Shown here in pieces: positions 1 to 64,000 of a DNA stretch of 64,000 nt (its first letter is position 1; each line of letters opens with the position of its first letter). The stretch comes from an uncultured cyanobacterium (GTDB taxonomy: Bacteria > Cyanobacteriota > Cyanobacteriia > Cyanobacteriales > Geitlerinemataceae): contig CALCCD010000127.1 in the NCBI GenBank assembly GCA_937899645.1, positions 1 to 64,000 on the forward strand, written 5' to 3'. The translations under genes and the position numbers were made by a program. The notes beneath the pieces are model-generated. The model was given only the letters and a program-made list of their open reading frames with translations, was not told the DNA's origin and did not search any database.

Positions 1-48
1 TGCTTTTGAGGCGACCGACCTAAGTAAAACTACTTATTCAGAAGTCCT

Positions 49-1140
49 CTAAGAGTGGGACATGCGGGGCACGAGATCCTGCGTCAGCGCCGCCGAACAG
101 GACAAAATCTGCGAGTCCGCCGTAGACACCACCGCCGCAAAAATCCCGGCCAGCACCACGCCAACCCCCAGCGCGGGCAGCATCTCCATCGCCATCTGCG
201 GCAGCGCCAGCTCCGGATCGCCGCCGTCCATCAGCGTCGGCAGCAGCACCCGCGCCCCGAGGCCGACCAAGACCGCAGCCGCCGAAAACAACACGTAAGA
301 AACGGCGTAAATATTGCGCGTGATGCCCATATTCTTGGCATCGTCCACCGCCATCGCGCGCACCATAATGTGCGGCTGACCGGTGACGCCCACCCCGGCA
401 AACAGCCAGCCCAGCAGATACAACCCGAACCCGTACTGGGTGTCCTGCGGCATAAAGCTCGTGAGCGCGGGGTCGATATCGCCGAGCTGCTGCCACAGTC
501 CGCCGAACCCACCGCAGGCCACAACCGTCACCGCCACCATCGCAAACATCGCGATCGTCATCACCAGCGACTGGAGCGCGTCCGTCCAAATCGAGGCGCG
601 AATCCCGCCGGAGAAGCAGTAGGCCAGAATAATCGCCGTGCCCAGAATGATGCCGGTGTTGTAGTTCCAGCCAAAGATCGCGTGGAGCGCCTTGCTGCCT
701 GCCAGAAGCTGTCCGGCGGCGTACGTCCCCAGAAAGGCGATCGTCATAATGGCGGAGATAACGGCAATCGGACGATTTTGGCGATCGTCACCACCGGCCA
801 AAAACGCCCCGATCGTCTCCGAACTGTTGGCCTCCGACAGCACCCGCAGGCGCTTGTTCACCACAAACCAGATGAAATAGTCCCCCACAAACCAGCCCAC
901 CAGCGGCCAGACGGTGACGATGCCAAGCTGGTACGTCCAGCCGATCCAGCTAATAAACATGCCGCCGCTGTGGGTCGTCGCAAACGCCGACAGGCCGATC
1001 GTCCAGGGGTTGACGTCCCGGCTGGCGAGCAAATAGTCCTCCGTCGTGCTTTGCTTGCGGGACGCGGCATAGATACCCACCCCGGTAAACAACAGCAGAA
1101 AAGCAACAAAGCTCGTAGCGATTAGGGCTGTTTGAGACAT
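49..1140 (-). pseudogene. Sodium:solute symporter (SSS/PutP-like), 3' end missing
   Basis: The frame encodes 363 residues of a sodium:solute symporter, an inner-membrane protein that couples Na+ influx to uptake of a small solute. The family signature near the end (FAAVVSTADSQILSCSAALTQDL) is visible in part as STADSQILSCSAALTQDL at about residues 339-356, and many hydrophobic helices precede it. PutP-type proteins run about 480-500 residues, so the last third is missing. A stop follows the signature within six codons, and the remaining 48 bases to the window edge look different and AT-richer. The break therefore looks like an insertion or rearrangement point near position 55, but the missing part may lie outside the window. 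The substrate cannot be assigned. Confidence 0.75.
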
Positions 1141-1249
1141 AGACCCTCAGGGGTGTCGGTGGACGCTGGCAACACACAGACGGTACAACGTTGAGCGATC
1201 GCTACAATGTCAATAAATCTACACCTGCCACCAAGGCCGCGCGATCGCG

Positions 1250-1861
1250 ATGGGGAGTCGAAAAAACTTTTCGAGTTTTACCCTGCCCGAAGCCTACAAG
1301 CTCCTCGGCATCGAAACTCTGCAACCCTGGACATTTACCGCCGAGCCCCAGCCGATCGGCGACTTCTTCACCCAGCGCCTCCGCCGCCTTCAGAAAAACT
1401 TCGACCTCCGCAGCTATGAAAAATCGAAAGAGCTGCTAATCGATGCCTACTGCGAAGAAGCGCTCGACCCGCTGGATTCGTTAAAGATCTGGAAAGGTGC
1501 GGTGATCGACAGCGATCGCGCCAAAGGCAACGCCGACTATCTCATCGCCCAACGCCGAGACTATCTAGAGTATCCATTCCTCTGTGTCGTCGAAGCCAAA
1601 AAAGACGACTTCGAGCAAGGCTTAGCGCAGTGTTTGGCGGAAATGTACGCATGTCAGTGGCAGAACCGAGCCGCCGACCGGGCGATCGACGTCTTCGGCA
1701 TCGTAACCAACGCCACCGCCTGGCAGTTCTACCAGCTAACGGAGAACGGTGCGGTATACGAGAGTCGCCCTTATACCAGCGGCGACCCCGCTCAGCTCTT
1801 GGGCGTGTTGGCGCATATCTTTCGACTGTGTGCCGCAACCGTTGCTTCGTCGGCGCAATAG
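1250..1861 (+). CDS. Conserved cyanobacterial hypothetical, PD-(D/E)XK nuclease-like fold
   Basis: This 203-residue protein resembles cyanobacterial proteins with a restriction-endonuclease-like fold. The segment FLCVVEAKKDDFEQGLAQC, around residues 104-122, has the E-x-K of a PD-(D/E)XK core (VVEAKKD) with a candidate upstream Asp (NADYLI). The following helix GLAQCLAEMYACQ and the strand DVFGIVTNATAWQFYQL fit this family. No DNA-binding or partner gene is adjacent, so its job as a nuclease is inferred from the fold only. The ATG is the first in frame; no strong ribosome site is seen. It lies divergent from the broken symporter. Confidence 0.75.
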   Translation: MGSRKNFSSFTLPEAYKLLGIETLQPWTFTAEPQPIGDFFTQRLRRLQKNFDLRSYEKSKELLIDAYCEEALDPLDSLKIWKGAVIDSDRAKGNADYLIAQRRDYLEYPFLCVVEAKKDDFEQGLAQCLAEMYACQWQNRAADRAIDVFGIVTNATAWQFYQLTENGAVYESRPYTSGDPAQLLGVLAHIFRLCAATVASSAQ

Positions 1862-1970
1862 CCCGAACCGAATGACAAGGGCGTGCATCCGTACGAGTTT
1901 GCGATCGAGCCGCCTTTTCGTTCTCGATAAACTGAGGAAGTCAGCGAATCCACACACCCACGGATAATCC

Positions 1971-3071
1971 ATGACGACTTCCCCGAATCTGCTCGGTTCC
2001 TTCACCCTGGGCGATCTCGAACTGCAAAATCGCGTCGTGCTCGCGCCCCTGACCCGCGCCCGCTCCGGCCCCGATCGCGTCCCCAACGCGCTGATGGCCG
2101 AGTACTACGCCCAGCGCGCCGACGGCAACCTGCTGATTAGCGAAGCCACCGTCGTCTCCCAGCAGGGCATCGGCTGGCAGGACAGCCCCGGCATCTATAA
2201 CGACGCGCAGATTGCGGGCTGGAAACTCGTCACCGATCGCGTCCACGCGGCGGGCGGCAAAATCTTCTTGCAGCTCTGGCACTGCGGCCGTGCCTCCCAC
2301 AGTGACTTCCACGACGGTCAGCTTCCTGTCTCCGCCTCGGCGATCGCGATCGGCGGCGACCAAATCCACACCCCCGAAGGCAAAAAAGACTATGAAACGC
2401 CCCGCGCCCTGACCACCGAAGAAGTCGCCGCCGTCGTCGAGGACTACCGCGCCGCCGCCCAGCGCGCCAAAGACGCAGGCTTCGATGGCGTCGAAGTCCA
2501 CTGCGCCAACGGCTACCTGATTAACCAGTTCCTCGACTCCAAAACCAACAAGCGCGACGATCGGTACGGCGGCAGCCTCGAAAATCGCTGCCGCTTTATG
2601 CTCGAAGTCGTCGAAGCCGTGCTGAGCATCTGGCCGAGCAACCGCGTCGGCGCGCGCCTCTCGCCCAACGGCGTCTTTAACGATATGGGCGCACCGGACT
2701 ACCGCGAAACGTTCCTCCACGCCGCGCAGCAGCTCGACACCTTTAAGCTGGGCTACCTGCACGTGATGGACGGCCTGGGCTTCGGGTTCCACGAGCTGGG
2801 CGAGCCGATGACGCTGCCGGAGTTTCGATCGGTATTCTCCGGTGCGCTGATCGGCAACTGCGGCTACACCCAGGAAACCGCCGAAGCCGCGATCGCGGGC
2901 GGCAACGCCGACCTAATCGCCTTCGGTCGCCCCTATATCAGCAACCCCGACCTGGTCGCCCGCTTTGCCAACGGCTGGGATCTCGCGCCGGAAGCGGAGA
3001 TGAGCGACTGGTATAACCCCGCCGGAGCCGAGGGCTACACTGACTTCCCAACCTACGACCCGGCGGCGTAG
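1971..3071 (+). CDS. Alkene reductase, Old Yellow Enzyme family
   Basis: This 366-residue FMN oxidoreductase reduces the C=C bond of activated alkenes (enones, nitro compounds) with NAD(P)H. The TIM-barrel landmarks are in order: LGDLELQNRVVLAPLTRAR at the N-terminus, LQLWHCGRASH near residue 100, DGVEVHCANGYLINQFL near residue 175, the RYGGSLENRCRF motif near residue 200, and the C-terminal phosphate-binding loop IAFGRPYISNPDL. Length is normal for the class (about 360). It is convergent with the PEBP-like gene 18 bases downstream. The physiological substrate is unknown; in cyanobacteria these enzymes are usually treated as general stress or detoxification reductases. Confidence 0.92.
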   Translation: MTTSPNLLGSFTLGDLELQNRVVLAPLTRARSGPDRVPNALMAEYYAQRADGNLLISEATVVSQQGIGWQDSPGIYNDAQIAGWKLVTDRVHAAGGKIFLQLWHCGRASHSDFHDGQLPVSASAIAIGGDQIHTPEGKKDYETPRALTTEEVAAVVEDYRAAAQRAKDAGFDGVEVHCANGYLINQFLDSKTNKRDDRYGGSLENRCRFMLEVVEAVLSIWPSNRVGARLSPNGVFNDMGAPDYRETFLHAAQQLDTFKLGYLHVMDGLGFGFHELGEPMTLPEFRSVFSGALIGNCGYTQETAEAAIAGGNADLIAFGRPYISNPDLVARFANGWDLAPEAEMSDWYNPAGAEGYTDFPTYDPAA

Positions 3072-3088
3072 CTACTTTCGCAAGGCCT

Positions 3089-3631
3089 TTAGCGGTGGTA
3101 AATCGCGGTGATGCTGGCGCTGTCGATCGCGTTGGCGCGCACCATATAGCCCGCCAGCGCATTGCTCGCATCTTCCGGCAGCTCCAGGCTCTCGGTACCC
3201 AGCGCGTACACCGTGAAGATGTAGCGGTGGACTTCACCCGGCGGCGGACACGCGCCACCGAAGCCAACTGCACCATAGTCGTTGCGGAGTTCCATCGCGC
3301 CCTCGGGCAGCTCGCCAGAAGCGCTCGCGTCTTGCCCGAGCGAAACCGTCGAGGCGGGAAGATTCACCACCTGCCAGTGCCACCATCCCGAACCCGTCGG
3401 CGCGTCGGGGTCGTACGCCGCGATCGCAAAGCTCTTCGTTCCCTCCGGCGCGCCCGACCAAGACAGTTGCGGAGACTGGTTGTCGCCTTCGCATCCGAAC
3501 CCCTGAAATACGTGAGCGTTCGAGAGCTTTTCGCCTTCCGAGATATCCGTGCTGCTTAGGGTGAAGTCCTCTGCCAATGCCGGAGAAGCAGCGCCGAGCA
3601 GCAGGATAAGCGCCGCAAGCTGACTACGCAT
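3089..3631 (-). CDS. YbhB/YbcL family PEBP-like protein (secreted)
   Basis: This 180-residue protein belongs to the phosphatidylethanolamine-binding (Raf kinase inhibitor-like) family. A signal peptide is clear (LAALILLLGAASPALAEDF, cleavage expected after ALA at about residue 20). The core motifs are SPQLSWSGAPEGTKSFAIA, the ligand-pocket stretch DPDAPTGSGWWHW, and GGACPPPGEVHRYIFTVYAL. The bacterial members have no settled function. The secretion signal places it in the periplasm. It is monocistronic on this strand. Confidence 0.88.
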   Translation of the reverse strand: MRSQLAALILLLGAASPALAEDFTLSSTDISEGEKLSNAHVFQGFGCEGDNQSPQLSWSGAPEGTKSFAIAAYDPDAPTGSGWWHWQVVNLPASTVSLGQDASASGELPEGAMELRNDYGAVGFGGACPPPGEVHRYIFTVYALGTESLELPEDASNALAGYMVRANAIDSASITAIYHR

Positions 3632-3722
3632 GATTTCAATCCTCGATCGGGGTACGGCCTGAATTTATCAGGGATATTTCGGCCACACTTTCGCAAATCG
3701 AGCAAAAACTATCGAAAAACGC

Positions 3723-4538
3723 TCAATCTTCCGATCGATCTTCAACCTTGCGGATTTCGCTGGGGTTGAGTCCAAACCGCTTCTTGAACGAGTCCGAGAA
3801 ATGCGAGGAAGTCTTAAACCCACAAGTGAAAGCGATATCGGCCACGGGAGTATCCGTTGATTGCAGCAAACTCAGCCCCTGTTCGAGTCGCGTATTTTGC
3901 AGGATTTTCGAGAAGCCCTGCCCGGATTCGGCCAGCCAGCGCCGCATCGTCGCTTCGCTGACTGCGAAGTGTTTTGCAACTTCGCTCGATCGCCAGGGGT
4001 GCGTTAGATCGGTTTGGATCAGTCGCCTCACCTTACTCAGCGGCTTGTCTTCTGCATGGGGCGAAAGATAAATGCCACGGCTTTTTAGCCAGACTAAGGG
4101 TTCGAGCAGTCGGTATTGCCGGATGGGCTCGGGTATGTTCGGATCGCTCAGCGTGTCACGCACGGCGTTCAAGATTTGGGCGGACTCGGCTTGGCAGTCG
4201 CTCGCAAGCTGTATGCCCGCCGATCGGGGTGTGGGCTTGTCGTTCGCGAACACCGCCTCGATCGCGCGGAGCGAGAAGCAAACGCCCGTAGCGCGGTAGT
4301 TTTCCCGCAGCACAGGTCGGTTTTCGAGCGTCACCACAGACCCCATCGGAAAGACGATCGCATCGCCAACCTCTCCCACCAGTTCGCCATTAATCGGGCA
4401 CAAGACACGCTTGCTGCCAGTGTGCACCAAGATAAGGACTGTGCTTTGAAAATAGAGATCGACGAACGTTGCGGCTTTCGCCTGGGCAATGGGCAGCAGG
4501 AATATATCTCGATCGACATTCCTATTGAGTTGGCTCAT
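3723..4538 (-). CDS. AraC family transcriptional regulator
   Basis: This is a 271-residue regulator with an N-terminal sensing region and a C-terminal double helix-turn-helix. The C-terminal block LTHPWRSSEVAKHFAVSEATMRR is the first HTH, and VADIAFTCGFKTSSHFSDSFKK followed by RFGLNPSEIRK is the second HTH with the AraC signature. The frame is open to 4586, but a strong ribosome site (AGGAGGT) sits six bases before the ATG at 4538, which fixes the start there. The effector and target are not evident; the neighbours (PEBP-like gene downstream, argJ divergent) give no clear clue. Confidence 0.9.
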   Translation of the reverse strand: MSQLNRNVDRDIFLLPIAQAKAATFVDLYFQSTVLILVHTGSKRVLCPINGELVGEVGDAIVFPMGSVVTLENRPVLRENYRATGVCFSLRAIEAVFANDKPTPRSAGIQLASDCQAESAQILNAVRDTLSDPNIPEPIRQYRLLEPLVWLKSRGIYLSPHAEDKPLSKVRRLIQTDLTHPWRSSEVAKHFAVSEATMRRWLAESGQGFSKILQNTRLEQGLSLLQSTDTPVADIAFTCGFKTSSHFSDSFKKRFGLNPSEIRKVEDRSED

Positions 4539-4583
4539 TAGACCTCCTGCGCGAGAAATTCGAGTGTGGACAGACGCAGCCTC

Positions 4584-4616
4584 CAAAGCTCGGCCAAAGC
4601 TCGGCCAAAGCTCAGC
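4584..4616. repeat. Three tandem 11-bp units upstream of araC-type gene
   Basis: The unit CAAAGCTCGGC occurs three times in direct succession, the last with one mismatch (CAAAGCTCAGC). It lies in the divergent region between the AraC regulator and argJ, about 50 bases upstream of the regulator start. It could be a set of operator half-sites or simple slippage; the sequence does not decide. Confidence 0.6.
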
Positions 4617-4813
4617 GCTCGCATCCCGACGGCGGGCCCGGCTTGTCGAGGTCTACTGTTCAGCCGGATTTCCCCGGTTCCCACACTATCGCGCGCGAAC
4701 GTTAGGCCGGTGCTGCATCGGGATATTCGAGAGAGCGATCGCGAATCGCCGAGGCGAAAAAGCCAGTGATATAATCCGCCACGAACTTGCAACGAAAGGG
4801 AGCTTTTGGGACT

Positions 4814-6061
4814 GTGGCTGACTGGAAAATCATCTCGGGTGGCGTCACCGCAGCCCAAGGCTTCCGCGCCGCCGGTATCGCTGCTGGGCTCAAACCCTCC
4901 GGTGCGAAAGACCTCGCCGCGATCGTCTCGGACGTTGACGCGATCGCGGCGGGCGTGTTCACCACCACCCAGGTGCGCGCCGCCTGCGTAGACTACAGCC
5001 ACCAAAAGCTCCAGGGCAAAGCCCCCCGCGCCCGAGCGATACTCTGCAACGCCGGTCAGGCCAACGCGGCCACCGGTGAAGCAGGCTGGGCGGACGCCGT
5101 CGAAAGCGCCGAACAGTTCGGACAGGCGATGGCGATTCCCGTCGATCGCATCCTGCTGGCCTCCACCGGTGTCATCGGCCAGCGCATCAAGATAAAAGAG
5201 TTCATCGACGGCATCCCGACACTAGTGTCCTCGCTCTCAGAAGATGGTGGCGCAGACGCTGCCCAGGCGATTATTACGACCGACCTGGTGACGAAGGAAA
5301 TCGCGATCGAGGCGCAATTCGGCGATCGCACCGTGCGGATGGGCGGTACGTCCAAAGGCTCGGGGATGATTCACCCGAACATGGCGACGATGCTCGGGTT
5401 CGTCACCTGCGATGCGGCGGTGTCGTCCGGCCTCTGGCAGGAGATGCTCTCGCGCGCGGCGGACAAGAGCTTCAACCAAATCACCGTCGATGGCGACACC
5501 AGCACCAACGATACCCTCTACGCTCTCGCTAACGGCCAGTCGCGGACCCCGGCGATCACCAGCCCCGGCCCCGATGCCGATAAGCTCGAAGCGATGTTGA
5601 CCTTTGTGTGTCAGCACCTGGCTAAGGCGATCGCCCGCGACGGCGAAGGCGCGACCTGCCTCGTCGAAGTCGAAGTCACCGGAGCCGATAGCGATGACGA
5701 TGCCCGCAAAGTTGCCCGGACGATCGCCGGTTCCTCATTGGTGAAGTCGGCGATCTTCGGTCGCGACCCGAACTGGGGACGCATCGCAGCCGCTGCCGGT
5801 CGCGCGGGCGTGCGCTTCTCGCAGGACACCCTAGCCGTAACCCTGGGCGAGTTCGCGCTGATGAAGAACGGTCAGCCGCTGGAGTTCGATCGCGACGCCG
5901 CCAGCAAGTACCTCAAAGCCACTGCCGAAGACGGCGAATATCTAAAAACCGACACGGTGAAAATCGGCGTCAGCGTCGGGATTGGCAGCGGGTCGGGCAT
6001 CGCCTGGGGCTGCGACCTCAGCTACGACTACGTGCGGATTAACGCCGAATACACCACCTAA
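4814..6061 (+). CDS. argJ: Bifunctional ornithine acetyltransferase/N-acetylglutamate synthase ArgJ
   Basis: ArgJ moves the acetyl group from N-acetylornithine to glutamate, recycling acetyl in arginine synthesis, and can also make N-acetylglutamate from acetyl-CoA. The self-cleavage site is in KGSGMIHPNMATMLGF: the chain is cut between Ala191 and Thr192, and Thr192 becomes the nucleophile. GRDPNWGRIAAAAGRAG is the second family motif. A GTG at 4814 is preferred because AAGGGAG lies about 11 bases upstream; the frame itself opens at a TTG at 4787. This gives 415 residues, normal for the family. The stop lies four bases before the mazG start, so the two are probably co-transcribed. Arginine supply also links it to cphA at 52 kb. 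Confidence 0.95.
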   Translation: MADWKIISGGVTAAQGFRAAGIAAGLKPSGAKDLAAIVSDVDAIAAGVFTTTQVRAACVDYSHQKLQGKAPRARAILCNAGQANAATGEAGWADAVESAEQFGQAMAIPVDRILLASTGVIGQRIKIKEFIDGIPTLVSSLSEDGGADAAQAIITTDLVTKEIAIEAQFGDRTVRMGGTSKGSGMIHPNMATMLGFVTCDAAVSSGLWQEMLSRAADKSFNQITVDGDTSTNDTLYALANGQSRTPAITSPGPDADKLEAMLTFVCQHLAKAIARDGEGATCLVEVEVTGADSDDDARKVARTIAGSSLVKSAIFGRDPNWGRIAAAAGRAGVRFSQDTLAVTLGEFALMKNGQPLEFDRDAASKYLKATAEDGEYLKTDTVKIGVSVGIGSGSGIAWGCDLSYDYVRINAEYTT

Positions 6062-6065
6062 CACC

Positions 6066-6914
6066 GTGACCGACTCCAGCCCGAATCTGTCGCCTCAGCT
6101 TGCGGCGCTTCAGCGCGCGATCGAGGTTGTGGCCAAACTCCGCGACCCGGACGGCGGCTGCCCCTGGGATCTCGAACAAACGCCCCAGTCGCTGATTCCC
6201 TACATCATCGAAGAAGCCTACGAAACCGTCGATGCCCTGCGGCGCGGCGACTCGGGCGACATTTCCGAAGAGCTGGGCGACTTGTTGCTGCAAGTGCTGC
6301 TGCAATCACAGATCGCCAGCGAAACCGGAGACTTCGACCTGAGCCACGTTGCCAACGGCATTGCCGACAAGCTGATCCGCCGCCACCCACATGTCTTCGG
6401 CGATGTGGAAGCAAACACGCCCGATCGCGTGCGCGAGCAGTGGGAAGACATTAAGGCTCAGGAAAAAGCAGCGAAAGGCCAGACCGAACAACCGGGAATC
6501 GCCGCCAAGCTCGATCGCGACAGCCGCACCCTACCGCCACTGGCCTCAACGATGAAAATCTCGCGCAAAGCCGCCACAGTCGGCTTCGAGTGGGACAGCG
6601 TCGAAGGCGTCTGGGAGAAGTTCAACGAAGAACTGGACGAGTGGCACGCGGCAATCGACAACGAATCGAAAGCCCGACAGCAAGAGGAGCTAGGCGATCT
6701 GCTATTCACCGTCGTCAACCTGGCACGCTGGTACGACCTCGATCCGGAAGCCGCGCTCCAGGGCAGCAACCAGCGCTTCGTGCAGCGTTTCGGCATGGTC
6801 GAACAGGCGCTCGATCGTCCGTTGACAGACTATTCCCTGGAAGAGATCGAAGCCATCTGGCAAGAAGCCAAACGCAAACTCAAGCAAACAAGGCCAATGA
6901 GTCAAGACAAATGA
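6066..6914 (+). CDS. mazG: Nucleoside triphosphate pyrophosphohydrolase MazG
   Basis: MazG hydrolyses (d)NTPs to NMP and pyrophosphate, cleaning the nucleotide pool and affecting ppGpp levels in some bacteria. The tandem MazG domains are visible: the first has CPWDLEQTPQSL then the metal-binding EEAYET...EELGDLLLQV, the second has ESKARQQEELGDLLFTVVNL. The likely start is a GTG four bases after argJ, giving 282 residues; the frame extends upstream inside argJ but that part does not resemble the family. The stop codon overlaps the left end of an interspersed repeat at 6911-6956. Confidence 0.93.
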   Translation: MTDSSPNLSPQLAALQRAIEVVAKLRDPDGGCPWDLEQTPQSLIPYIIEEAYETVDALRRGDSGDISEELGDLLLQVLLQSQIASETGDFDLSHVANGIADKLIRRHPHVFGDVEANTPDRVREQWEDIKAQEKAAKGQTEQPGIAAKLDRDSRTLPPLASTMKISRKAATVGFEWDSVEGVWEKFNEELDEWHAAIDNESKARQQEELGDLLFTVVNLARWYDLDPEAALQGSNQRFVQRFGMVEQALDRPLTDYSLEEIEAIWQEAKRKLKQTRPMSQDK

Positions 6915-6956
6915 GCGCTGCGCGAAGGCTACGCCAACGACAGGCTCAGTGCTCAT
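6911..6956 (-). repeat. Interspersed repeat, CGTTGGCGTAGCCTTCGC family (copy A)
   Basis: On the minus strand this reads ACTGAGC..GTCGTTGGCGTAGCCTTCGC. The same core recurs at 39801-39850, 42315-42346 and, degenerate, 48291-48327. The ends ATGAGC and GCTCAT are complementary. It lies directly at the mazG stop. Confidence 0.7.
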
Positions 6957-6963
6957 CGGTGTT

Positions 6964-7485
6964 TCAGTCGGCATCGACGATTTCGTACCGGCATCGATCG
7001 CGCGCGCTAAACACGTGCGTGAAGTGGTCGATCTCGTTCGTATCGCTTAGCTCCAGATTGTAAAAGTCGATCGGCTCGCCCTCGAAATACGGCCCCGCGT
7101 GCCACGTGCCGCGATCGAGCTTAATAAAACAGTCCCCCGGAACCTTAAACACGCGCAGTAAATCGCGATCGGGCTCCTCGCTCGTCTCGTCCGGCGGCGC
7201 AACCCCAATCCACCAGTCGCGACCGTTCAGCGACCCGAGACATTGCGTACAGCGCCCGTGGCGCGTAATGCGATCGAACCCTCGCCCCTTCGCCTCCAGA
7301 CGCATGATGTAAAAACGCGGCGTCCCCGCACTCAGATCGAGCTGCGCGTCCGTCTCATCAAAGCGCTTGCCATCCTCGCCCGCCGCGATGACCTGCCCGT
7401 AAACCGCAAAAGCCTCCGACGAAATCGGCTCGGCGATAATCGATCGCGTCACCAATTTGTCCGACTCTATTTCCAACGCGCCCAT
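6964..7485 (-). CDS. Ureidoglycolate lyase family protein (AllA-like)
   Basis: The 173-residue product matches the AllA family, cupin-fold enzymes that split ureidoglycolate into glyoxylate and urea in purine breakdown. Family traits visible are the ISSEAFAVYGQVI start, the central RITRHGRCTQCLGSL, and VFKVPGDCFIKLDRGTWHAGPYF with the conserved GTWHAGP near the C-terminus. The frame opens at a TTG (7509); the ATG at 7485 is preferred because AGAGGA sits nine bases ahead. No other allantoin genes are adjacent, so the exact substrate is uncertain. Confidence 0.85.
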   Translation of the reverse strand: MGALEIESDKLVTRSIIAEPISSEAFAVYGQVIAAGEDGKRFDETDAQLDLSAGTPRFYIMRLEAKGRGFDRITRHGRCTQCLGSLNGRDWWIGVAPPDETSEEPDRDLLRVFKVPGDCFIKLDRGTWHAGPYFEGEPIDFYNLELSDTNEIDHFTHVFSARDRCRYEIVDAD

Positions 7486-7585
7486 CGCCGCAAATCCTCT
7501 CATTTTCAACCGTCAGCAACGCCGCAAACCCAATCACCGCGTGGTTTATCCCCAACGTCCGTGCAGTCTGCACCTTCAGTGGTAG

Positions 7586-9115
<1,530 letters not shown>

Positions 9116-9352
9116 AGATAGAGCCGATCGAGCGATTTGCTTTGGTATCTGCCCAGTTGGTACGTGCCGAAGAGCGGGGAAGTGGCGATCGGCATCGATC
9201 GATGCCGAATTGCCATCACCCCAGTCGCAATATGCTGAACTCGTGCCGTGCCGTGGCGGGATGCGAGCGCTAGACTTACGCGCCGCCGACCGTTACGGCT
9301 CGAAAAATTATTTTTACAGACGTTTCTGAGATCGCTACGATCGATACAAGTT

Positions 9353-9754
9353 ATGGCATTACAAGTACGAGTCATCGCTCCCGACAAGACGGTTTGGGAT
9401 GCGGAGGCTCAAGAAGTCGTTCTACCGAGCACGACCGGACAGCTCGGTATTCTCGGCGGTCACGCGCCGCTGCTCAGCGCCCTTGATACAGGCGTCATGC
9501 GCGTGCGCTCGGGTGGCGATTGGTCGTCGATCGTACTGATGGGCGGCTTTGCAGAAGTCGATGACAACTGCGTGACAATTCTTGTCAACGGCGCTGAAAC
9601 CGGCGACGGCATCGACCTAGACTCCGCAAAGTCGGAGTACGAAAGCGCCCAGGCGCAAACCGAGTCGGCTTCGACAAAGCAAGAACAAATTCAAGCCAAG
9701 CAGGCGCTCAAGCGCGCTCGCGCTCGCTTTCAGGCGGCGGGCGGCATGTCCTAG
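9353..9754 (+). CDS. atpC: F1 ATP synthase epsilon subunit
   Basis: The epsilon subunit (133 residues) links the rotor to the catalytic head and inhibits wasteful ATP hydrolysis. The N-terminal beta-sandwich ([47 protein letters not shown]) and the two-helix C-terminal arm ([16 protein letters not shown]) are clear. The ATG at 9353 is chosen because family similarity begins there; the frame extends upstream without resemblance. A hairpin at 9834-9865 probably ends the atpB-atpC transcript. Confidence 0.97.
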
Positions 9755-9833
9755 GCGAAGTCCCAAGGGCAGCTTCGAGACGAGCTGGCCGGACTGGCCG
9801 ATCGCGCCAAAGCGAAAAAATTCTGCTTTCGAT

Positions 9834-9865
9834 CGAAAAGAGGTGCAGCACTGCGTCTCTTTTCG
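9834..9865 (+). terminator. Hairpin terminator after atpC
   Basis: CGAAAAGAG pairs with CTCTTTTCG, with a further GCAG/CTGC pairing inside. The right arm carries a run of four T. It lies between atpC (+) and the end of a convergent minus-strand gene, so it may serve both. Confidence 0.6.
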
Positions 9866-9928
9866 TCGTTACTGGCGGTGGTTTTGGGCTGTGCCCGCCC
9901 GGCTCCGCAGCCCGCGTTCCAAACCGCG

Positions 9929-10213
9929 CTACGCCTGCCGCCAGTTGCCGCGCGTCATTGCCGTGACGCGCTCGCTGTTAGCAAACAGGAAGCTGCCGGT
10001 GATGCCCGAACAGGGTGGATCGATTTCAATTTTGACGATCGCGTCGGTTTTGATACACACCGTCTGGTCGGCAAGCTGAAACACCAAAAGCGGCGCGTCG
10101 AGGGAAGCCTGAAGCTGCTGGAAAAGCATCTCCGGGCTTATCGGTAGGCTAAATGACTCGCTGTCATCGGTGTTGAGATGAAACGTCACCTGGGTGATGG
10201 CGGTAGATGTCAT
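9929..10213 (-). CDS. Conserved hypothetical protein, 94 residues
   Basis: The start is set by GGAGG four bases before the ATG at 10213; the frame runs on upstream but that part is not protein-like. The protein begins MTSTAITQVTFHLNTDD and has alternating strands and a short helix (SPEMLFQQLQAS), with a C-terminal SFLFANSERVTAMTRGNWRQ. I do not recognise a named domain. It is convergent with the ATP synthase genes and divergent from PBP1A, and has no obvious partner. Confidence 0.7.
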   Translation of the reverse strand: MTSTAITQVTFHLNTDDSESFSLPISPEMLFQQLQASLDAPLLVFQLADQTVCIKTDAIVKIEIDPPCSGITGSFLFANSERVTAMTRGNWRQA

Positions 10214-10556
10214 AGTGCCTCCCAAATTAGAAGATAGATCGGAACAACAAGCCCAAACAGCACGGCGAGAAAATTCGGGCCGAATCCCGCCCAATCCTAG
10301 CGCTAACCGAATCGAGTCTGCTGCGGGTGTTACATCGGTCGGATCGAAAAACGCTCCGGATGGGCGCGCACCCCGCCCGAAGCTGGCTGCTATCGGGCGA
10401 ATCGGCGCGTAAACACGCGGCAAAGTGCAGTCGCTGCAGCTGGCTAATTTGCATGGCTGATTCGCATGGCTGATTCGCATTCTCGACTCGTAAACTAGTA
10501 TTGATGAACGCGATCGCCATAAATCGCGTTCGAGAGTTGTCAGTGGGGAAAAGTTC
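10214..10556. other. Divergent intergenic region upstream of PBP1A
   Basis: This 343-base gap separates the 94-residue hypothetical (-) from PBP1A (+) and should hold both promoters. It contains two tandem 13-bp units GCATGGCTGATTC at 10451-10476 followed by a third partial unit. I see no gene in it. Confidence 0.5.
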
Positions 10557-12485
10557 GTGTCGGTCAATCAATACGATCGCGGTACAGCCGGAGCCAGCGC
10601 GCCGACGCGCCTGTTTGAGTTTGCCCAGGCGGTTGGCAAAGTAACGGCCAGCACGATCTTTGGCGTGACCCTGCTCGGTAGCTCGATCGTTGCCGGTGGT
10701 CTCGTTGGTCTGGCGATCAGCTTTCGTAACCTGCCCGACGTGCGCGTCCTGAGGGACTACGTGCCGACGGAAACGAGCTATATCTACGACATCGATGGCG
10801 ATTTGCTGTTCAGCATCCACGACGAGGCCAACCGCGAAGTCGTGCCGCTCGATCGCATCTCCGACAACCTCAAGTTGGCGGTACTGGCGATCGAAGACAG
10901 CCACTTCTATATTCACCAAGGCATTAACCCCGGCGCGATTTTCCGGGCATTGCTCGCCAACCTCGACGCCGGACGCACCGTCGAGGGGGCCTCGACCCTG
11001 ACGATGCAGCTCGTTAAGAACCTCTTCCTGACGCCGGAGCGCGAATTTAGCCGTAAGGTCGCAGAAGCCGTCTTGGCGATTCGCCTCGAGCAGACCCTGG
11101 CCAAAGACGAGCTGCTGGAGCTGTACCTCAATCAGGTCTACTGGGGACATAATCTCTACGGTGCGGAAACCGCCGCTCAAAGCTACTTTAATAAGCCCGC
11201 CAAAGATCTGACCCTGGCTGAAGCGACGCTGATGGCGGGTTTGATCCAAGCGCCGGAAGAGCTGAGCCCCTTCGCCAATTACCAAGCCGCAAAGCAGAGA
11301 CAGGCGCAGGTGATTAACCGCCTGGAGAACTTACGCTGGATCGACGCCGAGCAGGCAGCAGAAGCGCGATCGCAGTCCCTCTTAGTCGGTCGCGTTACCT
11401 CGTTTCGCGGCAGTCAGTCGCCGTTTATCACCGAAGCGGTGGTCGCCGAACTCAAGCGCCGCTTCGGCAAAGAAGCTGTCCTCAAAGGCGGGATGCGCGT
11501 CCAAACCACTGTCGATCTCGACATGCAGCGCCTGGCGGAAGCCACCGTCCGCGCCTGGCATCAGCGCCTCTACGAGCAGGGCATCTACGGCAGCTTCGAT
11601 CAGGGCCAAATGGCGCTCGTCGCTGTCGATCCGCGTACTCACTTCGTTAAAGCAATGGTCGGCGGACACGACTACGACAAGAGTCAGTACAACCGTGCTA
11701 TCCAAGCGCGCCGCCAGCCCGGATCGGCCTTTAAGCCCTTCGTTTATTACACCGCCTTCGCGACGGGAGCCTACAGCCCCGAATCGTCGATCGCCGATTC
11801 GCCCGTGTCCTACCCCGACGGCGACAGCATGTACAAACCTCAAAACTACGGCGGCAGCTTCTCCGGTAACGTCAGCATTCGCAAGGCGATCGAGGTTTCG
11901 CTCAATGTCCCAGCGGTCAAAATCGGCCAGGAAATCGGCCTCAATAACGTCATCGAGACGGTGCGGACGCTGGGGATGACCAGCCCGATCGACCCGGTGA
12001 TCTCGCTGCCCCTGGGTTCGATCGACATCACGCCGCTGGAGATGGCCGGAGCCTACGCCACGTTCGCGAGCAATGGCTGGCGATCGGACACCACCTTTAT
12101 CGCCCAAGTCACTGACAGCACCGGCGAAGTGCTGCTCGACAACACGCCGCGCCCGCGTCTGGTGCTCGACCCCTGGGCGACCGCTTCACTGACCAGTACG
12201 CTGCGAGGTGTGATCGATCGAGGAACGGCCCCCAATGCTCGCATGTCGAGACCGGCAGCGGGCAAAACCGGGACGACCTCATCCGAGCGCGACATCTGGT
12301 TTGTCGGCTACGTGCCCCAGCTTTCGGTGGCGGTCTGGGTTGGCAACGACGACAACCGACCGCTGCGCGGCGGCGCGACGGGTGGCGGCTATGTCGCACC
12401 CGTATGGCGAGATTTCATGCAAAAGGCGCTGGCCAGCGAGCCGGTGCAGCAGTTCCGCTCGCCTTCGGAGTTCGATCGGCCGTAG
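10557..12485 (+). CDS. Class A penicillin-binding protein (PBP1A family)
   Basis: This 642-residue bifunctional enzyme polymerises and cross-links peptidoglycan in the periplasm. After a membrane anchor (about residues 30-55) comes the GT51 glycosyltransferase with catalytic Glu113 in AIEDSHFYIHQG, then EGASTLTMQLVKNL. The transpeptidase has the nucleophile Ser390 in GSAFKP, the S-L-N motif in VSLNVPA, and K-T-G in AGKTGTTS. The start is a GTG preceded by GGGGA. Length is near the shorter end for PBP1A-type proteins. A long inverted repeat follows the gene. Confidence 0.96.
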   Translation: MSVNQYDRGTAGASAPTRLFEFAQAVGKVTASTIFGVTLLGSSIVAGGLVGLAISFRNLPDVRVLRDYVPTETSYIYDIDGDLLFSIHDEANREVVPLDRISDNLKLAVLAIEDSHFYIHQGINPGAIFRALLANLDAGRTVEGASTLTMQLVKNLFLTPEREFSRKVAEAVLAIRLEQTLAKDELLELYLNQVYWGHNLYGAETAAQSYFNKPAKDLTLAEATLMAGLIQAPEELSPFANYQAAKQRQAQVINRLENLRWIDAEQAAEARSQSLLVGRVTSFRGSQSPFITEAVVAELKRRFGKEAVLKGGMRVQTTVDLDMQRLAEATVRAWHQRLYEQGIYGSFDQGQMALVAVDPRTHFVKAMVGGHDYDKSQYNRAIQARRQPGSAFKPFVYYTAFATGAYSPESSIADSPVSYPDGDSMYKPQNYGGSFSGNVSIRKAIEVSLNVPAVKIGQEIGLNNVIETVRTLGMTSPIDPVISLPLGSIDITPLEMAGAYATFASNGWRSDTTFIAQVTDSTGEVLLDNTPRPRLVLDPWATASLTSTLRGVIDRGTAPNARMSRPAAGKTGTTSSERDIWFVGYVPQLSVAVWVGNDDNRPLRGGATGGGYVAPVWRDFMQKALASEPVQQFRSPSEFDRP

Positions 12486-12501
12486 TGGTGTCGATACTGC
12501 G

Positions 12502-12564
12502 AGGAACCGGGTTTCTAGGAGTTACTGACGTAAACCACGATCGCGACCTAGAAACGTGGTTCCT
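12502..12564. repeat. Long inverted repeat between convergent PBP1A and cruA genes
   Basis: The 18-base arms at 12502-12519 (AGGAACCGGGTTTCTAGG) and 12547-12564 are complementary with two mismatches, with a 27-base loop. It lies in the 96-base gap between two convergent genes. It could be a bidirectional terminator, though no T-run follows, or a copy of a dispersed palindromic element. Confidence 0.65.
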
Positions 12565-12581
12565 AACTAGCCGCTGTCTGG

Positions 12582-14642
12582 CTACGATCCCGACGATCGC
12601 GCCCGATAGGGACGCCCGATCCCCTCGGTGACGGCGTAAATCGTCGAAAGCACCTGCAACCATAGCGCTGGGTAGCGCTTCTCCAGCGCGCCCCGCAGCG
12701 AACTTTCCATCGCCGGAAGCCAACCGAGCAAAAAGCCAATCAGCGACTGCCAGGTGAAGTTCAGATACGTGCCGACCCAGCGCAGCAGGTCTACTGGCCC
12801 CGCCATATCCCAAATCCACCAGAGCAGAATCGGCGTGCGCCACGCGGCGGTAATCGCGAGGCGATTGAACAGCAGCCAGCTCGTACGGTCTTTGATAAAC
12901 GTATCGGCCACGTGGGGCGGCTCGTCAGCCAGCAGCCCGAAGAAAATATTCAGCATTGAGTTAATGCGCTCCGGCGGCAGCGTCCGGTGCGTCGGCACCA
13001 TCATCCCCTTGGAGAACAGCCAGGTGACGGCGACGTTGCTCTGGTAGGCGCGCACCAAGTCGAGCTGCGATGCGGCCAGCAGATCGTGCTTCAGGGCGGT
13101 GTCGAGTAGGCGCGCGAGCCGATTGGTGTTGCGCACCAGCGAGCCGAAGCCGGTGAACACCAGCGGCGACTGGAGCGAAGCTGCATCGCCGATCGCCAGC
13201 AAGCGATCGAACGCCACCGTCCGATCCTGACTGCCCTGGCTGAAGTAGCCGGGAATGTAGCCAAACGTCGCTTTTTTGAAGCTCACCTCGCCCATCTCGC
13301 AGCGGCGATACTCGGGCAGAATCGTGAAGAAATCCTCGTACATCTCCAGCAGCGAGCCGGGATTATCTGGGTGGATTTCGTGGTAATGGAACAGATAAAG
13401 GGTCAGCTCGCCGTTGCCCGCCGGGAACAGCTCCCAGATCAGCTGCCGCCCGCGCGAGATATCGCCGTGAGAGTTGAGCACGTCGCCGAGGCGCTCGTCC
13501 CAAACTTCGCCGTCGATACCGCCATCGATCACCGCGCCGACGGTCGGACAGACGCTGTCAAACGGACGCCCGTCGCTAATTTGCCACGCGATCGGCGAAG
13601 CTGTACCCATCGCATCGACGATCGCCCGCCCGTCGATTTGCTTGGCGTCGCCCGATTCGAGATCGACGAGATCGACAACGGCGCGATCGTCAAAAATTTC
13701 GGCCTTGATAAACTCGGTGCGCTCCCAGATCTCCGCACCCGCCGCCCGCAGCTTCTCGCCGCAGGTTCGCAGCAACTTTTCGGCGTCGATCGCGATGTTC
13801 AACACCTCCGGCGTATGCAGTACATCCGCGCGACAAATTACCGGATTGTTGCCATCGAAAAACTTGTTAAACCCGTCCTCGTACTCGCAGGCGATCAGCG
13901 ACTCGAACTCCGCTTGCGTAAAGACGTTCAGATCGATCAAGCACTGAAACTCCTGGCGAGAAATATTCCACTCGCGGTTCATCCGCCCGAACGGCAGACG
14001 CTCGATCAGCAGCACTCGGTAGCCCCGCTGCGCCATCACCGTCGCCTGAATCGAGCCCAGTGCGCCGCCGAGGTAAATCAGATCGTAGGGAGCCGGATCG
14101 GTTTTGCCGGAGTGGCCGCTGCGGCGCGTGACGACGGTTTTCGGGGTCTTGGGCGATCGCACGCCCTCGCGCCAGCGCTGCTCCCACCAGTAGACCCGCT
14201 GCAAGTCCGCGTCACCGTTGGGGATTTTCTGAAAGAATTCGGCGGTTTTCGGATAGTGAGTTGCCAGCGCCTCGAAAATCGACTGATTGCTTAAATCGAC
14301 ACTAGGCGGCTCGGGGTAAGAAACGGGGAAGGCGGCATCGAGATCGGCCTGGAATCGATCGCAGATCGCCCGTTCCTGAGGCACGCGGCGATCGCCCCAG
14401 CGAAACACCTTGAGGTAGGTCGTCCGTTGCAACGACCAAAGGAAAATCGAGAGGCAAGCCTCGTTGCTGCGGTTATCTTCGCCAAACTCAATGCGGAGGC
14501 CGTCGCGCGTCGCGATCGCGCGTCCCGTCGTCGGCGTCCAAGCGTGCAGCCACTGCAAAACGCGATCGGTGTCGGGCGTTGGAGCTTCGAGATAGAGTAG
14601 CTGTTTCATCAAATCGTCGAACGAGCGCGGGTGAAGCGGCAT
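12582..14642 (-). CDS. cruA: Lycopene cyclase CruA-type flavoprotein
   Basis: The 686-residue product fits the CruA/CruP family, FAD-dependent cyclases that form beta rings on lycopene in cyanobacteria lacking CrtL. The dinucleotide-binding start is YDLIYLGGALGSIQATVMA near residue 180, followed by WNISRQEFQCLIDLNVF and ILRAA-like segments. The FAD end motif GDAASLQSPLVFTGFGSLVR (near residue 470) is the CruA form; CruP proteins are shorter. A C-terminal hydrophobic region suggests membrane contact. Together with crtR at 18 kb it covers ring formation and hydroxylation to zeaxanthin. CruP cannot be fully excluded. Confidence 0.8.
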   Translation of the reverse strand: MPLHPRSFDDLMKQLLYLEAPTPDTDRVLQWLHAWTPTTGRAIATRDGLRIEFGEDNRSNEACLSIFLWSLQRTTYLKVFRWGDRRVPQERAICDRFQADLDAAFPVSYPEPPSVDLSNQSIFEALATHYPKTAEFFQKIPNGDADLQRVYWWEQRWREGVRSPKTPKTVVTRRSGHSGKTDPAPYDLIYLGGALGSIQATVMAQRGYRVLLIERLPFGRMNREWNISRQEFQCLIDLNVFTQAEFESLIACEYEDGFNKFFDGNNPVICRADVLHTPEVLNIAIDAEKLLRTCGEKLRAAGAEIWERTEFIKAEIFDDRAVVDLVDLESGDAKQIDGRAIVDAMGTASPIAWQISDGRPFDSVCPTVGAVIDGGIDGEVWDERLGDVLNSHGDISRGRQLIWELFPAGNGELTLYLFHYHEIHPDNPGSLLEMYEDFFTILPEYRRCEMGEVSFKKATFGYIPGYFSQGSQDRTVAFDRLLAIGDAASLQSPLVFTGFGSLVRNTNRLARLLDTALKHDLLAASQLDLVRAYQSNVAVTWLFSKGMMVPTHRTLPPERINSMLNIFFGLLADEPPHVADTFIKDRTSWLLFNRLAITAAWRTPILLWWIWDMAGPVDLLRWVGTYLNFTWQSLIGFLLGWLPAMESSLRGALEKRYPALWLQVLSTIYAVTEGIGRPYRARSSGS

Positions 14643-14767
14643 TGCACGTCAAAAGAGAGCGGCACGCGCTGCGACCGCTCATAGTGCAGTATATCGATCG
14701 AACCGCCCCTGCCGCCGCCTCTGCCGACCCCCGGCACTGACGCTTGCGGTATCGCCGTGGGCGATCG

Positions 14768-15592
14768 TTAGGGACGCGGCCGCGTCTTGCGGGTTCTCGA
14801 CCCCGTTCTCGACCCCGTGCGTGCGCCGGTCGTATCACCCGGCGCGCGCGGTACTCTCCTGGCTTTGGATTGCGTCCCGCCGCTGCGTCGTGCTGCCGTA
14901 TTCGGCTCCGGCGCTTTCGTGCGCGGTGCATTGCCGCCGCGATTAGTGCGGAACGTGACGTTAACCCCTTCGTTGGTTTGCTCCAGCACCAGCAGCGGCG
15001 TCGGCTTCGCATTCTGATCCCAGTGGATAAAGGCCACGCGCCCCTGAAGCGCGGGCTGCCAGGTGTCCTGATCGGCGGCGGGGCTCAGATAAGTCTCGAT
15101 GCAGTCGATAATCTGGCTGATGGTCGCGCTGGTCGGCTGGGTCGGCAGCTTCGTCAGCTTGATCTGGATGCGGAACAGCACCCGTTTTTTCACCTGACCG
15201 CCGGAGCCGGTTTCGTACTCCACGTCGAAGACTTCATCGACTTGACGCCCAGAGCCGCGATTGTCCACCGTCGGGCGCAGCGCCACGGAGATCTTGCTTT
15301 TGACCTTCACTTTGATTTGGTTGACCACGCCAAAGTGAAAGGTCTCTTCTTCCATCCGCATCCGCAGATAGTCGAGGTTAAACTCGCGCGAGTGAATCAG
15401 GTCGGGGTTCCTCTCCATTTTCCCAATCGTATCGACCGCGCGCTTGAATTTCTTTTGGAGCTCGCTGTTTTTGAACTCTTCCGTTCGCAGCTTCTTTCGC
15501 AGCGTGCGAATTTTCGACTGCATAAACACGCCGACACCGATCGTCGTGGCCAAAAAGACGACGGCGGCAATCGCTGCTGGCTCGATCGCCAT
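14768..15592 (-). CDS. Conserved cyanobacterial membrane-anchored hypothetical
   Basis: The protein (274 residues) has one N-terminal membrane segment (IAAVVFLATTIGVGVFM, about residues 8-24), a coiled-coil-like basic helix (KIRTLRKKLRTEEFKNSELQ), a central folded domain rich in strands (FHFGVVNQIKVKVKSKIS, KRVLFRIQIKLTKLP), and a very basic low-complexity tail (GARTGSRTGSRTRKTRPRP). The ATG at 15592 is chosen because GAGGAG lies seven bases ahead, although the frame opens at 15712. I do not know a function. The tail could bind nucleic acid or membrane lipids. Confidence 0.75.
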   Translation of the reverse strand: MAIEPAAIAAVVFLATTIGVGVFMQSKIRTLRKKLRTEEFKNSELQKKFKRAVDTIGKMERNPDLIHSREFNLDYLRMRMEEETFHFGVVNQIKVKVKSKISVALRPTVDNRGSGRQVDEVFDVEYETGSGGQVKKRVLFRIQIKLTKLPTQPTSATISQIIDCIETYLSPAADQDTWQPALQGRVAFIHWDQNAKPTPLLVLEQTNEGVNVTFRTNRGGNAPRTKAPEPNTAARRSGGTQSKARRVPRAPGDTTGARTGSRTGSRTRKTRPRP

Positions 15593-15989
15593 GCCCTGCT
15601 CCTCCGCATTGGGCGGGGGTGTTTGGGCGAGTACGGATTGGGTTGCGATGACCTGTTGCCGTGGCATTTGGTAAGCGAGTCTCCTACGCAGACGACTGAG
15701 AAAAACGCACACTGTGCGGGGTCGGATGAGACGTCCGCAAATTGTGGAGGCTGTTGCGTTTTGCTCGCCTTTTGCATTCCGGCTATCTCGGCCTCAGCAG
15801 GCGGTCTCGCGCACTCGCACTCCACAGCAACAAGTATATGACGATATCTTCGATCCGCTTTCCGGCCCGTGCCGCGCGGCGACGTCGCAACCGGCCCGAG
15901 AGAGATCGTCCCATACGTGTTAGAAGCCAAGCCAGCAGACCAGTCTCACAGACCCACTTCAACGCCACAGCTCCACCTCCCAAAAAAGC
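15593..15989. other. Intergenic region, nothing recognised
   Basis: This 397-base gap lies between two minus-strand genes. Open frames on either strand here have no protein-like features. The upstream gene (DUF3155) ends with its own terminator at 15990-16020, so the promoter of the downstream gene should be inside this gap. Confidence 0.4.
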
Positions 15990-16020
15990 GCAAAGCCCCC
16001 GGAACGTTCCGAGGGCTTGC
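15984..16020 (-). terminator. Rho-independent terminator of the DUF3155 gene
   Basis: On the minus strand GCAAGCCC..GGAACGTTCC..GGGCTTTGC forms a nearly perfect stem centred on GGAACGTTCC, followed by GCGC and TTTTTT. It starts about 30 bases after the DUF3155 stop. Confidence 0.8.
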
Positions 16021-16052
16021 AATGGAGGTTTAAAGGATCGAGCGAGAAACGC

Positions 16053-16376
16053 TTAGCCCTTGGAGGTGCTAGCCGTCGCTTCAAAATCAGCTTGCTGCTC
16101 GATAACCAAACGCAAACTCGGGAAGAGGAAGTGGTTTTCTTCGACGTACTGTGCGCCGAATAGTCCTTTCTCTGCCCAGAAGTAGCGGTCGGTCGTGTGC
16201 TCGTTGCGCTTCACCAGTAATAAAGCCGGAGGGACGATCGACTGGGCTTTAATGTACTTGCGGGCTGCGGTAACGGGCTTATCTTCGCCGCTCTCAATAC
16301 TATACTGAGGTACGTGCTCCAGGATTCGGCGTCCTTCCTGGCGTCGACGGCTTTTTCTCTTACGTCTCCGTGCCAA
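16053..16376 (-). CDS. DUF3155 domain protein
   Basis: This 107-residue protein matches the cyanobacterial DUF3155 family: a very basic N-terminus (MARRRKRKSRRRQEGRR), then ILEHVPQYSIESGEDKPVTAARKYI and the highly conserved NEHTTDRYFWAEKGLFGAQYVEE. The start codon is TTG, supported by AGGAGG upstream at normal spacing. The function is unknown; the basic N-terminus suggests nucleic acid or ribosome contact. It is divergent from the histidine kinase, with an AT-rich promoter region between them. Confidence 0.9.
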   Translation of the reverse strand: MARRRKRKSRRRQEGRRILEHVPQYSIESGEDKPVTAARKYIKAQSIVPPALLLVKRNEHTTDRYFWAEKGLFGAQYVEENHFLFPSLRLVIEQQADFEATASTSKG

Positions 16377-16557
16377 TGTTCGATTTCCTCCTTAGTCTGG
16401 ACTGTCCATAAACGGCCAGCAAACAGTAGTAACAGCTACTAAAACCGAATTGGATTATACTTTTTTGATTTAAAAAAGTCAACTAACTCATTGCACCTGC
16501 ATTGAGAGAAGAACGAACTGAAAAACAAGCGGTTAATCTCAGAACAAAAGAACATCT

Positions 16558-17901
16558 ATGTCGACAGAGCGCACTGTAGTGAGTTTGTGTAAGACGCAAG
16601 CCTCGCTCCTCGTCCAAAATCTGAATGTCACCTGCTGTGCGGTCTACGTAACGGAAAATTGCCTGACGGGGACGGGCGAGCGTCTGCTGCCGATCGCGAT
16701 CGAGCCGGAACAGGTGGTGCGATCTTCAGGTGTCGCCCGCTCGGCCCCGTCGCCGACGCGAAATGCGATCGACGTTTACGACGCTACGCCCCGTCGCAGC
16801 GTGTCTTCGATGTCTCCGGTGGCGGCCTCCTCGCCCGGCGGCTACGTTTCGGCGGCGCTGCCCGCTCCAGCCCAGCAGCGCGATACCTTTCCATTGCGGC
16901 TGGAGGGCGAGATCGTCGGCGTGCTGGCGCTGTATCGCACGGCGACGGACTGGAACGAGGAGGAGCGCGCTTCGATCGCGGCGGTGGTCGCTACCGTCGA
17001 GTACGCGATCGAGCTGCACGGCCAAAACCTCACCCTGCGCAATACCCTAGAGGCCACTTACCTCAACGACCTCCAGCGCCAAAGCCACCTCAGCGACCTG
17101 TTCCACCAGGTGCGCAACCCACTCGCCGCGCTGCACGTGTTCGGCAAACTGCTCGATCGTCGGCTGGCGGGCAACTCGCCGGTGCTGGAGGTGGTGGCAA
17201 ATATCATTCGCGAAAGCGAGCGCCTGAAGTCGCTACTCGACGATCTCAGTATCGTGGCGCGTCAGCCAAGTCTAGAGCTGACCGGACTACAAGAGTCGAT
17301 CGACGATCTCGACAATCTCGGCGAGCTCGGCAGCACCCTCGAGACGCGCGTCGACTCTGTCGAGCCCGTCGAGCCCGCTCCCGAGCCATCTTCGGCCCTG
17401 GCGCTGCTGCCAGCAAATGCCAGCATTCCGTTCAAGGAAGTTTCGGTTAGCGAGCTGCTCGGACCGATCGCTAGCGTGGCCTCCGCCGTAGCCGAATCGC
17501 GCGACCTGAGCTTCGAGGCGCAGATCGAATGCCCCGACGTGTTGCTGCGAACGGACGTCAAGCTGATGACCGAAGCGCTTAACAACCTGGTCGATAACGC
17601 GCTGAAATATACGCCGGACGGTGGTCGGGTGACGATCGTCGCCAGCCAGCGCTCCTGGCAGGGAAGCCAAACCGTGGAAATTTCGATCTGCGACACCGGC
17701 CTGGGGATCCCGCCGGAAGATCTCGATCGCGTCTTCCAGCGGGGCTATCGCGGCGAAAAGCGCGATACGGACATCCAAGGCACGGGCTTGGGTCTGCAAA
17801 TCGTCAAGCAAATCGTCGAGCAGCTCGGCGCGGACATCGAAATCGACAGTGCGGGACGCGGCCAGGGCGTGAAGGTGCATCTCCGACTGCCGGTTGAGTG
17901 A
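16558..17901 (+). CDS. GAF-domain sensor histidine kinase
   Basis: This 447-residue soluble kinase has a GAF-like sensor (about residues 10-155, with a 40-residue Ser/Pro-rich insertion) followed by the DHp and HATPase domains. The phosphorylated residue is His183 in FHQVRNPLAALHVF. The ATP-binding boxes are NNLVDNALKYTPDGGRV (N), DTGLGIPPEDL (G1) and GTGLGLQIVKQIV (G2). No response regulator is adjacent. The GAF domain has a Cys pair (TCCAVYV), but no canonical bilin-binding cysteine context is apparent, so the signal is unknown. Confidence 0.93.
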   Translation: MSTERTVVSLCKTQASLLVQNLNVTCCAVYVTENCLTGTGERLLPIAIEPEQVVRSSGVARSAPSPTRNAIDVYDATPRRSVSSMSPVAASSPGGYVSAALPAPAQQRDTFPLRLEGEIVGVLALYRTATDWNEEERASIAAVVATVEYAIELHGQNLTLRNTLEATYLNDLQRQSHLSDLFHQVRNPLAALHVFGKLLDRRLAGNSPVLEVVANIIRESERLKSLLDDLSIVARQPSLELTGLQESIDDLDNLGELGSTLETRVDSVEPVEPAPEPSSALALLPANASIPFKEVSVSELLGPIASVASAVAESRDLSFEAQIECPDVLLRTDVKLMTEALNNLVDNALKYTPDGGRVTIVASQRSWQGSQTVEISICDTGLGIPPEDLDRVFQRGYRGEKRDTDIQGTGLGLQIVKQIVEQLGADIEIDSAGRGQGVKVHLRLPVE

Positions 17902-17921
17902 CGCCGCGCCGAAACGGCAAA

Positions 17922-17957
17922 CCCGCCGAAGCAACTTTAGGCTTCAGCGGGCTTTTT
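17922..17957 (+). terminator. Rho-independent terminator of the histidine kinase gene
   Basis: CCCGC-C-GAAGC pairs with GCTTC-A-GCGGG around an 8-base loop and is followed by C and TTTTT. It begins 20 bases after the kinase stop. Confidence 0.85.
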
Positions 17958-18044
17958 GCATTGCTTTCGAGCACTGTCGTCGGGCACGCGCTCAGCGACC
18001 GACGGATCGAAACAATAGAACGGTCGTTTTCACCCGCGCTGGCG

Positions 18045-18968
18045 CTAGGATTTCGGCTTCTCTTCCGACTTGTGGCCGTGAAAGCGGATGCCGAGAAAAA
18101 TGTCGTAGATAAATCCGGCGAAGCTTTTCGCACCCGAAAACAGGTCGAGCTTTTGCTCGCAGCCTTTCTCATCGAGCAGCGGCTTCGAGGCCCGATAGGC
18201 ACTCTCGTAGCTGTACCAGGGAATCGACGGCCACAGGTGGTGAATCAGGTGGTAGTTCTGGCCGAGAATCAATAGATTTAGGAGCGTGTTGGGATACACG
18301 CGGGCGTTCTTCCAGCGATTGCGCTCGGCAAACGGGCGGTGCGGCAGGTAGTCAAAAAACAGACCGAGGGCAATACCAACGACCAACGCCGCCGAGAACC
18401 AGTAGTTCAGCACGTACGCGAAGAAACCAAACTTCAGCGAGATGACCACAACGGCAGCGAGGAACAGGCGGCTCAGGAACCATTCCATCAGCTCGTTGTT
18501 GCGCCAGAGCTTGCGCTGGAAAAAGAAAATCTCGTGGTAGAAGAACCGCGCGGCGATCATCCACAGGGGACCGCCCGTGGAAACGAAGTGGTCGGGATCG
18601 TTTTCGGGATCGTTAACGTGGCCGTGGTGCTGGAGATGAACGCGAGTAAAGACGGGAAACGCAAAACCGAGCATCAGCGCGCTACTGTGCCCGAGGACGG
18701 CGTTCGCGAGGCGGTTTTTGTGAGCGACGTTGTGCGAAGCGTCGTGGATCACCGTTCCGGCCATATGCAGCGCCAGAACGTTCATACAGAAGCAAATCCA
18801 GTGCGGCCAAGACAGGTAGAAGTAGCCAAGCGTCGAGAACACGACAAAGAGCGTCGCGGCGATCATCAGGTTGACCGTGGGATTGAAGACGGCTTTAGGC
18901 GGGCCGAAAAATTCCTTCGGAACCAATGACTTATTGTTGGCCGATGGCTTTTGGGCCTCTGCGATCAC
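18045..18968 (-). CDS. crtR: Beta-carotene hydroxylase CrtR
   Basis: CrtR is a membrane di-iron enzyme that hydroxylates beta-ionone rings to give zeaxanthin. The 307-residue protein has the histidine boxes HDASH (about residue 75), HLQHHGHVNDPENDPDH (about residue 112) and HLIHHLWPSIPW (about residue 247), with hydrophobic helices between. The HVNDPENDPDH and HLWPSIPW contexts separate it from fatty-acid desaturases and from the CrtW ketolase. GAGGAG precedes the ATG. With CruA at 13 kb it gives a short route from lycopene to zeaxanthin. Confidence 0.93.
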   Translation of the reverse strand: MIAEAQKPSANNKSLVPKEFFGPPKAVFNPTVNLMIAATLFVVFSTLGYFYLSWPHWICFCMNVLALHMAGTVIHDASHNVAHKNRLANAVLGHSSALMLGFAFPVFTRVHLQHHGHVNDPENDPDHFVSTGGPLWMIAARFFYHEIFFFQRKLWRNNELMEWFLSRLFLAAVVVISLKFGFFAYVLNYWFSAALVVGIALGLFFDYLPHRPFAERNRWKNARVYPNTLLNLLILGQNYHLIHHLWPSIPWYSYESAYRASKPLLDEKGCEQKLDLFSGAKSFAGFIYDIFLGIRFHGHKSEEKPKS

Positions 18969-19141
18969 AGCATGCTCCTCACTTTTATTAAGTATCGTTG
19001 CGCTTTATTAACTCTCAGATAGTAGCAGGGTCGAACGAAGTTTTGTCAAGCGACCGTCGCCTGAAATGGGCGAAGGTCTTACGGTTCGAGGCGATCGCCA
19101 CTTTCCAGCAGATTCTAACAAAGCCTCTCGTTTCGTTGGCG

Positions 19142-20749
19142 TCAAGCCGTGTCGATCGGCGCGCGTATGAGAAGAACGGCGATACCGGTCGCGATCCAGA
19201 TTAGCGCAACGGCAGCGAACCAGTTTCCGTAGCGGACGTAGGGGGTACGGGTGGTGCGCGGCGCGAGCGCTGCGTGGTGGGTCTCGAAGCGATCGAGCCC
19301 GGAGCGCCACTGGGTACGACCGCGAGCGCCGATGAAGGCAGAGTATCCGGTGTTGGTGGCGCGGGCAATGGCGCGATCGAGCTCGATCGCGCGCATCACG
19401 TCCTGGGCGTGGTGCTGGCTGGGCATCGTGCTCGAATAGTGGGCGTTGTTGGCGGCGCTGAGGATAAACTGCGCGCCTTCGGCGACCTGGCGGCGGAGCG
19501 GCTCGGGAAAGGCCGACTCGTAGCAAATGGCGACGGCGGCGCGGCCAAAGGGCGTGTCGAAGTTCTGGCCGCGATCGCCGAATTCGAGAATTGCGGTCAG
19601 TGGCGAAAGTCGGGAAATCAGACCGCCGAGCCGATCGGCAAACGGAACGTACTCACCAAGGGGAACGAGCTTGGCTTTGTCGTAGCGGCTGGTGGTCGCG
19701 AGGCTGCCGTCGGTGGCGGGAACGACGGTGAGCAGGCTGTTGGTGTAGCGGCGGCGATCGCCTTGCATCGTGCCCAGCCACACTGGGACGCCGCGATCGG
19801 CGATCGCGAGACCGAGCTGACCGTCGGGGCTGTCGATGTTGCGCGCGCCGCTCCAGAAGACGGGCAGGGCAGTTTCCGGCGTCAGGACGATATCGACGCC
19901 GCGATCGGCCAGCTCGTTGTAGCCGTCGCGGTAGTTAAGCAACGCTTTGCGAATGCCGCCGGGATAAAGCTTGATGTCGTTGGGAATATTGCCTTGGACG
20001 ATGCCGACCTCGAACGAGGCTGCGGCGCTGGGGACGGCTTCGGCGTTCAGCGACGCCCAGCCCAGCGCGTGCAGCCCGAAACACAGGCCGATCGCGCCCG
20101 CGAGCCAGCGGCGGCGGCCCGATGCCCGCAAGCCCAGCGCTAGCAGACCGTTGACCGCCACGATCGCCGCACTGACCACGGTCGGCCCCGACAGGCGATC
20201 GAGCTGCAAAATAACCAGGTTATGGGGGCTCTGGGTCAGCGACAGCCACGGCCACCACAGCGCCCCGCGACTCCAGAGCGTCTCCAGCAGCGCCCAGAGC
20301 CCCGCTCCGGAGGTAACGAGCCACGCCGCCAGCCACGGCCCCGCAGCCCGCCGCCGACTCCAGCGGGCCAACCCGCCCATCGCGATCGCCCAGACCGTGG
20401 GAACCGCGCCGCCGACGACCGTAATCGCCACCCAGCAAAACGCCGCGATCGCCACGCTCTGCCCCCACGACACGCCCATCCACATCATCGGATGCACGCC
20501 CGTAATCCATTGCAGCGTCACGCCATCAAACCCGAGACCCCAAACGACCCCCACCAGCGCCGTCTGCCGCAAAGACATACCGCCTAGCACCCGCTGCCAG
20601 AGCGGCACGAGCCCGACCCAGGCTAGCCACCACCAGCCCAGAGGCTCGTTCGCCAGTCCGGTCAAGCAACCCGCCACAAAGACGGCGGCCAGCGATCGCG
20701 CACGATCGCTGGAAAAGAAGCGGGCGAATTGCGCGAAGACAGTGTTCAT
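19142..20749 (-). CDS. lnt: Apolipoprotein N-acyltransferase
   Basis: Lnt adds the third acyl chain to the N-terminal Cys of lipoproteins at the plasma membrane. The 535-residue protein has an N-terminal half with several membrane helices and a C-terminal nitrilase-like domain. The catalytic triad is visible as Glu in LTPETALPVFW, Lys in YDKAKLVPLGEYVPF and Cys in AICYESAFPEP. The window also encodes a likely lipoprotein (the TRAP protein at 23-24 kb). The gene is alone on this strand. Confidence 0.95.
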   Translation of the reverse strand: MNTVFAQFARFFSSDRARSLAAVFVAGCLTGLANEPLGWWWLAWVGLVPLWQRVLGGMSLRQTALVGVVWGLGFDGVTLQWITGVHPMMWMGVSWGQSVAIAAFCWVAITVVGGAVPTVWAIAMGGLARWSRRRAAGPWLAAWLVTSGAGLWALLETLWSRGALWWPWLSLTQSPHNLVILQLDRLSGPTVVSAAIVAVNGLLALGLRASGRRRWLAGAIGLCFGLHALGWASLNAEAVPSAAASFEVGIVQGNIPNDIKLYPGGIRKALLNYRDGYNELADRGVDIVLTPETALPVFWSGARNIDSPDGQLGLAIADRGVPVWLGTMQGDRRRYTNSLLTVVPATDGSLATTSRYDKAKLVPLGEYVPFADRLGGLISRLSPLTAILEFGDRGQNFDTPFGRAAVAICYESAFPEPLRRQVAEGAQFILSAANNAHYSSTMPSQHHAQDVMRAIELDRAIARATNTGYSAFIGARGRTQWRSGLDRFETHHAALAPRTTRTPYVRYGNWFAAVALIWIATGIAVLLIRAPIDTA

Positions 20750-20881
20750 TTAGCAGAACAGGTCGCAAAACATGGCGCGGCGGAGAGTTTCAAAAGAAAC
20801 CTGTGATGTTGACGGAGGCTCTCCGAACGTTCAGAAGCCCGAGATCTCAGCCGACCTACACGGTATCTCAACAACAGAAAA

Positions 20882-20907
20882 CGCAGAAGTAAAAATTTAC
20901 TCCTGCG
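20882..20907 (-). terminator. Terminator of the thrC-moaD pair
   Basis: On the minus strand CGCAGGAGTAAA pairs with TTTACTTCTGCG with one mismatch and is followed by TTTTCTG. It lies 64 bases after the MoaD/ThiS stop. Confidence 0.75.
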
Positions 20908-20970
20908 CAAAGATGAGTGATACCTGAGCGATGGCGCTAAGTTAGCGCGAGGCCCGGCAAATCCAGGCCA

Positions 20971-21246
20971 TCAGCCCCCGGCAACTGCGGGGACGATGCT
21001 GACTTCATCACCATCACTCAAGGCTGTTTCCGTGTTGTCCAGGAAGCGGATATCTTCGCTGTTCACGTAAAAATTTAGAAAGCGACGCGGCGCACCGGAT
21101 TCGTCGCACAGACGGGCTTTAATGCCGGGGCAGCTCGTTTCGAGCGCGTCGATTAGCTGCGAAATCGAACCGGCGTCGCACTCGATCGTCGCCTGCTCGT
21201 TGGTGAACTTTTGCAGTGGGGTGGGGATGAGAACTTTAACGGCCAT
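20971..21246 (-). CDS. MoaD/ThiS family sulfur-carrier protein
   Basis: This 91-residue beta-grasp protein starts [13 protein letters not shown] and ends VPAVAGG: the terminal Gly-Gly is the site that becomes a thiocarboxylate in sulfur carriers. Other family traits are [16 protein letters not shown] and the [12 protein letters not shown] strand before the tail. It lies 196 bases downstream of thrC on the same strand. Its partner is not certain: it could serve molybdopterin, thiamine or an amino-acid sulfur pathway. The thrC neighbourhood argues for the last, by analogy with CysO beside cysteine synthase. Confidence 0.9.
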
Positions 21247-21355
21247 TGACTTGAGTAAAACAGACTGAAAACTGAAATGAATTTAAGCGTAACGGGCGAT
21301 CGAAAATCGCTCGAAACTTTGCGGCAAGAGTACGCCAGCAAAATAAGCGCTCGAC

Positions 21356-21441
21356 TGCGGTAGGGGCGTCACGGCAGTGCGTCCGCAATACAGAGCGCTC
21401 GGCACTAGTGCCCGGGCGCTCCGTATTGCGCCCCTACGGCA
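21356..21441. repeat. Nested inverted repeat between thrC and moaD-like gene
   Basis: Outer arms TGCGGTAGGGGCG (21356-21368) and CGCCCCTACGGCA (21429-21441) pair with one mismatch. Inside, GCAATAC (21385-21391) pairs with GTATTGC (21423-21429), and GAGCGC/GGGCGCTC and GGCACT/AGTGCC extend the structure. The GTAGGGGCG...CGCCCCTAC form is typical of dispersed palindromic elements in cyanobacteria. As RNA it would fold strongly and could reduce read-through from thrC into the carrier gene. Confidence 0.7.
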
Positions 21442-21442
21442 G

Positions 21443-22747
21443 CTAAACCGTGGTTTGTTCCCAGTCGAGGCGATTGAGGGTGTTGGCACGCTCGAAGGCC
21501 GCTTCAAATGACTCGAGCTTCGGCTCGATCGTCAGCGGCTCGCCAACGTAGGCCGAGATGGCCTCTTGGGTTTTCAGGCCGTTGCCGGTGATGTAGGCCA
21601 CTGTAGTTTCGTCGGGGTCGATTTTGCCCGCTTCCACGAGCTTCTTGAGGACGGCGATCGTCGTACCGCCTGCAGTTTCAGTGAAGATGCCCTCGGTCTC
21701 CGCCAAGAGCTTCATGCCCTCGATGATTTCGGGGTCGGTCACATCTTCGATGTTGCCGTTGGTTTTCTTGGCGATTTCCAGGGCGTAGACGCCGTCTGCC
21801 GGGTTGCCGATCGCGATCGACTTGGCGATCGTGTTGGGCTTGACGGGCTTGATGAAGTCGCGACCTTCTTTGAAGGCTTGGGAAATCGGCGAGCAGCCTT
21901 CGGCCTGTGCGCCGCTGAAGCGCACGTCTTTGCCTTCAACCAGGCCGCACTCGACGAACTCGTTGAAGCCTTTGTAAATCTTGCCGAACAGCGAGCCGGA
22001 GGCCAGCGGCGCAACGATGTGGTCGGGCAGTTCCCAGCCCAGTTGCTCGGCAACTTCAAAGCCCAGAGTCTTCGAGCCTTCGGAGTAATAGGGACGCAGG
22101 TTGATATTCACGAAGCCCCAGCCGTGGGTGTTGGCGACTTCCGAACACAGGCGGTTGACCTGGTCGTAGTTGCCTTTCACGGCCATCAGCGTCGGGTTGT
22201 AAATCAGCGTGCCGAGGACTTTGCCCGCTTCCAGGTCGGCGGGGATAAATACGCAGCAGTCGAGACCGGCGTGGGCGGCGATCGCGGCAGTCGAGTTCGC
22301 CAGGTTGCCGGTGCTCGCGCAGGAAACCGTGGAGAAACCCAGCTCGCGAGCGCGGGTCAGGGCAACGGAGACGACGCGATCTTTGAAGCTCAGCGTCGGC
22401 ATGTTGACCGCGTCGTTTTTGATGTAAAGCTTCTTGAGACCCAGGCGACGCGCGAGGCGTTTGGCTTCCACCAGCGGCGTCATGCCCGTACCGACATCGA
22501 TCGGGTCGCTGGACTCGACGGGCAGAAACTGGCGGTAGCGCCAGATCGAGTTCGGGCCAGCCTCGATCGTCTCGCGGGTGACGGTGTTGCGAATAACGTC
22601 GTAGTCGTATTTAACTTCCAGCGGACCGAAGCAGAGGTCGCAAACGTGCTTGGCCTCAGCCTCGTACTCAGCGCCACATTCCTTGCACTTCAGCTTGTGG
22701 AATGCGGGCTTGGTCGTCAGAGTCGGACGCTCGATGGCTTGGGTCAT
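21443..22747 (-). CDS. thrC: Threonine synthase
   Basis: ThrC converts O-phosphohomoserine to threonine using PLP. The 434-residue protein begins with a zinc-ribbon-like CKECG...CDLCFG (residues 20-40), then the PLP-fold markers: TGMTPLVEAKRLA, the PLP lysine in MPTLSFKDRVVSVAL, SCASTGNLANSTAA and, near the C-terminus, TETAGGTTIAVLKKL. This is the plant/archaeal-type enzyme. The MoaD/ThiS gene follows on the same strand, separated by a nested palindrome. Confidence 0.95.
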   Translation of the reverse strand: MTQAIERPTLTTKPAFHKLKCKECGAEYEAEAKHVCDLCFGPLEVKYDYDVIRNTVTRETIEAGPNSIWRYRQFLPVESSDPIDVGTGMTPLVEAKRLARRLGLKKLYIKNDAVNMPTLSFKDRVVSVALTRARELGFSTVSCASTGNLANSTAAIAAHAGLDCCVFIPADLEAGKVLGTLIYNPTLMAVKGNYDQVNRLCSEVANTHGWGFVNINLRPYYSEGSKTLGFEVAEQLGWELPDHIVAPLASGSLFGKIYKGFNEFVECGLVEGKDVRFSGAQAEGCSPISQAFKEGRDFIKPVKPNTIAKSIAIGNPADGVYALEIAKKTNGNIEDVTDPEIIEGMKLLAETEGIFTETAGGTTIAVLKKLVEAGKIDPDETTVAYITGNGLKTQEAISAYVGEPLTIEPKLESFEAAFERANTLNRLDWEQTTV

Positions 22748-22905
22748 ATCTCTAAGCGCTATTGAAGCGCGGTCGTATCACTCATTGGGCGTCAATGTAG
22801 CACGGCGTCAAAGTGTCGCAAAACATACCCGACTTTTTTAATCGGGATTAAATCGCGCGAGAAAAAACGGCGATCGCGTCGCCGTCTGAAGTTCGATCTG
22901 AGTTT

Positions 22906-22961
22906 GTTGAATCCAAACCTGAAGCTGGCGTCTGTTGAATCCGAACCTGAAGCTGTCGTTT
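22906..22961. repeat. Two tandem 28-bp units
   Basis: A 28-base unit beginning GTTGAATCCAAACCTGAAGC is repeated once with three differences, in the gap between the TRAP protein gene and thrC. No function is evident. Confidence 0.6.
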
Positions 22962-22984
22962 GGCAAGAGATGCGCCGCTCGGGG

Positions 22985-24103
22985 CTACTTGCCGTTCGAC
23001 TCGCCCTGCCCCATTGCGTAAGACGCAAAGCTCAGCTCGTTAATCGTGTTCCAGGCACGGACGCGCTCGCGAAACGCCGACCATCGATCGAACACCTCTT
23101 TAAAAGCTGGGTCGCTCGCGGCATTCTCTGTCAGCAGCTCGTCGGCGACCTCGCGGGCTGCATCGAGGATCTCCGTGCTGTAGGGGCGCAACTGCGTACC
23201 GCTGTCGATCAGCTCTTGAAGCGCGCCTGCGTTGAGCGCGTCGTACTGCGCCAGCATCATCATGTTTGCTTCCATCGCTGCCGTCTTGAAGGCTTCCTGG
23301 TATTCCGGCGGCAGCGCGTTCCACTCGTTCAGGTTGACCAGCACGTCCAGCGTTGCGCCCGGTTCCCACCAGCCCGGATAGTAGTAAAACGGAGCCGCCG
23401 TGTTCAGCCCCAGCTTCCGATCGTCGTAGGGGCCGACCCACTCCGCCGCGTCGATCGCGCCGCGCTCGAGGGCCAGGAATACCTCGCTTCCCGGCAGCAC
23501 CTGCACGTTGACCCCCAGGCGCGACATGACCTCACCGCCCATACCCGGAATCCGCATCTTCAGGCCGTTTAGGTCGGCGACGGTGTTGATTTTACGCTTA
23601 AACCAGCCGCCCATCTGCGTGCCGGTATTGCCCGCCGGGAAGCTGATAATGCCGAAGTCGGCGTAGATTTTATGAATCGCTTCAAGGCCCCCCGCCCGGT
23701 ACATCCAGGCATTGTGTTGCTGGGCGTTGAGGCCGAAGGGAATCGCCGTCGCAAAGCCCAGTGCCGAACTCTTGCCGATGTAGTAGTAGCTGGCCGTGTG
23801 GCCGCACTGCACCGTTCCGTCCTGCACCGCGTCCATCACCTGGAGCGGCGGCACTAGCTCGCCCCCGGCGTAAACATCGATCGTAAAGCGCCCGTCGGTT
23901 ATGGCGCTGACGCGATCGGCAACAGTCTGCGCGCCGCCGTAGATGGTTTCGAGAGAAGTGGGCCAGCTTGCAGCCATCGTCCAGGAGACTCGGGGTAAGC
24001 TGCCGCTTCCGGCGGTGTTGTTGGCGGCGGGGCTACAGGCGGCGGCCAGGGCAGCGGTCGTGCCACCTAGGGCGGCATTACGAATGAGGTTGCGGCGTTT
24101 CAT
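22985..24103 (-). CDS. TRAP transporter substrate-binding lipoprotein (DctP family)
   Basis: The 372-residue product is the extracytoplasmic solute receptor of a TRAP transporter. The N-terminus MKRRNLIRNAALGGTTAALA combines a twin-arginine motif with a lipobox (LAAAC), so it is likely exported folded by Tat and lipidated. The body shows DctP traits: YGGAQTVADRVSAITDGRF, AGGELVPPLQVMDAVQDG, LNGLKMRIPGMGGEVM and ERGAIDAAEWVGPYDD. These resemble the subgroup binding 2-oxo or monocarboxylic acids. The frame opens upstream at 24493 but the signal sequence sets the start at 24103. The membrane subunits are not in this window. Confidence 0.92.
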   Translation of the reverse strand: MKRRNLIRNAALGGTTAALAAACSPAANNTAGSGSLPRVSWTMAASWPTSLETIYGGAQTVADRVSAITDGRFTIDVYAGGELVPPLQVMDAVQDGTVQCGHTASYYYIGKSSALGFATAIPFGLNAQQHNAWMYRAGGLEAIHKIYADFGIISFPAGNTGTQMGGWFKRKINTVADLNGLKMRIPGMGGEVMSRLGVNVQVLPGSEVFLALERGAIDAAEWVGPYDDRKLGLNTAAPFYYYPGWWEPGATLDVLVNLNEWNALPPEYQEAFKTAAMEANMMMLAQYDALNAGALQELIDSGTQLRPYSTEILDAAREVADELLTENAASDPAFKEVFDRWSAFRERVRAWNTINELSFASYAMGQGESNGK

Positions 24104-24204
24104 GGTGGGTTTTATCGCGATTTTTTGTCGTGTTTTTTTAGGTCGGAGCGGAGGCGCAGAATGGCGGAACGAGCCTGCCAGAGCCGTGCATCTGCTCAAT
24201 GTTG

Positions 24205-24288
24205 TTAGGCTGTGAGTTTCGAGAGGAGGCCTGCGCCGCGAGGAAATCGGCAGTCCTCGTGGTGGCCGAGAGGTTCGGCTTTTTTTAA
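24205..24288 (+). ncRNA. Candidate small RNA with terminator (plus strand)
   Basis: In a 416-base gap the plus strand has a hairpin CGAGGA...TCCTCG (about 24239-24259) followed by a typical terminator: GCCGA-GAGGT-TCGGC at 24265-24279 then seven T. No plus-strand gene lies upstream to need this terminator, so an independent short transcript is plausible. It would also be antisense to the 5' leader of the TRAP protein mRNA. The 5' end is not defined and no known RNA family was recognised. Confidence 0.4.
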
Positions 24289-24380
24289 GAGGCTGGATTG
24301 AAGGAATCGGATCTCTGAAGGTGAGCGATTTTATCGTAGGGGCGCTCCAAGCCGCCGCCTTCAGGCAGGCTGAAGACACG

Positions 24381-24409
24381 AAAAAAGCGGGGTGAAAATC
24401 GACCCCGCT
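24381..24409 (-). terminator. Rho-independent terminator of the RRM protein gene
   Basis: On the minus strand AGCGGGGT pairs with ACCCCGCT across an 8-base loop, followed by TTTTTT. It lies about 110 bases after the RRM gene. Confidence 0.85.
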
Positions 24410-24519
24410 GGTGGGCGATCGTGCGATCGCCTCACAGTGTATTGGCTGCTCGGACATGGACTTCCCGGCGTGGGATACCGAACGGCATTTCAATCGATTT
24501 CGGCGATCGAGGCCGGAGC

Positions 24520-24948
24520 TTACGAGTTCGTAGTTTGCGCTTCGAGCTGCTGCTTGAGCTTGGCCAGTTCGTCCGCCCAGCGCGGGTCGGGTTGGCTCGC
24601 TGCCGCCGGGGTGCTGCCCGCCGAGCGCAGGCCGGAGCCGGGCTTGTTGCCGCGACGCGCGCCGCCATTGCTGCGAACCGGCGCGGGCGCGTCCTCTTTC
24701 TTGCGGGGTTGAGCTTTCTCGACCTTAATGCTGGTATCGCCCAGCGCCTTGCCGTCGTACTCCGCAATGATCTTATCGGCATCTTCGTCCGCCTCGACGG
24801 TAACGAACGCAAAGCCACGGCATTTGCCCGTCTTGCGGTCGGTGACGATCTTGATCGACAGCTCGACGCCCGAATCTTTGAACAGCTCCTGCAGCTCCTC
24901 TTGCTCGATTTCCTTCGGCAGATTACCGACGTAAAGGCGGGTGGACAT
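24520..24948 (-). CDS. RNA-binding protein with one RRM domain
   Basis: This 142-residue protein has one RRM at the N-terminus with RNP2 (LYVGNLP, residues 5-11) and RNP1 (CRGFAFVTV, about residue 43), and a low-complexity tail rich in Ala, Gly, Pro and Lys/Arg (about residues 80-142). Such Rbp proteins in cyanobacteria are often cold-induced and bind mRNA or take part in mRNA localisation at thylakoids. GGAGG precedes the ATG. The tail, ending in a short helix (DELAKLKQQLEAQ), is longer than in the smallest Rbp proteins. Confidence 0.93.
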   Translation of the reverse strand: MSTRLYVGNLPKEIEQEELQELFKDSGVELSIKIVTDRKTGKCRGFAFVTVEADEDADKIIAEYDGKALGDTSIKVEKAQPRKKEDAPAPVRSNGGARRGNKPGSGLRSAGSTPAAASQPDPRWADELAKLKQQLEAQTTNS

Positions 24949-25600
24949 GATGGATAAACCTCCGGTGATTAACGGTCTGAGAAATAAGGTGTGGCGAGCG
25001 TTCCCACGAGGTACCTGCGGTCTAGGGCGCTATCCGCAGCGCTGAGCTGGAATGGAGCCGACGTGCAAGCTGCGAGGTCGCGTTGAGTGCGATCGAGTTG
25101 GGAAAACTCGGCGCAGATGGGCGCTGTCGGCGTCGCATCGGAAACAGCCACATTCGCGGCGCTCGCGGGCACTTCGATACCGACAGGAGATTTAGAAACA
25201 GTGGCGTGAATGGCGGATCGAATTCGGGCGGCTTTCTTTTCCGATCGAAGAAATCTTTGTTGAAAGGATGGGCTTCAAAAGCGCCGTATCGAGCAAGCGT
25301 TCGCAAGCTTCTCAGCCGTTAGACTAGATACCACTCTTAATTTTTATAAGCCGCCCGATACGTCTGTATCGACTGAAACAAACCGTGTTGAATCTTACGA
25401 TTACTTTCGCTTTTTGTGCAAGCCTTTTGGACGACTTCCAACCCTGACGGCCATATAGGTGCGGCAAGCGCGACACCGACCTAAATTCAAGGTCTAGCTC
25501 AGTTGGATTCACACTATCACAACTTATCAAAAAGAAACAAAACTTCAAAGTATAGGAGCGCCTCCTGTGGATAGGTGACGAGCGGGCGGGCTGAAGGTGG
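24949..25600. other. 652-base intergenic region
   Basis: This gap lies between two minus-strand genes and is lower in GC than its surroundings, especially 25320-25560. A minus-strand frame ending at 25324 could encode about 62 residues from a GTG near 25509 (begins VNPTELDLEFRS), but there is no ribosome site and no recognisable family, so I do not call it. A GC-rich hairpin (GGCGGGCT/AGCCCGCC at 25587-25614) overlaps the stop of the downstream gene. Confidence 0.4.
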
Positions 25601-28033
25601 TTACAGCCCGCCTCGCGCGATCGCGATCGCGCCCCAAAACGCGCAAAGAACGGCGATCGTCGTCGACCAGATCGGGTGGCCGTTTTGGGCGGAAGCGTCG
25701 GCCTGTGGCGCGCCGTCTGCTGGCGTTCCGACCTCCAGGCGATCGACGTCGATCCAGGGGGCGAAGCCGCGACGGAACCAGCCGGTGACGGTGACGGTTT
25801 GGCCGATCGCGTCCACGGCACGGTCGTAAGTGGGGACGAGCCAGCCCAGCCAGCCGGTGCGATCGAGAACGTGCAGCGGCCAGAGGCGCTGACCGTCGTC
25901 GAGCCAGAGGTCTTGGCCGAACCAGTTGGCGACGCCGCGCCGCCCCACGAGCGTGCCGGTCAGGCGTAGGGTGCGGCTGTCGATCGGCAGGCTGTCGAGG
26001 TCGAACGTCCAGCGATCGAGGTCGGGCTCGGTGTTAAGGGCGTAGGGCTTGAAGTTAGGGAAAAAAGCGTTAACGCGCAGCAGCGTGCCGACCGCAAAAC
26101 CGACGAGGGTCAGGCCCAGGGTCAGCCACGGCCAGTCGGCTTGGAGCCAGGAGAGCGAACGCAGCTCGAACAGCCTGCCGATCGTGCCGACGCTAGCGGC
26201 GATTGCCACCAAACCCAGCGCCACCGAGACGCCTAAAAACGGCGCGAGATTGTGCATCAGGGTCGTACTGGCGAGCAGGCTGGCCGGGGAGATCGGTAAG
26301 ACGCGCTTAGGCGAGCGCAGGCGGCGGTTGTCGCTTTGAGCGATCAGCTCCTCGGCGGTAAACTCCGGCGCGGCTCCGGCACGCTCGGCCAGGGCGACAA
26401 GTCGGGCGAGGCGCTGACCCAGGGGCGGGTGGGCGCTGGCGATCGACAGCCAGATGCCATAGGAGCCGCTCGCTTCCCAGCGCAGCGCGGCCAGTACCGA
26501 AGTGCGATCGGCGTATCGTCCGAACCAGACGCCGTGAAGCGGATCGATGCCACCCAGGGAAACGAACCGCTCCAGCAGCCGGGGCAGAGCACGCGCGTTG
26601 CCACACTCACCGCACTCGAAAGCCGCGCGCATCGACATGGCTTGCTTGACCAGGCTGCGGGCGCGGGCGTTGGGGTTGCCGGTCAGGTTGGCCGAAAAGC
26701 GATCGGCGTAGGTTTGGCGCAGGCGCGACCAGTAAAGCACCGGCAGATTCAGCAGCCGGTAGACGCCATAGGCAAGGGTCGCAAACGTCGAGGTCAGCCA
26801 GAGCGTGAATCCCGCCGCGAGGTAAATCGCGCTCTCGAGGCTGAAGGCCAGCGCATCCGGCTTGCGTACAGTGGCGATCGCCTCACAGCGATCGCCCAAT
26901 ACCGACAGACCGTCATAAACGCAGTAGAACACCTGTAACAGCATCGCGCTGGCCGTCGCGAAGAACACGTCCTTGCGCGCGCCTGCCCCGAGGCCCGCTG
27001 CGATATCCGCCGCCAGCTCGTCTGCTGCCAGCCCCTCGATCGCCCCGGTCGAGATTGCCAGCCGCAGCGACTTGCGGCCGTAGCCGTACGCCCACACGAA
27101 CGCGGCCGGAGCGTCGATCGTCACGAGTTGGGGCTTTGCGGCCCCCTTAGCACGGGCAAATTGCGAAATCAAACGCGCAGCCTCGGGCGAGATTTTTTTG
27201 AGGCGGCTTTGGGTCAGGGGCTTGGCACGATACTGCCACTCGAGCAGCTTATCGAGAGCAAACGGCGCGGCGATCGCGATCGCAACCAAAAACAGCGCGA
27301 TTTTCAGATCGTGCCGCAGGTAAAACGCCTGCACCGGACGCAGCCCGATCGTCAGCAAAAAGTCGTTCGCCTGTGCCATCAGCCAGTGCAGCCCAATCGT
27401 CAAGACGGCAAAAATCGCCCCGGTGGCCAAAATCTCCCGGCGGCGCAAATGTCCGGCATCCAGCGGCTTGAGTCGCTGCCAGCGCTCGGGGCGTCCGGCA
27501 TTGCGCCAGAACGTGCCGGAGTCTGTCTTGGTGGCGGGCTCGGCGGTCGGTTCGGCAGGAAGCTCGGCGGAAGCTGGGACGGTCGGTGCGTGCGGTTTGG
27601 GCAGTTTGGGCGGTTGAGGGGCGAGCGATTTGGGCCGGGGCGATTTGGGCCGAGGCGGGAGCGGTCGCCGGGCGGCGGTTTGGGTCGCGCGTCCGCTGGG
27701 CTTGTTTGGTAAGCGTGGCGCGGGTTTGGCCGGTTTGGCCGGTTTGGCCGATCTGATTGGCTCGGCGGGCGGGTGCGTTGCAGGCGTCCCGATCGCGAAG
27801 GCGTCGGCATCGAATGGATTGTCGGGCTTGGTACTGCCCGCCTCCCCGGACTCAGTCGGCGGCGTGACGATCGCGCGGGCGCGTTTCGGCTTCGTGGGAG
27901 CATTCGGCTCCGTTCCGTCCGTCTCCAGCGGTACGAAACCGGCCCGCTGGCGATCGCGCGTATCGCGGGCAGCGCGTTCGGCGTCGGGGTCGGTCGGTCG
28001 ATCGTTGCGGTCGGAAGAAGGGGGAGTCGCCAT
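25601..28033 (-). CDS. M48-type (HtpX-like) membrane protein with degenerate zinc site
   Basis: The 810-residue protein has a Pro/Lys/Ala-rich N-terminus (residues 1-170, with PAKPAKPAKPAP), membrane helices at about 200-220 and 245-260, then an M48 peptidase-like region. In active M48 enzymes the segment reads ELxAVLAHELGH; here ELAADIAAGLGAGARKD (residues 339-355) has AGLGA at 346-350 where HELGH should be. The third ligand context, usually ExxAD, is QTYADRFSANLTGNP (Q440). The later HPPLGQRLARL motif remains. A C-terminal strand-rich region follows two more helices. It is therefore probably a non-proteolytic relative of HtpX. It lies 132 bases downstream of hemC on the same strand. Confidence 0.8.
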   Translation of the reverse strand: MATPPSSDRNDRPTDPDAERAARDTRDRQRAGFVPLETDGTEPNAPTKPKRARAIVTPPTESGEAGSTKPDNPFDADAFAIGTPATHPPAEPIRSAKPAKPAKPAPRLPNKPSGRATQTAARRPLPPRPKSPRPKSLAPQPPKLPKPHAPTVPASAELPAEPTAEPATKTDSGTFWRNAGRPERWQRLKPLDAGHLRRREILATGAIFAVLTIGLHWLMAQANDFLLTIGLRPVQAFYLRHDLKIALFLVAIAIAAPFALDKLLEWQYRAKPLTQSRLKKISPEAARLISQFARAKGAAKPQLVTIDAPAAFVWAYGYGRKSLRLAISTGAIEGLAADELAADIAAGLGAGARKDVFFATASAMLLQVFYCVYDGLSVLGDRCEAIATVRKPDALAFSLESAIYLAAGFTLWLTSTFATLAYGVYRLLNLPVLYWSRLRQTYADRFSANLTGNPNARARSLVKQAMSMRAAFECGECGNARALPRLLERFVSLGGIDPLHGVWFGRYADRTSVLAALRWEASGSYGIWLSIASAHPPLGQRLARLVALAERAGAAPEFTAEELIAQSDNRRLRSPKRVLPISPASLLASTTLMHNLAPFLGVSVALGLVAIAASVGTIGRLFELRSLSWLQADWPWLTLGLTLVGFAVGTLLRVNAFFPNFKPYALNTEPDLDRWTFDLDSLPIDSRTLRLTGTLVGRRGVANWFGQDLWLDDGQRLWPLHVLDRTGWLGWLVPTYDRAVDAIGQTVTVTGWFRRGFAPWIDVDRLEVGTPADGAPQADASAQNGHPIWSTTIAVLCAFWGAIAIARGGL

Positions 28034-28165
28034 ACCGAAAGGGACGCGCGGGATTTACGGCCAGTATTTCGAGGATATCGCACGCGAAAAGCGGCGCGAT
28101 CGCGCCGGAACGATCGTGCCGCTGTATCTGACGATCAGCCCGGTCAGCCCGAGTCGGTCGGTCGA

Positions 28166-29131
28166 TTAGTTGTCGCGCTCGACGGTCTTGAAAATTTCTT
28201 CGAGAATTTCCGTCGCACCTCGCTCGCGCAGCTTGCCCGCCAGCTCGATCCCCAGCGACTCGCAATCCGTCGCCGCGCCGGAAACTTCATCCTTAATCAG
28301 CACAGAGCCGTCTAACTTGGCGACCATGCCTTTCAGCATCAGCGTGTCGCCGTCGATGACCGTGTTGACGCCGATCGGCACCTGGCAGCCGCCTTCCAAG
28401 CTCCGCAAAAACGAACGCTCGGCAAGGCAGCGGTAGGTCGTCGGCAAGTGCTCGATCGCCTTAAGCACGGCCTGCGTCTCCGGGTCGTCGGTGCGGCACT
28501 CGATACCCAGCGCGCCCTGCCCGACCGCATGCAGCGACACCTGCGAGGGAATTACCTGATGTACGCGCTCTGGCATGCCCAGGCGCTCCAGGCCCGCCAC
28601 TGCCAAAATAATCGCGTCGTACTGACCTTCATCGAGCTTTGCGAGGCGCGTATTCAAGTTTCCACGTACGTCCTTAAACGTCAGGTGCGGGTAGTGGTGA
28701 CGCAGTTGCGCCAGACGACGCAGCGACGACGTACCGACCACCGCGCCTTCCGGCAGCGTGTCGAGCAGCTTATCCTTATGCTTTTCGTGGACGACCAGCG
28801 CGTCGGCGGGGTTCTCGCGCTCGGTGATGCAGGCCAGTGTCAGCCCTTCTGGCAGCTTCGTCGGCAAATCTTTAAGCGAATGCACCGCAAAATCGGTTTG
28901 CTTCGCCAGCATTCCGACTTCCAACTCTTTCGTAAACAGCCCTTTGTCGCCGATCTTCGCCAGTGCCACGTCCAGAATGTTGTCACCCTGAGTACTCATG
29001 GTCTCGATCTCGAAAGTGATGTCGGGGTAGGCCGCTTGGAGCGTGTCGCGCACCCAGTGAGTTTGTACGAGCGCGAGCTGGCTTTTGCGCGAGGCGATGC
29101 GGATGGTGCGCGTAGCGGCGGAGGCTGTCAT
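28166..29131 (-). CDS. hemC: Hydroxymethylbilane synthase (porphobilinogen deaminase)
   Basis: HemC joins four porphobilinogens into hydroxymethylbilane, the shared precursor of haem, chlorophyll and bilins. The 321-residue protein has [14 protein letters not shown] at the N-terminus, [22 protein letters not shown] and the dipyrromethane cofactor cysteine Cys249 in [11 protein letters not shown]. Length is normal. It precedes the M48-type gene on the same strand. Confidence 0.97.
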
Positions 29132-29361
29132 GGAAAGGGTTTAAACGATTTTTAATAAAGCTCGATCTAGAATAACCCACCCCGCTGCTGCGTTTGTTTA
29201 ACTTCTGTTTCTGTCTCAACCTTTTCTGTCTAGACCTTTTGCACGGTCGATCGAACCGAATCGGTCGAGACGGCTTCGCGACGGAAAATTTAGACTATCC
29301 CTCTCTCATGCTTTGGCGTCTCGCCAGCTTCGGTAACGTTCCGAGCATTTGCGCAAGAGCT

Positions 29362-30060
29362 TCACTCCGCGAGGCCGTGTTCGAGGGCGTAGCGCACCAG
29401 TTCCGTGCGGCTGTTCGTGCCGGTCTTGTTGAACAAACGGCTGACGTATTTCTCCACGTTGCGGACGCTGGTATCGAGCTGGCTGGCGATCTCTTTATTC
29501 ATCAAGCCCTGCGCCACGAGAGTCAGAACGCTCTGCTCGCGCGGCGTAAAGTCGATATCGACCGGCGTCACCTTCGGCGCGGTCGTGCCTTGGTGGGTGA
29601 GAATATCCTTGATTTCCTGGATTTGGCGAGCCAGGGTGGCGATATCCGGCGGGTCGCTGGCATCGAAGGCGGGCGAAGCGTTGCGGCGCGCGAGCAGGTT
29701 CTCGACGATTGCCACCAGCTCCTCGGGGTCGAAGGGCTTCGAGAGGTAGGCATCGCAGCGCGCCTGGTAGCCTTGGATCCGATCGGATTTCATGCCCCGC
29801 GCTGTCAGGAAGACTACCGGCACGTTCTTAAGGCGCGGATCTTCGCGCATCGACGACAGCAGTTCGTAGCCATCGACCTCCGGCATCATAATGTCGGTAA
29901 TAACCAAGTCCGGGACTCTAGCTTGCAGCTTCTCCAAACCTTCCTTGCCGTTTGCGGCGGTCTCAACTTGAAATCCACTGTCACCGAGATATGCCTCAAC
30001 GGCTGAGCGCAGGCTTGGTTCGTCGTCTACTAACAACACATTTCCTTTCGCTTCTGTCAC
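29362..30060 (-). CDS. NarL-type response regulator (Ycf29-like)
   Basis: This 232-residue regulator has a receiver domain (VLLVDDEP, phosphoacceptor Asp in VITDIMMPEVDGYE at about residue 57, and the Lys in LSKPFDPEEL) joined to a LuxR-type HTH (FTPREQSVLTLVAQGLMNKEIASQLDTSVRNVEKYVSRL). The family resembles the cyanobacterial and plastid Ycf29 proteins. The frame opens upstream at 30333, but the receiver begins at the GTG at 30060. No kinase is adjacent. Confidence 0.92.
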   Translation of the reverse strand: MTEAKGNVLLVDDEPSLRSAVEAYLGDSGFQVETAANGKEGLEKLQARVPDLVITDIMMPEVDGYELLSSMREDPRLKNVPVVFLTARGMKSDRIQGYQARCDAYLSKPFDPEELVAIVENLLARRNASPAFDASDPPDIATLARQIQEIKDILTHQGTTAPKVTPVDIDFTPREQSVLTLVAQGLMNKEIASQLDTSVRNVEKYVSRLFNKTGTNSRTELVRYALEHGLAE

Positions 30061-31929
<1,869 letters not shown>

Positions 31930-31992
31930 AACGCCGATGCTGCCCGGGGCGTACTGTTGTGCGCCTTGCCGATTCCAGCAGTACGATTGTCG

Positions 31993-32029
31993 AAAAGCCG
32001 GGATCTGCACGCGCAGATCCCGGCTTTTT
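31993..32029 (+). terminator. Rho-independent terminator of eno
   Basis: AAAAGCCGGGATCTGC pairs perfectly with GCAGATCCCGGCTTTT around a 4-base loop; the right arm ends in five T. It can act in both directions. Confidence 0.9.
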
Positions 32030-32193
32030 AGCATCACGATTGGGAGGTCAGATTTCCGGCGAGAGTGAAGAAGCTGACTCTAAACGAACCCGCGATCCCA
32101 GAGCGGTAAAGACCGTAGCGCCTTGCGCCAAATTGTGGCTGTCCGTAAGAGATCGAAGGCTCGATCGGCCTCTGGGAAAGGCCCGTTTTCGCT

Positions 32194-32367
32194 TTAGAGT
32201 TCGCCTGTGCTCATCCAACGATTCAAGTCTTTCAAAGAGTCAAGCAATTTCAGTATCTCTAAGTGATTTCCACTTTGAACCGCTTTATCTAAAACAGAGG
32301 CAATACTCGAGCACTCGTCATTATTACTGAGATTGGAGCGGCGTGCTTTGGCGTGAACGGTGTTCAT
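32194..32367 (-). CDS. Candidate small protein, 57 residues
   Basis: This uninterrupted frame (ATG to TAA) encodes 57 residues. The N-terminus is polar (MNTVHAKARRSNLSNNDECS) and the rest looks like one amphipathic helix (SIASVLDKAVQSGNHLEILK...LLDSLKDLNRW). Codon use is more AT-rich than in neighbours. No ribosome site is seen, but a perfect palindrome ACTGAT-N4-ATCAGT lies 17 bases upstream of the ATG. I do not recognise the family. It could be a recently acquired small gene or a chance frame. Confidence 0.4.
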   Translation of the reverse strand: MNTVHAKARRSNLSNNDECSSIASVLDKAVQSGNHLEILKLLDSLKDLNRWMSTGEL

Positions 32368-32383
32368 AGTTCAAAGTGTGGTA

Positions 32384-32399
32384 ACTGATGTAAATCAGT
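32384..32399. promoter_or_regulatory. Palindromic operator-like site upstream of the small ORF
   Basis: ACTGAT and ATCAGT are separated by four bases, a spacing used by CRP/FNR-type regulators, though the half-site differs from TTGAT. It is placed to affect the 57-residue frame on the minus strand. No regulator can be named. Confidence 0.3.
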
Positions 32400-32528
32400 A
32401 TGACCGCACTTCTACGTAAAAACAGTGATGCACCGCCCTGTAGCTCCGTGATATTAACGACTCTTTGGATGTGATAGCGATCGTAACGACTCGCCTCGGC
32501 GGTCAGTCGATCGCGGTGAGGTTTGGGC

Positions 32529-33779
32529 TCAGTCGCGCTCCAGCGGTAACTGCGCGAGCTGGGACTCGTCGATCAGGCGCTCCAGAGCGATTTCGAGCTG
32601 GCGATCGGCATCGAGGTAGACCCAGCCCATGTCGGTCATTTGCTTGACCTCAAAGTGGAGGTGCGGCCCGGTCGAGAAGCCGGTGCTGCCGATGCGACCG
32701 ATCGGGTCGCCCTGCTTCACCTCTTCGCCCACTTCGACCAGCAGCTCTGACAGGTGGGCGTAGAGCGTCTCGGACGTGCCGTCGTTGTGCGACAAAATCA
32801 CCGTCAGACCATAGCCGCCCAGCGATGTCGATTCGACCACCTCACCAGAGAATGCTGCCAGTACGGGCGTGCCGGTCGGTGCGGCGATATCCGTGCCCGT
32901 GTGCATGCGGTGGACGTTCGCGATCGGGTGGATGCGGAAGCCGAAGAACGACGAGATCGACGACGGAACTGCCACCGGGAAGAGAATGCTGCGATCGCCG
33001 TTGCCCATGCGTCCGACGGGCATTACGGCGAGGTTGCGCGTCACCTGCGCTTCGATTTGTTCGTAAGTGAGTCCCATCGCAGCGTAGGGATCGAAGCTGC
33101 TGCTGCGATCGCTGAGACCGACGAGAGAATTGACAACTGCTGCAGTTGCCGTGGGCGCGTAGCCGCCACCGGGCGTGCCGCCGTACGCGGTGTTTCCGGC
33201 GCTATTGTCGTTCCCCGACCCGTCACTTCCGAAGACGACATCGGCGCAAAGGCCACCGGTCAGCGTCTGCCCCGGCGCGATCGAGGAGGCACATCCCGTA
33301 CTGCGGTCTTCGAGCACCACTGTCGCCGCGCGATCCGCGTTGCCCTCGGGCTGAGTCGCGCCGACGCTGTAGTCCGTATCGTCGATATAGCTGTGAGCCG
33401 GGGCAGAATCTGCCGGAAGGTCGTCTAGAACGGAAGGCAAAGGCTCGGCAGGTGCGGGCTCGGCGGGTAGGGGCGCGGCGCGCTCGATCGGGGCGGGTGC
33501 GACGGGCGCTTCAAAAATTACTTCTGCCGGAACGCCGCCCAAGTCGGGCTCGGCAGCAGGTGCGGCAACAAACTCCGGTGCGCTGTAGACCGGTGCGCTG
33601 GGGGCATCTTGGAGCGGGTCAGCCATGTCCACCTGCGCGAAAACTGCGCCACCGCCCATCAGACCGAGGCAACCCAGTGACGCGAGTGCTCGCAAATCGA
33701 GCCTGGCGCGAGCGGCGGGCTGACCGAAAGCAGCGCTGTCCGGGCTGGGCGTGGCGGGGCTGTGCTTACGAGGAGACAT
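32529..33779 (-). CDS. M23 family peptidoglycan endopeptidase
   Basis: The 416-residue protein has an N-terminal hydrophobic segment (LASLGCLGLMGGGAVFAQ, about residues 30-47), a long Ala/Pro/Glu-rich linker (about 50-270) and a LytM/M23 domain. Zinc-site residues are visible in MHTGTDIAAPTGTPV (H and D), LYAHLSELLVEVGEEVKQGD and GPHLHFEVK (H-x-H). It probably cleaves peptidoglycan cross-links, or regulates amidases, in the periplasm. The ATG at 33779 is chosen over an upstream TTG at 33800. Confidence 0.93.
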   Translation of the reverse strand: MSPRKHSPATPSPDSAAFGQPAARARLDLRALASLGCLGLMGGGAVFAQVDMADPLQDAPSAPVYSAPEFVAAPAAEPDLGGVPAEVIFEAPVAPAPIERAAPLPAEPAPAEPLPSVLDDLPADSAPAHSYIDDTDYSVGATQPEGNADRAATVVLEDRSTGCASSIAPGQTLTGGLCADVVFGSDGSGNDNSAGNTAYGGTPGGGYAPTATAAVVNSLVGLSDRSSSFDPYAAMGLTYEQIEAQVTRNLAVMPVGRMGNGDRSILFPVAVPSSISSFFGFRIHPIANVHRMHTGTDIAAPTGTPVLAAFSGEVVESTSLGGYGLTVILSHNDGTSETLYAHLSELLVEVGEEVKQGDPIGRIGSTGFSTGPHLHFEVKQMTDMGWVYLDADRQLEIALERLIDESQLAQLPLERD

Positions 33780-34182
33780 AGCGTGAGACCGAAAAAACAA
33801 ACAATAGTGAAGCGTTGGCTGGGCACGAGCACGCGACTACAAGCACTCAGGAAAACCAGGCGCAAGCCTGAAGCTGCGAAATCCGAGAACGAGGTCTGGA
33901 CAGTTAGCCGACGAACGCTAGCCTGGGGCGATCGATCGCCAAGATCGTTAACCGGCCGATACTTTACTAGGTCGGCCCGCGATCGATGCTTTTACGAAAG
34001 GATGGCGCGAAATGCGTCGGCTGCGCCGAAAAAACAGGCAGTCAACAGCAAGGCCATTCAGGACTCACCAGACGCAGACCGGAGGAACCGGGTTCCGAGC
34101 CCCGCGATCGACTGAGCCGACAGATTCCGTGCTGGGAAACGGTCGGCTCGACGGGGCAACCGGAGATCGGAGCGCGGCTAAC
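33780..34182. other. 403-base intergenic region
   Basis: The gap lies between psbY (-) and the M23 gene (-). Short frames on the plus strand have no recognisable content. I see no repeat or RNA structure that stands out. Confidence 0.35.
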
Positions 34183-34308
34183 TTAAGATTCTTTTTCCCA
34201 AAAGCTCTGAAACTGACCGATCGCAGCTTGAGCGATGTTGAAGCCCGCCCAACTCAGCGCGAGAATCACAGGGGACAGGACAAACACCACACGCAGGTCT
34301 AGATCCAT
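34183..34308 (-). CDS. psbY: Photosystem II protein PsbY
   Basis: This 41-residue single-pass membrane protein (MDLDLRVVFVLSPVILALSW as its first 20 residues) matches PsbY: a short acidic-basic start, one helix with a Trp at residue 20, then a polar Q/F-rich tail (IGQFQSFWEKES). PsbY sits at the edge of photosystem II near cytochrome b559. TAGAGGTG lies a few bases before the ATG. It is near, but not next to, psbN/psbH. Confidence 0.85.
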   Translation of the reverse strand: MDLDLRVVFVLSPVILALSWAGFNIAQAAIGQFQSFWEKES

Positions 34309-34599
34309 TGGGGACACCTCTAGTAACAGATTGTTAAAACATTCATACCGTAGCGAATTATATCTCGTTCGCGGAGCAAGTCGAGCCTGCTCGGCGTCGC
34401 GGAGCTTGCTACGGCACGGTGGCTTCGCCGACCCGGTTTGACGAGAGCGCGAACGCAGCGGCGATCACCGCAAGCGAACCGCCAACTCTTTATGGCGAAC
34501 CGGGCTCGCAGTTGGCGGACGCCAACCTCAGAGATCGCCGCGGGGAAGGCACTTGGGCGATCGCCGCGATTTCGATGCCGCGAGGCTGGAGCGCCGCCT

Positions 34600-34731
34600 C
34601 TAGTCATCGTGGTCATCGAAGGGATCGTCGAGCTGGGTGGACGGCGGGCCAAAGGAAATGTAGACGGCGTACCCCGTAATCGCCATCACGACGCCAGCCA
34701 GAGAAACGCTAAGAACTGTTGCGGGTTCCAT
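34600..34731 (-). CDS. psbN: PsbN, photosystem II assembly protein
   Basis: The 43-residue product begins [20 protein letters not shown] and ends in the acidic tail DDPFDDHDD, as in PsbN (one N-terminal membrane helix, then SFGPPS and an acidic tail). PsbN is needed for photosystem II assembly or repair but is not a core subunit. It is divergent from psbH with a 79-base spacer, the standard cyanobacterial arrangement. Confidence 0.95.
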
Positions 34732-34762
34732 AATTCAGGAAAAATATGAGGTCTTGTCTTCT

Positions 34763-34768
34763 ATAATA
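34763..34768 (+). promoter_or_regulatory. Probable -10 box of psbH
   Basis: A perfect TATAAT lies 43 bases before the psbH start in the AT-rich spacer between psbN and psbH. No good -35 hexamer is present, as is frequent in cyanobacterial photosystem genes. Confidence 0.5.
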
Positions 34769-34810
34769 TTACGAAATTTTAAAAAGCCTCGACCTAAAGG
34801 TAGAAACACA

Positions 34811-35014
34811 ATGGCACAACGTACTCGCCTCGGCGATATCCTCAACCCGCTGAACTCCGAATACGGTAAGGTCGTTCCGGGCTGGGGAACGACCCCGGTG
34901 ATGGGCGTGTTCATGGCGCTTTTCCTCGTCTTCCTGCTCATCATCCTTCAGCTCTACAACGCCTCCCTCATCGTCGATGGCGTGGATGTGGACTGGACGA
35001 GCCTGAGCAAGTAA
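34811..35014 (+). CDS. psbH: Photosystem II protein PsbH
   Basis: PsbH (67 residues) is a single-pass subunit at the photosystem II core beside CP47, stabilising the QB site and bicarbonate binding. [20 protein letters not shown] and [12 protein letters not shown] are highly conserved, followed by one membrane helix ([20 protein letters not shown]). It is divergent from psbN and is followed by a terminator at 35129. Confidence 0.98.
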
Positions 35015-35382
35015 CGCTCGGGTTTGCTGCGCTCGCGCAGTCTTCACGTACCGATTGGCTCGCATCTTTTGCCGCGATCGTCTCCCGATCGCACGACATC
35101 CGATTCCGAGCCGATCGCCAGCTTTTAGAGCCGCAGCTCCCGTACTCAGTCTGGAGAGCTGCGGCTTTGTGGCCCTGCCGGGTACGCCCGCGCACCCCAC
35201 ACAGGCCCGCGACTGTTCGCACAGTCGATTGGGGTTCTGTGTAGAATGTCATCCAGCATTGCTCGAGCGTGCTTCGCGACTCTGTCGTGACTGGCCGTCG
35301 GGCGATCGCACTGTATATACGCTTGCCGTTTTGCGAGTTCTCGTCGCGTCGGGCGAGCCTCACTAGAGAGAAATTTTCAAGT
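35015..35382. other. Intergenic region between psbH and tatA
   Basis: This 368-base gap contains the psbH terminator at 35129-35168 and, beyond it, the presumed tatA promoter. I see no further gene. Confidence 0.4.
35129..35168 (+). terminator. Terminator of psbH
   Basis: AGCCGCAGCTC (35129-35139) pairs perfectly with GAGCTGCGGCT (35156-35166) around a 16-base loop, followed by TT. It lies about 115 bases after psbH. Confidence 0.7.
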
Positions 35383-35625
35383 ATGAACGTCTTTGGAATC
35401 GGCCTGCCCGAGATGATCGTGATTCTCGTGTTGGCGCTACTCGTCTTTGGGCCGAAGAAGCTGCCGGAAATCGGTAGCAGTCTCGGCAAAGCTATTCGCG
35501 GGTTCCAGGATGCAACGAAGGAATTCGAGACCGAGCTGAAGGAAAGCGCCAAGTCCGTCGAATCGGCGAGTTCCGTCTCTAAATCCGCCGAGCCCAGCGT
35601 TGCTGAGAAGGCGAGCGACGCCTAG
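35383..35625 (+). CDS. tatA: Twin-arginine translocase subunit TatA/E
   Basis: This 80-residue protein is the pore-forming subunit of the Tat pathway, exporting folded proteins across the plasma or thylakoid membrane. The membrane helix [16 protein letters not shown], the hinge [17 protein letters not shown] and the amphipathic helix [16 protein letters not shown] are typical. The ATG at 35383 is the family start; the frame extends upstream. The TRAP receptor at 24 kb carries a likely Tat signal. pth and the DUF3146 gene follow on the same strand. Confidence 0.95.
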
Positions 35626-35801
35626 TCGTCTGCGAGCGCCCCATTTCTAGCCCTTCGTAAATTCGTAACCCGTTCGTCCGACTGCGGCGCGAGCGGGTTG
35701 CTGCATTTTTGCTCTTCTTCACCGTTGCTCTTCTTCACCGTTTGCGTTTCCCGCCTGCGTTCCGCTCTCCTGTCTGCATTCTCCGACCCGCCGCCAGCGC
35801 T

Positions 35802-36443
35802 ATGTCCTCCCGCCCCAAAAATCCGACGATCGCCCCGAAGCTTATCGTCGGCCTCGGCAACCCCGAACCGAAATACGATCGCACGCGCCACAATATCGGC
35901 TTCGCGGCGATCGACGCGCTAGCGCAGGAGTGGCAAACGAGCCTATCGGAGGTCAAGCGCTTTAAGGGCGAAATCGCCGAGGTGCGGGCGAGCAGCGATC
36001 GCGACGGCAAAATCTATCTGCTCAAGCCGCTGACTTATATGAATCGTTCGGGCGAGTCGATCCAGGGCGTGCTGAGCTGGTACAAGCTCGCGCCGGAAGA
36101 CGTGATGGTCGTCTATGACGATATGGATTTGCCTCTGGGGCGGATTCGTTTGCGGCTGTCCGGCTCGGCGGGCGGACACAACGGCATCAAATCGACGATC
36201 GCCCAGCTCGGCACGCAAAAATTTCCCCGCCTGCGGATCGGTATCGGTCGCCCGCGCGTGCGCGCCGCCGGGTCGGTGTCCCACGTTCTCGGTAAGTTCT
36301 CGCCGGAAGAGTCGCCGATCGTTCGCGATGTCTTGAAGCTGACCTTCGACGCCGTAGAGTGTAGCTGCAAGCGCGGGGTCGAGATGGCGATGAATCGTTA
36401 CAATAACCGCAATGTCGCGCCTGTCGTCGAAGCGTCGCCCTGA
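35802..36443 (+). CDS. pth: Peptidyl-tRNA hydrolase
   Basis: Pth frees tRNAs from peptidyl-tRNA dropped by ribosomes. The 213-residue protein has LIVGLGNPEPKYDRTRHNIGF with Asn20 and the catalytic His30, KPLTYMNRSGESI, and VVYDDMDLPLGRIRLR with the catalytic Asp at about 106, then GSAGGHNGIKSTI. The ATG at 35802 gives the normal length; the frame opens upstream inside the spacer. Confidence 0.96.
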   Translation: MSSRPKNPTIAPKLIVGLGNPEPKYDRTRHNIGFAAIDALAQEWQTSLSEVKRFKGEIAEVRASSDRDGKIYLLKPLTYMNRSGESIQGVLSWYKLAPEDVMVVYDDMDLPLGRIRLRLSGSAGGHNGIKSTIAQLGTQKFPRLRIGIGRPRVRAAGSVSHVLGKFSPEESPIVRDVLKLTFDAVECSCKRGVEMAMNRYNNRNVAPVVEASP

Positions 36444-36491
36444 CGATCGCGAGCCGCGCGACTTCTCTCGATGTCGTTCGGAGGCGAAGGC

Positions 36492-36746
36492 ATGAAACTA
36501 CCGCAAACTGAGGCAGTTCTGCGCGTCACCGATCGCTGCTGGGATCGCGGCTTGCTAGAAGGAGAAATCGCCGCCGGGTCGTTTACCTGGCAGTTTCAGT
36601 GGCGCTTCCGTCAGGACTACCTCGCGATCGAACCGTCTCAGGGTCGGGCGCTGATCCAAGAGCCGCTCGGGCGCTTTCTCGAAAAACAGGACTACCAGCT
36701 CGAACCGGGTGGCGACTATTCGTTTACGATTCGAGCCGAACTGTAG
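36492..36746 (+). CDS. DUF3146 family protein
   Basis: The 84-residue protein matches the cyanobacterial DUF3146 family: AGSFTWQFQWRFRQDYLAIEPS and the nearly invariant ALIQEPLGRFLEKQDYQLEPGGDYSFTIRA. The start at 36492 has GGAGG seven bases ahead, better than the upstream ATG at 36471. Function unknown. It follows pth by 48 bases and may be co-transcribed. Confidence 0.88.
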   Translation: MKLPQTEAVLRVTDRCWDRGLLEGEIAAGSFTWQFQWRFRQDYLAIEPSQGRALIQEPLGRFLEKQDYQLEPGGDYSFTIRAEL

Positions 36747-37185
36747 ATGGCCATAGTTAGGCTGTGAGACGACGATCGCTCGCGTCTTGCCTTTCGGTAA
36801 CGATGCGTTTAAAGTTCGCAGTACGAATACAGAATTTATATTCTTTTTATACGAGCCCGCAGCTTTTTTTACGCTCGTTGTAAATTTCGACCCGACTTTG
36901 AACCCGCTTCCAGAAAATTCTGCAAAATCGACTGTAGACCGACCTTCCGCTCGCGATCGACTGTCGAGCGAAGTGCCAGATGCCTGGCGCGCGTAGCCGG
37001 TCGAGCGATTCTCCGCCTGTCGATACCGCCTTTTGACGATCCGGTAAAGGCGATCTGCTGAAGACGATCCGCCGAAAAACTCGTCCCCCACGGCGCTCCA
37101 ACGCTTCAGCCGCCGAGGTCGTTTCTACCGTCGCGCTCGGTGCGTTCACCTCTGCCTCTTAAGAGTTTTCACCTCCTCAACCATC
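36747..37185. other. 439-base intergenic region upstream of guaA
   Basis: The segment 36810-36900 is AT-rich (several T-runs) and may hold the guaA promoter. No protein-like frame or RNA gene was recognised. Confidence 0.4.
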
Positions 37186-38799
37186 ATGGTTCAAACTCCC
37201 CCCCTTTCTGCTGATGCTGCGATCGCGCCGGGAGAAAGTCCGGACGTGCAGTCAATCGTCATTCTCGATTTCGGCTCGCAGTACTCCGAATTGATCGCCC
37301 GCCGCATTCGCGAAACCCAGGTGTACTCTGAGGTGCTGCCCTATCGCACCAGCGCGGCAGAACTGAGCGAGCGCGCCCCGAAAGGCATCATCTTCTCCGG
37401 CGGCCCCAGCTCGGTCTATGACGATCGCGCGCCTCAGTGCGACCCGGAAATCTGGAACCTGGGCATCCCCGTTCTCGGCGTTTGCTACGGCATGCAGCTG
37501 ATGGTTAAGCAGCTCGGCGGGTCAGTGGAGCGCGCCGAACGGGCCGAGTACGGCAAAGCGGCGCTGCAAATCGACGACCCCACCGATCTGCTCACCAACG
37601 TGGCCGACGGCTCGACGATGTGGATGAGCCACGGCGACTCGGTGACAGAACTGCCCTCGGGGTTCGAGCGCCTCGCCCACACGGACAACACGCCCGACGC
37701 GACGATCGCCGACCACACGCGCAAGCTCTACGGCGTGCAGTTTCACCCAGAGGTCGTTCACTCGGAAGACGGGCAGGCGCTGATCCGCAATTTCGTCTAC
37801 CACATCTGCAAATGCGAGCCCACGTGGACGACGGAAGCGTTTATCGACCGGGCGATCGCCGATATCCGCAAGCAGGTCGGTGACAAGCGCGTGCTGCTGG
37901 CGCTTTCCGGCGGCGTCGATTCGTCCACGCTGGCCTTTTTGCTGCACAAGGCGATCGGCGACAAGCTCACCTGCATGTTCATCGACCAGGGCTTTATGCG
38001 GAAGTACGAGCCCGAGCGGTTAATGAAGCTCTTTAAAGAAGAGTTCGCGATCTCGGTCGAGTACGTTCAGGCCCGCGATCGCTTTCTGAGCAAACTCAAA
38101 GACATCACCGATCCCGAAGAAAAGCGCCGCCTGATCGGCCACGAATTTATCCGCGTCTTCGAGGAAGAATCGACCCGCCTCGGCCCCTTCGACTATCTGG
38201 CACAAGGCACGCTCTATCCCGACGTGATCGAATCGGCCAACACCAACATCGACCCGAAAACCGGCGAGCGCGTCGCGGTCAAAATCAAAAGCCACCATAA
38301 TGTCGGCGGCCTGCCGAAAGATCTCCAGTTCAAGCTCGTCGAGCCGCTCCGCAAGCTCTTCAAGGACGAAGTGCGGAAAGTCGGTCGCGCGATCGGTTTG
38401 CCGGAAGAAATCGTCAACCGCCATCCGTTCCCCGGCCCCGGCCTGGCGATCCGCATCATCGGTGAAGTTACCGCAGAGCGGCTGAATATCCTGCGCGATG
38501 CCGACCTGATCGTCCGCCAGGAAATCAACCGCCAGGGGCTCTACCACCAAGTTTGGCAATCGTTTGCAGTGCTGCTGCCGATCCGCAGCGTCGGCGTGAT
38601 GGGCGACCAGCGCACCTACGCCCACCCAGTGATTTTGCGCCTGGTACAGAGCGAAGATGGCATGACGGCAGACTGGGCGCGCGTCCCCTACGAATTCCTG
38701 GAGATCGTCTCAAACCGCATCGTCAACGAAGTTAAAGGCGTCAACCGCGTCGCGCTCGACATCACCTCGAAGCCGCCCGGAACGATCGAGTGGGAGTAG
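37186..38799 (+). CDS. guaA: GMP synthase (glutamine-hydrolysing)
   Basis: GuaA aminates XMP to GMP. The 537-residue protein has the glutamine amidotransferase domain ([15 protein letters not shown], nucleophile Cys100 in GVCYGMQLM, His/Glu in QFHPEVVHS) followed by the ATP-pyrophosphatase domain with the PP-loop [13 protein letters not shown] and the C-terminal dimerisation domain ending [17 protein letters not shown]. Length is normal. It is monocistronic as far as visible. Confidence 0.98.
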
Positions 38800-39072
38800 C
38801 ATCCGCGAAAGAAACTGGATTCGCTCCGCATGTCAGCAGCGCCCGAGAAAAGTAGCCCTTTTCCTCTGACAGCCGGGGGGCGAAGAACGCGACCTGGGCC
38901 GCATTTTTCTGTTATGGTGGCATCCGTCCTAGCTCGGGAAGGTCGGTCGCGTCTAAAATTAGACCCAAAGCTAAGCTTAGAGGGCACTTGCGGCATGTGC
39001 GACCGAACTTAGAGCGCCGTATTGTACTTTTCCGTTATCATTATCTACGACACTCTGTCGAGACTCTAAGAA

Positions 39073-39471
39073 ATGAACCTGACCAAGCGTTTCCTCCAGG
39101 CCGTCTTTGCGGCCGTCTTCGCGATCGGCACCCTCGTCATCGCTGCCGCTCCGGCTTCTGCATCCTCCTACACGATCAAGATGGGCGCGGACAACGGCAT
39201 GCTCGCCTTTGAACCCAAAGATCTAACGGTCAGCGCTGGCGACACCGTCTCTTGGCAAATTAACAAAATGCCCCCCCACAACGTCGTTTTCGACGATGGC
39301 AAAGCGCCCGACGCCGATCTGGCCAAAGCCATGTCGAACACGAAAATGATGTTCGCTTCGGGAGACACCTACGACGTAACGATTCCCGCAGATGCAACCC
39401 CCGGAACCTACACCTACTTCTGCTCGCCTCACCGTGGTGCAGGCATGCTCGGCAAACTGACGATTCAGTAA
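39073..39471 (+). CDS. petE: Plastocyanin precursor
   Basis: Plastocyanin carries electrons from cytochrome b6f to photosystem I in the thylakoid lumen. The 132-residue precursor has a signal peptide cleaved after ASA (residue 30). The copper ligands are His69 (MPPHNVVF), Cys117 and His120 (YFCSPHRGAGM) and Met125. The presence of petE suggests use of plastocyanin when copper is available. A second copy of the last ten codons lies 57 bases downstream. Confidence 0.97.
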   Translation: MNLTKRFLQAVFAAVFAIGTLVIAAAPASASSYTIKMGADNGMLAFEPKDLTVSAGDTVSWQINKMPPHNVVFDDGKAPDADLAKAMSNTKMMFASGDTYDVTIPADATPGTYTYFCSPHRGAGMLGKLTIQ

Positions 39472-39498
39472 TTCGCCGTTTTTCGCCCGTTTCGCACG

Positions 39499-39528
39499 GG
39501 CGCGCTCGGCAAGCTGGCGATCCAGTAA
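39499..39528 (+). repeat. Duplicate of the petE C-terminal codons
   Basis: These 30 bases match petE 39442-39471 at 25 positions and would encode GALGKLAIQ plus stop, against GMLGKLTIQ plus stop in petE. The offset is 57 bases, a multiple of three. It looks like the remnant of a tandem duplication or of a second plastocyanin gene. Confidence 0.7.
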
Positions 39529-39590
39529 TCGACCGGTCTCGACTACTGTCATCCCTCCAGCAAGCCCCAAGCTAGCTTCAAGCTAGCCGG

Positions 39591-39624
39591 AACCCGATGT
39601 ACCAGCGCGTACGTCGGGTTCTTT
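39591..39624 (+). terminator. Possible terminator after petE
   Basis: AACCCGATGTAC pairs with GTACGTCGGGTT with one mismatch, followed by CTTT. It lies 120 bases after petE. Confidence 0.5.
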
Positions 39625-39800
39625 GTCGTTTGACCCCGAAACCGATCGCCGCCACGGATATGCGGCACGGCGTGAGTTTACGACCTGCACTGGGGTAAAC
39701 CGTAGCGGCACAGCGAGCAGGGGTGACGCCGCTGTTCTTGGCTCCCGACTCGCCCGACTCAGACTCACGAGACCGCTTGCATAAATCACAAAAGTCAGGG

Positions 39801-39850
39801 TTCGAGCACTGAGCTTGTCGTTGGCGTAGCCTTCGCTCTGCGAATAGGCG
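39801..39850 (+). repeat. Interspersed repeat, CGTTGGCGTAGCCTTCGC family (copy B)
   Basis: Reads TTCGAGCACTGAGCTTGTCG followed by TTGGCGTAGCCTTCGC and TCTGCGAATAGG. Its first half also matches the central part of the MITE-like element at 40982-41115. Confidence 0.7.
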
Positions 39851-40125
39851 CGGCTATTTTTCGCGATTTCGCCGAGGCGATCGGCAAGCTAACGCTTTGC
39901 GAACGACAAGCTTGGTGACCGAGCTCAGTCGAAGTCCAGCTTTCTAGATGCGGCCTTTTGTGCAGCTCAAAATCTTTATGCAAGAGGTCTACAGAGAAGG
40001 CATTTGGCTCGACGAAGCGCCAGCGCTCGTACGAACCCGAGCTATCGCTTAGCGAACTCGTTCTCTCGTTTTGTTCGCTGGCGAGCCGATCGCACCAGTA
40101 GTGCGCCCACAGCACGGCGTTGGAT

Positions 40126-40161
40126 GCCTCTTCATCTGATGACTCCATCAGATGAAGAGGC
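40126..40161. repeat. Perfect 16-bp inverted repeat with 4-base loop
   Basis: GCCTCTTCATCTGATG is followed by ACTC and the exact reverse complement. There is no T-run after it on either strand, so a standard terminator is unlikely. It lies in a region with no accepted gene. Confidence 0.85.
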
Positions 40162-40498
40162 AAGAAGATGAAGGTTAACACCAGCAACTTTACGAAAAGA
40201 AAATTGACAGCATTTCCCTCCATTTCGCGCTTCTACAGTACCGAACTTCTACTAATTAAAAGCTAGAATTTACGAAGTATGAGTTAAGTTGACTCGGTCT
40301 ATTTCTGTTGCAAAGCTTTGAGAAGTCTGGCGAAACGCTGCAAGATTCACTGAATAGTTAAGAAGATCGTACGCGACGCTGAGAAGCAACTGAGAGACCC
40401 TGTAAGCCCGCTTTACTCTCGACAGCAAGACAAGTGAGAGCACTCTTGGTTCGTCAAAGCGTTATCTAGGACGCTCTCAGGCTACCTACGGTGAAATT

Positions 40499-40861
40499 AT
40501 GCTGCGGTACTTCAGAATTCCATTCGATCGCTGCTCGGATATCGAGGTTACAAAAGAGGCTAATTCTCGGATGGAGAAGCTAGAGCGTAACCTAGTGATT
40601 GCCATACGCGTTGGCTTCTCCGATAGCAGCACCAATTTTCGTGCTTTCCGTGCCACAAACAATATTGCGAAGAATTTAGGACATTGTGGTTTTGAGTACG
40701 ACCCAAAAACGAACTGGAGTATTCGACTGCGACTCGCGCAGATCGACGCGGCGCGACTGCAAATAAAAGCAATGGGCGGATCGGATACGTTGGTCGCAGC
40801 GATGGATTGGCGGCCCGCAATCGATCGTTTGCTAGAGCTGGAGTGTCGTCAGTCTGCTTGA
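40499..40861 (+). CDS. Hypothetical protein, 120 residues
   Basis: This frame encodes a mixed charged protein (begins MLRYFRIPFDRCSDIEVTKE, ends RPAIDRLLELECRQSA) without membrane segments or a known domain. GGTGA lies four bases before the ATG, closer than usual. Codon use is AT-richer than in neighbouring genes. It sits in a repeat-rich region just upstream of a MITE-like element, so it may be acquired DNA or a remnant; it may also not be expressed. Confidence 0.4.
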   Translation: MLRYFRIPFDRCSDIEVTKEANSRMEKLERNLVIAIRVGFSDSSTNFRAFRATNNIAKNLGHCGFEYDPKTNWSIRLRLAQIDAARLQIKAMGGSDTLVAAMDWRPAIDRLLELECRQSA

Positions 40862-40981
40862 TCCAATGGCGAAGACGATTGAGCAAAAAAATGCAGTTCT
40901 GCAAGTGGGAGCTTACGTAGGTTAAAGGTCTGCGCGTTGATGACTCTGCGGAACAACCTCAATAATTGGCTTGCTCGACTT

Positions 40982-41115
40982 AGAGCACTCCACGGAAATA
41001 AATGTCCGGTATTCAGAGTTCGAGCACTGAGCTTGTCGAAGTGCGTCACACCCAGGCTTCGACAAGCTCAGCCTTCATTGGCGGCTTCTGGACAAATATA
41101 TTTGTGGAGTGCTCT
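40982..41115. mobile_element. MITE-like element upstream of the LOG gene
   Basis: This 134-bp segment has complementary ends: AGAGCACTCCAC (40982-40993) and GTGGAGTGCTCT (41104-41115) match exactly, and similarity continues inward to GTCC/GGAC. The centre has a second perfect 14-bp inverted repeat TGAGCTTGTCGAAG (41028-41041) and its complement (41057-41070). There is no coding capacity. It ends 45 bases before the LOG-family start, so it may carry or disturb that promoter. Confidence 0.7.
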
Positions 41116-41160
41116 TGGAGGTCTAATGGAGATCGTTTCGACCCCGAGCATCGCACCCGC

Positions 41161-42246
41161 ATGAGCAGCCAATCCCACGAACCGCTACAGCATCCCAAAC
41201 GCCAGTCCAGCCCACCCGCCGAGGTCGTGCGCGCGATGCTCGACGCTCTGACCGACCATCCTCACCGCGCCTGGATCGAGCGTGCCCTGCTCGACATCTG
41301 CGAGATGGCCGATCGCGACGTCGATCGCCTCGATTGGAAAATTCTCAGCCAGTCGATTCGGGATATGACGCGCGCGATGGAGATGTTCGAGCCCTACCGC
41401 TACGTGCGCAAGGTGGCGATTTTCGGATCGGCGCGCACGCCCGAGGACGCGCCGGAGTTTCAACTGGCGCGATCGCTGGCGGCGAAGTTGGCCGATGCGG
41501 GCTTTATGGCGCTGACGGGTGCGGGCGGCGGCATCATGGAAGCAGCGAATCGGGGCGCGGGCGCAACGCGATCGTTCGGGCTCAATATCACGCTGCCCTT
41601 CGAGCAAACCGCCAACCCTTATATCGACGGTGACTCGAAGGCGATCGAGTTCAAATATTTCTTTACGCGCAAGCTGTTTTTCCTGAAGGAAAGCGACGCG
41701 ATCGTGCTGTTCCCCGGCGGGTTCGGCACGATGGACGAGGCGTTCGAGTCGATCGTGCTGCTGCAAACCGGCAAGTTCGGCCCCGCGCCGTTCGTCTTGG
41801 TGCAGCCGCCGGGAAACCGCTACTGGAACGAGTGGGAAGATTACGTGCGCGGTCAGCTACTGGCGCAGGGGTTGATTTCGTCCGACGACTTGAAGCTATT
41901 TTCGATCGTCGAAGATGCCGACGTAGCCTGCGCGGTCGTCCGCGATTTTTACAGCGTTTATCATTCCAGCCGCTTTGTGGGCGATCGCCTGGTGTTGCGG
42001 CTGCGCTCGGCGCTCGAAGGGGACGCGATCGCGCAGCTCAACGCCGAGTTTGGCGACCTGCTCGCGTCCGGCAGCATCGAGCCCAGCGCCGCCCTGCCGG
42101 AAGAAGCTGGCGACGAAACCGAGCGTCTGCCCCGGCTAGTGCTGCACTTCGATCGCCGCAGCTACGGACGCCTGCACGCCATGATTCGGGCCATCAACCG
42201 CCTCGGCGCGTGCGAGTCGCTCGAGGTCTGTGCCAAACGTGGTTAG
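41161..42246 (+). CDS. LOG family protein (lysine decarboxylase-like Rossmann fold)
   Basis: The 361-residue protein has a LOG domain at about residues 75-270: VAIFGSARTPEDA, TGAGGGIMEAANRGA and VLFPGGFGTMDEAFE with the PGGxGTxxE signature. LOG proteins hydrolyse nucleoside monophosphates to base and ribose 5-phosphate (cytokinin-activating in plants). It is longer than minimal LOG proteins (about 190), with extra N- and C-terminal regions, as in other cyanobacterial homologues. The frame opens at 41002 inside the MITE-like element, but the ATG at 41161 is the reasonable start. Confidence 0.88.
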   Translation: MSSQSHEPLQHPKRQSSPPAEVVRAMLDALTDHPHRAWIERALLDICEMADRDVDRLDWKILSQSIRDMTRAMEMFEPYRYVRKVAIFGSARTPEDAPEFQLARSLAAKLADAGFMALTGAGGGIMEAANRGAGATRSFGLNITLPFEQTANPYIDGDSKAIEFKYFFTRKLFFLKESDAIVLFPGGFGTMDEAFESIVLLQTGKFGPAPFVLVQPPGNRYWNEWEDYVRGQLLAQGLISSDDLKLFSIVEDADVACAVVRDFYSVYHSSRFVGDRLVLRLRSALEGDAIAQLNAEFGDLLASGSIEPSAALPEEAGDETERLPRLVLHFDRRSYGRLHAMIRAINRLGACESLEVCAKRG

Positions 42247-42314
42247 CCAGCTTGAGACCTCAGAATGCACCAATAAATAAACATCCAATCCAAATAAACG
42301 TCCAGTTTGCGTAG

Positions 42315-42346
42315 TCGTTGGCGTAGCCTTCGCAAGGCGAATATGC
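42315..42346 (+). repeat. Interspersed repeat, CGTTGGCGTAGCCTTCGC family (copy C)
   Basis: TAGTCGTTGGCGTAGCCTTCGCAAGGCGAATATG matches copies A and B in the core. It lies in the gap between the LOG gene and menA. Confidence 0.65.
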
Positions 42347-42467
42347 GGGTTTAGGAAAACGTTGATGAGCCTGTATGTCTCATCCTCAAGTCGGATGATT
42401 ATATTTTTTCGAGCGCGCTCGGAGGTTTCCAAACCCTCTGAAATCTGGGGTATGGAGATCCTGGCTA

Positions 42468-43403
42468 TTAACCAAACCACAGTGGCGCGATCGCTCCGAG
42501 GCCGAACAGCATCCCGCCGAGGAAGTGCATTCGCACGGCGATGAACTTGCTGTTGCCGACTTTTTCTGGGCGATCGTGGTTTTCGCTTACGTGCCGACAG
42601 AGCCGCACCGCCAGCGGAAAGCCCAGCGTCAGCGCCAGCGTCCCCACCGGCAGCGCCCCGAAGACGACACCCGCCACCGGTGCGATGTAAATCGCCGCGC
42701 AAATCCAGGGCAGCAGTCGCGCGCCCCGCTGCGTCCCCAGGCGGACGATCGGCGATCGCTTGCCCGCCGCCAGGTCGTCTGCAACCTGATGGAAATGCGA
42801 GCAAAATAGAATCAGGCTCGTCGCCAAGCCCACCAGCACCGCCGCGATCGCCAGTCCCAGCAGATGCGCGCCCGACGCCAGCGGCGACCAGCTCCCGGTC
42901 TGGCTGTAGTACGCCGCCGCCAGCGCCATCGGCCCGAAGGTGACGAAGCAGATAATCTCGCCGAGCCCCTGGTAGCCCAGGCGAAACGGCGGCCCCTGGT
43001 AGGTGTAACCCAAAAAGCAGGCCAGCGACACGATCGCAGCGATCGTCGGGTCGCGCTGCATCCAGGACAGTGCCAACACGCCGCCGAGGCCGAGGACGAG
43101 CAGCAGGTTTGCGACCCAAAAGACACCGTTTTTATTGCCCGTTAGATTGACGATCGAGTGGGCTTTATTCTTATCAATTCCAGTGTCGGCATCGAACACG
43201 TCGTTGGTTAAATTCAGCCAGGCGATGATGGAGATCGCCGACATCAGAAAAATCGCCAGCGGAGACCATTTAAAAGCCGCAGTTTGTCCGATCGCAATCG
43301 CACTACCCACCCAAATTGGGACGATTGCAACGGTGTACATCGGTGGTTTGATCGCCGCCATCCACAACTTCGAGCGATCGGCAGAATCTGTTATCGAAAC
43401 CAA
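42468..43403 (-). CDS. menA: 1,4-dihydroxy-2-naphthoate phytyltransferase MenA
   Basis: MenA attaches the phytyl chain to dihydroxynaphthoate in phylloquinone synthesis, the photosystem I quinone. The 311-residue membrane protein has KLWMAAIKPPMYTVAIVPI at the N-terminus and the prenyl-diphosphate site LTNDVFDADTGIDKNK (NDxxDxxxD), a later SHFHQVADDLAAGKRSPIVRLG site, and many helices. A TTG start at 43403 is proposed because GAGGA lies nine bases ahead and no ATG or GTG fits; the frame itself opens at 43541. It is divergent from menF, the other phylloquinone gene here. Confidence 0.93.
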   Translation of the reverse strand: MVSITDSADRSKLWMAAIKPPMYTVAIVPIWVGSAIAIGQTAAFKWSPLAIFLMSAISIIAWLNLTNDVFDADTGIDKNKAHSIVNLTGNKNGVFWVANLLLVLGLGGVLALSWMQRDPTIAAIVSLACFLGYTYQGPPFRLGYQGLGEIICFVTFGPMALAAAYYSQTGSWSPLASGAHLLGLAIAAVLVGLATSLILFCSHFHQVADDLAAGKRSPIVRLGTQRGARLLPWICAAIYIAPVAGVVFGALPVGTLALTLGFPLAVRLCRHVSENHDRPEKVGNSKFIAVRMHFLGGMLFGLGAIAPLWFG

Positions 43404-43867
43404 AGCAGTACGTCCTCTTTCAAAGCCATTTTTAAGTTTAAAATTCCCGACCGAAGTTCGGATTGAATTCGCGCCGAAGCCCGAGCGCAGCCCGTGCAAC
43501 AGGCTGACCGGATCTCTGGCCAACGCCCGATTCGAGCCCAAACGATCTTTTTGCCTTAGCTTAGACCGTTTGCCACCTGTGCGTTGCCCAAAAACAGCCC
43601 TGAAGTATCACTCTGCCCGTCGCAAGCGCTCCGCGATCGCCAGCACGCACCGGCGGATCGCAGAACTCTACGGGCAGCATAAAACGCGCTCCGAACGGCC
43701 CGATCGCCCGCTGCGACCGAACGCTTAGATTCGGGAATGTTAGATTATGCTTCAGGGCTGCATGGATGGCTGTGCCTCGATTTAGGAGCAATCGGGCTGA
43801 CGTTGCGCGCAAACGGCGCGTCGGATCCCTTCTCGTATTTTGACGATTCCTTACATCCGCGCGATCT
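43404..43867. other. 464-base divergent region between menA and menF
   Basis: The region should hold promoters for both phylloquinone genes. Plus-strand frames here are the reverse of the menA upstream frame and do not look like proteins. No repeat or RNA was recognised. Confidence 0.4.
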
Positions 43868-45340
43868 ATGCTCGTTCGACCCAGTTTTGCCGAGCCGCCA
43901 GCAGGCCGTCAGACGCTCGAATCGTTCCTCGAAAGCTGTCGGCAACAGGCCGAGCGCTCGCGTGCGGAGCGATATGCAAGCGTGAGCTTTGAGGGTGGCG
44001 ATCTCGACCCTTTGGCGATATTGCAGCAGCTCGATCGCGCCGATCGCCTCAGTTTTTACCACGAGAATACGGCAGAGGATTTAATGATTGCCGCGATCGA
44101 TAGTGTCGCTTCTTTCGAGTCCGACTGTCTCGATCGATTTAAGGCCGCGCGGCAGTTTTCCGAGCGCTGTTTTGAGAATATTTCTCATTGGAATCCGCGA
44201 TCGCTTCCCTATGGAAATCCACATCTTTTCTGTGGGTTTACCTTTTTCGAGCGAGATCGTCAGGGCACTTTCCCCAGCAGCACCGTATTTTTGCCTCACT
44301 GGCAGATCGTCCGCCACGCCAGCGGCGCGACAATGGTGTGCAACGCGATCGTACGCGGCTCGACGGACGCGGCGGGGCTGGCGCGGGCGCTGCAATCCGA
44401 GGCAGACGAGCTGATGCGATCGCCTGTCCGGGTCGCGGAGGCTACCGCTTCGCGCGAGCGGCAGATCGATCGCCACAATATCGCCCGCTTCAAGGCCACC
44501 GTCGCAGAGGTGCTGGAGACGATCGCGGGCGGCACGCTCAGCAAGGCCGTTCTGTCCCACGCCGTCGATCTGACCGCGCCCCAGGACTTCGACGCCATCA
44601 GCTCCCTCCAGAGCCTGCGCCACCGCTACGCCGACTGCCACCTGTTCGCAATGGGCAACCGCTGGGGGCAGCGCTTTATCGGCGCGAGCCCAGAGCGGCT
44701 GTTCGCGATCCGGCAGGGGCGGCTGGTGGCCGACGCGCTGGCCGGGTCTGCTCCGCGCGGCGCGACGCCCGAGTCCGACGCCGCCCACGCCGAGGCGCTG
44801 CTGGCGAGCCCGAAGGAGATGCGCGAACATCGGGTCGTGGTGGAATTTCTGCTCGATCGCCTGCGGGAGCTGGGCATCGAGCCGGAGCCGATCGCGCCGA
44901 CCCGGCTGTTGCAGCTCTCGAATATCCAGCACCTCTGGACACCAATCTACGCCGATCTGACGGGCCTCGCCGACCCAGAGAAACGGGTCGGCGAGGCCGA
45001 TTTTACAGACCTTGCCGATTTCGCAGACCTTGCGGTACACCCGCTTCAGCTCGTCGAGAGCCTGCACCCGACGCCCGCCGTAGCCGGGTCGCCCCAGTCA
45101 GTGGCCTACCGGGAAATCTGTCGCCACGAGCAGTTCGATCGTCTGCTGTTTGCCGCACCGCTCGGCTGGTTTGACGCAGCGGGCAACGCCAGCTTTTTGG
45201 TGGGGATTCGCTCGGCGCTGCTGGACGGCGCGCGGGCGCGGCTCTACGCCGGGGCGGGCATTGTCGCCGGATCGCACCCCGATCGCGAGCTGGCCGAGGT
45301 GGAGCTAAAGCTACGCACGACGATCGATTCGCTGGTTTAG
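43868..45340 (+). CDS. menF: Isochorismate synthase MenF
   Basis: MenF turns chorismate into isochorismate, the first step to phylloquinone. The 490-residue protein has the chorismate-binding fold: TLSKAVLSHAVDL, FIGASPERLFAIRQGRLVADALAGSAPRG, KEMREHRVVVEFL, HPTPAVAGSP and YAGAGIVAGSHPDRELAEVELKL. An unusual insertion of about 24 residues (GLADPEKRVGEADFTDLADF then ADLA) sits at about residues 366-389 between the conserved ADLT and VHPL. At DNA level it is a perfect 14-bp palindrome plus an 18-base direct repeat. The frame stays open, so the protein is probably functional. Confidence 0.93.
   Translation: MLVRPSFAEPPAGRQTLESFLESCRQQAERSRAERYASVSFEGGDLDPLAILQQLDRADRLSFYHENTAEDLMIAAIDSVASFESDCLDRFKAARQFSERCFENISHWNPRSLPYGNPHLFCGFTFFERDRQGTFPSSTVFLPHWQIVRHASGATMVCNAIVRGSTDAAGLARALQSEADELMRSPVRVAEATASRERQIDRHNIARFKATVAEVLETIAGGTLSKAVLSHAVDLTAPQDFDAISSLQSLRHRYADCHLFAMGNRWGQRFIGASPERLFAIRQGRLVADALAGSAPRGATPESDAAHAEALLASPKEMREHRVVVEFLLDRLRELGIEPEPIAPTRLLQLSNIQHLWTPIYADLTGLADPEKRVGEADFTDLADFADLAVHPLQLVESLHPTPAVAGSPQSVAYREICRHEQFDRLLFAAPLGWFDAAGNASFLVGIRSALLDGARARLYAGAGIVAGSHPDRELAEVELKLRTTIDSLV
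44963..45034 (+). repeat. In-frame palindrome plus direct repeat inside menF
   Basis: GGCCTCGCCGACCC (44963-44976) and its exact complement (44985-44998) enclose an 8-base loop; then two 18-base units GATTTTACAGACCTTGCC and GATTTCGCAGACCTTGCG follow (44999-45034). The whole is 72 bases, 24 codons. Confidence 0.8.
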
Positions 45341-45405
45341 GTTGCCAATTTAGGCCGCCAATCTGGGTCGCCAATCTGGGTCGCCAATCTGGGTCGCCAA
45401 TCTGG
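45341..45405. repeat. Five tandem 13-bp units after menF
   Basis: The unit GTCGCCAATCTGG occurs three times exactly, preceded by GTTGCCAATTTAG and GCCGCCAATCTGG. The array starts at the base after the menF stop. Confidence 0.9.
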
Positions 45406-45459
45406 GCCGGAGCCTGGATCGGGCTTTACCTGGGACGACTCAAACGCCCGAACCCGCGA

Positions 45460-45557
45460 CCCATTGAAGTTGGTTCATTGAAGTTGGCCCACCGAAGTCG
45501 GCCTACCGAAGTTGGCCCACCGAAGTCGGCTTACCGAAGTCAGCCCACCGAAATTGG
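45460..45557. repeat. Seven tandem 14-bp units
   Basis: The unit CCCACCGAAGTCGG and close variants (CCTACCGAAGTTGG, CCCATTGAAGTTGG) run without gaps for 98 bases. The unit differs in length and sequence from the 13-bp array 55 bases upstream. Confidence 0.9.
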
Positions 45558-45655
45558 GTTTTCCGGCTAGCGAACGGGTCGCCTCGGTGACTAGGATTGT
45601 CGTGCGATCGCCCGCGATCGCGGTTCTTTCTCTCACGTCTTCGGACGGGACACCC

Positions 45656-46039
45656 ATGACGAAAGACGACGAATACTGGAAGCGCAAGCTAGACGAACTC
45701 GAGCTCGACATCGCTGCCAAATCGGCCAGTTCGGCCAAATCAGCTAGCTCGGAGAAGTCGGCAAATCCGAGCGATCGCTCGCCCCAGACCACGCGCGTAA
45801 CGCCCGACCCCAGCGCCCCAAGCCTGGAGGGCATCTACCAGCAGTCTCGCGCCTGGTTCGCGACGCTACCCTCCGCCGGAAAGGGGATCGTTATCCTCGG
45901 CGGCGGCGTGCTGGCGCTGTCGGTAGTGCGGACGCTGGTGCAGGTGGTGACCTTCAGCCTGAGTATGGGCTTGTTTCTGCTGATGGCCTATGGGGCGTAT
46001 CGCTTCCTCGGCCAGCGCGACTCGGGCGGCTCGCCCTAG
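45656..46039 (+). CDS. Small membrane protein, hypothetical
   Basis: The 127-residue protein has a charged N-terminus (MTKDDEYWKRKLDELELDIA), a Ser/Ala/Lys low-complexity stretch (AKSASSAKSASSEKSANPS, residues 21-39) encoded by degenerate 18-base repeats, a linker, and one long or two short membrane segments (about residues 77-116). GGACGGGA lies ahead of the ATG. No family is recognised with certainty; the body resembles small cyanobacterial membrane proteins of unknown function. Confidence 0.7.
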   Translation: MTKDDEYWKRKLDELELDIAAKSASSAKSASSEKSANPSDRSPQTTRVTPDPSAPSLEGIYQQSRAWFATLPSAGKGIVILGGGVLALSVVRTLVQVVTFSLSMGLFLLMAYGAYRFLGQRDSGGSP

Positions 46040-46322
46040 TTTCCTTTCAGTTCGCTCTAGTTCGGTTCGGCTCGCTCCGGCTCGATATTCGAGCGGCGCG
46101 GCGAAAGGCGGCGCGGCGCGAGCAGGACGGCGCGAGACGATCGCGATCGCGAAAACACACTCACAATAGACGGAGCGATCTCTGCGTTTCGGCGCGGGCC
46201 GATCGCTAATGCGCATCGCCCCTGAGGCTTTTGTCTGGCTTTACCACCGACCGGGAGGCCTGACCTGGCTTCCCGAGAGGAGTTCCGAGGCGGTGCGCGC
46301 AGCGTTTCATTCTGTTTTCATC

Positions 46323-46841
46323 ATGCCTGTTGTTTCCCCGCTCGCTCGCAAACTCGGCGCGGTTGGCGCGGTCTTCGCGCTCTCGATCGCGCTCTTCGTC
46401 GGACTGCCCGCCCCCGCCCAGGCCCTAACCTTTACCCCCTACACTCCCTTGGCACTGTTTAACTTCTCCGGCTCGCGCCCCGCAGACCTCGGCGTCAAAG
46501 ACGGCCAGCTCAAAGCCTGCCCGAACTCGCCCAACTGCGTCTCCAGCCAAGCCAGCGACCCGGAACACTTTGTCGAGGCGATCGCCACCAGCGATGCCGA
46601 GGCCGCCTTCGCGCGTATCGCCGAGCTGGTCGCCGCCGACAAGACCGCCGCGATCGTCACGAAAAACGACGGCTACCTCTACGCCGAGTACACCTCGAAT
46701 CTGATGGGTTTCGTCGATGATGTCGAATTCTGGCTCGATCGCGACGCGGGCGAGATTGCCGTTCGCTCCGCCTCGCGCCTCGGCGAGTCCGACCTGGGCG
46801 TCAACCGCAAGCGCATCGAAGCGATCCGCGCTGCGCTCTAA
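46323..46841 (+). CDS. DUF1499 family exported protein
   Basis: The 172-residue protein has a signal peptide (LGAVGAVFALSIALFVGLPAPAQA in pieces, cleavage after AQA at about residue 33) and the DUF1499 core: LKACPNSPNCVSSQASDPEH at about residues 59-78, then YLYAEYTSNLMGFVDDVEFWLD and VRSASRLGESDLGVNRKRIEAIR. Function unknown; location periplasmic or lumenal. The start is the ATG next to the signal peptide. Confidence 0.9.
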   Translation: MPVVSPLARKLGAVGAVFALSIALFVGLPAPAQALTFTPYTPLALFNFSGSRPADLGVKDGQLKACPNSPNCVSSQASDPEHFVEAIATSDAEAAFARIAELVAADKTAAIVTKNDGYLYAEYTSNLMGFVDDVEFWLDRDAGEIAVRSASRLGESDLGVNRKRIEAIRAAL

Positions 46842-46859
46842 TCGCCATCCCCAACCCCG

Positions 46860-47528
46860 CTAGCCCTTCTTCGAGACAGCAGGGCAGTCTTTGAGGTACC
46901 AGCGCCAGGGAATCTCCACCCCGCGCGTGATGCCGATGCGCGCCGTCTGTACGAGCTGAAGTTCACCGCGATCGAGCCCATCGGAAAACTCCGGCGATCG
47001 CGCCTCGAGCCACAGTTCGCCCGCCGGGTCGAGCCGCGTTCCGCACAGAGGCAAATCGATGCCGAAAACGCGGCAGAGCTTGCCCGGCCCCGCCGCGAGG
47101 CGATCGAGCTGCCTTTGCGTCGTCGCGACCTCATCTGGCGGGCAAGCCTCGAGCTGAAGCGCCCGAATCAGCACCGCATCGGCCACGCCCTCACGCAGCG
47201 TCACGATATTGACGCAGCGGTGAATCCCGTAAATCTGATACACGTACACCAGCCCCGGCGCACCGAACATTGCGGCATTTCGCTTGGTCTGGCGGCGGTA
47301 GGCGTGGCAGGCCGGATCGTCGGCGGTGTAGGCTTCGGTCTCGACGATCGTACCCCGCAGCACCGTCTCGCCCACGCGTCGCACTAGCACGCAGCCGACC
47401 AGTTCCGGCGCGACTTCCGGGGCAGACCGCGCCAGCCAAGAGTCCGCGATCGCCGGTCGGCTTGGGCCGCGATCGCCGTCCCGCTCTCCGCGCGGATGGC
47501 CGGACTGCTCGCGCGAATCTTCAAGCAT
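46860..47528 (-). CDS. 3-methyladenine DNA glycosylase (AAG/MPG family)
   Basis: The 222-residue enzyme removes alkylated purines in base-excision repair. Family motifs: LVGCVLVRRVGETVLRGTIVETEAY (catalytic Glu in VETEAY), DPACHAYRRQTKRNAAMFG, GLVYVYQIYGIHRCVNIV and the GPGKLCRVFGI segment. The frame opens at 47846, but the ATG at 47528 begins the protein-like part. It is convergent with the DUF1499 gene, 18 bases apart. Confidence 0.92.
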   Translation of the reverse strand: MLEDSREQSGHPRGERDGDRGPSRPAIADSWLARSAPEVAPELVGCVLVRRVGETVLRGTIVETEAYTADDPACHAYRRQTKRNAAMFGAPGLVYVYQIYGIHRCVNIVTLREGVADAVLIRALQLEACPPDEVATTQRQLDRLAAGPGKLCRVFGIDLPLCGTRLDPAGELWLEARSPEFSDGLDRGELQLVQTARIGITRGVEIPWRWYLKDCPAVSKKG

Positions 47529-47657
47529 TGTTGCGTTCGGGCTCGATTTCAAGAACCCGCAGTTAAGATCGAAAGCATTAGGCGTAGGCCGCCGTTCGAG
47601 ACGCTCGATCGCCAGCCCGCCGCCATCTTGCCAGGATTCACACCCGACATTCGACTT

Positions 47658-47780
47658 ATGGACGTTAAAACGATCTTGCTCGCACTCTCGCCGGTCTTCG
47701 TGCTGCTGTGCCTGTTCTTCGGCACGAAAAACGGCTTTTACGACAGCGACGACTACCACGGCAATGGTTCGGCGCACTGA
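47658..47780 (+). CDS. Small one-helix protein, probably NdhP-like
   Basis: This 40-residue protein begins MDVKTILLALSPVFVLLCLF (one membrane helix) and ends FGTKNGFYDSDDYHGNGSAH, a strongly patterned polar tail. From memory this form fits NdhP, the small subunit of the cyanobacterial NDH-1 complex that stabilises cyclic electron flow; I am not certain of that name. The pattern and position directly upstream of two tRNAs support a real gene. It overlaps nothing on the plus strand. Confidence 0.65.
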   Translation: MDVKTILLALSPVFVLLCLFFGTKNGFYDSDDYHGNGSAH

Positions 47781-47967
47781 TGACGCCTCGAGTGCAGAGC
47801 TAACACGTCGCGCGGCCCGATCGCAGTCGCGCGTTTTTTGCGACATTCCAAACGATTCGAGAAAAATCGAGAGAGAGTGTTGCGCTGCGCCAAAAACTAG
47901 GTTAACGTTTAAAACCGTTGCACGGGCAGCTTTGCGAATTGGCAGACTGTTCGGATGTAAGCAATAT

Positions 47968-48049
47968 GGGTCGATGCCCGAGTGGTTAATGGGGGCGGAC
48001 TGTAAATCCGCTGGCTATGCCTACGTTGGTTCAAATCCAACTCGGCCCA
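47968..48049 (+). tRNA. tRNA-Tyr (GTA)
   Basis: The acceptor arms GGGTCGA and TCGGCCC pair; the anticodon loop CTGTAAA contains GTA; a long variable arm (class II) fits bacterial tRNA-Tyr; the T-arm is GTTGG-TTCAAAT-CCAAC. CCA is not encoded. Confidence 0.97.
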
Positions 48050-48055
48050 TTTCAA

Positions 48056-48127
48056 GCCTCTGTAGCTCAGTGGTAGAGCGCACCCTTGGTAAGGGTGAGG
48101 TCACGAGTTCAATCCTCGTCAGAGGCT
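48056..48127 (+). tRNA. tRNA-Thr (GGT)
   Basis: GCCTCTG pairs with CAGAGGC; the D-arm is AGCTCAGTGGTAGAGC; the anticodon stem CACCC/GGGTG holds the loop TTGGTAA with GGT; the T-arm is CGAGTTCAATCCTCG-like. It follows tRNA-Tyr by six bases, a common cyanobacterial pair, so they are probably one transcript. CCA is not encoded. Confidence 0.97.
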
Positions 48128-49088
48128 TTTTACGAAAATACAGGTCGGCGACGCAGTTTGAAGATGCCGCAGGGCTCTGTCCGAGGTTCTGTTCGAGGTT
48201 CGCTCGTTAATACCTGCGGGAGCGCATTTGTCGAAGACAGCGACCCCTGTTCTGTGTATCCAATCTCAGCCGGGTTAGGACACATCGCGCCATTCGCTAT
48301 GCGAAGGCTGCGCCAACGGCTCAGTGGCTGAATCTGCGATTTTGTCTTGTCTTCACGAACCTGCGCGTGACCGAAACGAAAGGAGACGTCCGGGTCTCAG
48401 AAAGCGTTTTAAAAGTCTTCTTAAAGCCTTGTGGCGTATAGGTTCGATCGACTTCGGTCGAAATCGCTACGATCCTTTCCAGTAAGCGAGTTTAGCGAAC
48501 TTTTCAAACACTTTCTCAGGCGCACCGAAGCACCCGCAGAAATTTTGCCTTTGAGAGGCCGCGAACTCCGACTCGGCCTCATCGTTCGAGATTTTCTCGC
48601 CAAACGGCAAGCAGCGCACGCGAAAAGCCCGCCGCCCGGCGTGAAGCTATAAAAATGCATCCGCGTAAGTCCATCGACACCACCCGGAACGGCCCCGATC
48701 GCAGTGCGAGCAGGGGATCGCCAAATCGATCGCCTGCGGGCGAGCCCACCGCCCCGAATTATGCAATGCTTCCAAATAAGTCCATCGGGATGGATTGCGA
48801 GTGTCATCGCCTCCTGACTCGATCTCGCCCTTTTCATCCTCGCCCCGATCGCCAGCGTTCACAGCGTCTGAGGGCGCACTGCGGTCTTCGTCAGCTTGCT
48901 AGACTGCTATACGCGTATGCGCGCTCGTCCGTTCTGGAGTCCGACTGGGGTTTTCGCCTCCGACTGGAGCTTCCAAATCTGGCCGAGTTTGCAAATCCGA
49001 CCGAAATCGGGCCGGAACTTGGCCGCAAGAGCCTACCTGGGGTTCACCGAATCATTTATCTGACCGCCGAGTGTCGGAGTACTGCACG
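48128..49088. other. 961-base region without a firm gene
   Basis: It contains a degenerate copy of the CGTTGGCG repeat family on the minus strand (48291-48327). Long frames on both strands (minus 48421-48837, plus 48655-49092) are Arg/Ser-rich and resemble neither known proteins nor normal coding sequence. Near 48950-49020 short AAATC/GGCCGA motifs recur, similar to the repeats near menF. Confidence 0.45.
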
Positions 49089-51554
49089 ATGAAAACAGGG
49101 CACGACCGACCTCAGCGCGATCGCCTCGGGTCGCTCAAACAAGGATGGCAGAACGTCGAACGGCGCATTCGTTTTGGTGGCCGCACAGCTGCGTCGAACA
49201 CCTCCCGGCGCTTTGGTTGTAACGAGCTGTCGCTGGTGCTGGCAACCGTCAGCCTGACCGGCGCGATCGGCCAGAGGTTCTACAATCAGCCGGAGTTGAG
49301 CGTCGGGAGCATCGCGCCGTACACCATCGACGCGCGCGAGTCCGCCCGGGTCGAGAACCCCGCCGCCACCGAAGAGCGCCAGCGCAACGCCCGCCGAGGG
49401 GCCGATCCGGTTCTGGTCAGCGATCCGGAGCTAACGACGGAAATCTACCGCCAATTCGATCGCGAGGTGGAGCGCTTTTCGGCGCTGCGATCGACCGCCG
49501 GATCGTTCCCCTATCTAAAGAGTAACGTCTTGCCCAACGGCGTCCAGGCTTTTTTGCGCCAGTCGCCAGAGGGGGTGTGGAACGCTCTGCTGCGCGACTT
49601 CGATCTCGCGCCGGAGGACTTCGAGCTCAACGATCCAGAGTTCGCCGACCCGCCGGTAACGCTGCTGGAGACCGATCGCCCAACGGCAACGCGCCCGACA
49701 ACTGTCCCGAGCACCCAGACCCTAGAGATCGATCGCGCCCGCCGCGCCCTAGAGAGCCACCGCGAAGAGACAAGCGCGGCGGAGTTCGCCCGAACTCTCG
49801 AGGCGATCGCGCGCTTCCGCCAGCGCTACCGCGAGGCACTAGCCGAAGCCGCCAGCCTGACGGTCGAGAGCAGCCCGTTCGTGCCCGGCATGTTCGAGAT
49901 GACCGACCTGGAGTGGCAGAAGCTGCTGCGCCGATCGCGTCAGACGATCGTTCAGATCGCGACCCAAGGCGTGCCTAGCGGCCTACCGCGCGAGACGATC
50001 GGCAACGCTGCTAAATTGCAGCTCAGCAGCTTTAACCTAACGACCACCGCCCGCGAGCTGGGGCAGGAGTGGATCGTTCAGGCGGTGCAGCCAAACCTGA
50101 CGATCGATCCCGAGCAGAGCCGCGAGCGCGCCGAGCTGGCCGCCCAAGAAATCGAGCCGGTGTTCGTGACCGTTGAAGAAGGCGAGATTATCGTCCGCGC
50201 CGGAGAAGAAATCGGCCCCGAGCAGTTTATTTTGCTCGATCATTTCAATACCGTCCGGCGATCGCTTGTCAACTGGCCGGGACTACTCGGGTTTGGCGGC
50301 AGCGTCACCGTGGTGCTTTTGGCCTTTGGCGCGATCGAGCGGCGATCGCGCGCCAAGCTCGGCCTCGGCGATCGGCTGCTGCTGGTGTCGATATCCCTCA
50401 GCGCGCCACTGCTGGTCAGTCTCGGCGCACCGACCACTGGCCTCGCCGCGATCGGGTTGCTGGCGGGCAGCTTCTATGGCGCGTGGCTGGGAACGGCCAC
50501 CGTTGCGGGCCTGACGCTACTGCTGCCGCTGGGCCTGAACGTCGAGCTGGGCCTGCTGGCTTCCGGCGCGATCGGCGGGCTGTTTGGGGCGGCGCTGGCC
50601 GAACGGCTGCGCTCGCGTGAGGAGCTGGCGCTGCTAGGCGTGGGGGTCGGCGTTGTCCAAGGCGCGGGCTACGCAGTGGCGACGCTGATCGAAATCCTGG
50701 TGGCTGGTTCGTCGGGCCTCGTGTGGTCGCTGCTGCTGGGCGAAGCATTTTTGCAGGGACTCTGGGGCGTGACCAGCGGCATTCTCGTCCTCGGTTTGAG
50801 TCCGTACTTGGAGCATTTGTTCGACGTGGTGACGCCGATCCGCCTCGCAGAGTTGGCAAACCCCAACCGCCCGCTGCTAAAGCGTTTGGCGGCTGAAGCG
50901 CCGGGAACGTTCCAGCACACGCTGTTCGTGGCGACCCTGGCCGAAGCCGCCGCCAAGGCCCTGTCCTGCAACGTCGAGCTGGTGCGTACTGGTACGCTCT
51001 ACCACGACATCGGCAAGATGCACGACCCGCTGGGCTTCGTGGAAAATCAGATGGGCGGCGCGAACAAACACGACGCGATCGACGATCCCTTTATCAGCGC
51101 CCAGCTAATCGCCAAGCACGTCACCGAGGGGCTGGTGATGGCGCGCAAAAGCCGCCTCCCGAAGGCCGTACAGGCGTTTATCCCCGAGCACCAGGGCACG
51201 ATGCTGATCGCCTACTTCTATTACCAGGCCAAGCAAAATTCCAGCGGTCGCGAAGTCCGCGAAGATGATTTCCGCTATCTCGGCCCGATTCCCCAGTCGC
51301 GCGAGACGGGCATCGTTATGCTGGCAGACTCCTGCGAAGCGGCGCTGCGATCGCTCAAAGACGCCAGCTACGACGAGGCGCTGAATATGGTCAACAAAAT
51401 CCTGCGCGCCCGCTGGCAGGACTGTCAGCTCGTCGAGTCCGGCCTACAGCGCAGCGAAATGGGCAAAATCGCCGAGATTTTCGTACAGGTGTGGCAGCAG
51501 TACCACCACAAGCGCATCGCCTATCCCAAAGCGGCTCTGTCAGGAACACCCTGA
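49089..51554 (+). CDS. 7TM-HD family phosphohydrolase (PgpH-like c-di-AMP phosphodiesterase)
   Basis: The 821-residue membrane protein has an N-terminal anchor (LVLATVSLTGAIGQRF, about residue 50), a large extracytoplasmic domain (to about residue 385), seven membrane helices (about 390-585) and a C-terminal HD domain. The HD metal residues are seen in HTLFVATLAEAAAKA, LYHDIGKMHDP and the later IPEHQGTMLIAYFYYQAK. This is the architecture of PgpH, which degrades cyclic di-AMP, a messenger linked to osmotic and nocturnal control in cyanobacteria. The ATG at 49089 has GGAG nine bases ahead; a GTG at 49071 is the alternative. Confidence 0.9.
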   Translation: MKTGHDRPQRDRLGSLKQGWQNVERRIRFGGRTAASNTSRRFGCNELSLVLATVSLTGAIGQRFYNQPELSVGSIAPYTIDARESARVENPAATEERQRNARRGADPVLVSDPELTTEIYRQFDREVERFSALRSTAGSFPYLKSNVLPNGVQAFLRQSPEGVWNALLRDFDLAPEDFELNDPEFADPPVTLLETDRPTATRPTTVPSTQTLEIDRARRALESHREETSAAEFARTLEAIARFRQRYREALAEAASLTVESSPFVPGMFEMTDLEWQKLLRRSRQTIVQIATQGVPSGLPRETIGNAAKLQLSSFNLTTTARELGQEWIVQAVQPNLTIDPEQSRERAELAAQEIEPVFVTVEEGEIIVRAGEEIGPEQFILLDHFNTVRRSLVNWPGLLGFGGSVTVVLLAFGAIERRSRAKLGLGDRLLLVSISLSAPLLVSLGAPTTGLAAIGLLAGSFYGAWLGTATVAGLTLLLPLGLNVELGLLASGAIGGLFGAALAERLRSREELALLGVGVGVVQGAGYAVATLIEILVAGSSGLVWSLLLGEAFLQGLWGVTSGILVLGLSPYLEHLFDVVTPIRLAELANPNRPLLKRLAAEAPGTFQHTLFVATLAEAAAKALSCNVELVRTGTLYHDIGKMHDPLGFVENQMGGANKHDAIDDPFISAQLIAKHVTEGLVMARKSRLPKAVQAFIPEHQGTMLIAYFYYQAKQNSSGREVREDDFRYLGPIPQSRETGIVMLADSCEAALRSLKDASYDEALNMVNKILRARWQDCQLVESGLQRSEMGKIAEIFVQVWQQYHHKRIAYPKAALSGTP

Positions 51555-51914
51555 CCGGAAAGCCGCGATCGGCCAGCCCCGCAAAGAAAAGCTCCGCAAA
51601 GACCCGCCGGTGCGGCGACGCCGCACCGGCGATATCCGTTCTGTCGGCTCGGCAAAAGGTCAGAGAACGCCAGCGGCAGAATCCCGGCCTTGCGATCGCA
51701 AGGCCGTCGCTCGACCGACAAAGGAACGGAACGCCGGGGCGCAACCGCAGACGGCTCTTGGTGTTAGCAATTCCTGACACCGCCCTTCCACTGCTTATGG
51801 CGTTGTGGCTTGGGGTCGCGAATTACCGATCGAGCTGCATAATCCTCAGGCATAATAGGTCACGAATTATTCCAACATCCGTTTCGCTGCCTGCAGCTCT
51901 GTGTCTGTCGCCGT
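51555..51914. other. 360-base region with two strong palindromes upstream of cphA
   Basis: CGCCGGTGCGGCG-A-CGCCGCACCGGCG at 51605-51631 is a perfect 13-bp inverted repeat and may end the upstream transcript. GGCCTTGCGATCGCAAGGCC at 51686-51705 is a perfect 20-bp palindrome centred on a HIP1 octamer. The cphA promoter should be in the AT-richer part near 51830-51880. Confidence 0.5.
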
Positions 51915-54548
51915 ATGAAAATTCTCAAAATCCTTACGCTACGCGGCCCGAACTACTGGAGCATCCGTCGCACGAAACTCATCGTGGCACGTATCGACCT
52001 CGAGGAGTTCGACGAGCGGATGACGGACACGCTGCCGGGTTTTTATGAAGGACTGGTCGATCGCCTACCGAGCCTAGACGAACACTACTGCTCGCCGGGT
52101 CGGCGCGGCGGCTTTTTGGAGCGGGTGAAGAACGGTACGCTGCTCGGCCACGTCGTCGAACACGTCACCCTCGAACTGCAAGAGCTGGCAGGGATGTCGG
52201 TTGGGTTCGGTCGCGCGCGCGCGACCTCAACCCAGGGTGTGTACAACGTCGTTTTTGAATATCAAGACGAGCGGGCGGGACGCTACGCACTGCGTGCCGC
52301 CGTGCGGCTGTGCAAAAGCTTGGCGGAAACGGGACACTACCCCAACTCGGAGTTCGATCGCGACCTAGAAGATCTCAGCGAGCTGTGGGTCGATGCGGCG
52401 CTCGGGCCGAGCACGGAGTCGATCGTTAAAGCCGCAGAACAGCGGGGCATCGCCTGGAAGCGCCTGAGCGCGCGAGCGATGATCCAGCTCGGCTACGGCT
52501 GCCACCAGAAGCGCATCCAAGCCACGCTGACCAGCGGCAGCGGCATCCTCGGCGTCGAGCTGGCCTGCGACAAAGAAGGCACAAAAACCCTGCTGGCCGA
52601 TGCGGCAGTTCCCGTGCCGCGCGGAACGGTCATCGAATATCTAGACGAGCTGGAAGAGGCGATCGATATCGTCGGCGGCTACCCGATCGTCATCAAGCCC
52701 CTGGACGGCAATCACGGTCGCGGCATCACGATCGACATTACCAACTGGGAAGATGCCGAAGCCGCCTACGACGTGGCTAGCGAAGCGGCCAAAACGCGAT
52801 CGGTGATCGTCGAGCGCTACTATCGCGGCTCCGACCACCGCGTCCTGGTGATCGACGGTAAGGTCGCCGCCGTGGCCGAGCGGGTTCCGGCGCACGTGGT
52901 CGGCGACGGCCGCTCGACGATTGCCGAGCTGATCGATGAAACCAACCGCGATCCGCGACGCGGCGACGGTCACGACAACGTCTTGACCAAGCTGACGCTC
53001 GATCGTCTCAGCCTCCAGCGCCTCGCGCGCCAGGGTCTTCGCCCCGAGGCGGTTCCCGACGTCGGCGAAGTCTGCTACCTGCGCGCCACCGCCAACCTCA
53101 GCACCGGCGGCATCGCCATCGATCGCACCGATGAAATCCACCCCGAAAATGCCTGGATCGCCCAGCGCGTCTCCAAGATCGTCGGCCTCGATATTGTCGG
53201 GATGGACTTTGTGACCACCGATATCTCCAAGCCCCTGCGCGACACCGACGGCGTTATCGTCGAGGTCAACGCCGCGCCGGGGTTCCGGATGCACGTCAGC
53301 CCCAGCGAAGGCAAGCCGCGCCCGGTCGCCGAAGCGACGATCGAGATGCTCTTCCCGCCGGGAACCCCGACTCAGTGCCCGATTTACTCGATCACCGGCA
53401 CGAACGGCAAAACCACCACCACGCGCCTAATCGCGCACCTGGCGCGTCAAACGGGCAAAGTCGTCGGCTACACCACCACCGACGGAACCTACATCGGCGA
53501 CTTCCTGGCCGAAGCGGGCGACAACACCGGCCCTCAAAGCGCCCACCTGATCCTCGGCGACCCCAGCGTGGAAATCGCCGTCCTGGAGACCGCACGCGGC
53601 GGCATCCTACGATCGGGTTTGGCCTTCGAGCGCTGCGATATCGGCGTCGTGCTCAATGTCGCTGCCGACCACCTCGGTCTCGGCGATATCGACACGATCG
53701 AGCAGATGGCAAAGGTCAAAGGCGTTATTGCCGAAACCGTCAGCGAAACGGGCTACGCCGTCCTCAATGCCGACGATCCGCTCGTCTCGGCAATGCAGGA
53801 AAACGTCCTCGGCAAGACGGCCTTTTTCTCGATGGAGTCGGATAACGAACTTGTCAAGCAGCACGTGGCCGAAGGCGGCATCGCGACCATCTACGACAAC
53901 GGCTGGCTGGTGATTCTCGACGGCGAAACGCGCATCGAAGTCGAAGAAGCGGTGAACGTGCCGCTAACCCTTAAAGGCATGGCTCCATTTATGATCGCGA
54001 ACGCCCTGGCCGCTACCGCCGCCGCTTACGTCCAGGGCATCGACATCGACGCTATCCGTCAGGGTCTTCGCACCTTTAAGGCATCCGCCGAGCAGACGCC
54101 GGGACGCATGAACCTATTCGAGATGCGCGACTACAGTGCCCTAGTGGACTACGCCCACAACGCCGCCAGCTACGAGGCGCTGGGCGGGTTCGTCAACAAC
54201 TGGCCCGGGAAGCGTATCGGCGTGGTCGGTGGCCCTGGCGATCGCCGCGACGAAGACCTGCAAGAGCTGGGTCGTCTCTCCGCCTCGATGTTCGACTACA
54301 TCATTGTTAAGGAAGACGACGATACTCGCGGTCGCCCCCGTGGCAACGCCGCCGAGTGGATCGTGCGCGGCATCGAAGCGGCGGGTTCGGACTGCAAGTT
54401 CGAGACGATCCTGAAAGAGTCCAAGGCGATCGGCATTGCCCTCGACGAAGCACCCAAAGACAGCCTCGTGGTCGTGCTGCCCGAGAGCGTGTCTCGTGCG
54501 ATCGAGGCGATCGAAACTCACAGCTCCGCCAAGCCCGCAGGCGAATAG
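51915..54548 (+). CDS. cphA: Cyanophycin synthetase
   Basis: CphA polymerises aspartate and arginine into cyanophycin, the nitrogen store. The 877-residue protein has the N-terminal domain (RGPNYWSIRRTKLIVARIDL), an ATP-grasp domain at about 215-480 (PIVIKPLDGNHGRGITIDI, VEVNAAPGFRMHVSPSEG) and a Mur-ligase-like domain with the P-loop ITGTNGKTTTTRLIA at about residue 495, then ALVDYAHNAASYEAL. Length is normal for CphA1. The cyanophycinase gene cphB, often next to cphA, is not in the window. ArgJ at 5 kb supplies the arginine branch. Confidence 0.97.
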   Translation: MKILKILTLRGPNYWSIRRTKLIVARIDLEEFDERMTDTLPGFYEGLVDRLPSLDEHYCSPGRRGGFLERVKNGTLLGHVVEHVTLELQELAGMSVGFGRARATSTQGVYNVVFEYQDERAGRYALRAAVRLCKSLAETGHYPNSEFDRDLEDLSELWVDAALGPSTESIVKAAEQRGIAWKRLSARAMIQLGYGCHQKRIQATLTSGSGILGVELACDKEGTKTLLADAAVPVPRGTVIEYLDELEEAIDIVGGYPIVIKPLDGNHGRGITIDITNWEDAEAAYDVASEAAKTRSVIVERYYRGSDHRVLVIDGKVAAVAERVPAHVVGDGRSTIAELIDETNRDPRRGDGHDNVLTKLTLDRLSLQRLARQGLRPEAVPDVGEVCYLRATANLSTGGIAIDRTDEIHPENAWIAQRVSKIVGLDIVGMDFVTTDISKPLRDTDGVIVEVNAAPGFRMHVSPSEGKPRPVAEATIEMLFPPGTPTQCPIYSITGTNGKTTTTRLIAHLARQTGKVVGYTTTDGTYIGDFLAEAGDNTGPQSAHLILGDPSVEIAVLETARGGILRSGLAFERCDIGVVLNVAADHLGLGDIDTIEQMAKVKGVIAETVSETGYAVLNADDPLVSAMQENVLGKTAFFSMESDNELVKQHVAEGGIATIYDNGWLVILDGETRIEVEEAVNVPLTLKGMAPFMIANALAATAAAYVQGIDIDAIRQGLRTFKASAEQTPGRMNLFEMRDYSALVDYAHNAASYEALGGFVNNWPGKRIGVVGGPGDRRDEDLQELGRLSASMFDYIIVKEDDDTRGRPRGNAAEWIVRGIEAAGSDCKFETILKESKAIGIALDEAPKDSLVVVLPESVSRAIEAIETHSSAKPAGE

Positions 54549-54736
54549 ACGAGGTGTTCTAGTGGGGTCGAGGCCGGAAACCCGCACCCCCCGACACAGC
54601 TCAAAAAACGCCCCGAAAGACGGCTTGCCAAGCATCGGTCAACCGTAACGCGATGTTCACGAAACCGAACGCCACTCTCGGGCAGTTTATCTATACTGGG
54701 GGCAGTGCGAGAACACTACAAACAGGACTTTTCAGA

Positions 54737-54964
54737 ATGACTAACAGCAATATCAACAACCGCATCGAGAAAGAGCGCGACGAAGCTCGCCAAGTCTGCG
54801 ATGCTTCCGGTGCGACCTCGGGCGAATGCGCTGCAGCTTGGGATGCAGTCGAAGAACTGCAAGCTGAAGCGTCTCACCAAAAGCAAGAGGGCGAAAAAAG
54901 CTCGTTCGAGAACTACTGCGAGGAAAACCCTGAGGCTGCGGAGTGCCGAATTTACGAAGACTAA
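54737..54964 (+). CDS. Calvin cycle regulator CP12
   Basis: CP12 is a small redox-switched linker that binds GAPDH and phosphoribulokinase in the dark and inhibits both. The 75-residue protein has the N-terminal Cys pair (Cys21 and Cys31), the core AWDAVEELQAE, and the C-terminal pair Cys61 and Cys70 in NYCEENPEAAECRIYED. Both pairs are present, so it can bind both enzymes. A terminator follows at 55116. Confidence 0.96.
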   Translation: MTNSNINNRIEKERDEARQVCDASGATSGECAAAWDAVEELQAEASHQKQEGEKSSFENYCEENPEAAECRIYED

Positions 54965-55115
54965 CTGACGAAGGCCAACCTTGGAAGACTCATCCCGGAT
55001 AGCTAAGTCCGGTCGGTAATTCCTGGCATCAGACGGGCGTCGTTCGCCCCCTCGGTCTAGCCGTGGGCTAGCCGCTAGCTCGAGGCAAAATAGTTAAAAT
55101 CCAAACCCCGAAGAG

Positions 55116-55151
55116 GCGTCAGACGTAAGCGAGAGCGTGTGACGCTTTTTT
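55116..55151 (+). terminator. Terminator of cp12
   Basis: GCGTCA pairs with TGACGC, followed by TTTTTT; the 18-base loop contains further weak pairing. It lies about 150 bases after the cp12 stop and close to the end of the convergent kinase gene. Confidence 0.7.
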
Positions 55152-55203
55152 GTTGCCGCTTTGTTGTTTCAAGTTTGTCACTTCAACATCGAGCGAGGCG
55201 GGC

Positions 55204-57285
55204 TTACTTCGCGTCGTAGCACAGCCAGCGGTTGCCCTCGCGCACCCAAGCCAGCTCCATCGAAGATTCGATTTCGCGACCGTCGCTGAGCACGTAAAAC
55301 AGGCTGGCCTCGACGCGGGCGTTGGTTTCGGTCTCTTCCACCAGGCGCGTTTTTCGCACCTCCACGGACTCGACGCTCTCGCCCCACCATTCGCGGTAGC
55401 TCTCGAAGCCGTTGGGATGCAGGCTAGCGTTATCGCGGTAGCTGGGGGCGAGCATCTCCCAACTGCGCTCGAGGTTGCCGCGATCGATCTGCTCGAAGTA
55501 GGTTTCCGTCACCTCGAGGGGCGTCGGGCCGTCGAACAGGCCGCGAACGTTTTCGAGTAGGTTCGGGCGATCGGGTTTGGGTGATTCGCTCGGTGCGGGC
55601 ACAGCCGGGATCTGCTCGACTTGGGGCTGCGGCGCGGGCGTTGGGGTCGGCTTAGAGAGGCTCTGGGCGGTGACGATCTGGCGATCGGCGTTGGGATCGC
55701 GGCTTGCAAAGGCGCAGTAGGCATCGCCGACGATCAGGCGGTAGTTCTCGAGAACGTTGACGCAGCTTTGCAGGTCGCCGAAGCTACCCGCGAACACTTG
55801 CGCCGCGCGCGTCCCGAAGAGGTTGGCGTACTCGGGAACCCAAAACCAGCCCGCATTGCCAAATCCCGACTGCTTCAGCGCTTCGACGCGGCTATTGGCG
55901 TAACCAGCGTAGTCGGCATTTTTAAACGCTGAATCGGCCAAAAAGTAAAACGAGTCGGGCGTGTTGGTCGCGCCGAGATCTAAGGATGTCGGTTCACCAT
56001 CGCCACCGCCAACCACCGAGCCCGTGCCCAGGCCGCCGCGATCGAAGACGTTCGCGCCCGCGATCGCCACGCCACCCGCGACGCCTGCCAGCAGCGCGAA
56101 TTTGATGAGACCGCCGATAGGGAAGGCGCTGCCGCCGCGATCGTTGCGGTTGCTGTGGTCGTCGCGATCGGGCGGGGCGGCGGGTTGCGGCGCGCGGGGC
56201 GGGGCGGCAGGTGGCGTGGCGGGCGGTGCGATCGGCACCGTCGGGTTGTACACCGGCGCGACGGCGACGGTGGCGTCGGTTTTCGGTGTGGCGGGTCTCG
56301 GCGGCGAGCCTGGCTGGGCTCCGGGTCGGGCTCCGGGCGGAACCGAGGGCGGCGGCGCGGTCGGCAGCGGATCGAGAGAGACCGTCGGTATCGGCGCGGG
56401 CGCGGGTGATGTGTTGCCCCCCGGCAGCGGCGAGATCGGCGCACCCGCCATCGGCATAAAATCGCCGGGAGCCGCCAGTGCCGCCACGGCCTCGCGCGCG
56501 GTTGGAAAACGATCGTTCGGGTGAGAGGCGATCGCCCGCGAAATCACTCCGGCCAAGCGCGCGCCGCAGTTTGGGACCTGGGCACGCCAGAGAATTTCGC
56601 CCGTGCGCGGGTCGCTGGGCAGATCCTGCGGATAGCGTCCCGACAGCAGGTAGATCGCCGTCAGACCGAGGGCGTAAATATCGCTAGAAAAGACCGGACG
56701 CCCGACGGCCTGTTCGCTGGGCATAAATCCCGGCGTGCCGATGACGATGCTGCTGGTGGTTTGACCGACATCGTTGTAGCGCGTGCCCATAGTTTCGCGC
56801 ACCGCGCCGAAGTCGATCAGCACGGGCAGGCCGTCGCGCTGGCGGACGATGATGTTGTCGGGTTTGATGTCGCGGTGGATGAGGCCGCGATCGTGAACGT
56901 AGGACAGAATCGACAGGAGCTGTTGCAGCATTGCCGTCACTTCTGCGTCGGTCAGCGTGCCGCGCTGCGCCAGGAGCTGGGTCAGGGTTTGGCCTTCGAT
57001 CCATTCTTGAATTAGATAGAAGCGATCGCCGCGCACCAGATAGGCGTAGAGCGTTGGGATCTGTGGGTGTTCGCCCACGGACTCCAAGATCGCGGCCTCG
57101 CGGCTGAAGCGCTCGCGCACGAGCTGCACCGTGTCCGGGTTGTCTGTGCTGGGCTTAAGCTGCTTGATCACGCAGCGCCGCCGCGACGGCATCTGAGTGT
57201 CTTCTGCGAGGAAAGTTTCGCCGAACCCGCCCCGCCCGAGGCTGCTGAGGACGTTGTAGCGATTGTCGAGCAGCTCGGAGGTCAT
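55204..57285 (-). CDS. Serine/threonine protein kinase with NTF2-like C-terminal domain
   Basis: The 693-residue protein has an N-terminal Hanks-type kinase domain (about residues 8-275): GRGGFGETF loop at 17-25, Lys41, HRDIKPDN at 137-144, DFG at 158-160 and GTPGFMPSEQ. A Pro-rich linker follows, then one membrane helix at about 385-410 and an extracytoplasmic part with a YFLADSAFKNADY region and a C-terminal NTF2-like domain (ETYFEQIDRGNLERSWEML to NRWLCYDAK). The start is the ATG at 57285 that begins the kinase. It follows the nagK-like gene by 44 bases on the same strand. Confidence 0.92.
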   Translation of the reverse strand: MTSELLDNRYNVLSSLGRGGFGETFLAEDTQMPSRRRCVIKQLKPSTDNPDTVQLVRERFSREAAILESVGEHPQIPTLYAYLVRGDRFYLIQEWIEGQTLTQLLAQRGTLTDAEVTAMLQQLLSILSYVHDRGLIHRDIKPDNIIVRQRDGLPVLIDFGAVRETMGTRYNDVGQTTSSIVIGTPGFMPSEQAVGRPVFSSDIYALGLTAIYLLSGRYPQDLPSDPRTGEILWRAQVPNCGARLAGVISRAIASHPNDRFPTAREAVAALAAPGDFMPMAGAPISPLPGGNTSPAPAPIPTVSLDPLPTAPPPSVPPGARPGAQPGSPPRPATPKTDATVAVAPVYNPTVPIAPPATPPAAPPRAPQPAAPPDRDDHSNRNDRGGSAFPIGGLIKFALLAGVAGGVAIAGANVFDRGGLGTGSVVGGGDGEPTSLDLGATNTPDSFYFLADSAFKNADYAGYANSRVEALKQSGFGNAGWFWVPEYANLFGTRAAQVFAGSFGDLQSCVNVLENYRLIVGDAYCAFASRDPNADRQIVTAQSLSKPTPTPAPQPQVEQIPAVPAPSESPKPDRPNLLENVRGLFDGPTPLEVTETYFEQIDRGNLERSWEMLAPSYRDNASLHPNGFESYREWWGESVESVEVRKTRLVEETETNARVEASLFYVLSDGREIESSMELAWVREGNRWLCYDAK

Positions 57286-57329
57286 GGTTTGGCGAACCGG
57301 GAAAAGACGGCGTTTTCGATCTGGACTAA

Positions 57330-58415
57330 TTATAGGGTCTGGGCTTCGCGCGCTTGTGGGGTGGGTGCCTGCTGCGCGATCGCACAAAGGACGGTGAGCG
57401 CCGCGCCGTGGGCGGGTGACGATCGCGGCCATACCAGCGTTGCGCCGGGGAACTGCGACCGCAGCGCTCCCCGCACCCGTTCGCGAAAGCCCGCCTGCGA
57501 CTGCCATACGCCGCCGATCGTCACCACTTCGGGGGTATCAGTGGGCGCAAATAGCTGCCCCGCGCAGCTACCGATCGCCCGTGCTAGCTCGTCGGCTCCC
57601 ACCTCGATGATGTTCCGAGCGACCGGATCGCCGTCGGCAGCGACGCGATCGACGATCGTCGCGAGTGCCGCGATGTCGCGTACGGGCAAGTTTTGGCGAT
57701 AAACGGCGATCGCGAGGTCTCGCGGCGATCGCGCCTGAAAGTGCTCCGAAAATTCTGCTAGAAGCCGGGTCGGTGCGCCGCGTCCGTCTGACGCCTGGAG
57801 CGCTGCCTGAAGCCCCCGCCGCGCTAGATCGTAGCCGCTGCCCTCATCGCCGAGTAGGTAGCCCCAGCCGCCGACCCGCGCCGTGCTGCCATTGTCGTTG
57901 CGCCCGAAAACGATCGAGCCCGTCCCCGCGATCGCGGCGATACCCGCGACTGCGATGCGATCGTCAGCATTGAGGATGCCGCCGGTCAGGGCGATCGCGC
58001 AATCGTGGTCGATGTAGACCCGCTCGCGATCGTCGTCGTGGAATTGCCACGGGCAGTCGCCGACTCGTTCGGCGATGTATTCCGCGACCCAGCCCCGAAC
58101 CACAGCCACATCTTCGCGCGAGCCGATGCCCGCCAAGCCCAAACCGATACCCTCGATCGCGAGCTTGCCGTCGCAGTTTTGTCTCGCCGCTGCGATCGCC
58201 CGCTCGATCGCCAGCCGCACGTTGGCTTGGGCGATGTCTGCACCGACGGCGTGATAGTTCGAGGCGTGACTTTGGGCGCTGGCGAGCGTCGCACCCGATC
58301 GCGCCAGCACCACGCAGGCCGTTTTCGTCCCGCCTCCATCAATGCCCAGCACGCAGGGCAGCAGGCTCGCTTCTCGGCTTTGGCTCGTTCGGGTGTTTCG
58401 CTCTGCGCTTGTCAT
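57330..58415 (-). CDS. N-acetylglucosamine kinase-type ATPase (BadF/BadG family)
   Basis: The 361-residue sugar-kinase-fold protein starts VLGIDGGGTKTACVVL (ATP phosphate loop), with AIAGTGSIVFGR and RVGGWGYLLGDEGSGYDLARRGL in the middle and VVTIGGVWQSQAGFRERV near the end. These fit bacterial N-acetylglucosamine kinases, which salvage peptidoglycan amino sugar. The frame opens at 58535; the ATG at 58415 begins the protein-like part. It may be transcribed with the Ser/Thr kinase 44 bases downstream. Confidence 0.9.
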   Translation of the reverse strand: MTSAERNTRTSQSREASLLPCVLGIDGGGTKTACVVLARSGATLASAQSHASNYHAVGADIAQANVRLAIERAIAAARQNCDGKLAIEGIGLGLAGIGSREDVAVVRGWVAEYIAERVGDCPWQFHDDDRERVYIDHDCAIALTGGILNADDRIAVAGIAAIAGTGSIVFGRNDNGSTARVGGWGYLLGDEGSGYDLARRGLQAALQASDGRGAPTRLLAEFSEHFQARSPRDLAIAVYRQNLPVRDIAALATIVDRVAADGDPVARNIIEVGADELARAIGSCAGQLFAPTDTPEVVTIGGVWQSQAGFRERVRGALRSQFPGATLVWPRSSPAHGAALTVLCAIAQQAPTPQAREAQTL

Positions 58416-58608
58416 TCGGAAAAAAGCGGCTCGATCGGGACAGGCACAGTGTGACTCACGCTGGTCACAATATGGCGATCGCCCGCCAAAATGAGGCTCG
58501 ATTGTTTGCCCGAGATTTGCCACCGCCCCTTGCACCTCACGCGACGTCAGGATCTACCATCCAAGCCATCGACTGTAATTCACGGATAAATCGAAGCGAG
58601 TACGATCG

Positions 58609-59891
58609 ATGTCTAATTTGCTCAAAATCGGCGAACTGGCAAAAAAACAGGGCTCTCGATTCGGACATTGCACTATTACGACGAAATTGGGCTGCTGGTG
58701 CCGTCTCGTCGCACGAAGGCCGACCATCGTCTGTATGGCGATCGAGAGATCATTCGGCTTCAGCAGATTCTCTCGTTGCGGCAATTGGGCTTGTCCCTGA
58801 GCGAAATTCAAAACTGTTTAGCAAGCCCCGAATTTTCCTTGCCCCAGGCGATCGACCTGCATCTCGCGCGCCTGAAGGAGCAGATGGCGGTATCGCGATC
58901 GCTCTTCACCAAGCTCAGTAAGCTGGCTCGACAGCTCCAAGCCTCTCAGTCCGTTGCAGTTGAAGACCTCATCGCCACCATGGAGACCATCACCATGACC
59001 CAGCAGTATCTGACCCAAGAACAGCACGACTTATACCAAAACGGAAAAGTCTAGCTACAGATGAAAGTTGCTCGTGAGTATGAAGCCTCAACTTCGTCCA
59101 GCCCTTGCTCAGCCAATCTGTAGCTCCAGTTTAGAAATTTGGTATTACTCGAAGCTCGACTCCAGCAAGGAGACGCCGAATGGCAGCATTTCCTGACCCA
59201 AGCGCGATCGCATCTCGCTGAGGGACGCGACCTCAACGATCCGGAAGTGCAACAAATGGCGTGGCGGTGGCGAACCAGCATTCTCGGGTTTGTCGGTGGC
59301 GACCTACAGCTCTATGAAGCCCTGACTCAGCTTTACCAGCAAGAAGGAGCCGAGGTGGCGAGCTGGGGCACGTTGGATGCGCCGACCTTGGAATACATTC
59401 TCAAAGCGGTGGCGATGCTATCCGTGCGAGAAGAGCTGGTGGGTGTTGCGCTGGGTCGCTTAGCGCCAGACACCCATGCAGTGCTCGCCCAAGCCCAGGA
59501 AGCCACGCAAAAAAAGTTGCAGATTAACGACTTTTTGGGCACAGAAGGTCTGCTGCTGGGGCTGCTCGCTGTGGAGAGTGCGGCAGCTCGAGCTTTGGGG
59601 GAGCAAGGCGTGGATTTTGCCACAGCAGAGACCCTATTTCGTGACTGGTTAGCCGAGTGTGCGACGCAACCTGACGAAATCCCTGCCAAAATGCCGTTTA
59701 CCCCTCGCGCCAATCGCGTATTGGAACTGGCGGCGGCGCAAGCGAAGCAGCAGGGCGGTGGCCAGATCGCTCCAGAACATTTGCTGCTCGGCATTTTGCA
59801 AGAAGGCGAAACCGACGGCGGCATGGCCATGCGGGTTTTGGAGGCGTGTCGTGTGGATTGCGAGCTTCTGAAGCAACAGATCGGGCTCTAG
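58609..59891 (+). pseudogene. MerR/TipAS/Clp_N fusion regulator, broken by frameshift and insertion
   Basis: Three pieces belong to one gene. Piece 1 starts MSNLLKIGELAKK (MerR HTH). Loss of one A in the A-run at 58641-58647 shifts the frame; restoring it gives AKKTGLSIRTLHYYDEIGLL, the normal MerR sequence. Piece 2 continues through the MerR helix to TQEQHDL. There a 111-bp element (59034-59144) with TTA on both sides interrupts it; removing it joins HDL directly to LEARLQQGDAEWQHFL in frame. Piece 3 has a TipAS-like helical region then two Clp_N-like repeats (GTEGLLLGLLAVESAAARAL and IAPEHLLLGILQEGE). The intact protein would be about 400 residues. No target is known. Confidence 0.85.
59034..59144. 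mobile_element. Miniature inverted-repeat element in the MerR/Clp_N gene
   Basis: The 111-bp element begins TACCAAA and ends TTTGGTA. Its arms also share the perfect 10-bp inverted repeat AGCTACAGAT/ATCTGTAGCT about 20 bases inside each end. A 3-bp TTA duplication flanks it (59031-59033 and 59145-59147). There is no coding capacity. Excision with one TTA restores the host gene frame. Confidence 0.85.
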
Positions 59892-59971
59892 AAGGTAAGA
59901 ATTTTGCGGCGAGCCTCACGCCACGGGGTCATTTATTGTTTTGCGAACCCCGCCCGATCGCATTGCCCAAA

Positions 59972-61372
59972 CTAAACCGCCGAATCGCCGCCGACCACGA
60001 CATTGCGAATCCGCAGGCTCGGCCCGCCGCAGCCCACCGGCAGGCCGTTTTGTCCGCCCTTGCCGCAGCCACCCGACTCGTCCCACTCGAAGTCATCGCC
60101 GATCGCCTCGATATCCGCCAGCGTCCGAAACACGTTCCCCGACAGCGTCACGTCGCGCACCGGTTCCGCCAGCTCGCCGTTGCGAATCCTCCAGGCTTCC
60201 CCGGCACGAAACGTAAACATCTCGCCGTTGGTCATGCCGCCCAGCCAGTTGCGAGCGTAGATGCCGTCGTCGATGTCGTCGAACAGCCGATCGACCGGCG
60301 TGCTGCCGCGATCGATCCAGGTGTTGGTCATCCGCACGATCGGGCTGTGCTGATAGTTTAGGCAGCGCGCATTGCCCGTCGGCACTTCATCCAGGCGTCC
60401 TGCCGTCTCGCGCGAATGCAGCCGCCCGACCAATCGTCCGTCTTCAATCAGCTGCGTCTTTGTTGCAGGCGTCCCTTCATCATCGAAAAAGTAGCTGCCG
60501 CGATGACCGTCGGGCACTGCGCCGTCGAATATCTGCAAATCCTCACAGCCGAACTGCCGGCCATAGGTCATGACCTCTAGCAAATCGGGATTTTCGTAGG
60601 CCATATCGGCTTCCGATAGGTGGCCGAACGCCTCGTGAACGAATAGGCCGGTCAAAATCGGATCGATCGCAACGGTGTAAATCCCACCCGCCACTGTCGG
60701 CAGTTCCAGCGCGTCCACCGCTCGCCGCGCCGCGCCGCTCACCTTCTCGTCCAACCCGAGGAGATCTTCGTAAGCTTGCCGCGAACCAACGGTTTCGCGC
60801 CCGGTTTGTACGGTGTCGCCGTTGCGCGCTGTCGCGCCGAACCGCATCTCCATATCCGTCCAGGACTGATCGACCCAAGTGCCTTCGGAGGTGGCGAGAA
60901 CCGATCGCTGGGCCAGGTCGCTGTAGCGGACGGTGGTTGTGGCGATGCGACCATCAGTCTGGCGCAAAATTTCGGTGTAGCGATCGCACAGTTCCTTCTT
61001 ATCGCGCAGGGCGATGCAGCGCGGGTTAGAGCCCGACAGAGGCAGCGCGCAGGTGCGCTGGACGATCTCGATCGGCGCGAGCTGAGTCTCTTCGGAACCG
61101 ACGGCGCGCGCGGCGACAATGGCTTCCTCGAGGCGCTGGGGCAGCAGCTCGGGGCGGTTGAAGCTAGCAAAGCCCCAGCCGCCCCGGTAGCAGGCGCGCA
61201 CCTGCCCGCCAATAGAGACCTCTTCGCTCAGGGTTTCGACCTTTCGCGAGCGCAGAAAAATATTCGTCCCCTCCGATTCCTCGAGGCGAATCGCCAGGTA
61301 GTCAACGCGGGACTTGTGACGCGCAATTAACTCATCGAGTCGATCGCGGATGTCGGTTAGTAACGACGGCAT
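59972..61372 (-). CDS. TldD/PmbA family metalloprotease
   Basis: TldD-type proteins act on peptides such as modified leader peptides and antitoxins, usually with TldE/PmbA. The 466-residue protein has the zinc motif HEAFGH (His246, Glu247, His251) in GLFVHEAFGHLSEAD, plus SYFFDDEGTPATKTQLIEDG and the C-terminal CGKGGQNGLPVGCGGPSLRIRN. The zinc site marks it as the TldD subunit. The ATG at 61372 begins the family domain. No pmbA is nearby in the window. Confidence 0.93.
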   Translation of the reverse strand: MPSLLTDIRDRLDELIARHKSRVDYLAIRLEESEGTNIFLRSRKVETLSEEVSIGGQVRACYRGGWGFASFNRPELLPQRLEEAIVAARAVGSEETQLAPIEIVQRTCALPLSGSNPRCIALRDKKELCDRYTEILRQTDGRIATTTVRYSDLAQRSVLATSEGTWVDQSWTDMEMRFGATARNGDTVQTGRETVGSRQAYEDLLGLDEKVSGAARRAVDALELPTVAGGIYTVAIDPILTGLFVHEAFGHLSEADMAYENPDLLEVMTYGRQFGCEDLQIFDGAVPDGHRGSYFFDDEGTPATKTQLIEDGRLVGRLHSRETAGRLDEVPTGNARCLNYQHSPIVRMTNTWIDRGSTPVDRLFDDIDDGIYARNWLGGMTNGEMFTFRAGEAWRIRNGELAEPVRDVTLSGNVFRTLADIEAIGDDFEWDESGGCGKGGQNGLPVGCGGPSLRIRNVVVGGDSAV

Positions 61373-61624
61373 GGGACAAGGCGTCGCGATCGACGCGAGG
61401 CAGGTCGCTATTTGGAGATCGATTGTAGTGGATGGCGTACGAGCCCGCACGCCAGAGCTTGACGTGAAACCGAACCGCCCGCGCCCTTTGCTCGAGTCAT
61501 CCAAATTGGCTATTATGAGACCGATGGTTTAGATAGTGTCAAAAAACTTAAAGAGACGTGGCGGGTTGTTGCGTTGTTTTTAGCCATCTAATCTAGTGCC
61601 CCATCCGGAGAAATCGAGCGATCT

Positions 61625-61759
61625 ATGGACTTCATCGATAACATTTTGGACAAGCTTGGCGAATGGCTACAGCGCGCACTCGATACGCTGCTCGGTCCTT
61701 CGGCAGAGCCCGAACCCGAGGCGATTCCCATTCCGGTCGATAACCGCCAGGGCCGCTAG
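61625..61759 (+). CDS. Conserved small protein, 44 residues
   Basis: The frame encodes an amphipathic helix (MDFIDNILDKLGEWLQRALD), a GP turn, then an acidic Pro-rich stretch (AEPEPEAIPIPV) and a basic end (RQGR). This pattern resembles small cyanobacterial hypotheticals of the same length. A promoter-like AT-rich segment lies upstream (61510-61590). It precedes aroQ by 39 bases and may share its transcript. The function is unknown. Confidence 0.65.
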   Translation: MDFIDNILDKLGEWLQRALDTLLGPSAEPEPEAIPIPVDNRQGR

Positions 61760-61798
61760 GTTACCTGACGCCGCTCGACGTTTCGCAGCGTTCCCAAT

Positions 61799-62290
61799 TT
61801 GGAATCTTCAGTTTCCCGCAGCCGTCAGCTCAGTGTGCTCGTGCTGCACGGCCCCAACTTAAATTTGCTCGGTCGGCGCGAACCGGAAATTTACGGCAGT
61901 GTCAGTCTCGAGGCCATTAACCAGAAGCTTCGTCAGCTTGCGGAGGCACAGAATGCCCGCGTGACAACGCTTCAGTCAAATCACGAGGGCACTTTAGTTG
62001 ATGCCATACAGGATGCTTTCGGGGTTCACGACGGCTTGGCGATTAACCCGGCGGCCTACACCCACACCAGTGTTGCCATTCGCGACGCGATCGCCGCGAT
62101 CGAAATTCCTACCGTGGAAGTACACTTGAGCAACATCCACCAGCGCGAGCCCTTCCGCCATCACTCATACATCGCTCCCGTAGCGATCGGTCAGATCTGT
62201 GGCTTTGGCGCTCGCAGCTACACGCTCGGCTTACAGGCGCTGCTCGACTGGCTGCGCGCCCGGGATTCCCGCACGGCACAAGCTGAGTAG
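61799..62290 (+). CDS. aroQ: 3-dehydroquinate dehydratase, type II
   Basis: AroQ dehydrates 3-dehydroquinate in the shikimate pathway, which also feeds MenF through chorismate. The motifs are [20 protein letters not shown] (catalytic Tyr in IYG), [33 protein letters not shown] (catalytic His) and [19 protein letters not shown]. The start is uncertain: no ATG fits, and the TTG at 61799 gives 163 residues; a GTG just before the LVLHGPN motif is the alternative. Confidence 0.94.
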
Positions 62291-62395
62291 CGCACACCGA
62301 ACGATTGTCTCTTCGGTCGCCCGTCCGCCTGCAATCGCGCTCGATCGCGCGGCAACTGTTGCTCGCTGCCGTCCGTCTGTCTCTCACCATCTACT

Positions 62396-63199
62396 GTGCT
62401 AGTTGCAACGCTTTACGATCGCCTACTGGGGATGAGTTCCGGTTTGGTAGGGAAAACGCTACCAGACAGCCAAATTGATGTCGGCGTCCGAGACCGGCTG
62501 CGAAACTGGGTGCAGGTGACGATCGAACTCCGCCGAGCACTGCAATCAGCTGGCGATGCGACGACTCGGGCCGAGCTGGTACGTTCGGCGATCGCGCACG
62601 AGTCTAACCGCGCGCTGTCCCTGTCCGAGCGAGCGATCGCTTTGTCAGTCGGTACTTTTTACTGGTGCGATCGCGACGATATTTTAGGCGTCTGGTGCGA
62701 GACTCTCAGCCTTGGCCTCGATGCCGAGACCCGGTGGGGCATGGGTCTGTTCGCAGCTGTTCTGCGCAGTTTCCTACAGGAGCCGCCGGGGAGAACCGTT
62801 TGGTTACCCCTAAAGCGCACGACGACGATTGCCGCCCTCGAGGCTTTCTCACCGGAAGCGCGCCGCGAGATTCAGAAAGCAAGGCTGGCGCTGGTTCCCG
62901 ACGGCGAAATGTTCCGAGCCGCCACGGCGATCGCCTGCCAGCTTCCCTGGTACAGTTCGGCCTGCCACCTCGCCAACCGCCACGCTCAGCCGCGCGAAGC
63001 TTGCCGCATTGTCGGCGCACTCCACGGGGCCGCTTTTGGGACGATCGCGTTCCAAGAGCCCCAGCGCGCCAACCGCCGGAGCTGCGGCGACAGCACCCTC
63101 GATATCGAGCTCGCACCGCTGTGGAGTGCCTGGACGGGGGCACACGGCAGCGCAGCAACGATCTCTCCGGTTGCCGCCAACGGCTCGCCCTCCAAGTAA
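62396..63199 (+). CDS. Conserved cyanobacterial hypothetical, weakly ADP-ribosylglycohydrolase-like
   Basis: The 267-residue protein is helical (LRNWVQVTIELRRALQSAGD and similar) with Leu/Ala-rich segments. The part ACHLANRHAQPREACRIVGALHGAAFG resembles the end motif of ADP-ribosylglycohydrolases, but the GGDTD metal residues are absent, so activity is doubtful. The start is a GTG; an in-frame ATG at 62432 is possible. It follows aroQ by 105 bases. Confidence 0.7.
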   Translation: MLVATLYDRLLGMSSGLVGKTLPDSQIDVGVRDRLRNWVQVTIELRRALQSAGDATTRAELVRSAIAHESNRALSLSERAIALSVGTFYWCDRDDILGVWCETLSLGLDAETRWGMGLFAAVLRSFLQEPPGRTVWLPLKRTTTIAALEAFSPEARREIQKARLALVPDGEMFRAATAIACQLPWYSSACHLANRHAQPREACRIVGALHGAAFGTIAFQEPQRANRRSCGDSTLDIELAPLWSAWTGAHGSAATISPVAANGSPSK

Positions 63200-63212
63200 A
63201 GCTCGTTCCCGC

Positions 63213-64000
63213 TCAGTCTTCAGCGCCTTTCGGTTCGTCGATCGCAGCAAACACCCGACGCTGCTCGAACACATCGAGCAAGTCGCCGCGAATCTTAAAG
63301 TTATCAGCTTCGTGGCGCATAATTCTAAACGCATCTTCGAGCGGCAGGCTGGACTTGTAAGGGCGATCGCCCGCCGTCAGCGCATCGAAGACATCGCATA
63401 CAGACATCATCTGGGCCTGGAGCGGGATTTGCTCCTGCTTGAGGCCGCGCGGGTAGCCCGAGCCGTCGAGCTTTTCGTGATGAGCGTAGGCGATCTCGGG
63501 GATATTAGCGAGATCTTTCGTCCAGGGAATTTGCTTGAGGAAATGGAACGAGTGCGTGACATGGGCCTCGATCGCGCGCCGCTCCGGTTCGGTAAGGTTG
63601 CCGTGGACGATCAGCAGCGACGTCAAGTCCTCTTCCGAGATGAGCGGCACTTCGCGATTGTTGAGATCGCGATACCGGTAGGCATGCATGGCGCGCAGTT
63701 GGGCGATCGTCGCTTCGTCGAGTACCTGGGGCAAGTTGGCCCGCTCGATCGCCTGCCAATACTCCTCTAGCTCGACTAGAGACTCCTCTAGCTGGCGATC
63801 GAACCGCGCGATCGCCTCGCAGTTCTCGCAGGGCTCGCCGTCCGGATGCTCGTCCAGGTGTTGCGGATGCTCGACCAAATAGCGGTACTTCTGCTGGGCG
63901 CACTCGAACTCGAGGGTGCGGCGAGCAAATCCGAAGCGCTGCTCGAGAACGCCGAGACGTCCGGGATGTAGCTTGTTCCGTTTGACCAAAATCGCTTCTG
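63213..64000 (-). CDS. HD-GYP domain protein, N-terminus beyond the window
   Basis: The frame is open at the right edge and encodes about 262 residues of the C-terminal part of an HD-GYP protein. Visible are VHGNLTEPERRAIEAHVTHS, IPEIAYAHHEKLDGSGYPRGL (with HHEKLDGSGYP, the GYP signature) and SVCDVFDALTAGDRPYK. HD-GYP enzymes degrade cyclic di-GMP. The first visible residues EAILVKRNKLHPGRL suggest a long protein with an upstream sensor domain. The stop is 13 bases from that of the convergent hypothetical gene. Confidence 0.88.
   Translation of the reverse strand, partial: EAILVKRNKLHPGRLGVLEQRFGFARRTLEFECAQQKYRYLVEHPQHLDEHPDGEPCENCEAIARFDRQLEESLVELEEYWQAIERANLPQVLDEATIAQLRAMHAYRYRDLNNREVPLISEEDLTSLLIVHGNLTEPERRAIEAHVTHSFHFLKQIPWTKDLANIPEIAYAHHEKLDGSGYPRGLKQEQIPLQAQMMSVCDVFDALTAGDRPYKSSLPLEDAFRIMRHEADNFKIRGDLLDVFEQRRVFAAIDEPKGAED

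Follow-up and report, generated by a model that had tools for sequence, protein, structure and literature searches.

Alignment and phylogeny give good support to the view that the loss of the zinc motif in an M48/HtpX-like cyanobacterial membrane protein is ancient, and that this loss defines an old monophyletic clade of cyanobacterial proteins, referred to here as clade A. The member of this clade encoded in the window, that is, the whole stretch of 64,000 nucleotides that was analysed, is almost certainly a non-proteolytic pseudoprotease, because judging from its sequence it does not possess the residues for catalytic zinc binding and peptide cutting. The positions of the features discussed below are collected in Table 1.

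Table 1. Features of the clade-A gene of the window and of its downstream neighbour
Feature	Position	Strand	Basis
HtpX-derived membrane protein of clade A (pseudo-M48), 810 aa	25601..28033	(-)	Intact ORF; Pfam M48, 36.4 bits
Residues 1-175: Pro-rich N-terminus, probably disordered, in place of the TPR region of other members	27509..28033	(-)	TPR region matched in A and B members; no match for the window protein or L036
Core of the M48 fold, residues 280-560; contains two hydrophobic segments (about 356-378 and 402-432)	26354..27196	(-)	Pfam, conservation, hydropathy
AGLGA (residues 346-350) where HELGH is expected	26984..26998	(-)	Family alignment against active sister clade B (HELGH); alignment to HtpX 3CQB
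Gln440 instead of the third zinc ligand Glu (clade B REYFADH)	26714..26716	(-)	Glu present in 20/20 rows of clade B and 0/61 rows of clade A
Domain at the C-terminus, residues 676-768, with a predicted OB fold and the conserved motifs N...QDL and GW.RRG	25730..26008	(-)	Conservation, AF2 model, structural matches
rbp3/rbpG, class II RRM RNA-binding protein with PDPRWA tail, downstream neighbour of the clade-A gene	24520..24948	(-)	Sequence, PDPRWA motif, conserved synteny

Loss of the zinc motif in the window protein and in clade A

The first-pass annotation had described a long and intact gene for an M48/HtpX-like protein in which HELGH is replaced by AGLGA and the third zinc ligand by Gln. 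Our analyses bear this out. Firstly, the reading frame runs through all 810 codons without interruption, and the relatedness of the region to M48 is upheld by Peptidase_M48 (Pfam PF01435), which matches residues 286-547 with an E value of 6e-9 and 36.4 bits, above the curated cut-off of 20.3 bits, and which also matches 22 of the 22 clade-A members tested. Secondly, the clade-A profile aligns to the solved HtpX 3CQB (E 1.2e-7), with its 'aelahi' segment on 'aHEvsHi', and in the family alignment the window's DELAADIAAGLGAGARKDVFF lies on DEIATVYAHELGHIVHWDFA of active relatives, which places AGLGA at HELGH. In the same way, RLRQTYADR lies on RTREYFADH of active relatives, so that the third ligand is Gln440, followed by TYADR, at a position occupied by Glu in every clade-B row. 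Thirdly, no HE..H, H..H or H..EH was found when the window protein was scanned from end to end, and no intact HExxH is therefore present elsewhere in it. The M48 features that had been noted as retained (ELAAD...ARKD, YADRFSANLTGN and HPPLGQRL) are real, and they are largely conserved across clade A. The M48 profile also hit designed helical repeat proteins; these hits were attributed to chance similarity of the TGNPN...R helix and discarded.

Relatives were sought in 292 sampled genomes of the phylum and were present in 83; clade-A orthologues were found in 69 of the 292, the per-genome counts of clade A and of its active sister, clade B, being approximate because they derive from the best few scored candidates per genome. 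The alignment contains 61 sequences of group A, including that of the window, and 20 of group B, and our statements on the two groups apply to these sampled sequences. The first His and the third-ligand Glu are present in none of the 61 clade-A rows, and the catalytic Glu and the second His are kept in 32 and 27 of them, respectively; the complete set of H, E, H and E is present in all 20 clade-B rows. A tree of 90 rows, built without the catalytic columns and with HtpX as the outgroup, recovered clade A as monophyletic (SH-aLRT 94), and a 42-row tree of the M48 core, from which these columns were likewise left out, gave support of 98/99 for A and 98/91 for B. Thus, the question raised at first pass of whether the loss forms a conserved clade among cyanobacterial relatives is answered in the affirmative, and the clade-wide alignment rules out a motif loss limited to the window gene. 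All four catalytic residues have been lost only in the window's genus and in some other clade-A members. The window's genus is the extreme and most reduced form seen, with four catalytic residues changed and the N-terminal TPR region gone.

Further zinc-motif losses were placed within the otherwise active clade-B branch (L078/L082, L092 and L095, and a partial loss in L085). The genome of the window encodes four other M48 proteins (L001-L004), all with an intact HExxH and none of the TPR-M48-OB type. Outside the sampled genomes, a search of genome contigs returned two loci, both from the window's genus, and relatives were found neither in the viral contigs scanned nor in the plasmids searched.

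Membrane anatomy, the C-terminal domain and selection

Hydropathy analysis of the window protein yielded seven candidate transmembrane segments, at about residues 203-226, 241-262, 356-378, 402-432, 595-618, 634-653 and 787-806, of which the third and the fourth are weak. An HtpX-type topology has two transmembrane segments before the M48 core and two inside it, with the catalytic domain in the cytosol; by hydropathy, the hydrophobic segments lie where this topology expects them, and loops with a net positive charge lie on the presumed cytosolic side. A TPR-like region of about 90 residues is located at the N-terminus of most A and B members inspected, and a search for it in the window protein and in L036 gave no match. 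Prediction of the full-length structure from three sequences reached a pLDDT of 34. In the case of the C-terminal domain, residues 670-775 were modelled alone with AF2, at low confidence (pLDDT 64), which gave the order b1-b2-b3-a-b4-b5, and the top structural matches of this model, with a Foldseek E value of 4e-3 and a best VIA Z of 8.6 for a query of that pLDDT, were all OB folds: RPA, CST, PriB, SSB and the anticodon-binding domains of tRNA synthetases. The domain is therefore probably an OB fold as modelled. A profile search of the PDB with this domain returned nothing significant, and a match to DUF5818 was not adopted, as it was weak (best E 0.0015) and seen in 9 of 31 members. With its predicted transmembrane segments, the TPR region of most members and the OB-like domain, the anatomy fits the membrane scaffold role that had been proposed at first pass.

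Clade A is under purifying selection. The overall dN/dS is 0.10-0.24 in twelve close clade-A pairs, and the N-terminal value is higher in most pairs. Between L036 and L037, two relatives from the window's genus, dN/dS is 0.16 overall, with lower values for the M48 part (0.13) and the C-terminal domain (0.09); between the window and L036 it is about 0.24, with synonymous sites nearly saturated. The reading frame is open in three genomes of the genus. A set of M48-fold residues is kept in clade A (Y316, G317, S328, G330, E339, D444, P454, N455, R459, W519, H535, G539 and R541), and positions 346, 347, 350 and 440 are variable. Furthermore, the conservation of A relative to B has its lowest ratio, 0.55, in the HExxH helix, and amounts to 1.0-1.3 in the C-terminal transmembrane and OB parts, a pattern that fits the loss of catalysis with another job being kept. 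The selected, non-proteolytic role suggested by the first-pass annotation is thus well supported by the age and monophyly of the clade, its long and widespread genes, the purifying selection and the conserved non-catalytic core. Degeneration into a functionless gene heading for loss in the window's genus, which might be suspected from the four changed catalytic residues, the missing TPR region and the long branch of the genus, is very improbable given the three open reading frames, the dN/dS values within the genus (that of the window being saturated) and the conserved clade-A residues retained by the window gene.

The neighbourhood of clade-A genes

The gene downstream of the clade-A gene of the window (SQPDPRWADELAKLK, with a product ending in ...PDPRWADELAKLKQQLEAQ) encodes a single RRM and a C-terminal PDPRWA, which assigns it to class II, and it scores below the NCBIfam Rbp_regulator cut-off (74 versus 100 bits). 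Class II Rbps, among them Rbp3 of Synechocystis, are marked by PDPRWA (PMC9333190), and this motif is present in nearly all syntenic rbp3 copies. Rbp3 binds photosynthetic mRNAs and has been implicated in placing them at the thylakoid, and an Anabaena mutant in rbpG, the homologue of Rbp3, has fewer photosynthetic mRNAs and disturbed thylakoids (PMC11500504).

According to whole-genome coordinates, rbp3 is located on the same strand and at most 3 kb downstream of the clade-A gene in 48 of the 65 A genomes for which this could be determined, and elsewhere in the other 17; in 4 more the contig ends. Because members of a family have a common ancestry, these 48 cases do not count as independent events, and the meaningful figure is the 10 family groups over which they are spread. 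Among 28 A loci with larger flanks, rbp3 recurs in 23 and an upstream prfC in 13, and other separate coding neighbours recur in at most 5. Two further neighbour clusters, in 4-6 of the 28 loci, look like frames opposite the rbp3 and prfC genes. No rbp3 was found at about 20 B loci, where the downstream sequence that could be examined spans roughly 0.7-3.5 kb. In Anabaena PCC 7120, rbpG is all4377 (PMC11500504) and release factor 3 (RF3) is all4379 (PMC12282138), which fits the order prfC-A-rbpG. From the identities of these flanking genes, all4378 is likely the clade-A gene of this strain; the literature searched, which was covered in part, makes no mention of it. Rbp3 with the PDPRWA motif is near-universal in Cyanobacteriia, including many genomes that do not have A, and A is thus not generally essential for the function of Rbp3.

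Some loci depart from the common arrangement. In the window, hemC (28166-29131, on the same strand as the A gene) takes the place immediately upstream that prfC has in many relatives. At L036:8550-9010, the rbp3 gene beside A is split into two frames, one with the RRM and one with the PDPRWA tail, possibly as a result of an assembly error.

Between the stop of A and the start of rbp3, about 130-330 nt past the stop, a non-coding element, CCTCCCAACACAGCAAG, is conserved and precedes a terminator-like hairpin at loci L049, L106, L065, L061, L105, L017, L022, L024, L047, L052, L064, L023, L059, L053 and L018. The stem of the hairpin varies yet stays paired, for instance CCAGCCG..CGGCTGG and CCAGCTAC..GTAGCTGG. 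The element, which includes a stretch of CCUCC, is a candidate for a small RNA or for part of the 3' UTR. It had no match in Rfam 15, an Rfam scan of the window returned nothing, and the element was found neither upstream of rbp3 in sampled loci that do not have an adjacent A nor in the window's genus. Since the terminator-like hairpin separates A and rbp3 in many loci and families, the two genes are probably not part of one transcript.

Possible roles of clade A and comparison with known systems

We consider it probable that clade A has an adaptor or platform role. The M48 fold and the OB-like domain would both face the cytosol and form a membrane-anchored binding platform or adaptor, not an enzyme. 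Such a platform, located at the thylakoid or plasma membrane, might cooperate with translating ribosomes and with mRNA bound by Rbp3, and it may dock Rbp3 and its mRNA or guard nascent membrane proteins there. This second step is the weaker one, and follows from the fact that A, and not its active sister B, is kept beside rbp3/rbpG and often prfC. A tie of clade A to Rbp3 or to translation, read from gene order alone, is accordingly only tentative. For the explanation as a whole, namely a pseudoprotease that is kept by selection and serves as an adaptor at the membrane, probably for translation or the placement of mRNA, the chances seem to us about even. The window's genus has neither the TPR region nor the last catalytic residues, which suggests that whatever function remains would reside in its M48 fold, its transmembrane part and its OB-like domain.

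It is also conceivable that clade A provides a cytosol-facing platform for the quality control or chaperoning of nascent thylakoid membrane proteins, in which the old HtpX substrate groove binds and does not cut. The neighbourhood of rbp3 and prfC would then reflect shared regulation with translation, and clade A would not contact Rbp3 or mRNA directly. HtpX natively handles membrane proteins, the M48-fold residues Y316, G317, S328, G330, W519, H535, G539 and R541 are conserved, and prfC, encoding RF3, lies upstream in many loci. However, it is the C-terminal membrane and OB part, and not the M48 core, that shows the strongest conservation of A versus B, and we regard this possibility as rather unlikely.

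Dead paralogues that regulate active ones are a common theme, and clade A might regulate active M48/HtpX proteases, for example by acting as a decoy for substrates or as a dominant-negative partner, in a role unconnected with RNA. On the one hand, A shares the TPR-M48-OB architecture with the active clade B, which by our approximate counts co-occurs in 22 of the 69 A genomes, and the window genome has its four other HExxH-intact M48 proteins. On the other hand, synteny is with rbp3 and prfC, not with a protease, and in 47 of the 69 A genomes, including that of the window, no active B was detected, so that B cannot be a general partner. The idea of a partner of B has been demoted for this reason, and regulation of active proteases is, overall, unlikely.

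The preferred reading of clade A as a membrane adaptor can be put more specifically. Rbp2 and Rbp3 have been implicated in holding photosystem mRNAs at the thylakoid surface, and the word 'receptor' is absent from the Anabaena RbpG paper (PMC11500504). For their attachment there, the dead yet conserved membrane protease whose gene neighbours rbp3 in 10 family groups offers a concrete candidate. Clade A could be the membrane-side partner of Rbp3/RbpG, an ex-protease receptor that docks photosynthetic mRNAs or ribosomes at the thylakoid, perhaps with its OB-like domain touching RNA, although we hold this version to be quite unlikely.

Inactive protease homologues are already known as a kind. In iRhoms, for example, a membrane protease fold has been kept after the loss of catalysis and serves selected non-catalytic roles; their fold is unrelated to that of clade A. 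The literature searched, again with partial coverage, contained neither an inactive cyanobacterial M48 clade nor its link to rbp3. HtpX (M48B; NCBIfam PRK02391 and related; 3CQB) resembles clade A in its M48 core, in the position of the motif helix and in the surrounding membrane segments. HtpX models are also the best NCBIfam matches of the window protein, which differs from HtpX in having no HExxH and no Glu ligand, in scoring 43.4 bits against an equivalog cut-off of 341, which is thus not reached, and in its length, which exceeds that of HtpX by about 500 residues and includes a 2TM-OB-TM extension at the C-terminus. The nearest sister group, clade B, has the same TPR-M48-OB architecture, transmembrane parts and OB-like domain. 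Unlike A, it keeps the full catalytic set (HELGH/REYFADH), is less conserved in the C-terminal transmembrane parts and was not found beside rbp3 or prfC at the loci checked. Clade A is also a clear-cut example of a bacterial pseudoprotease of ancient origin, for which an active sister clade is available for comparison.
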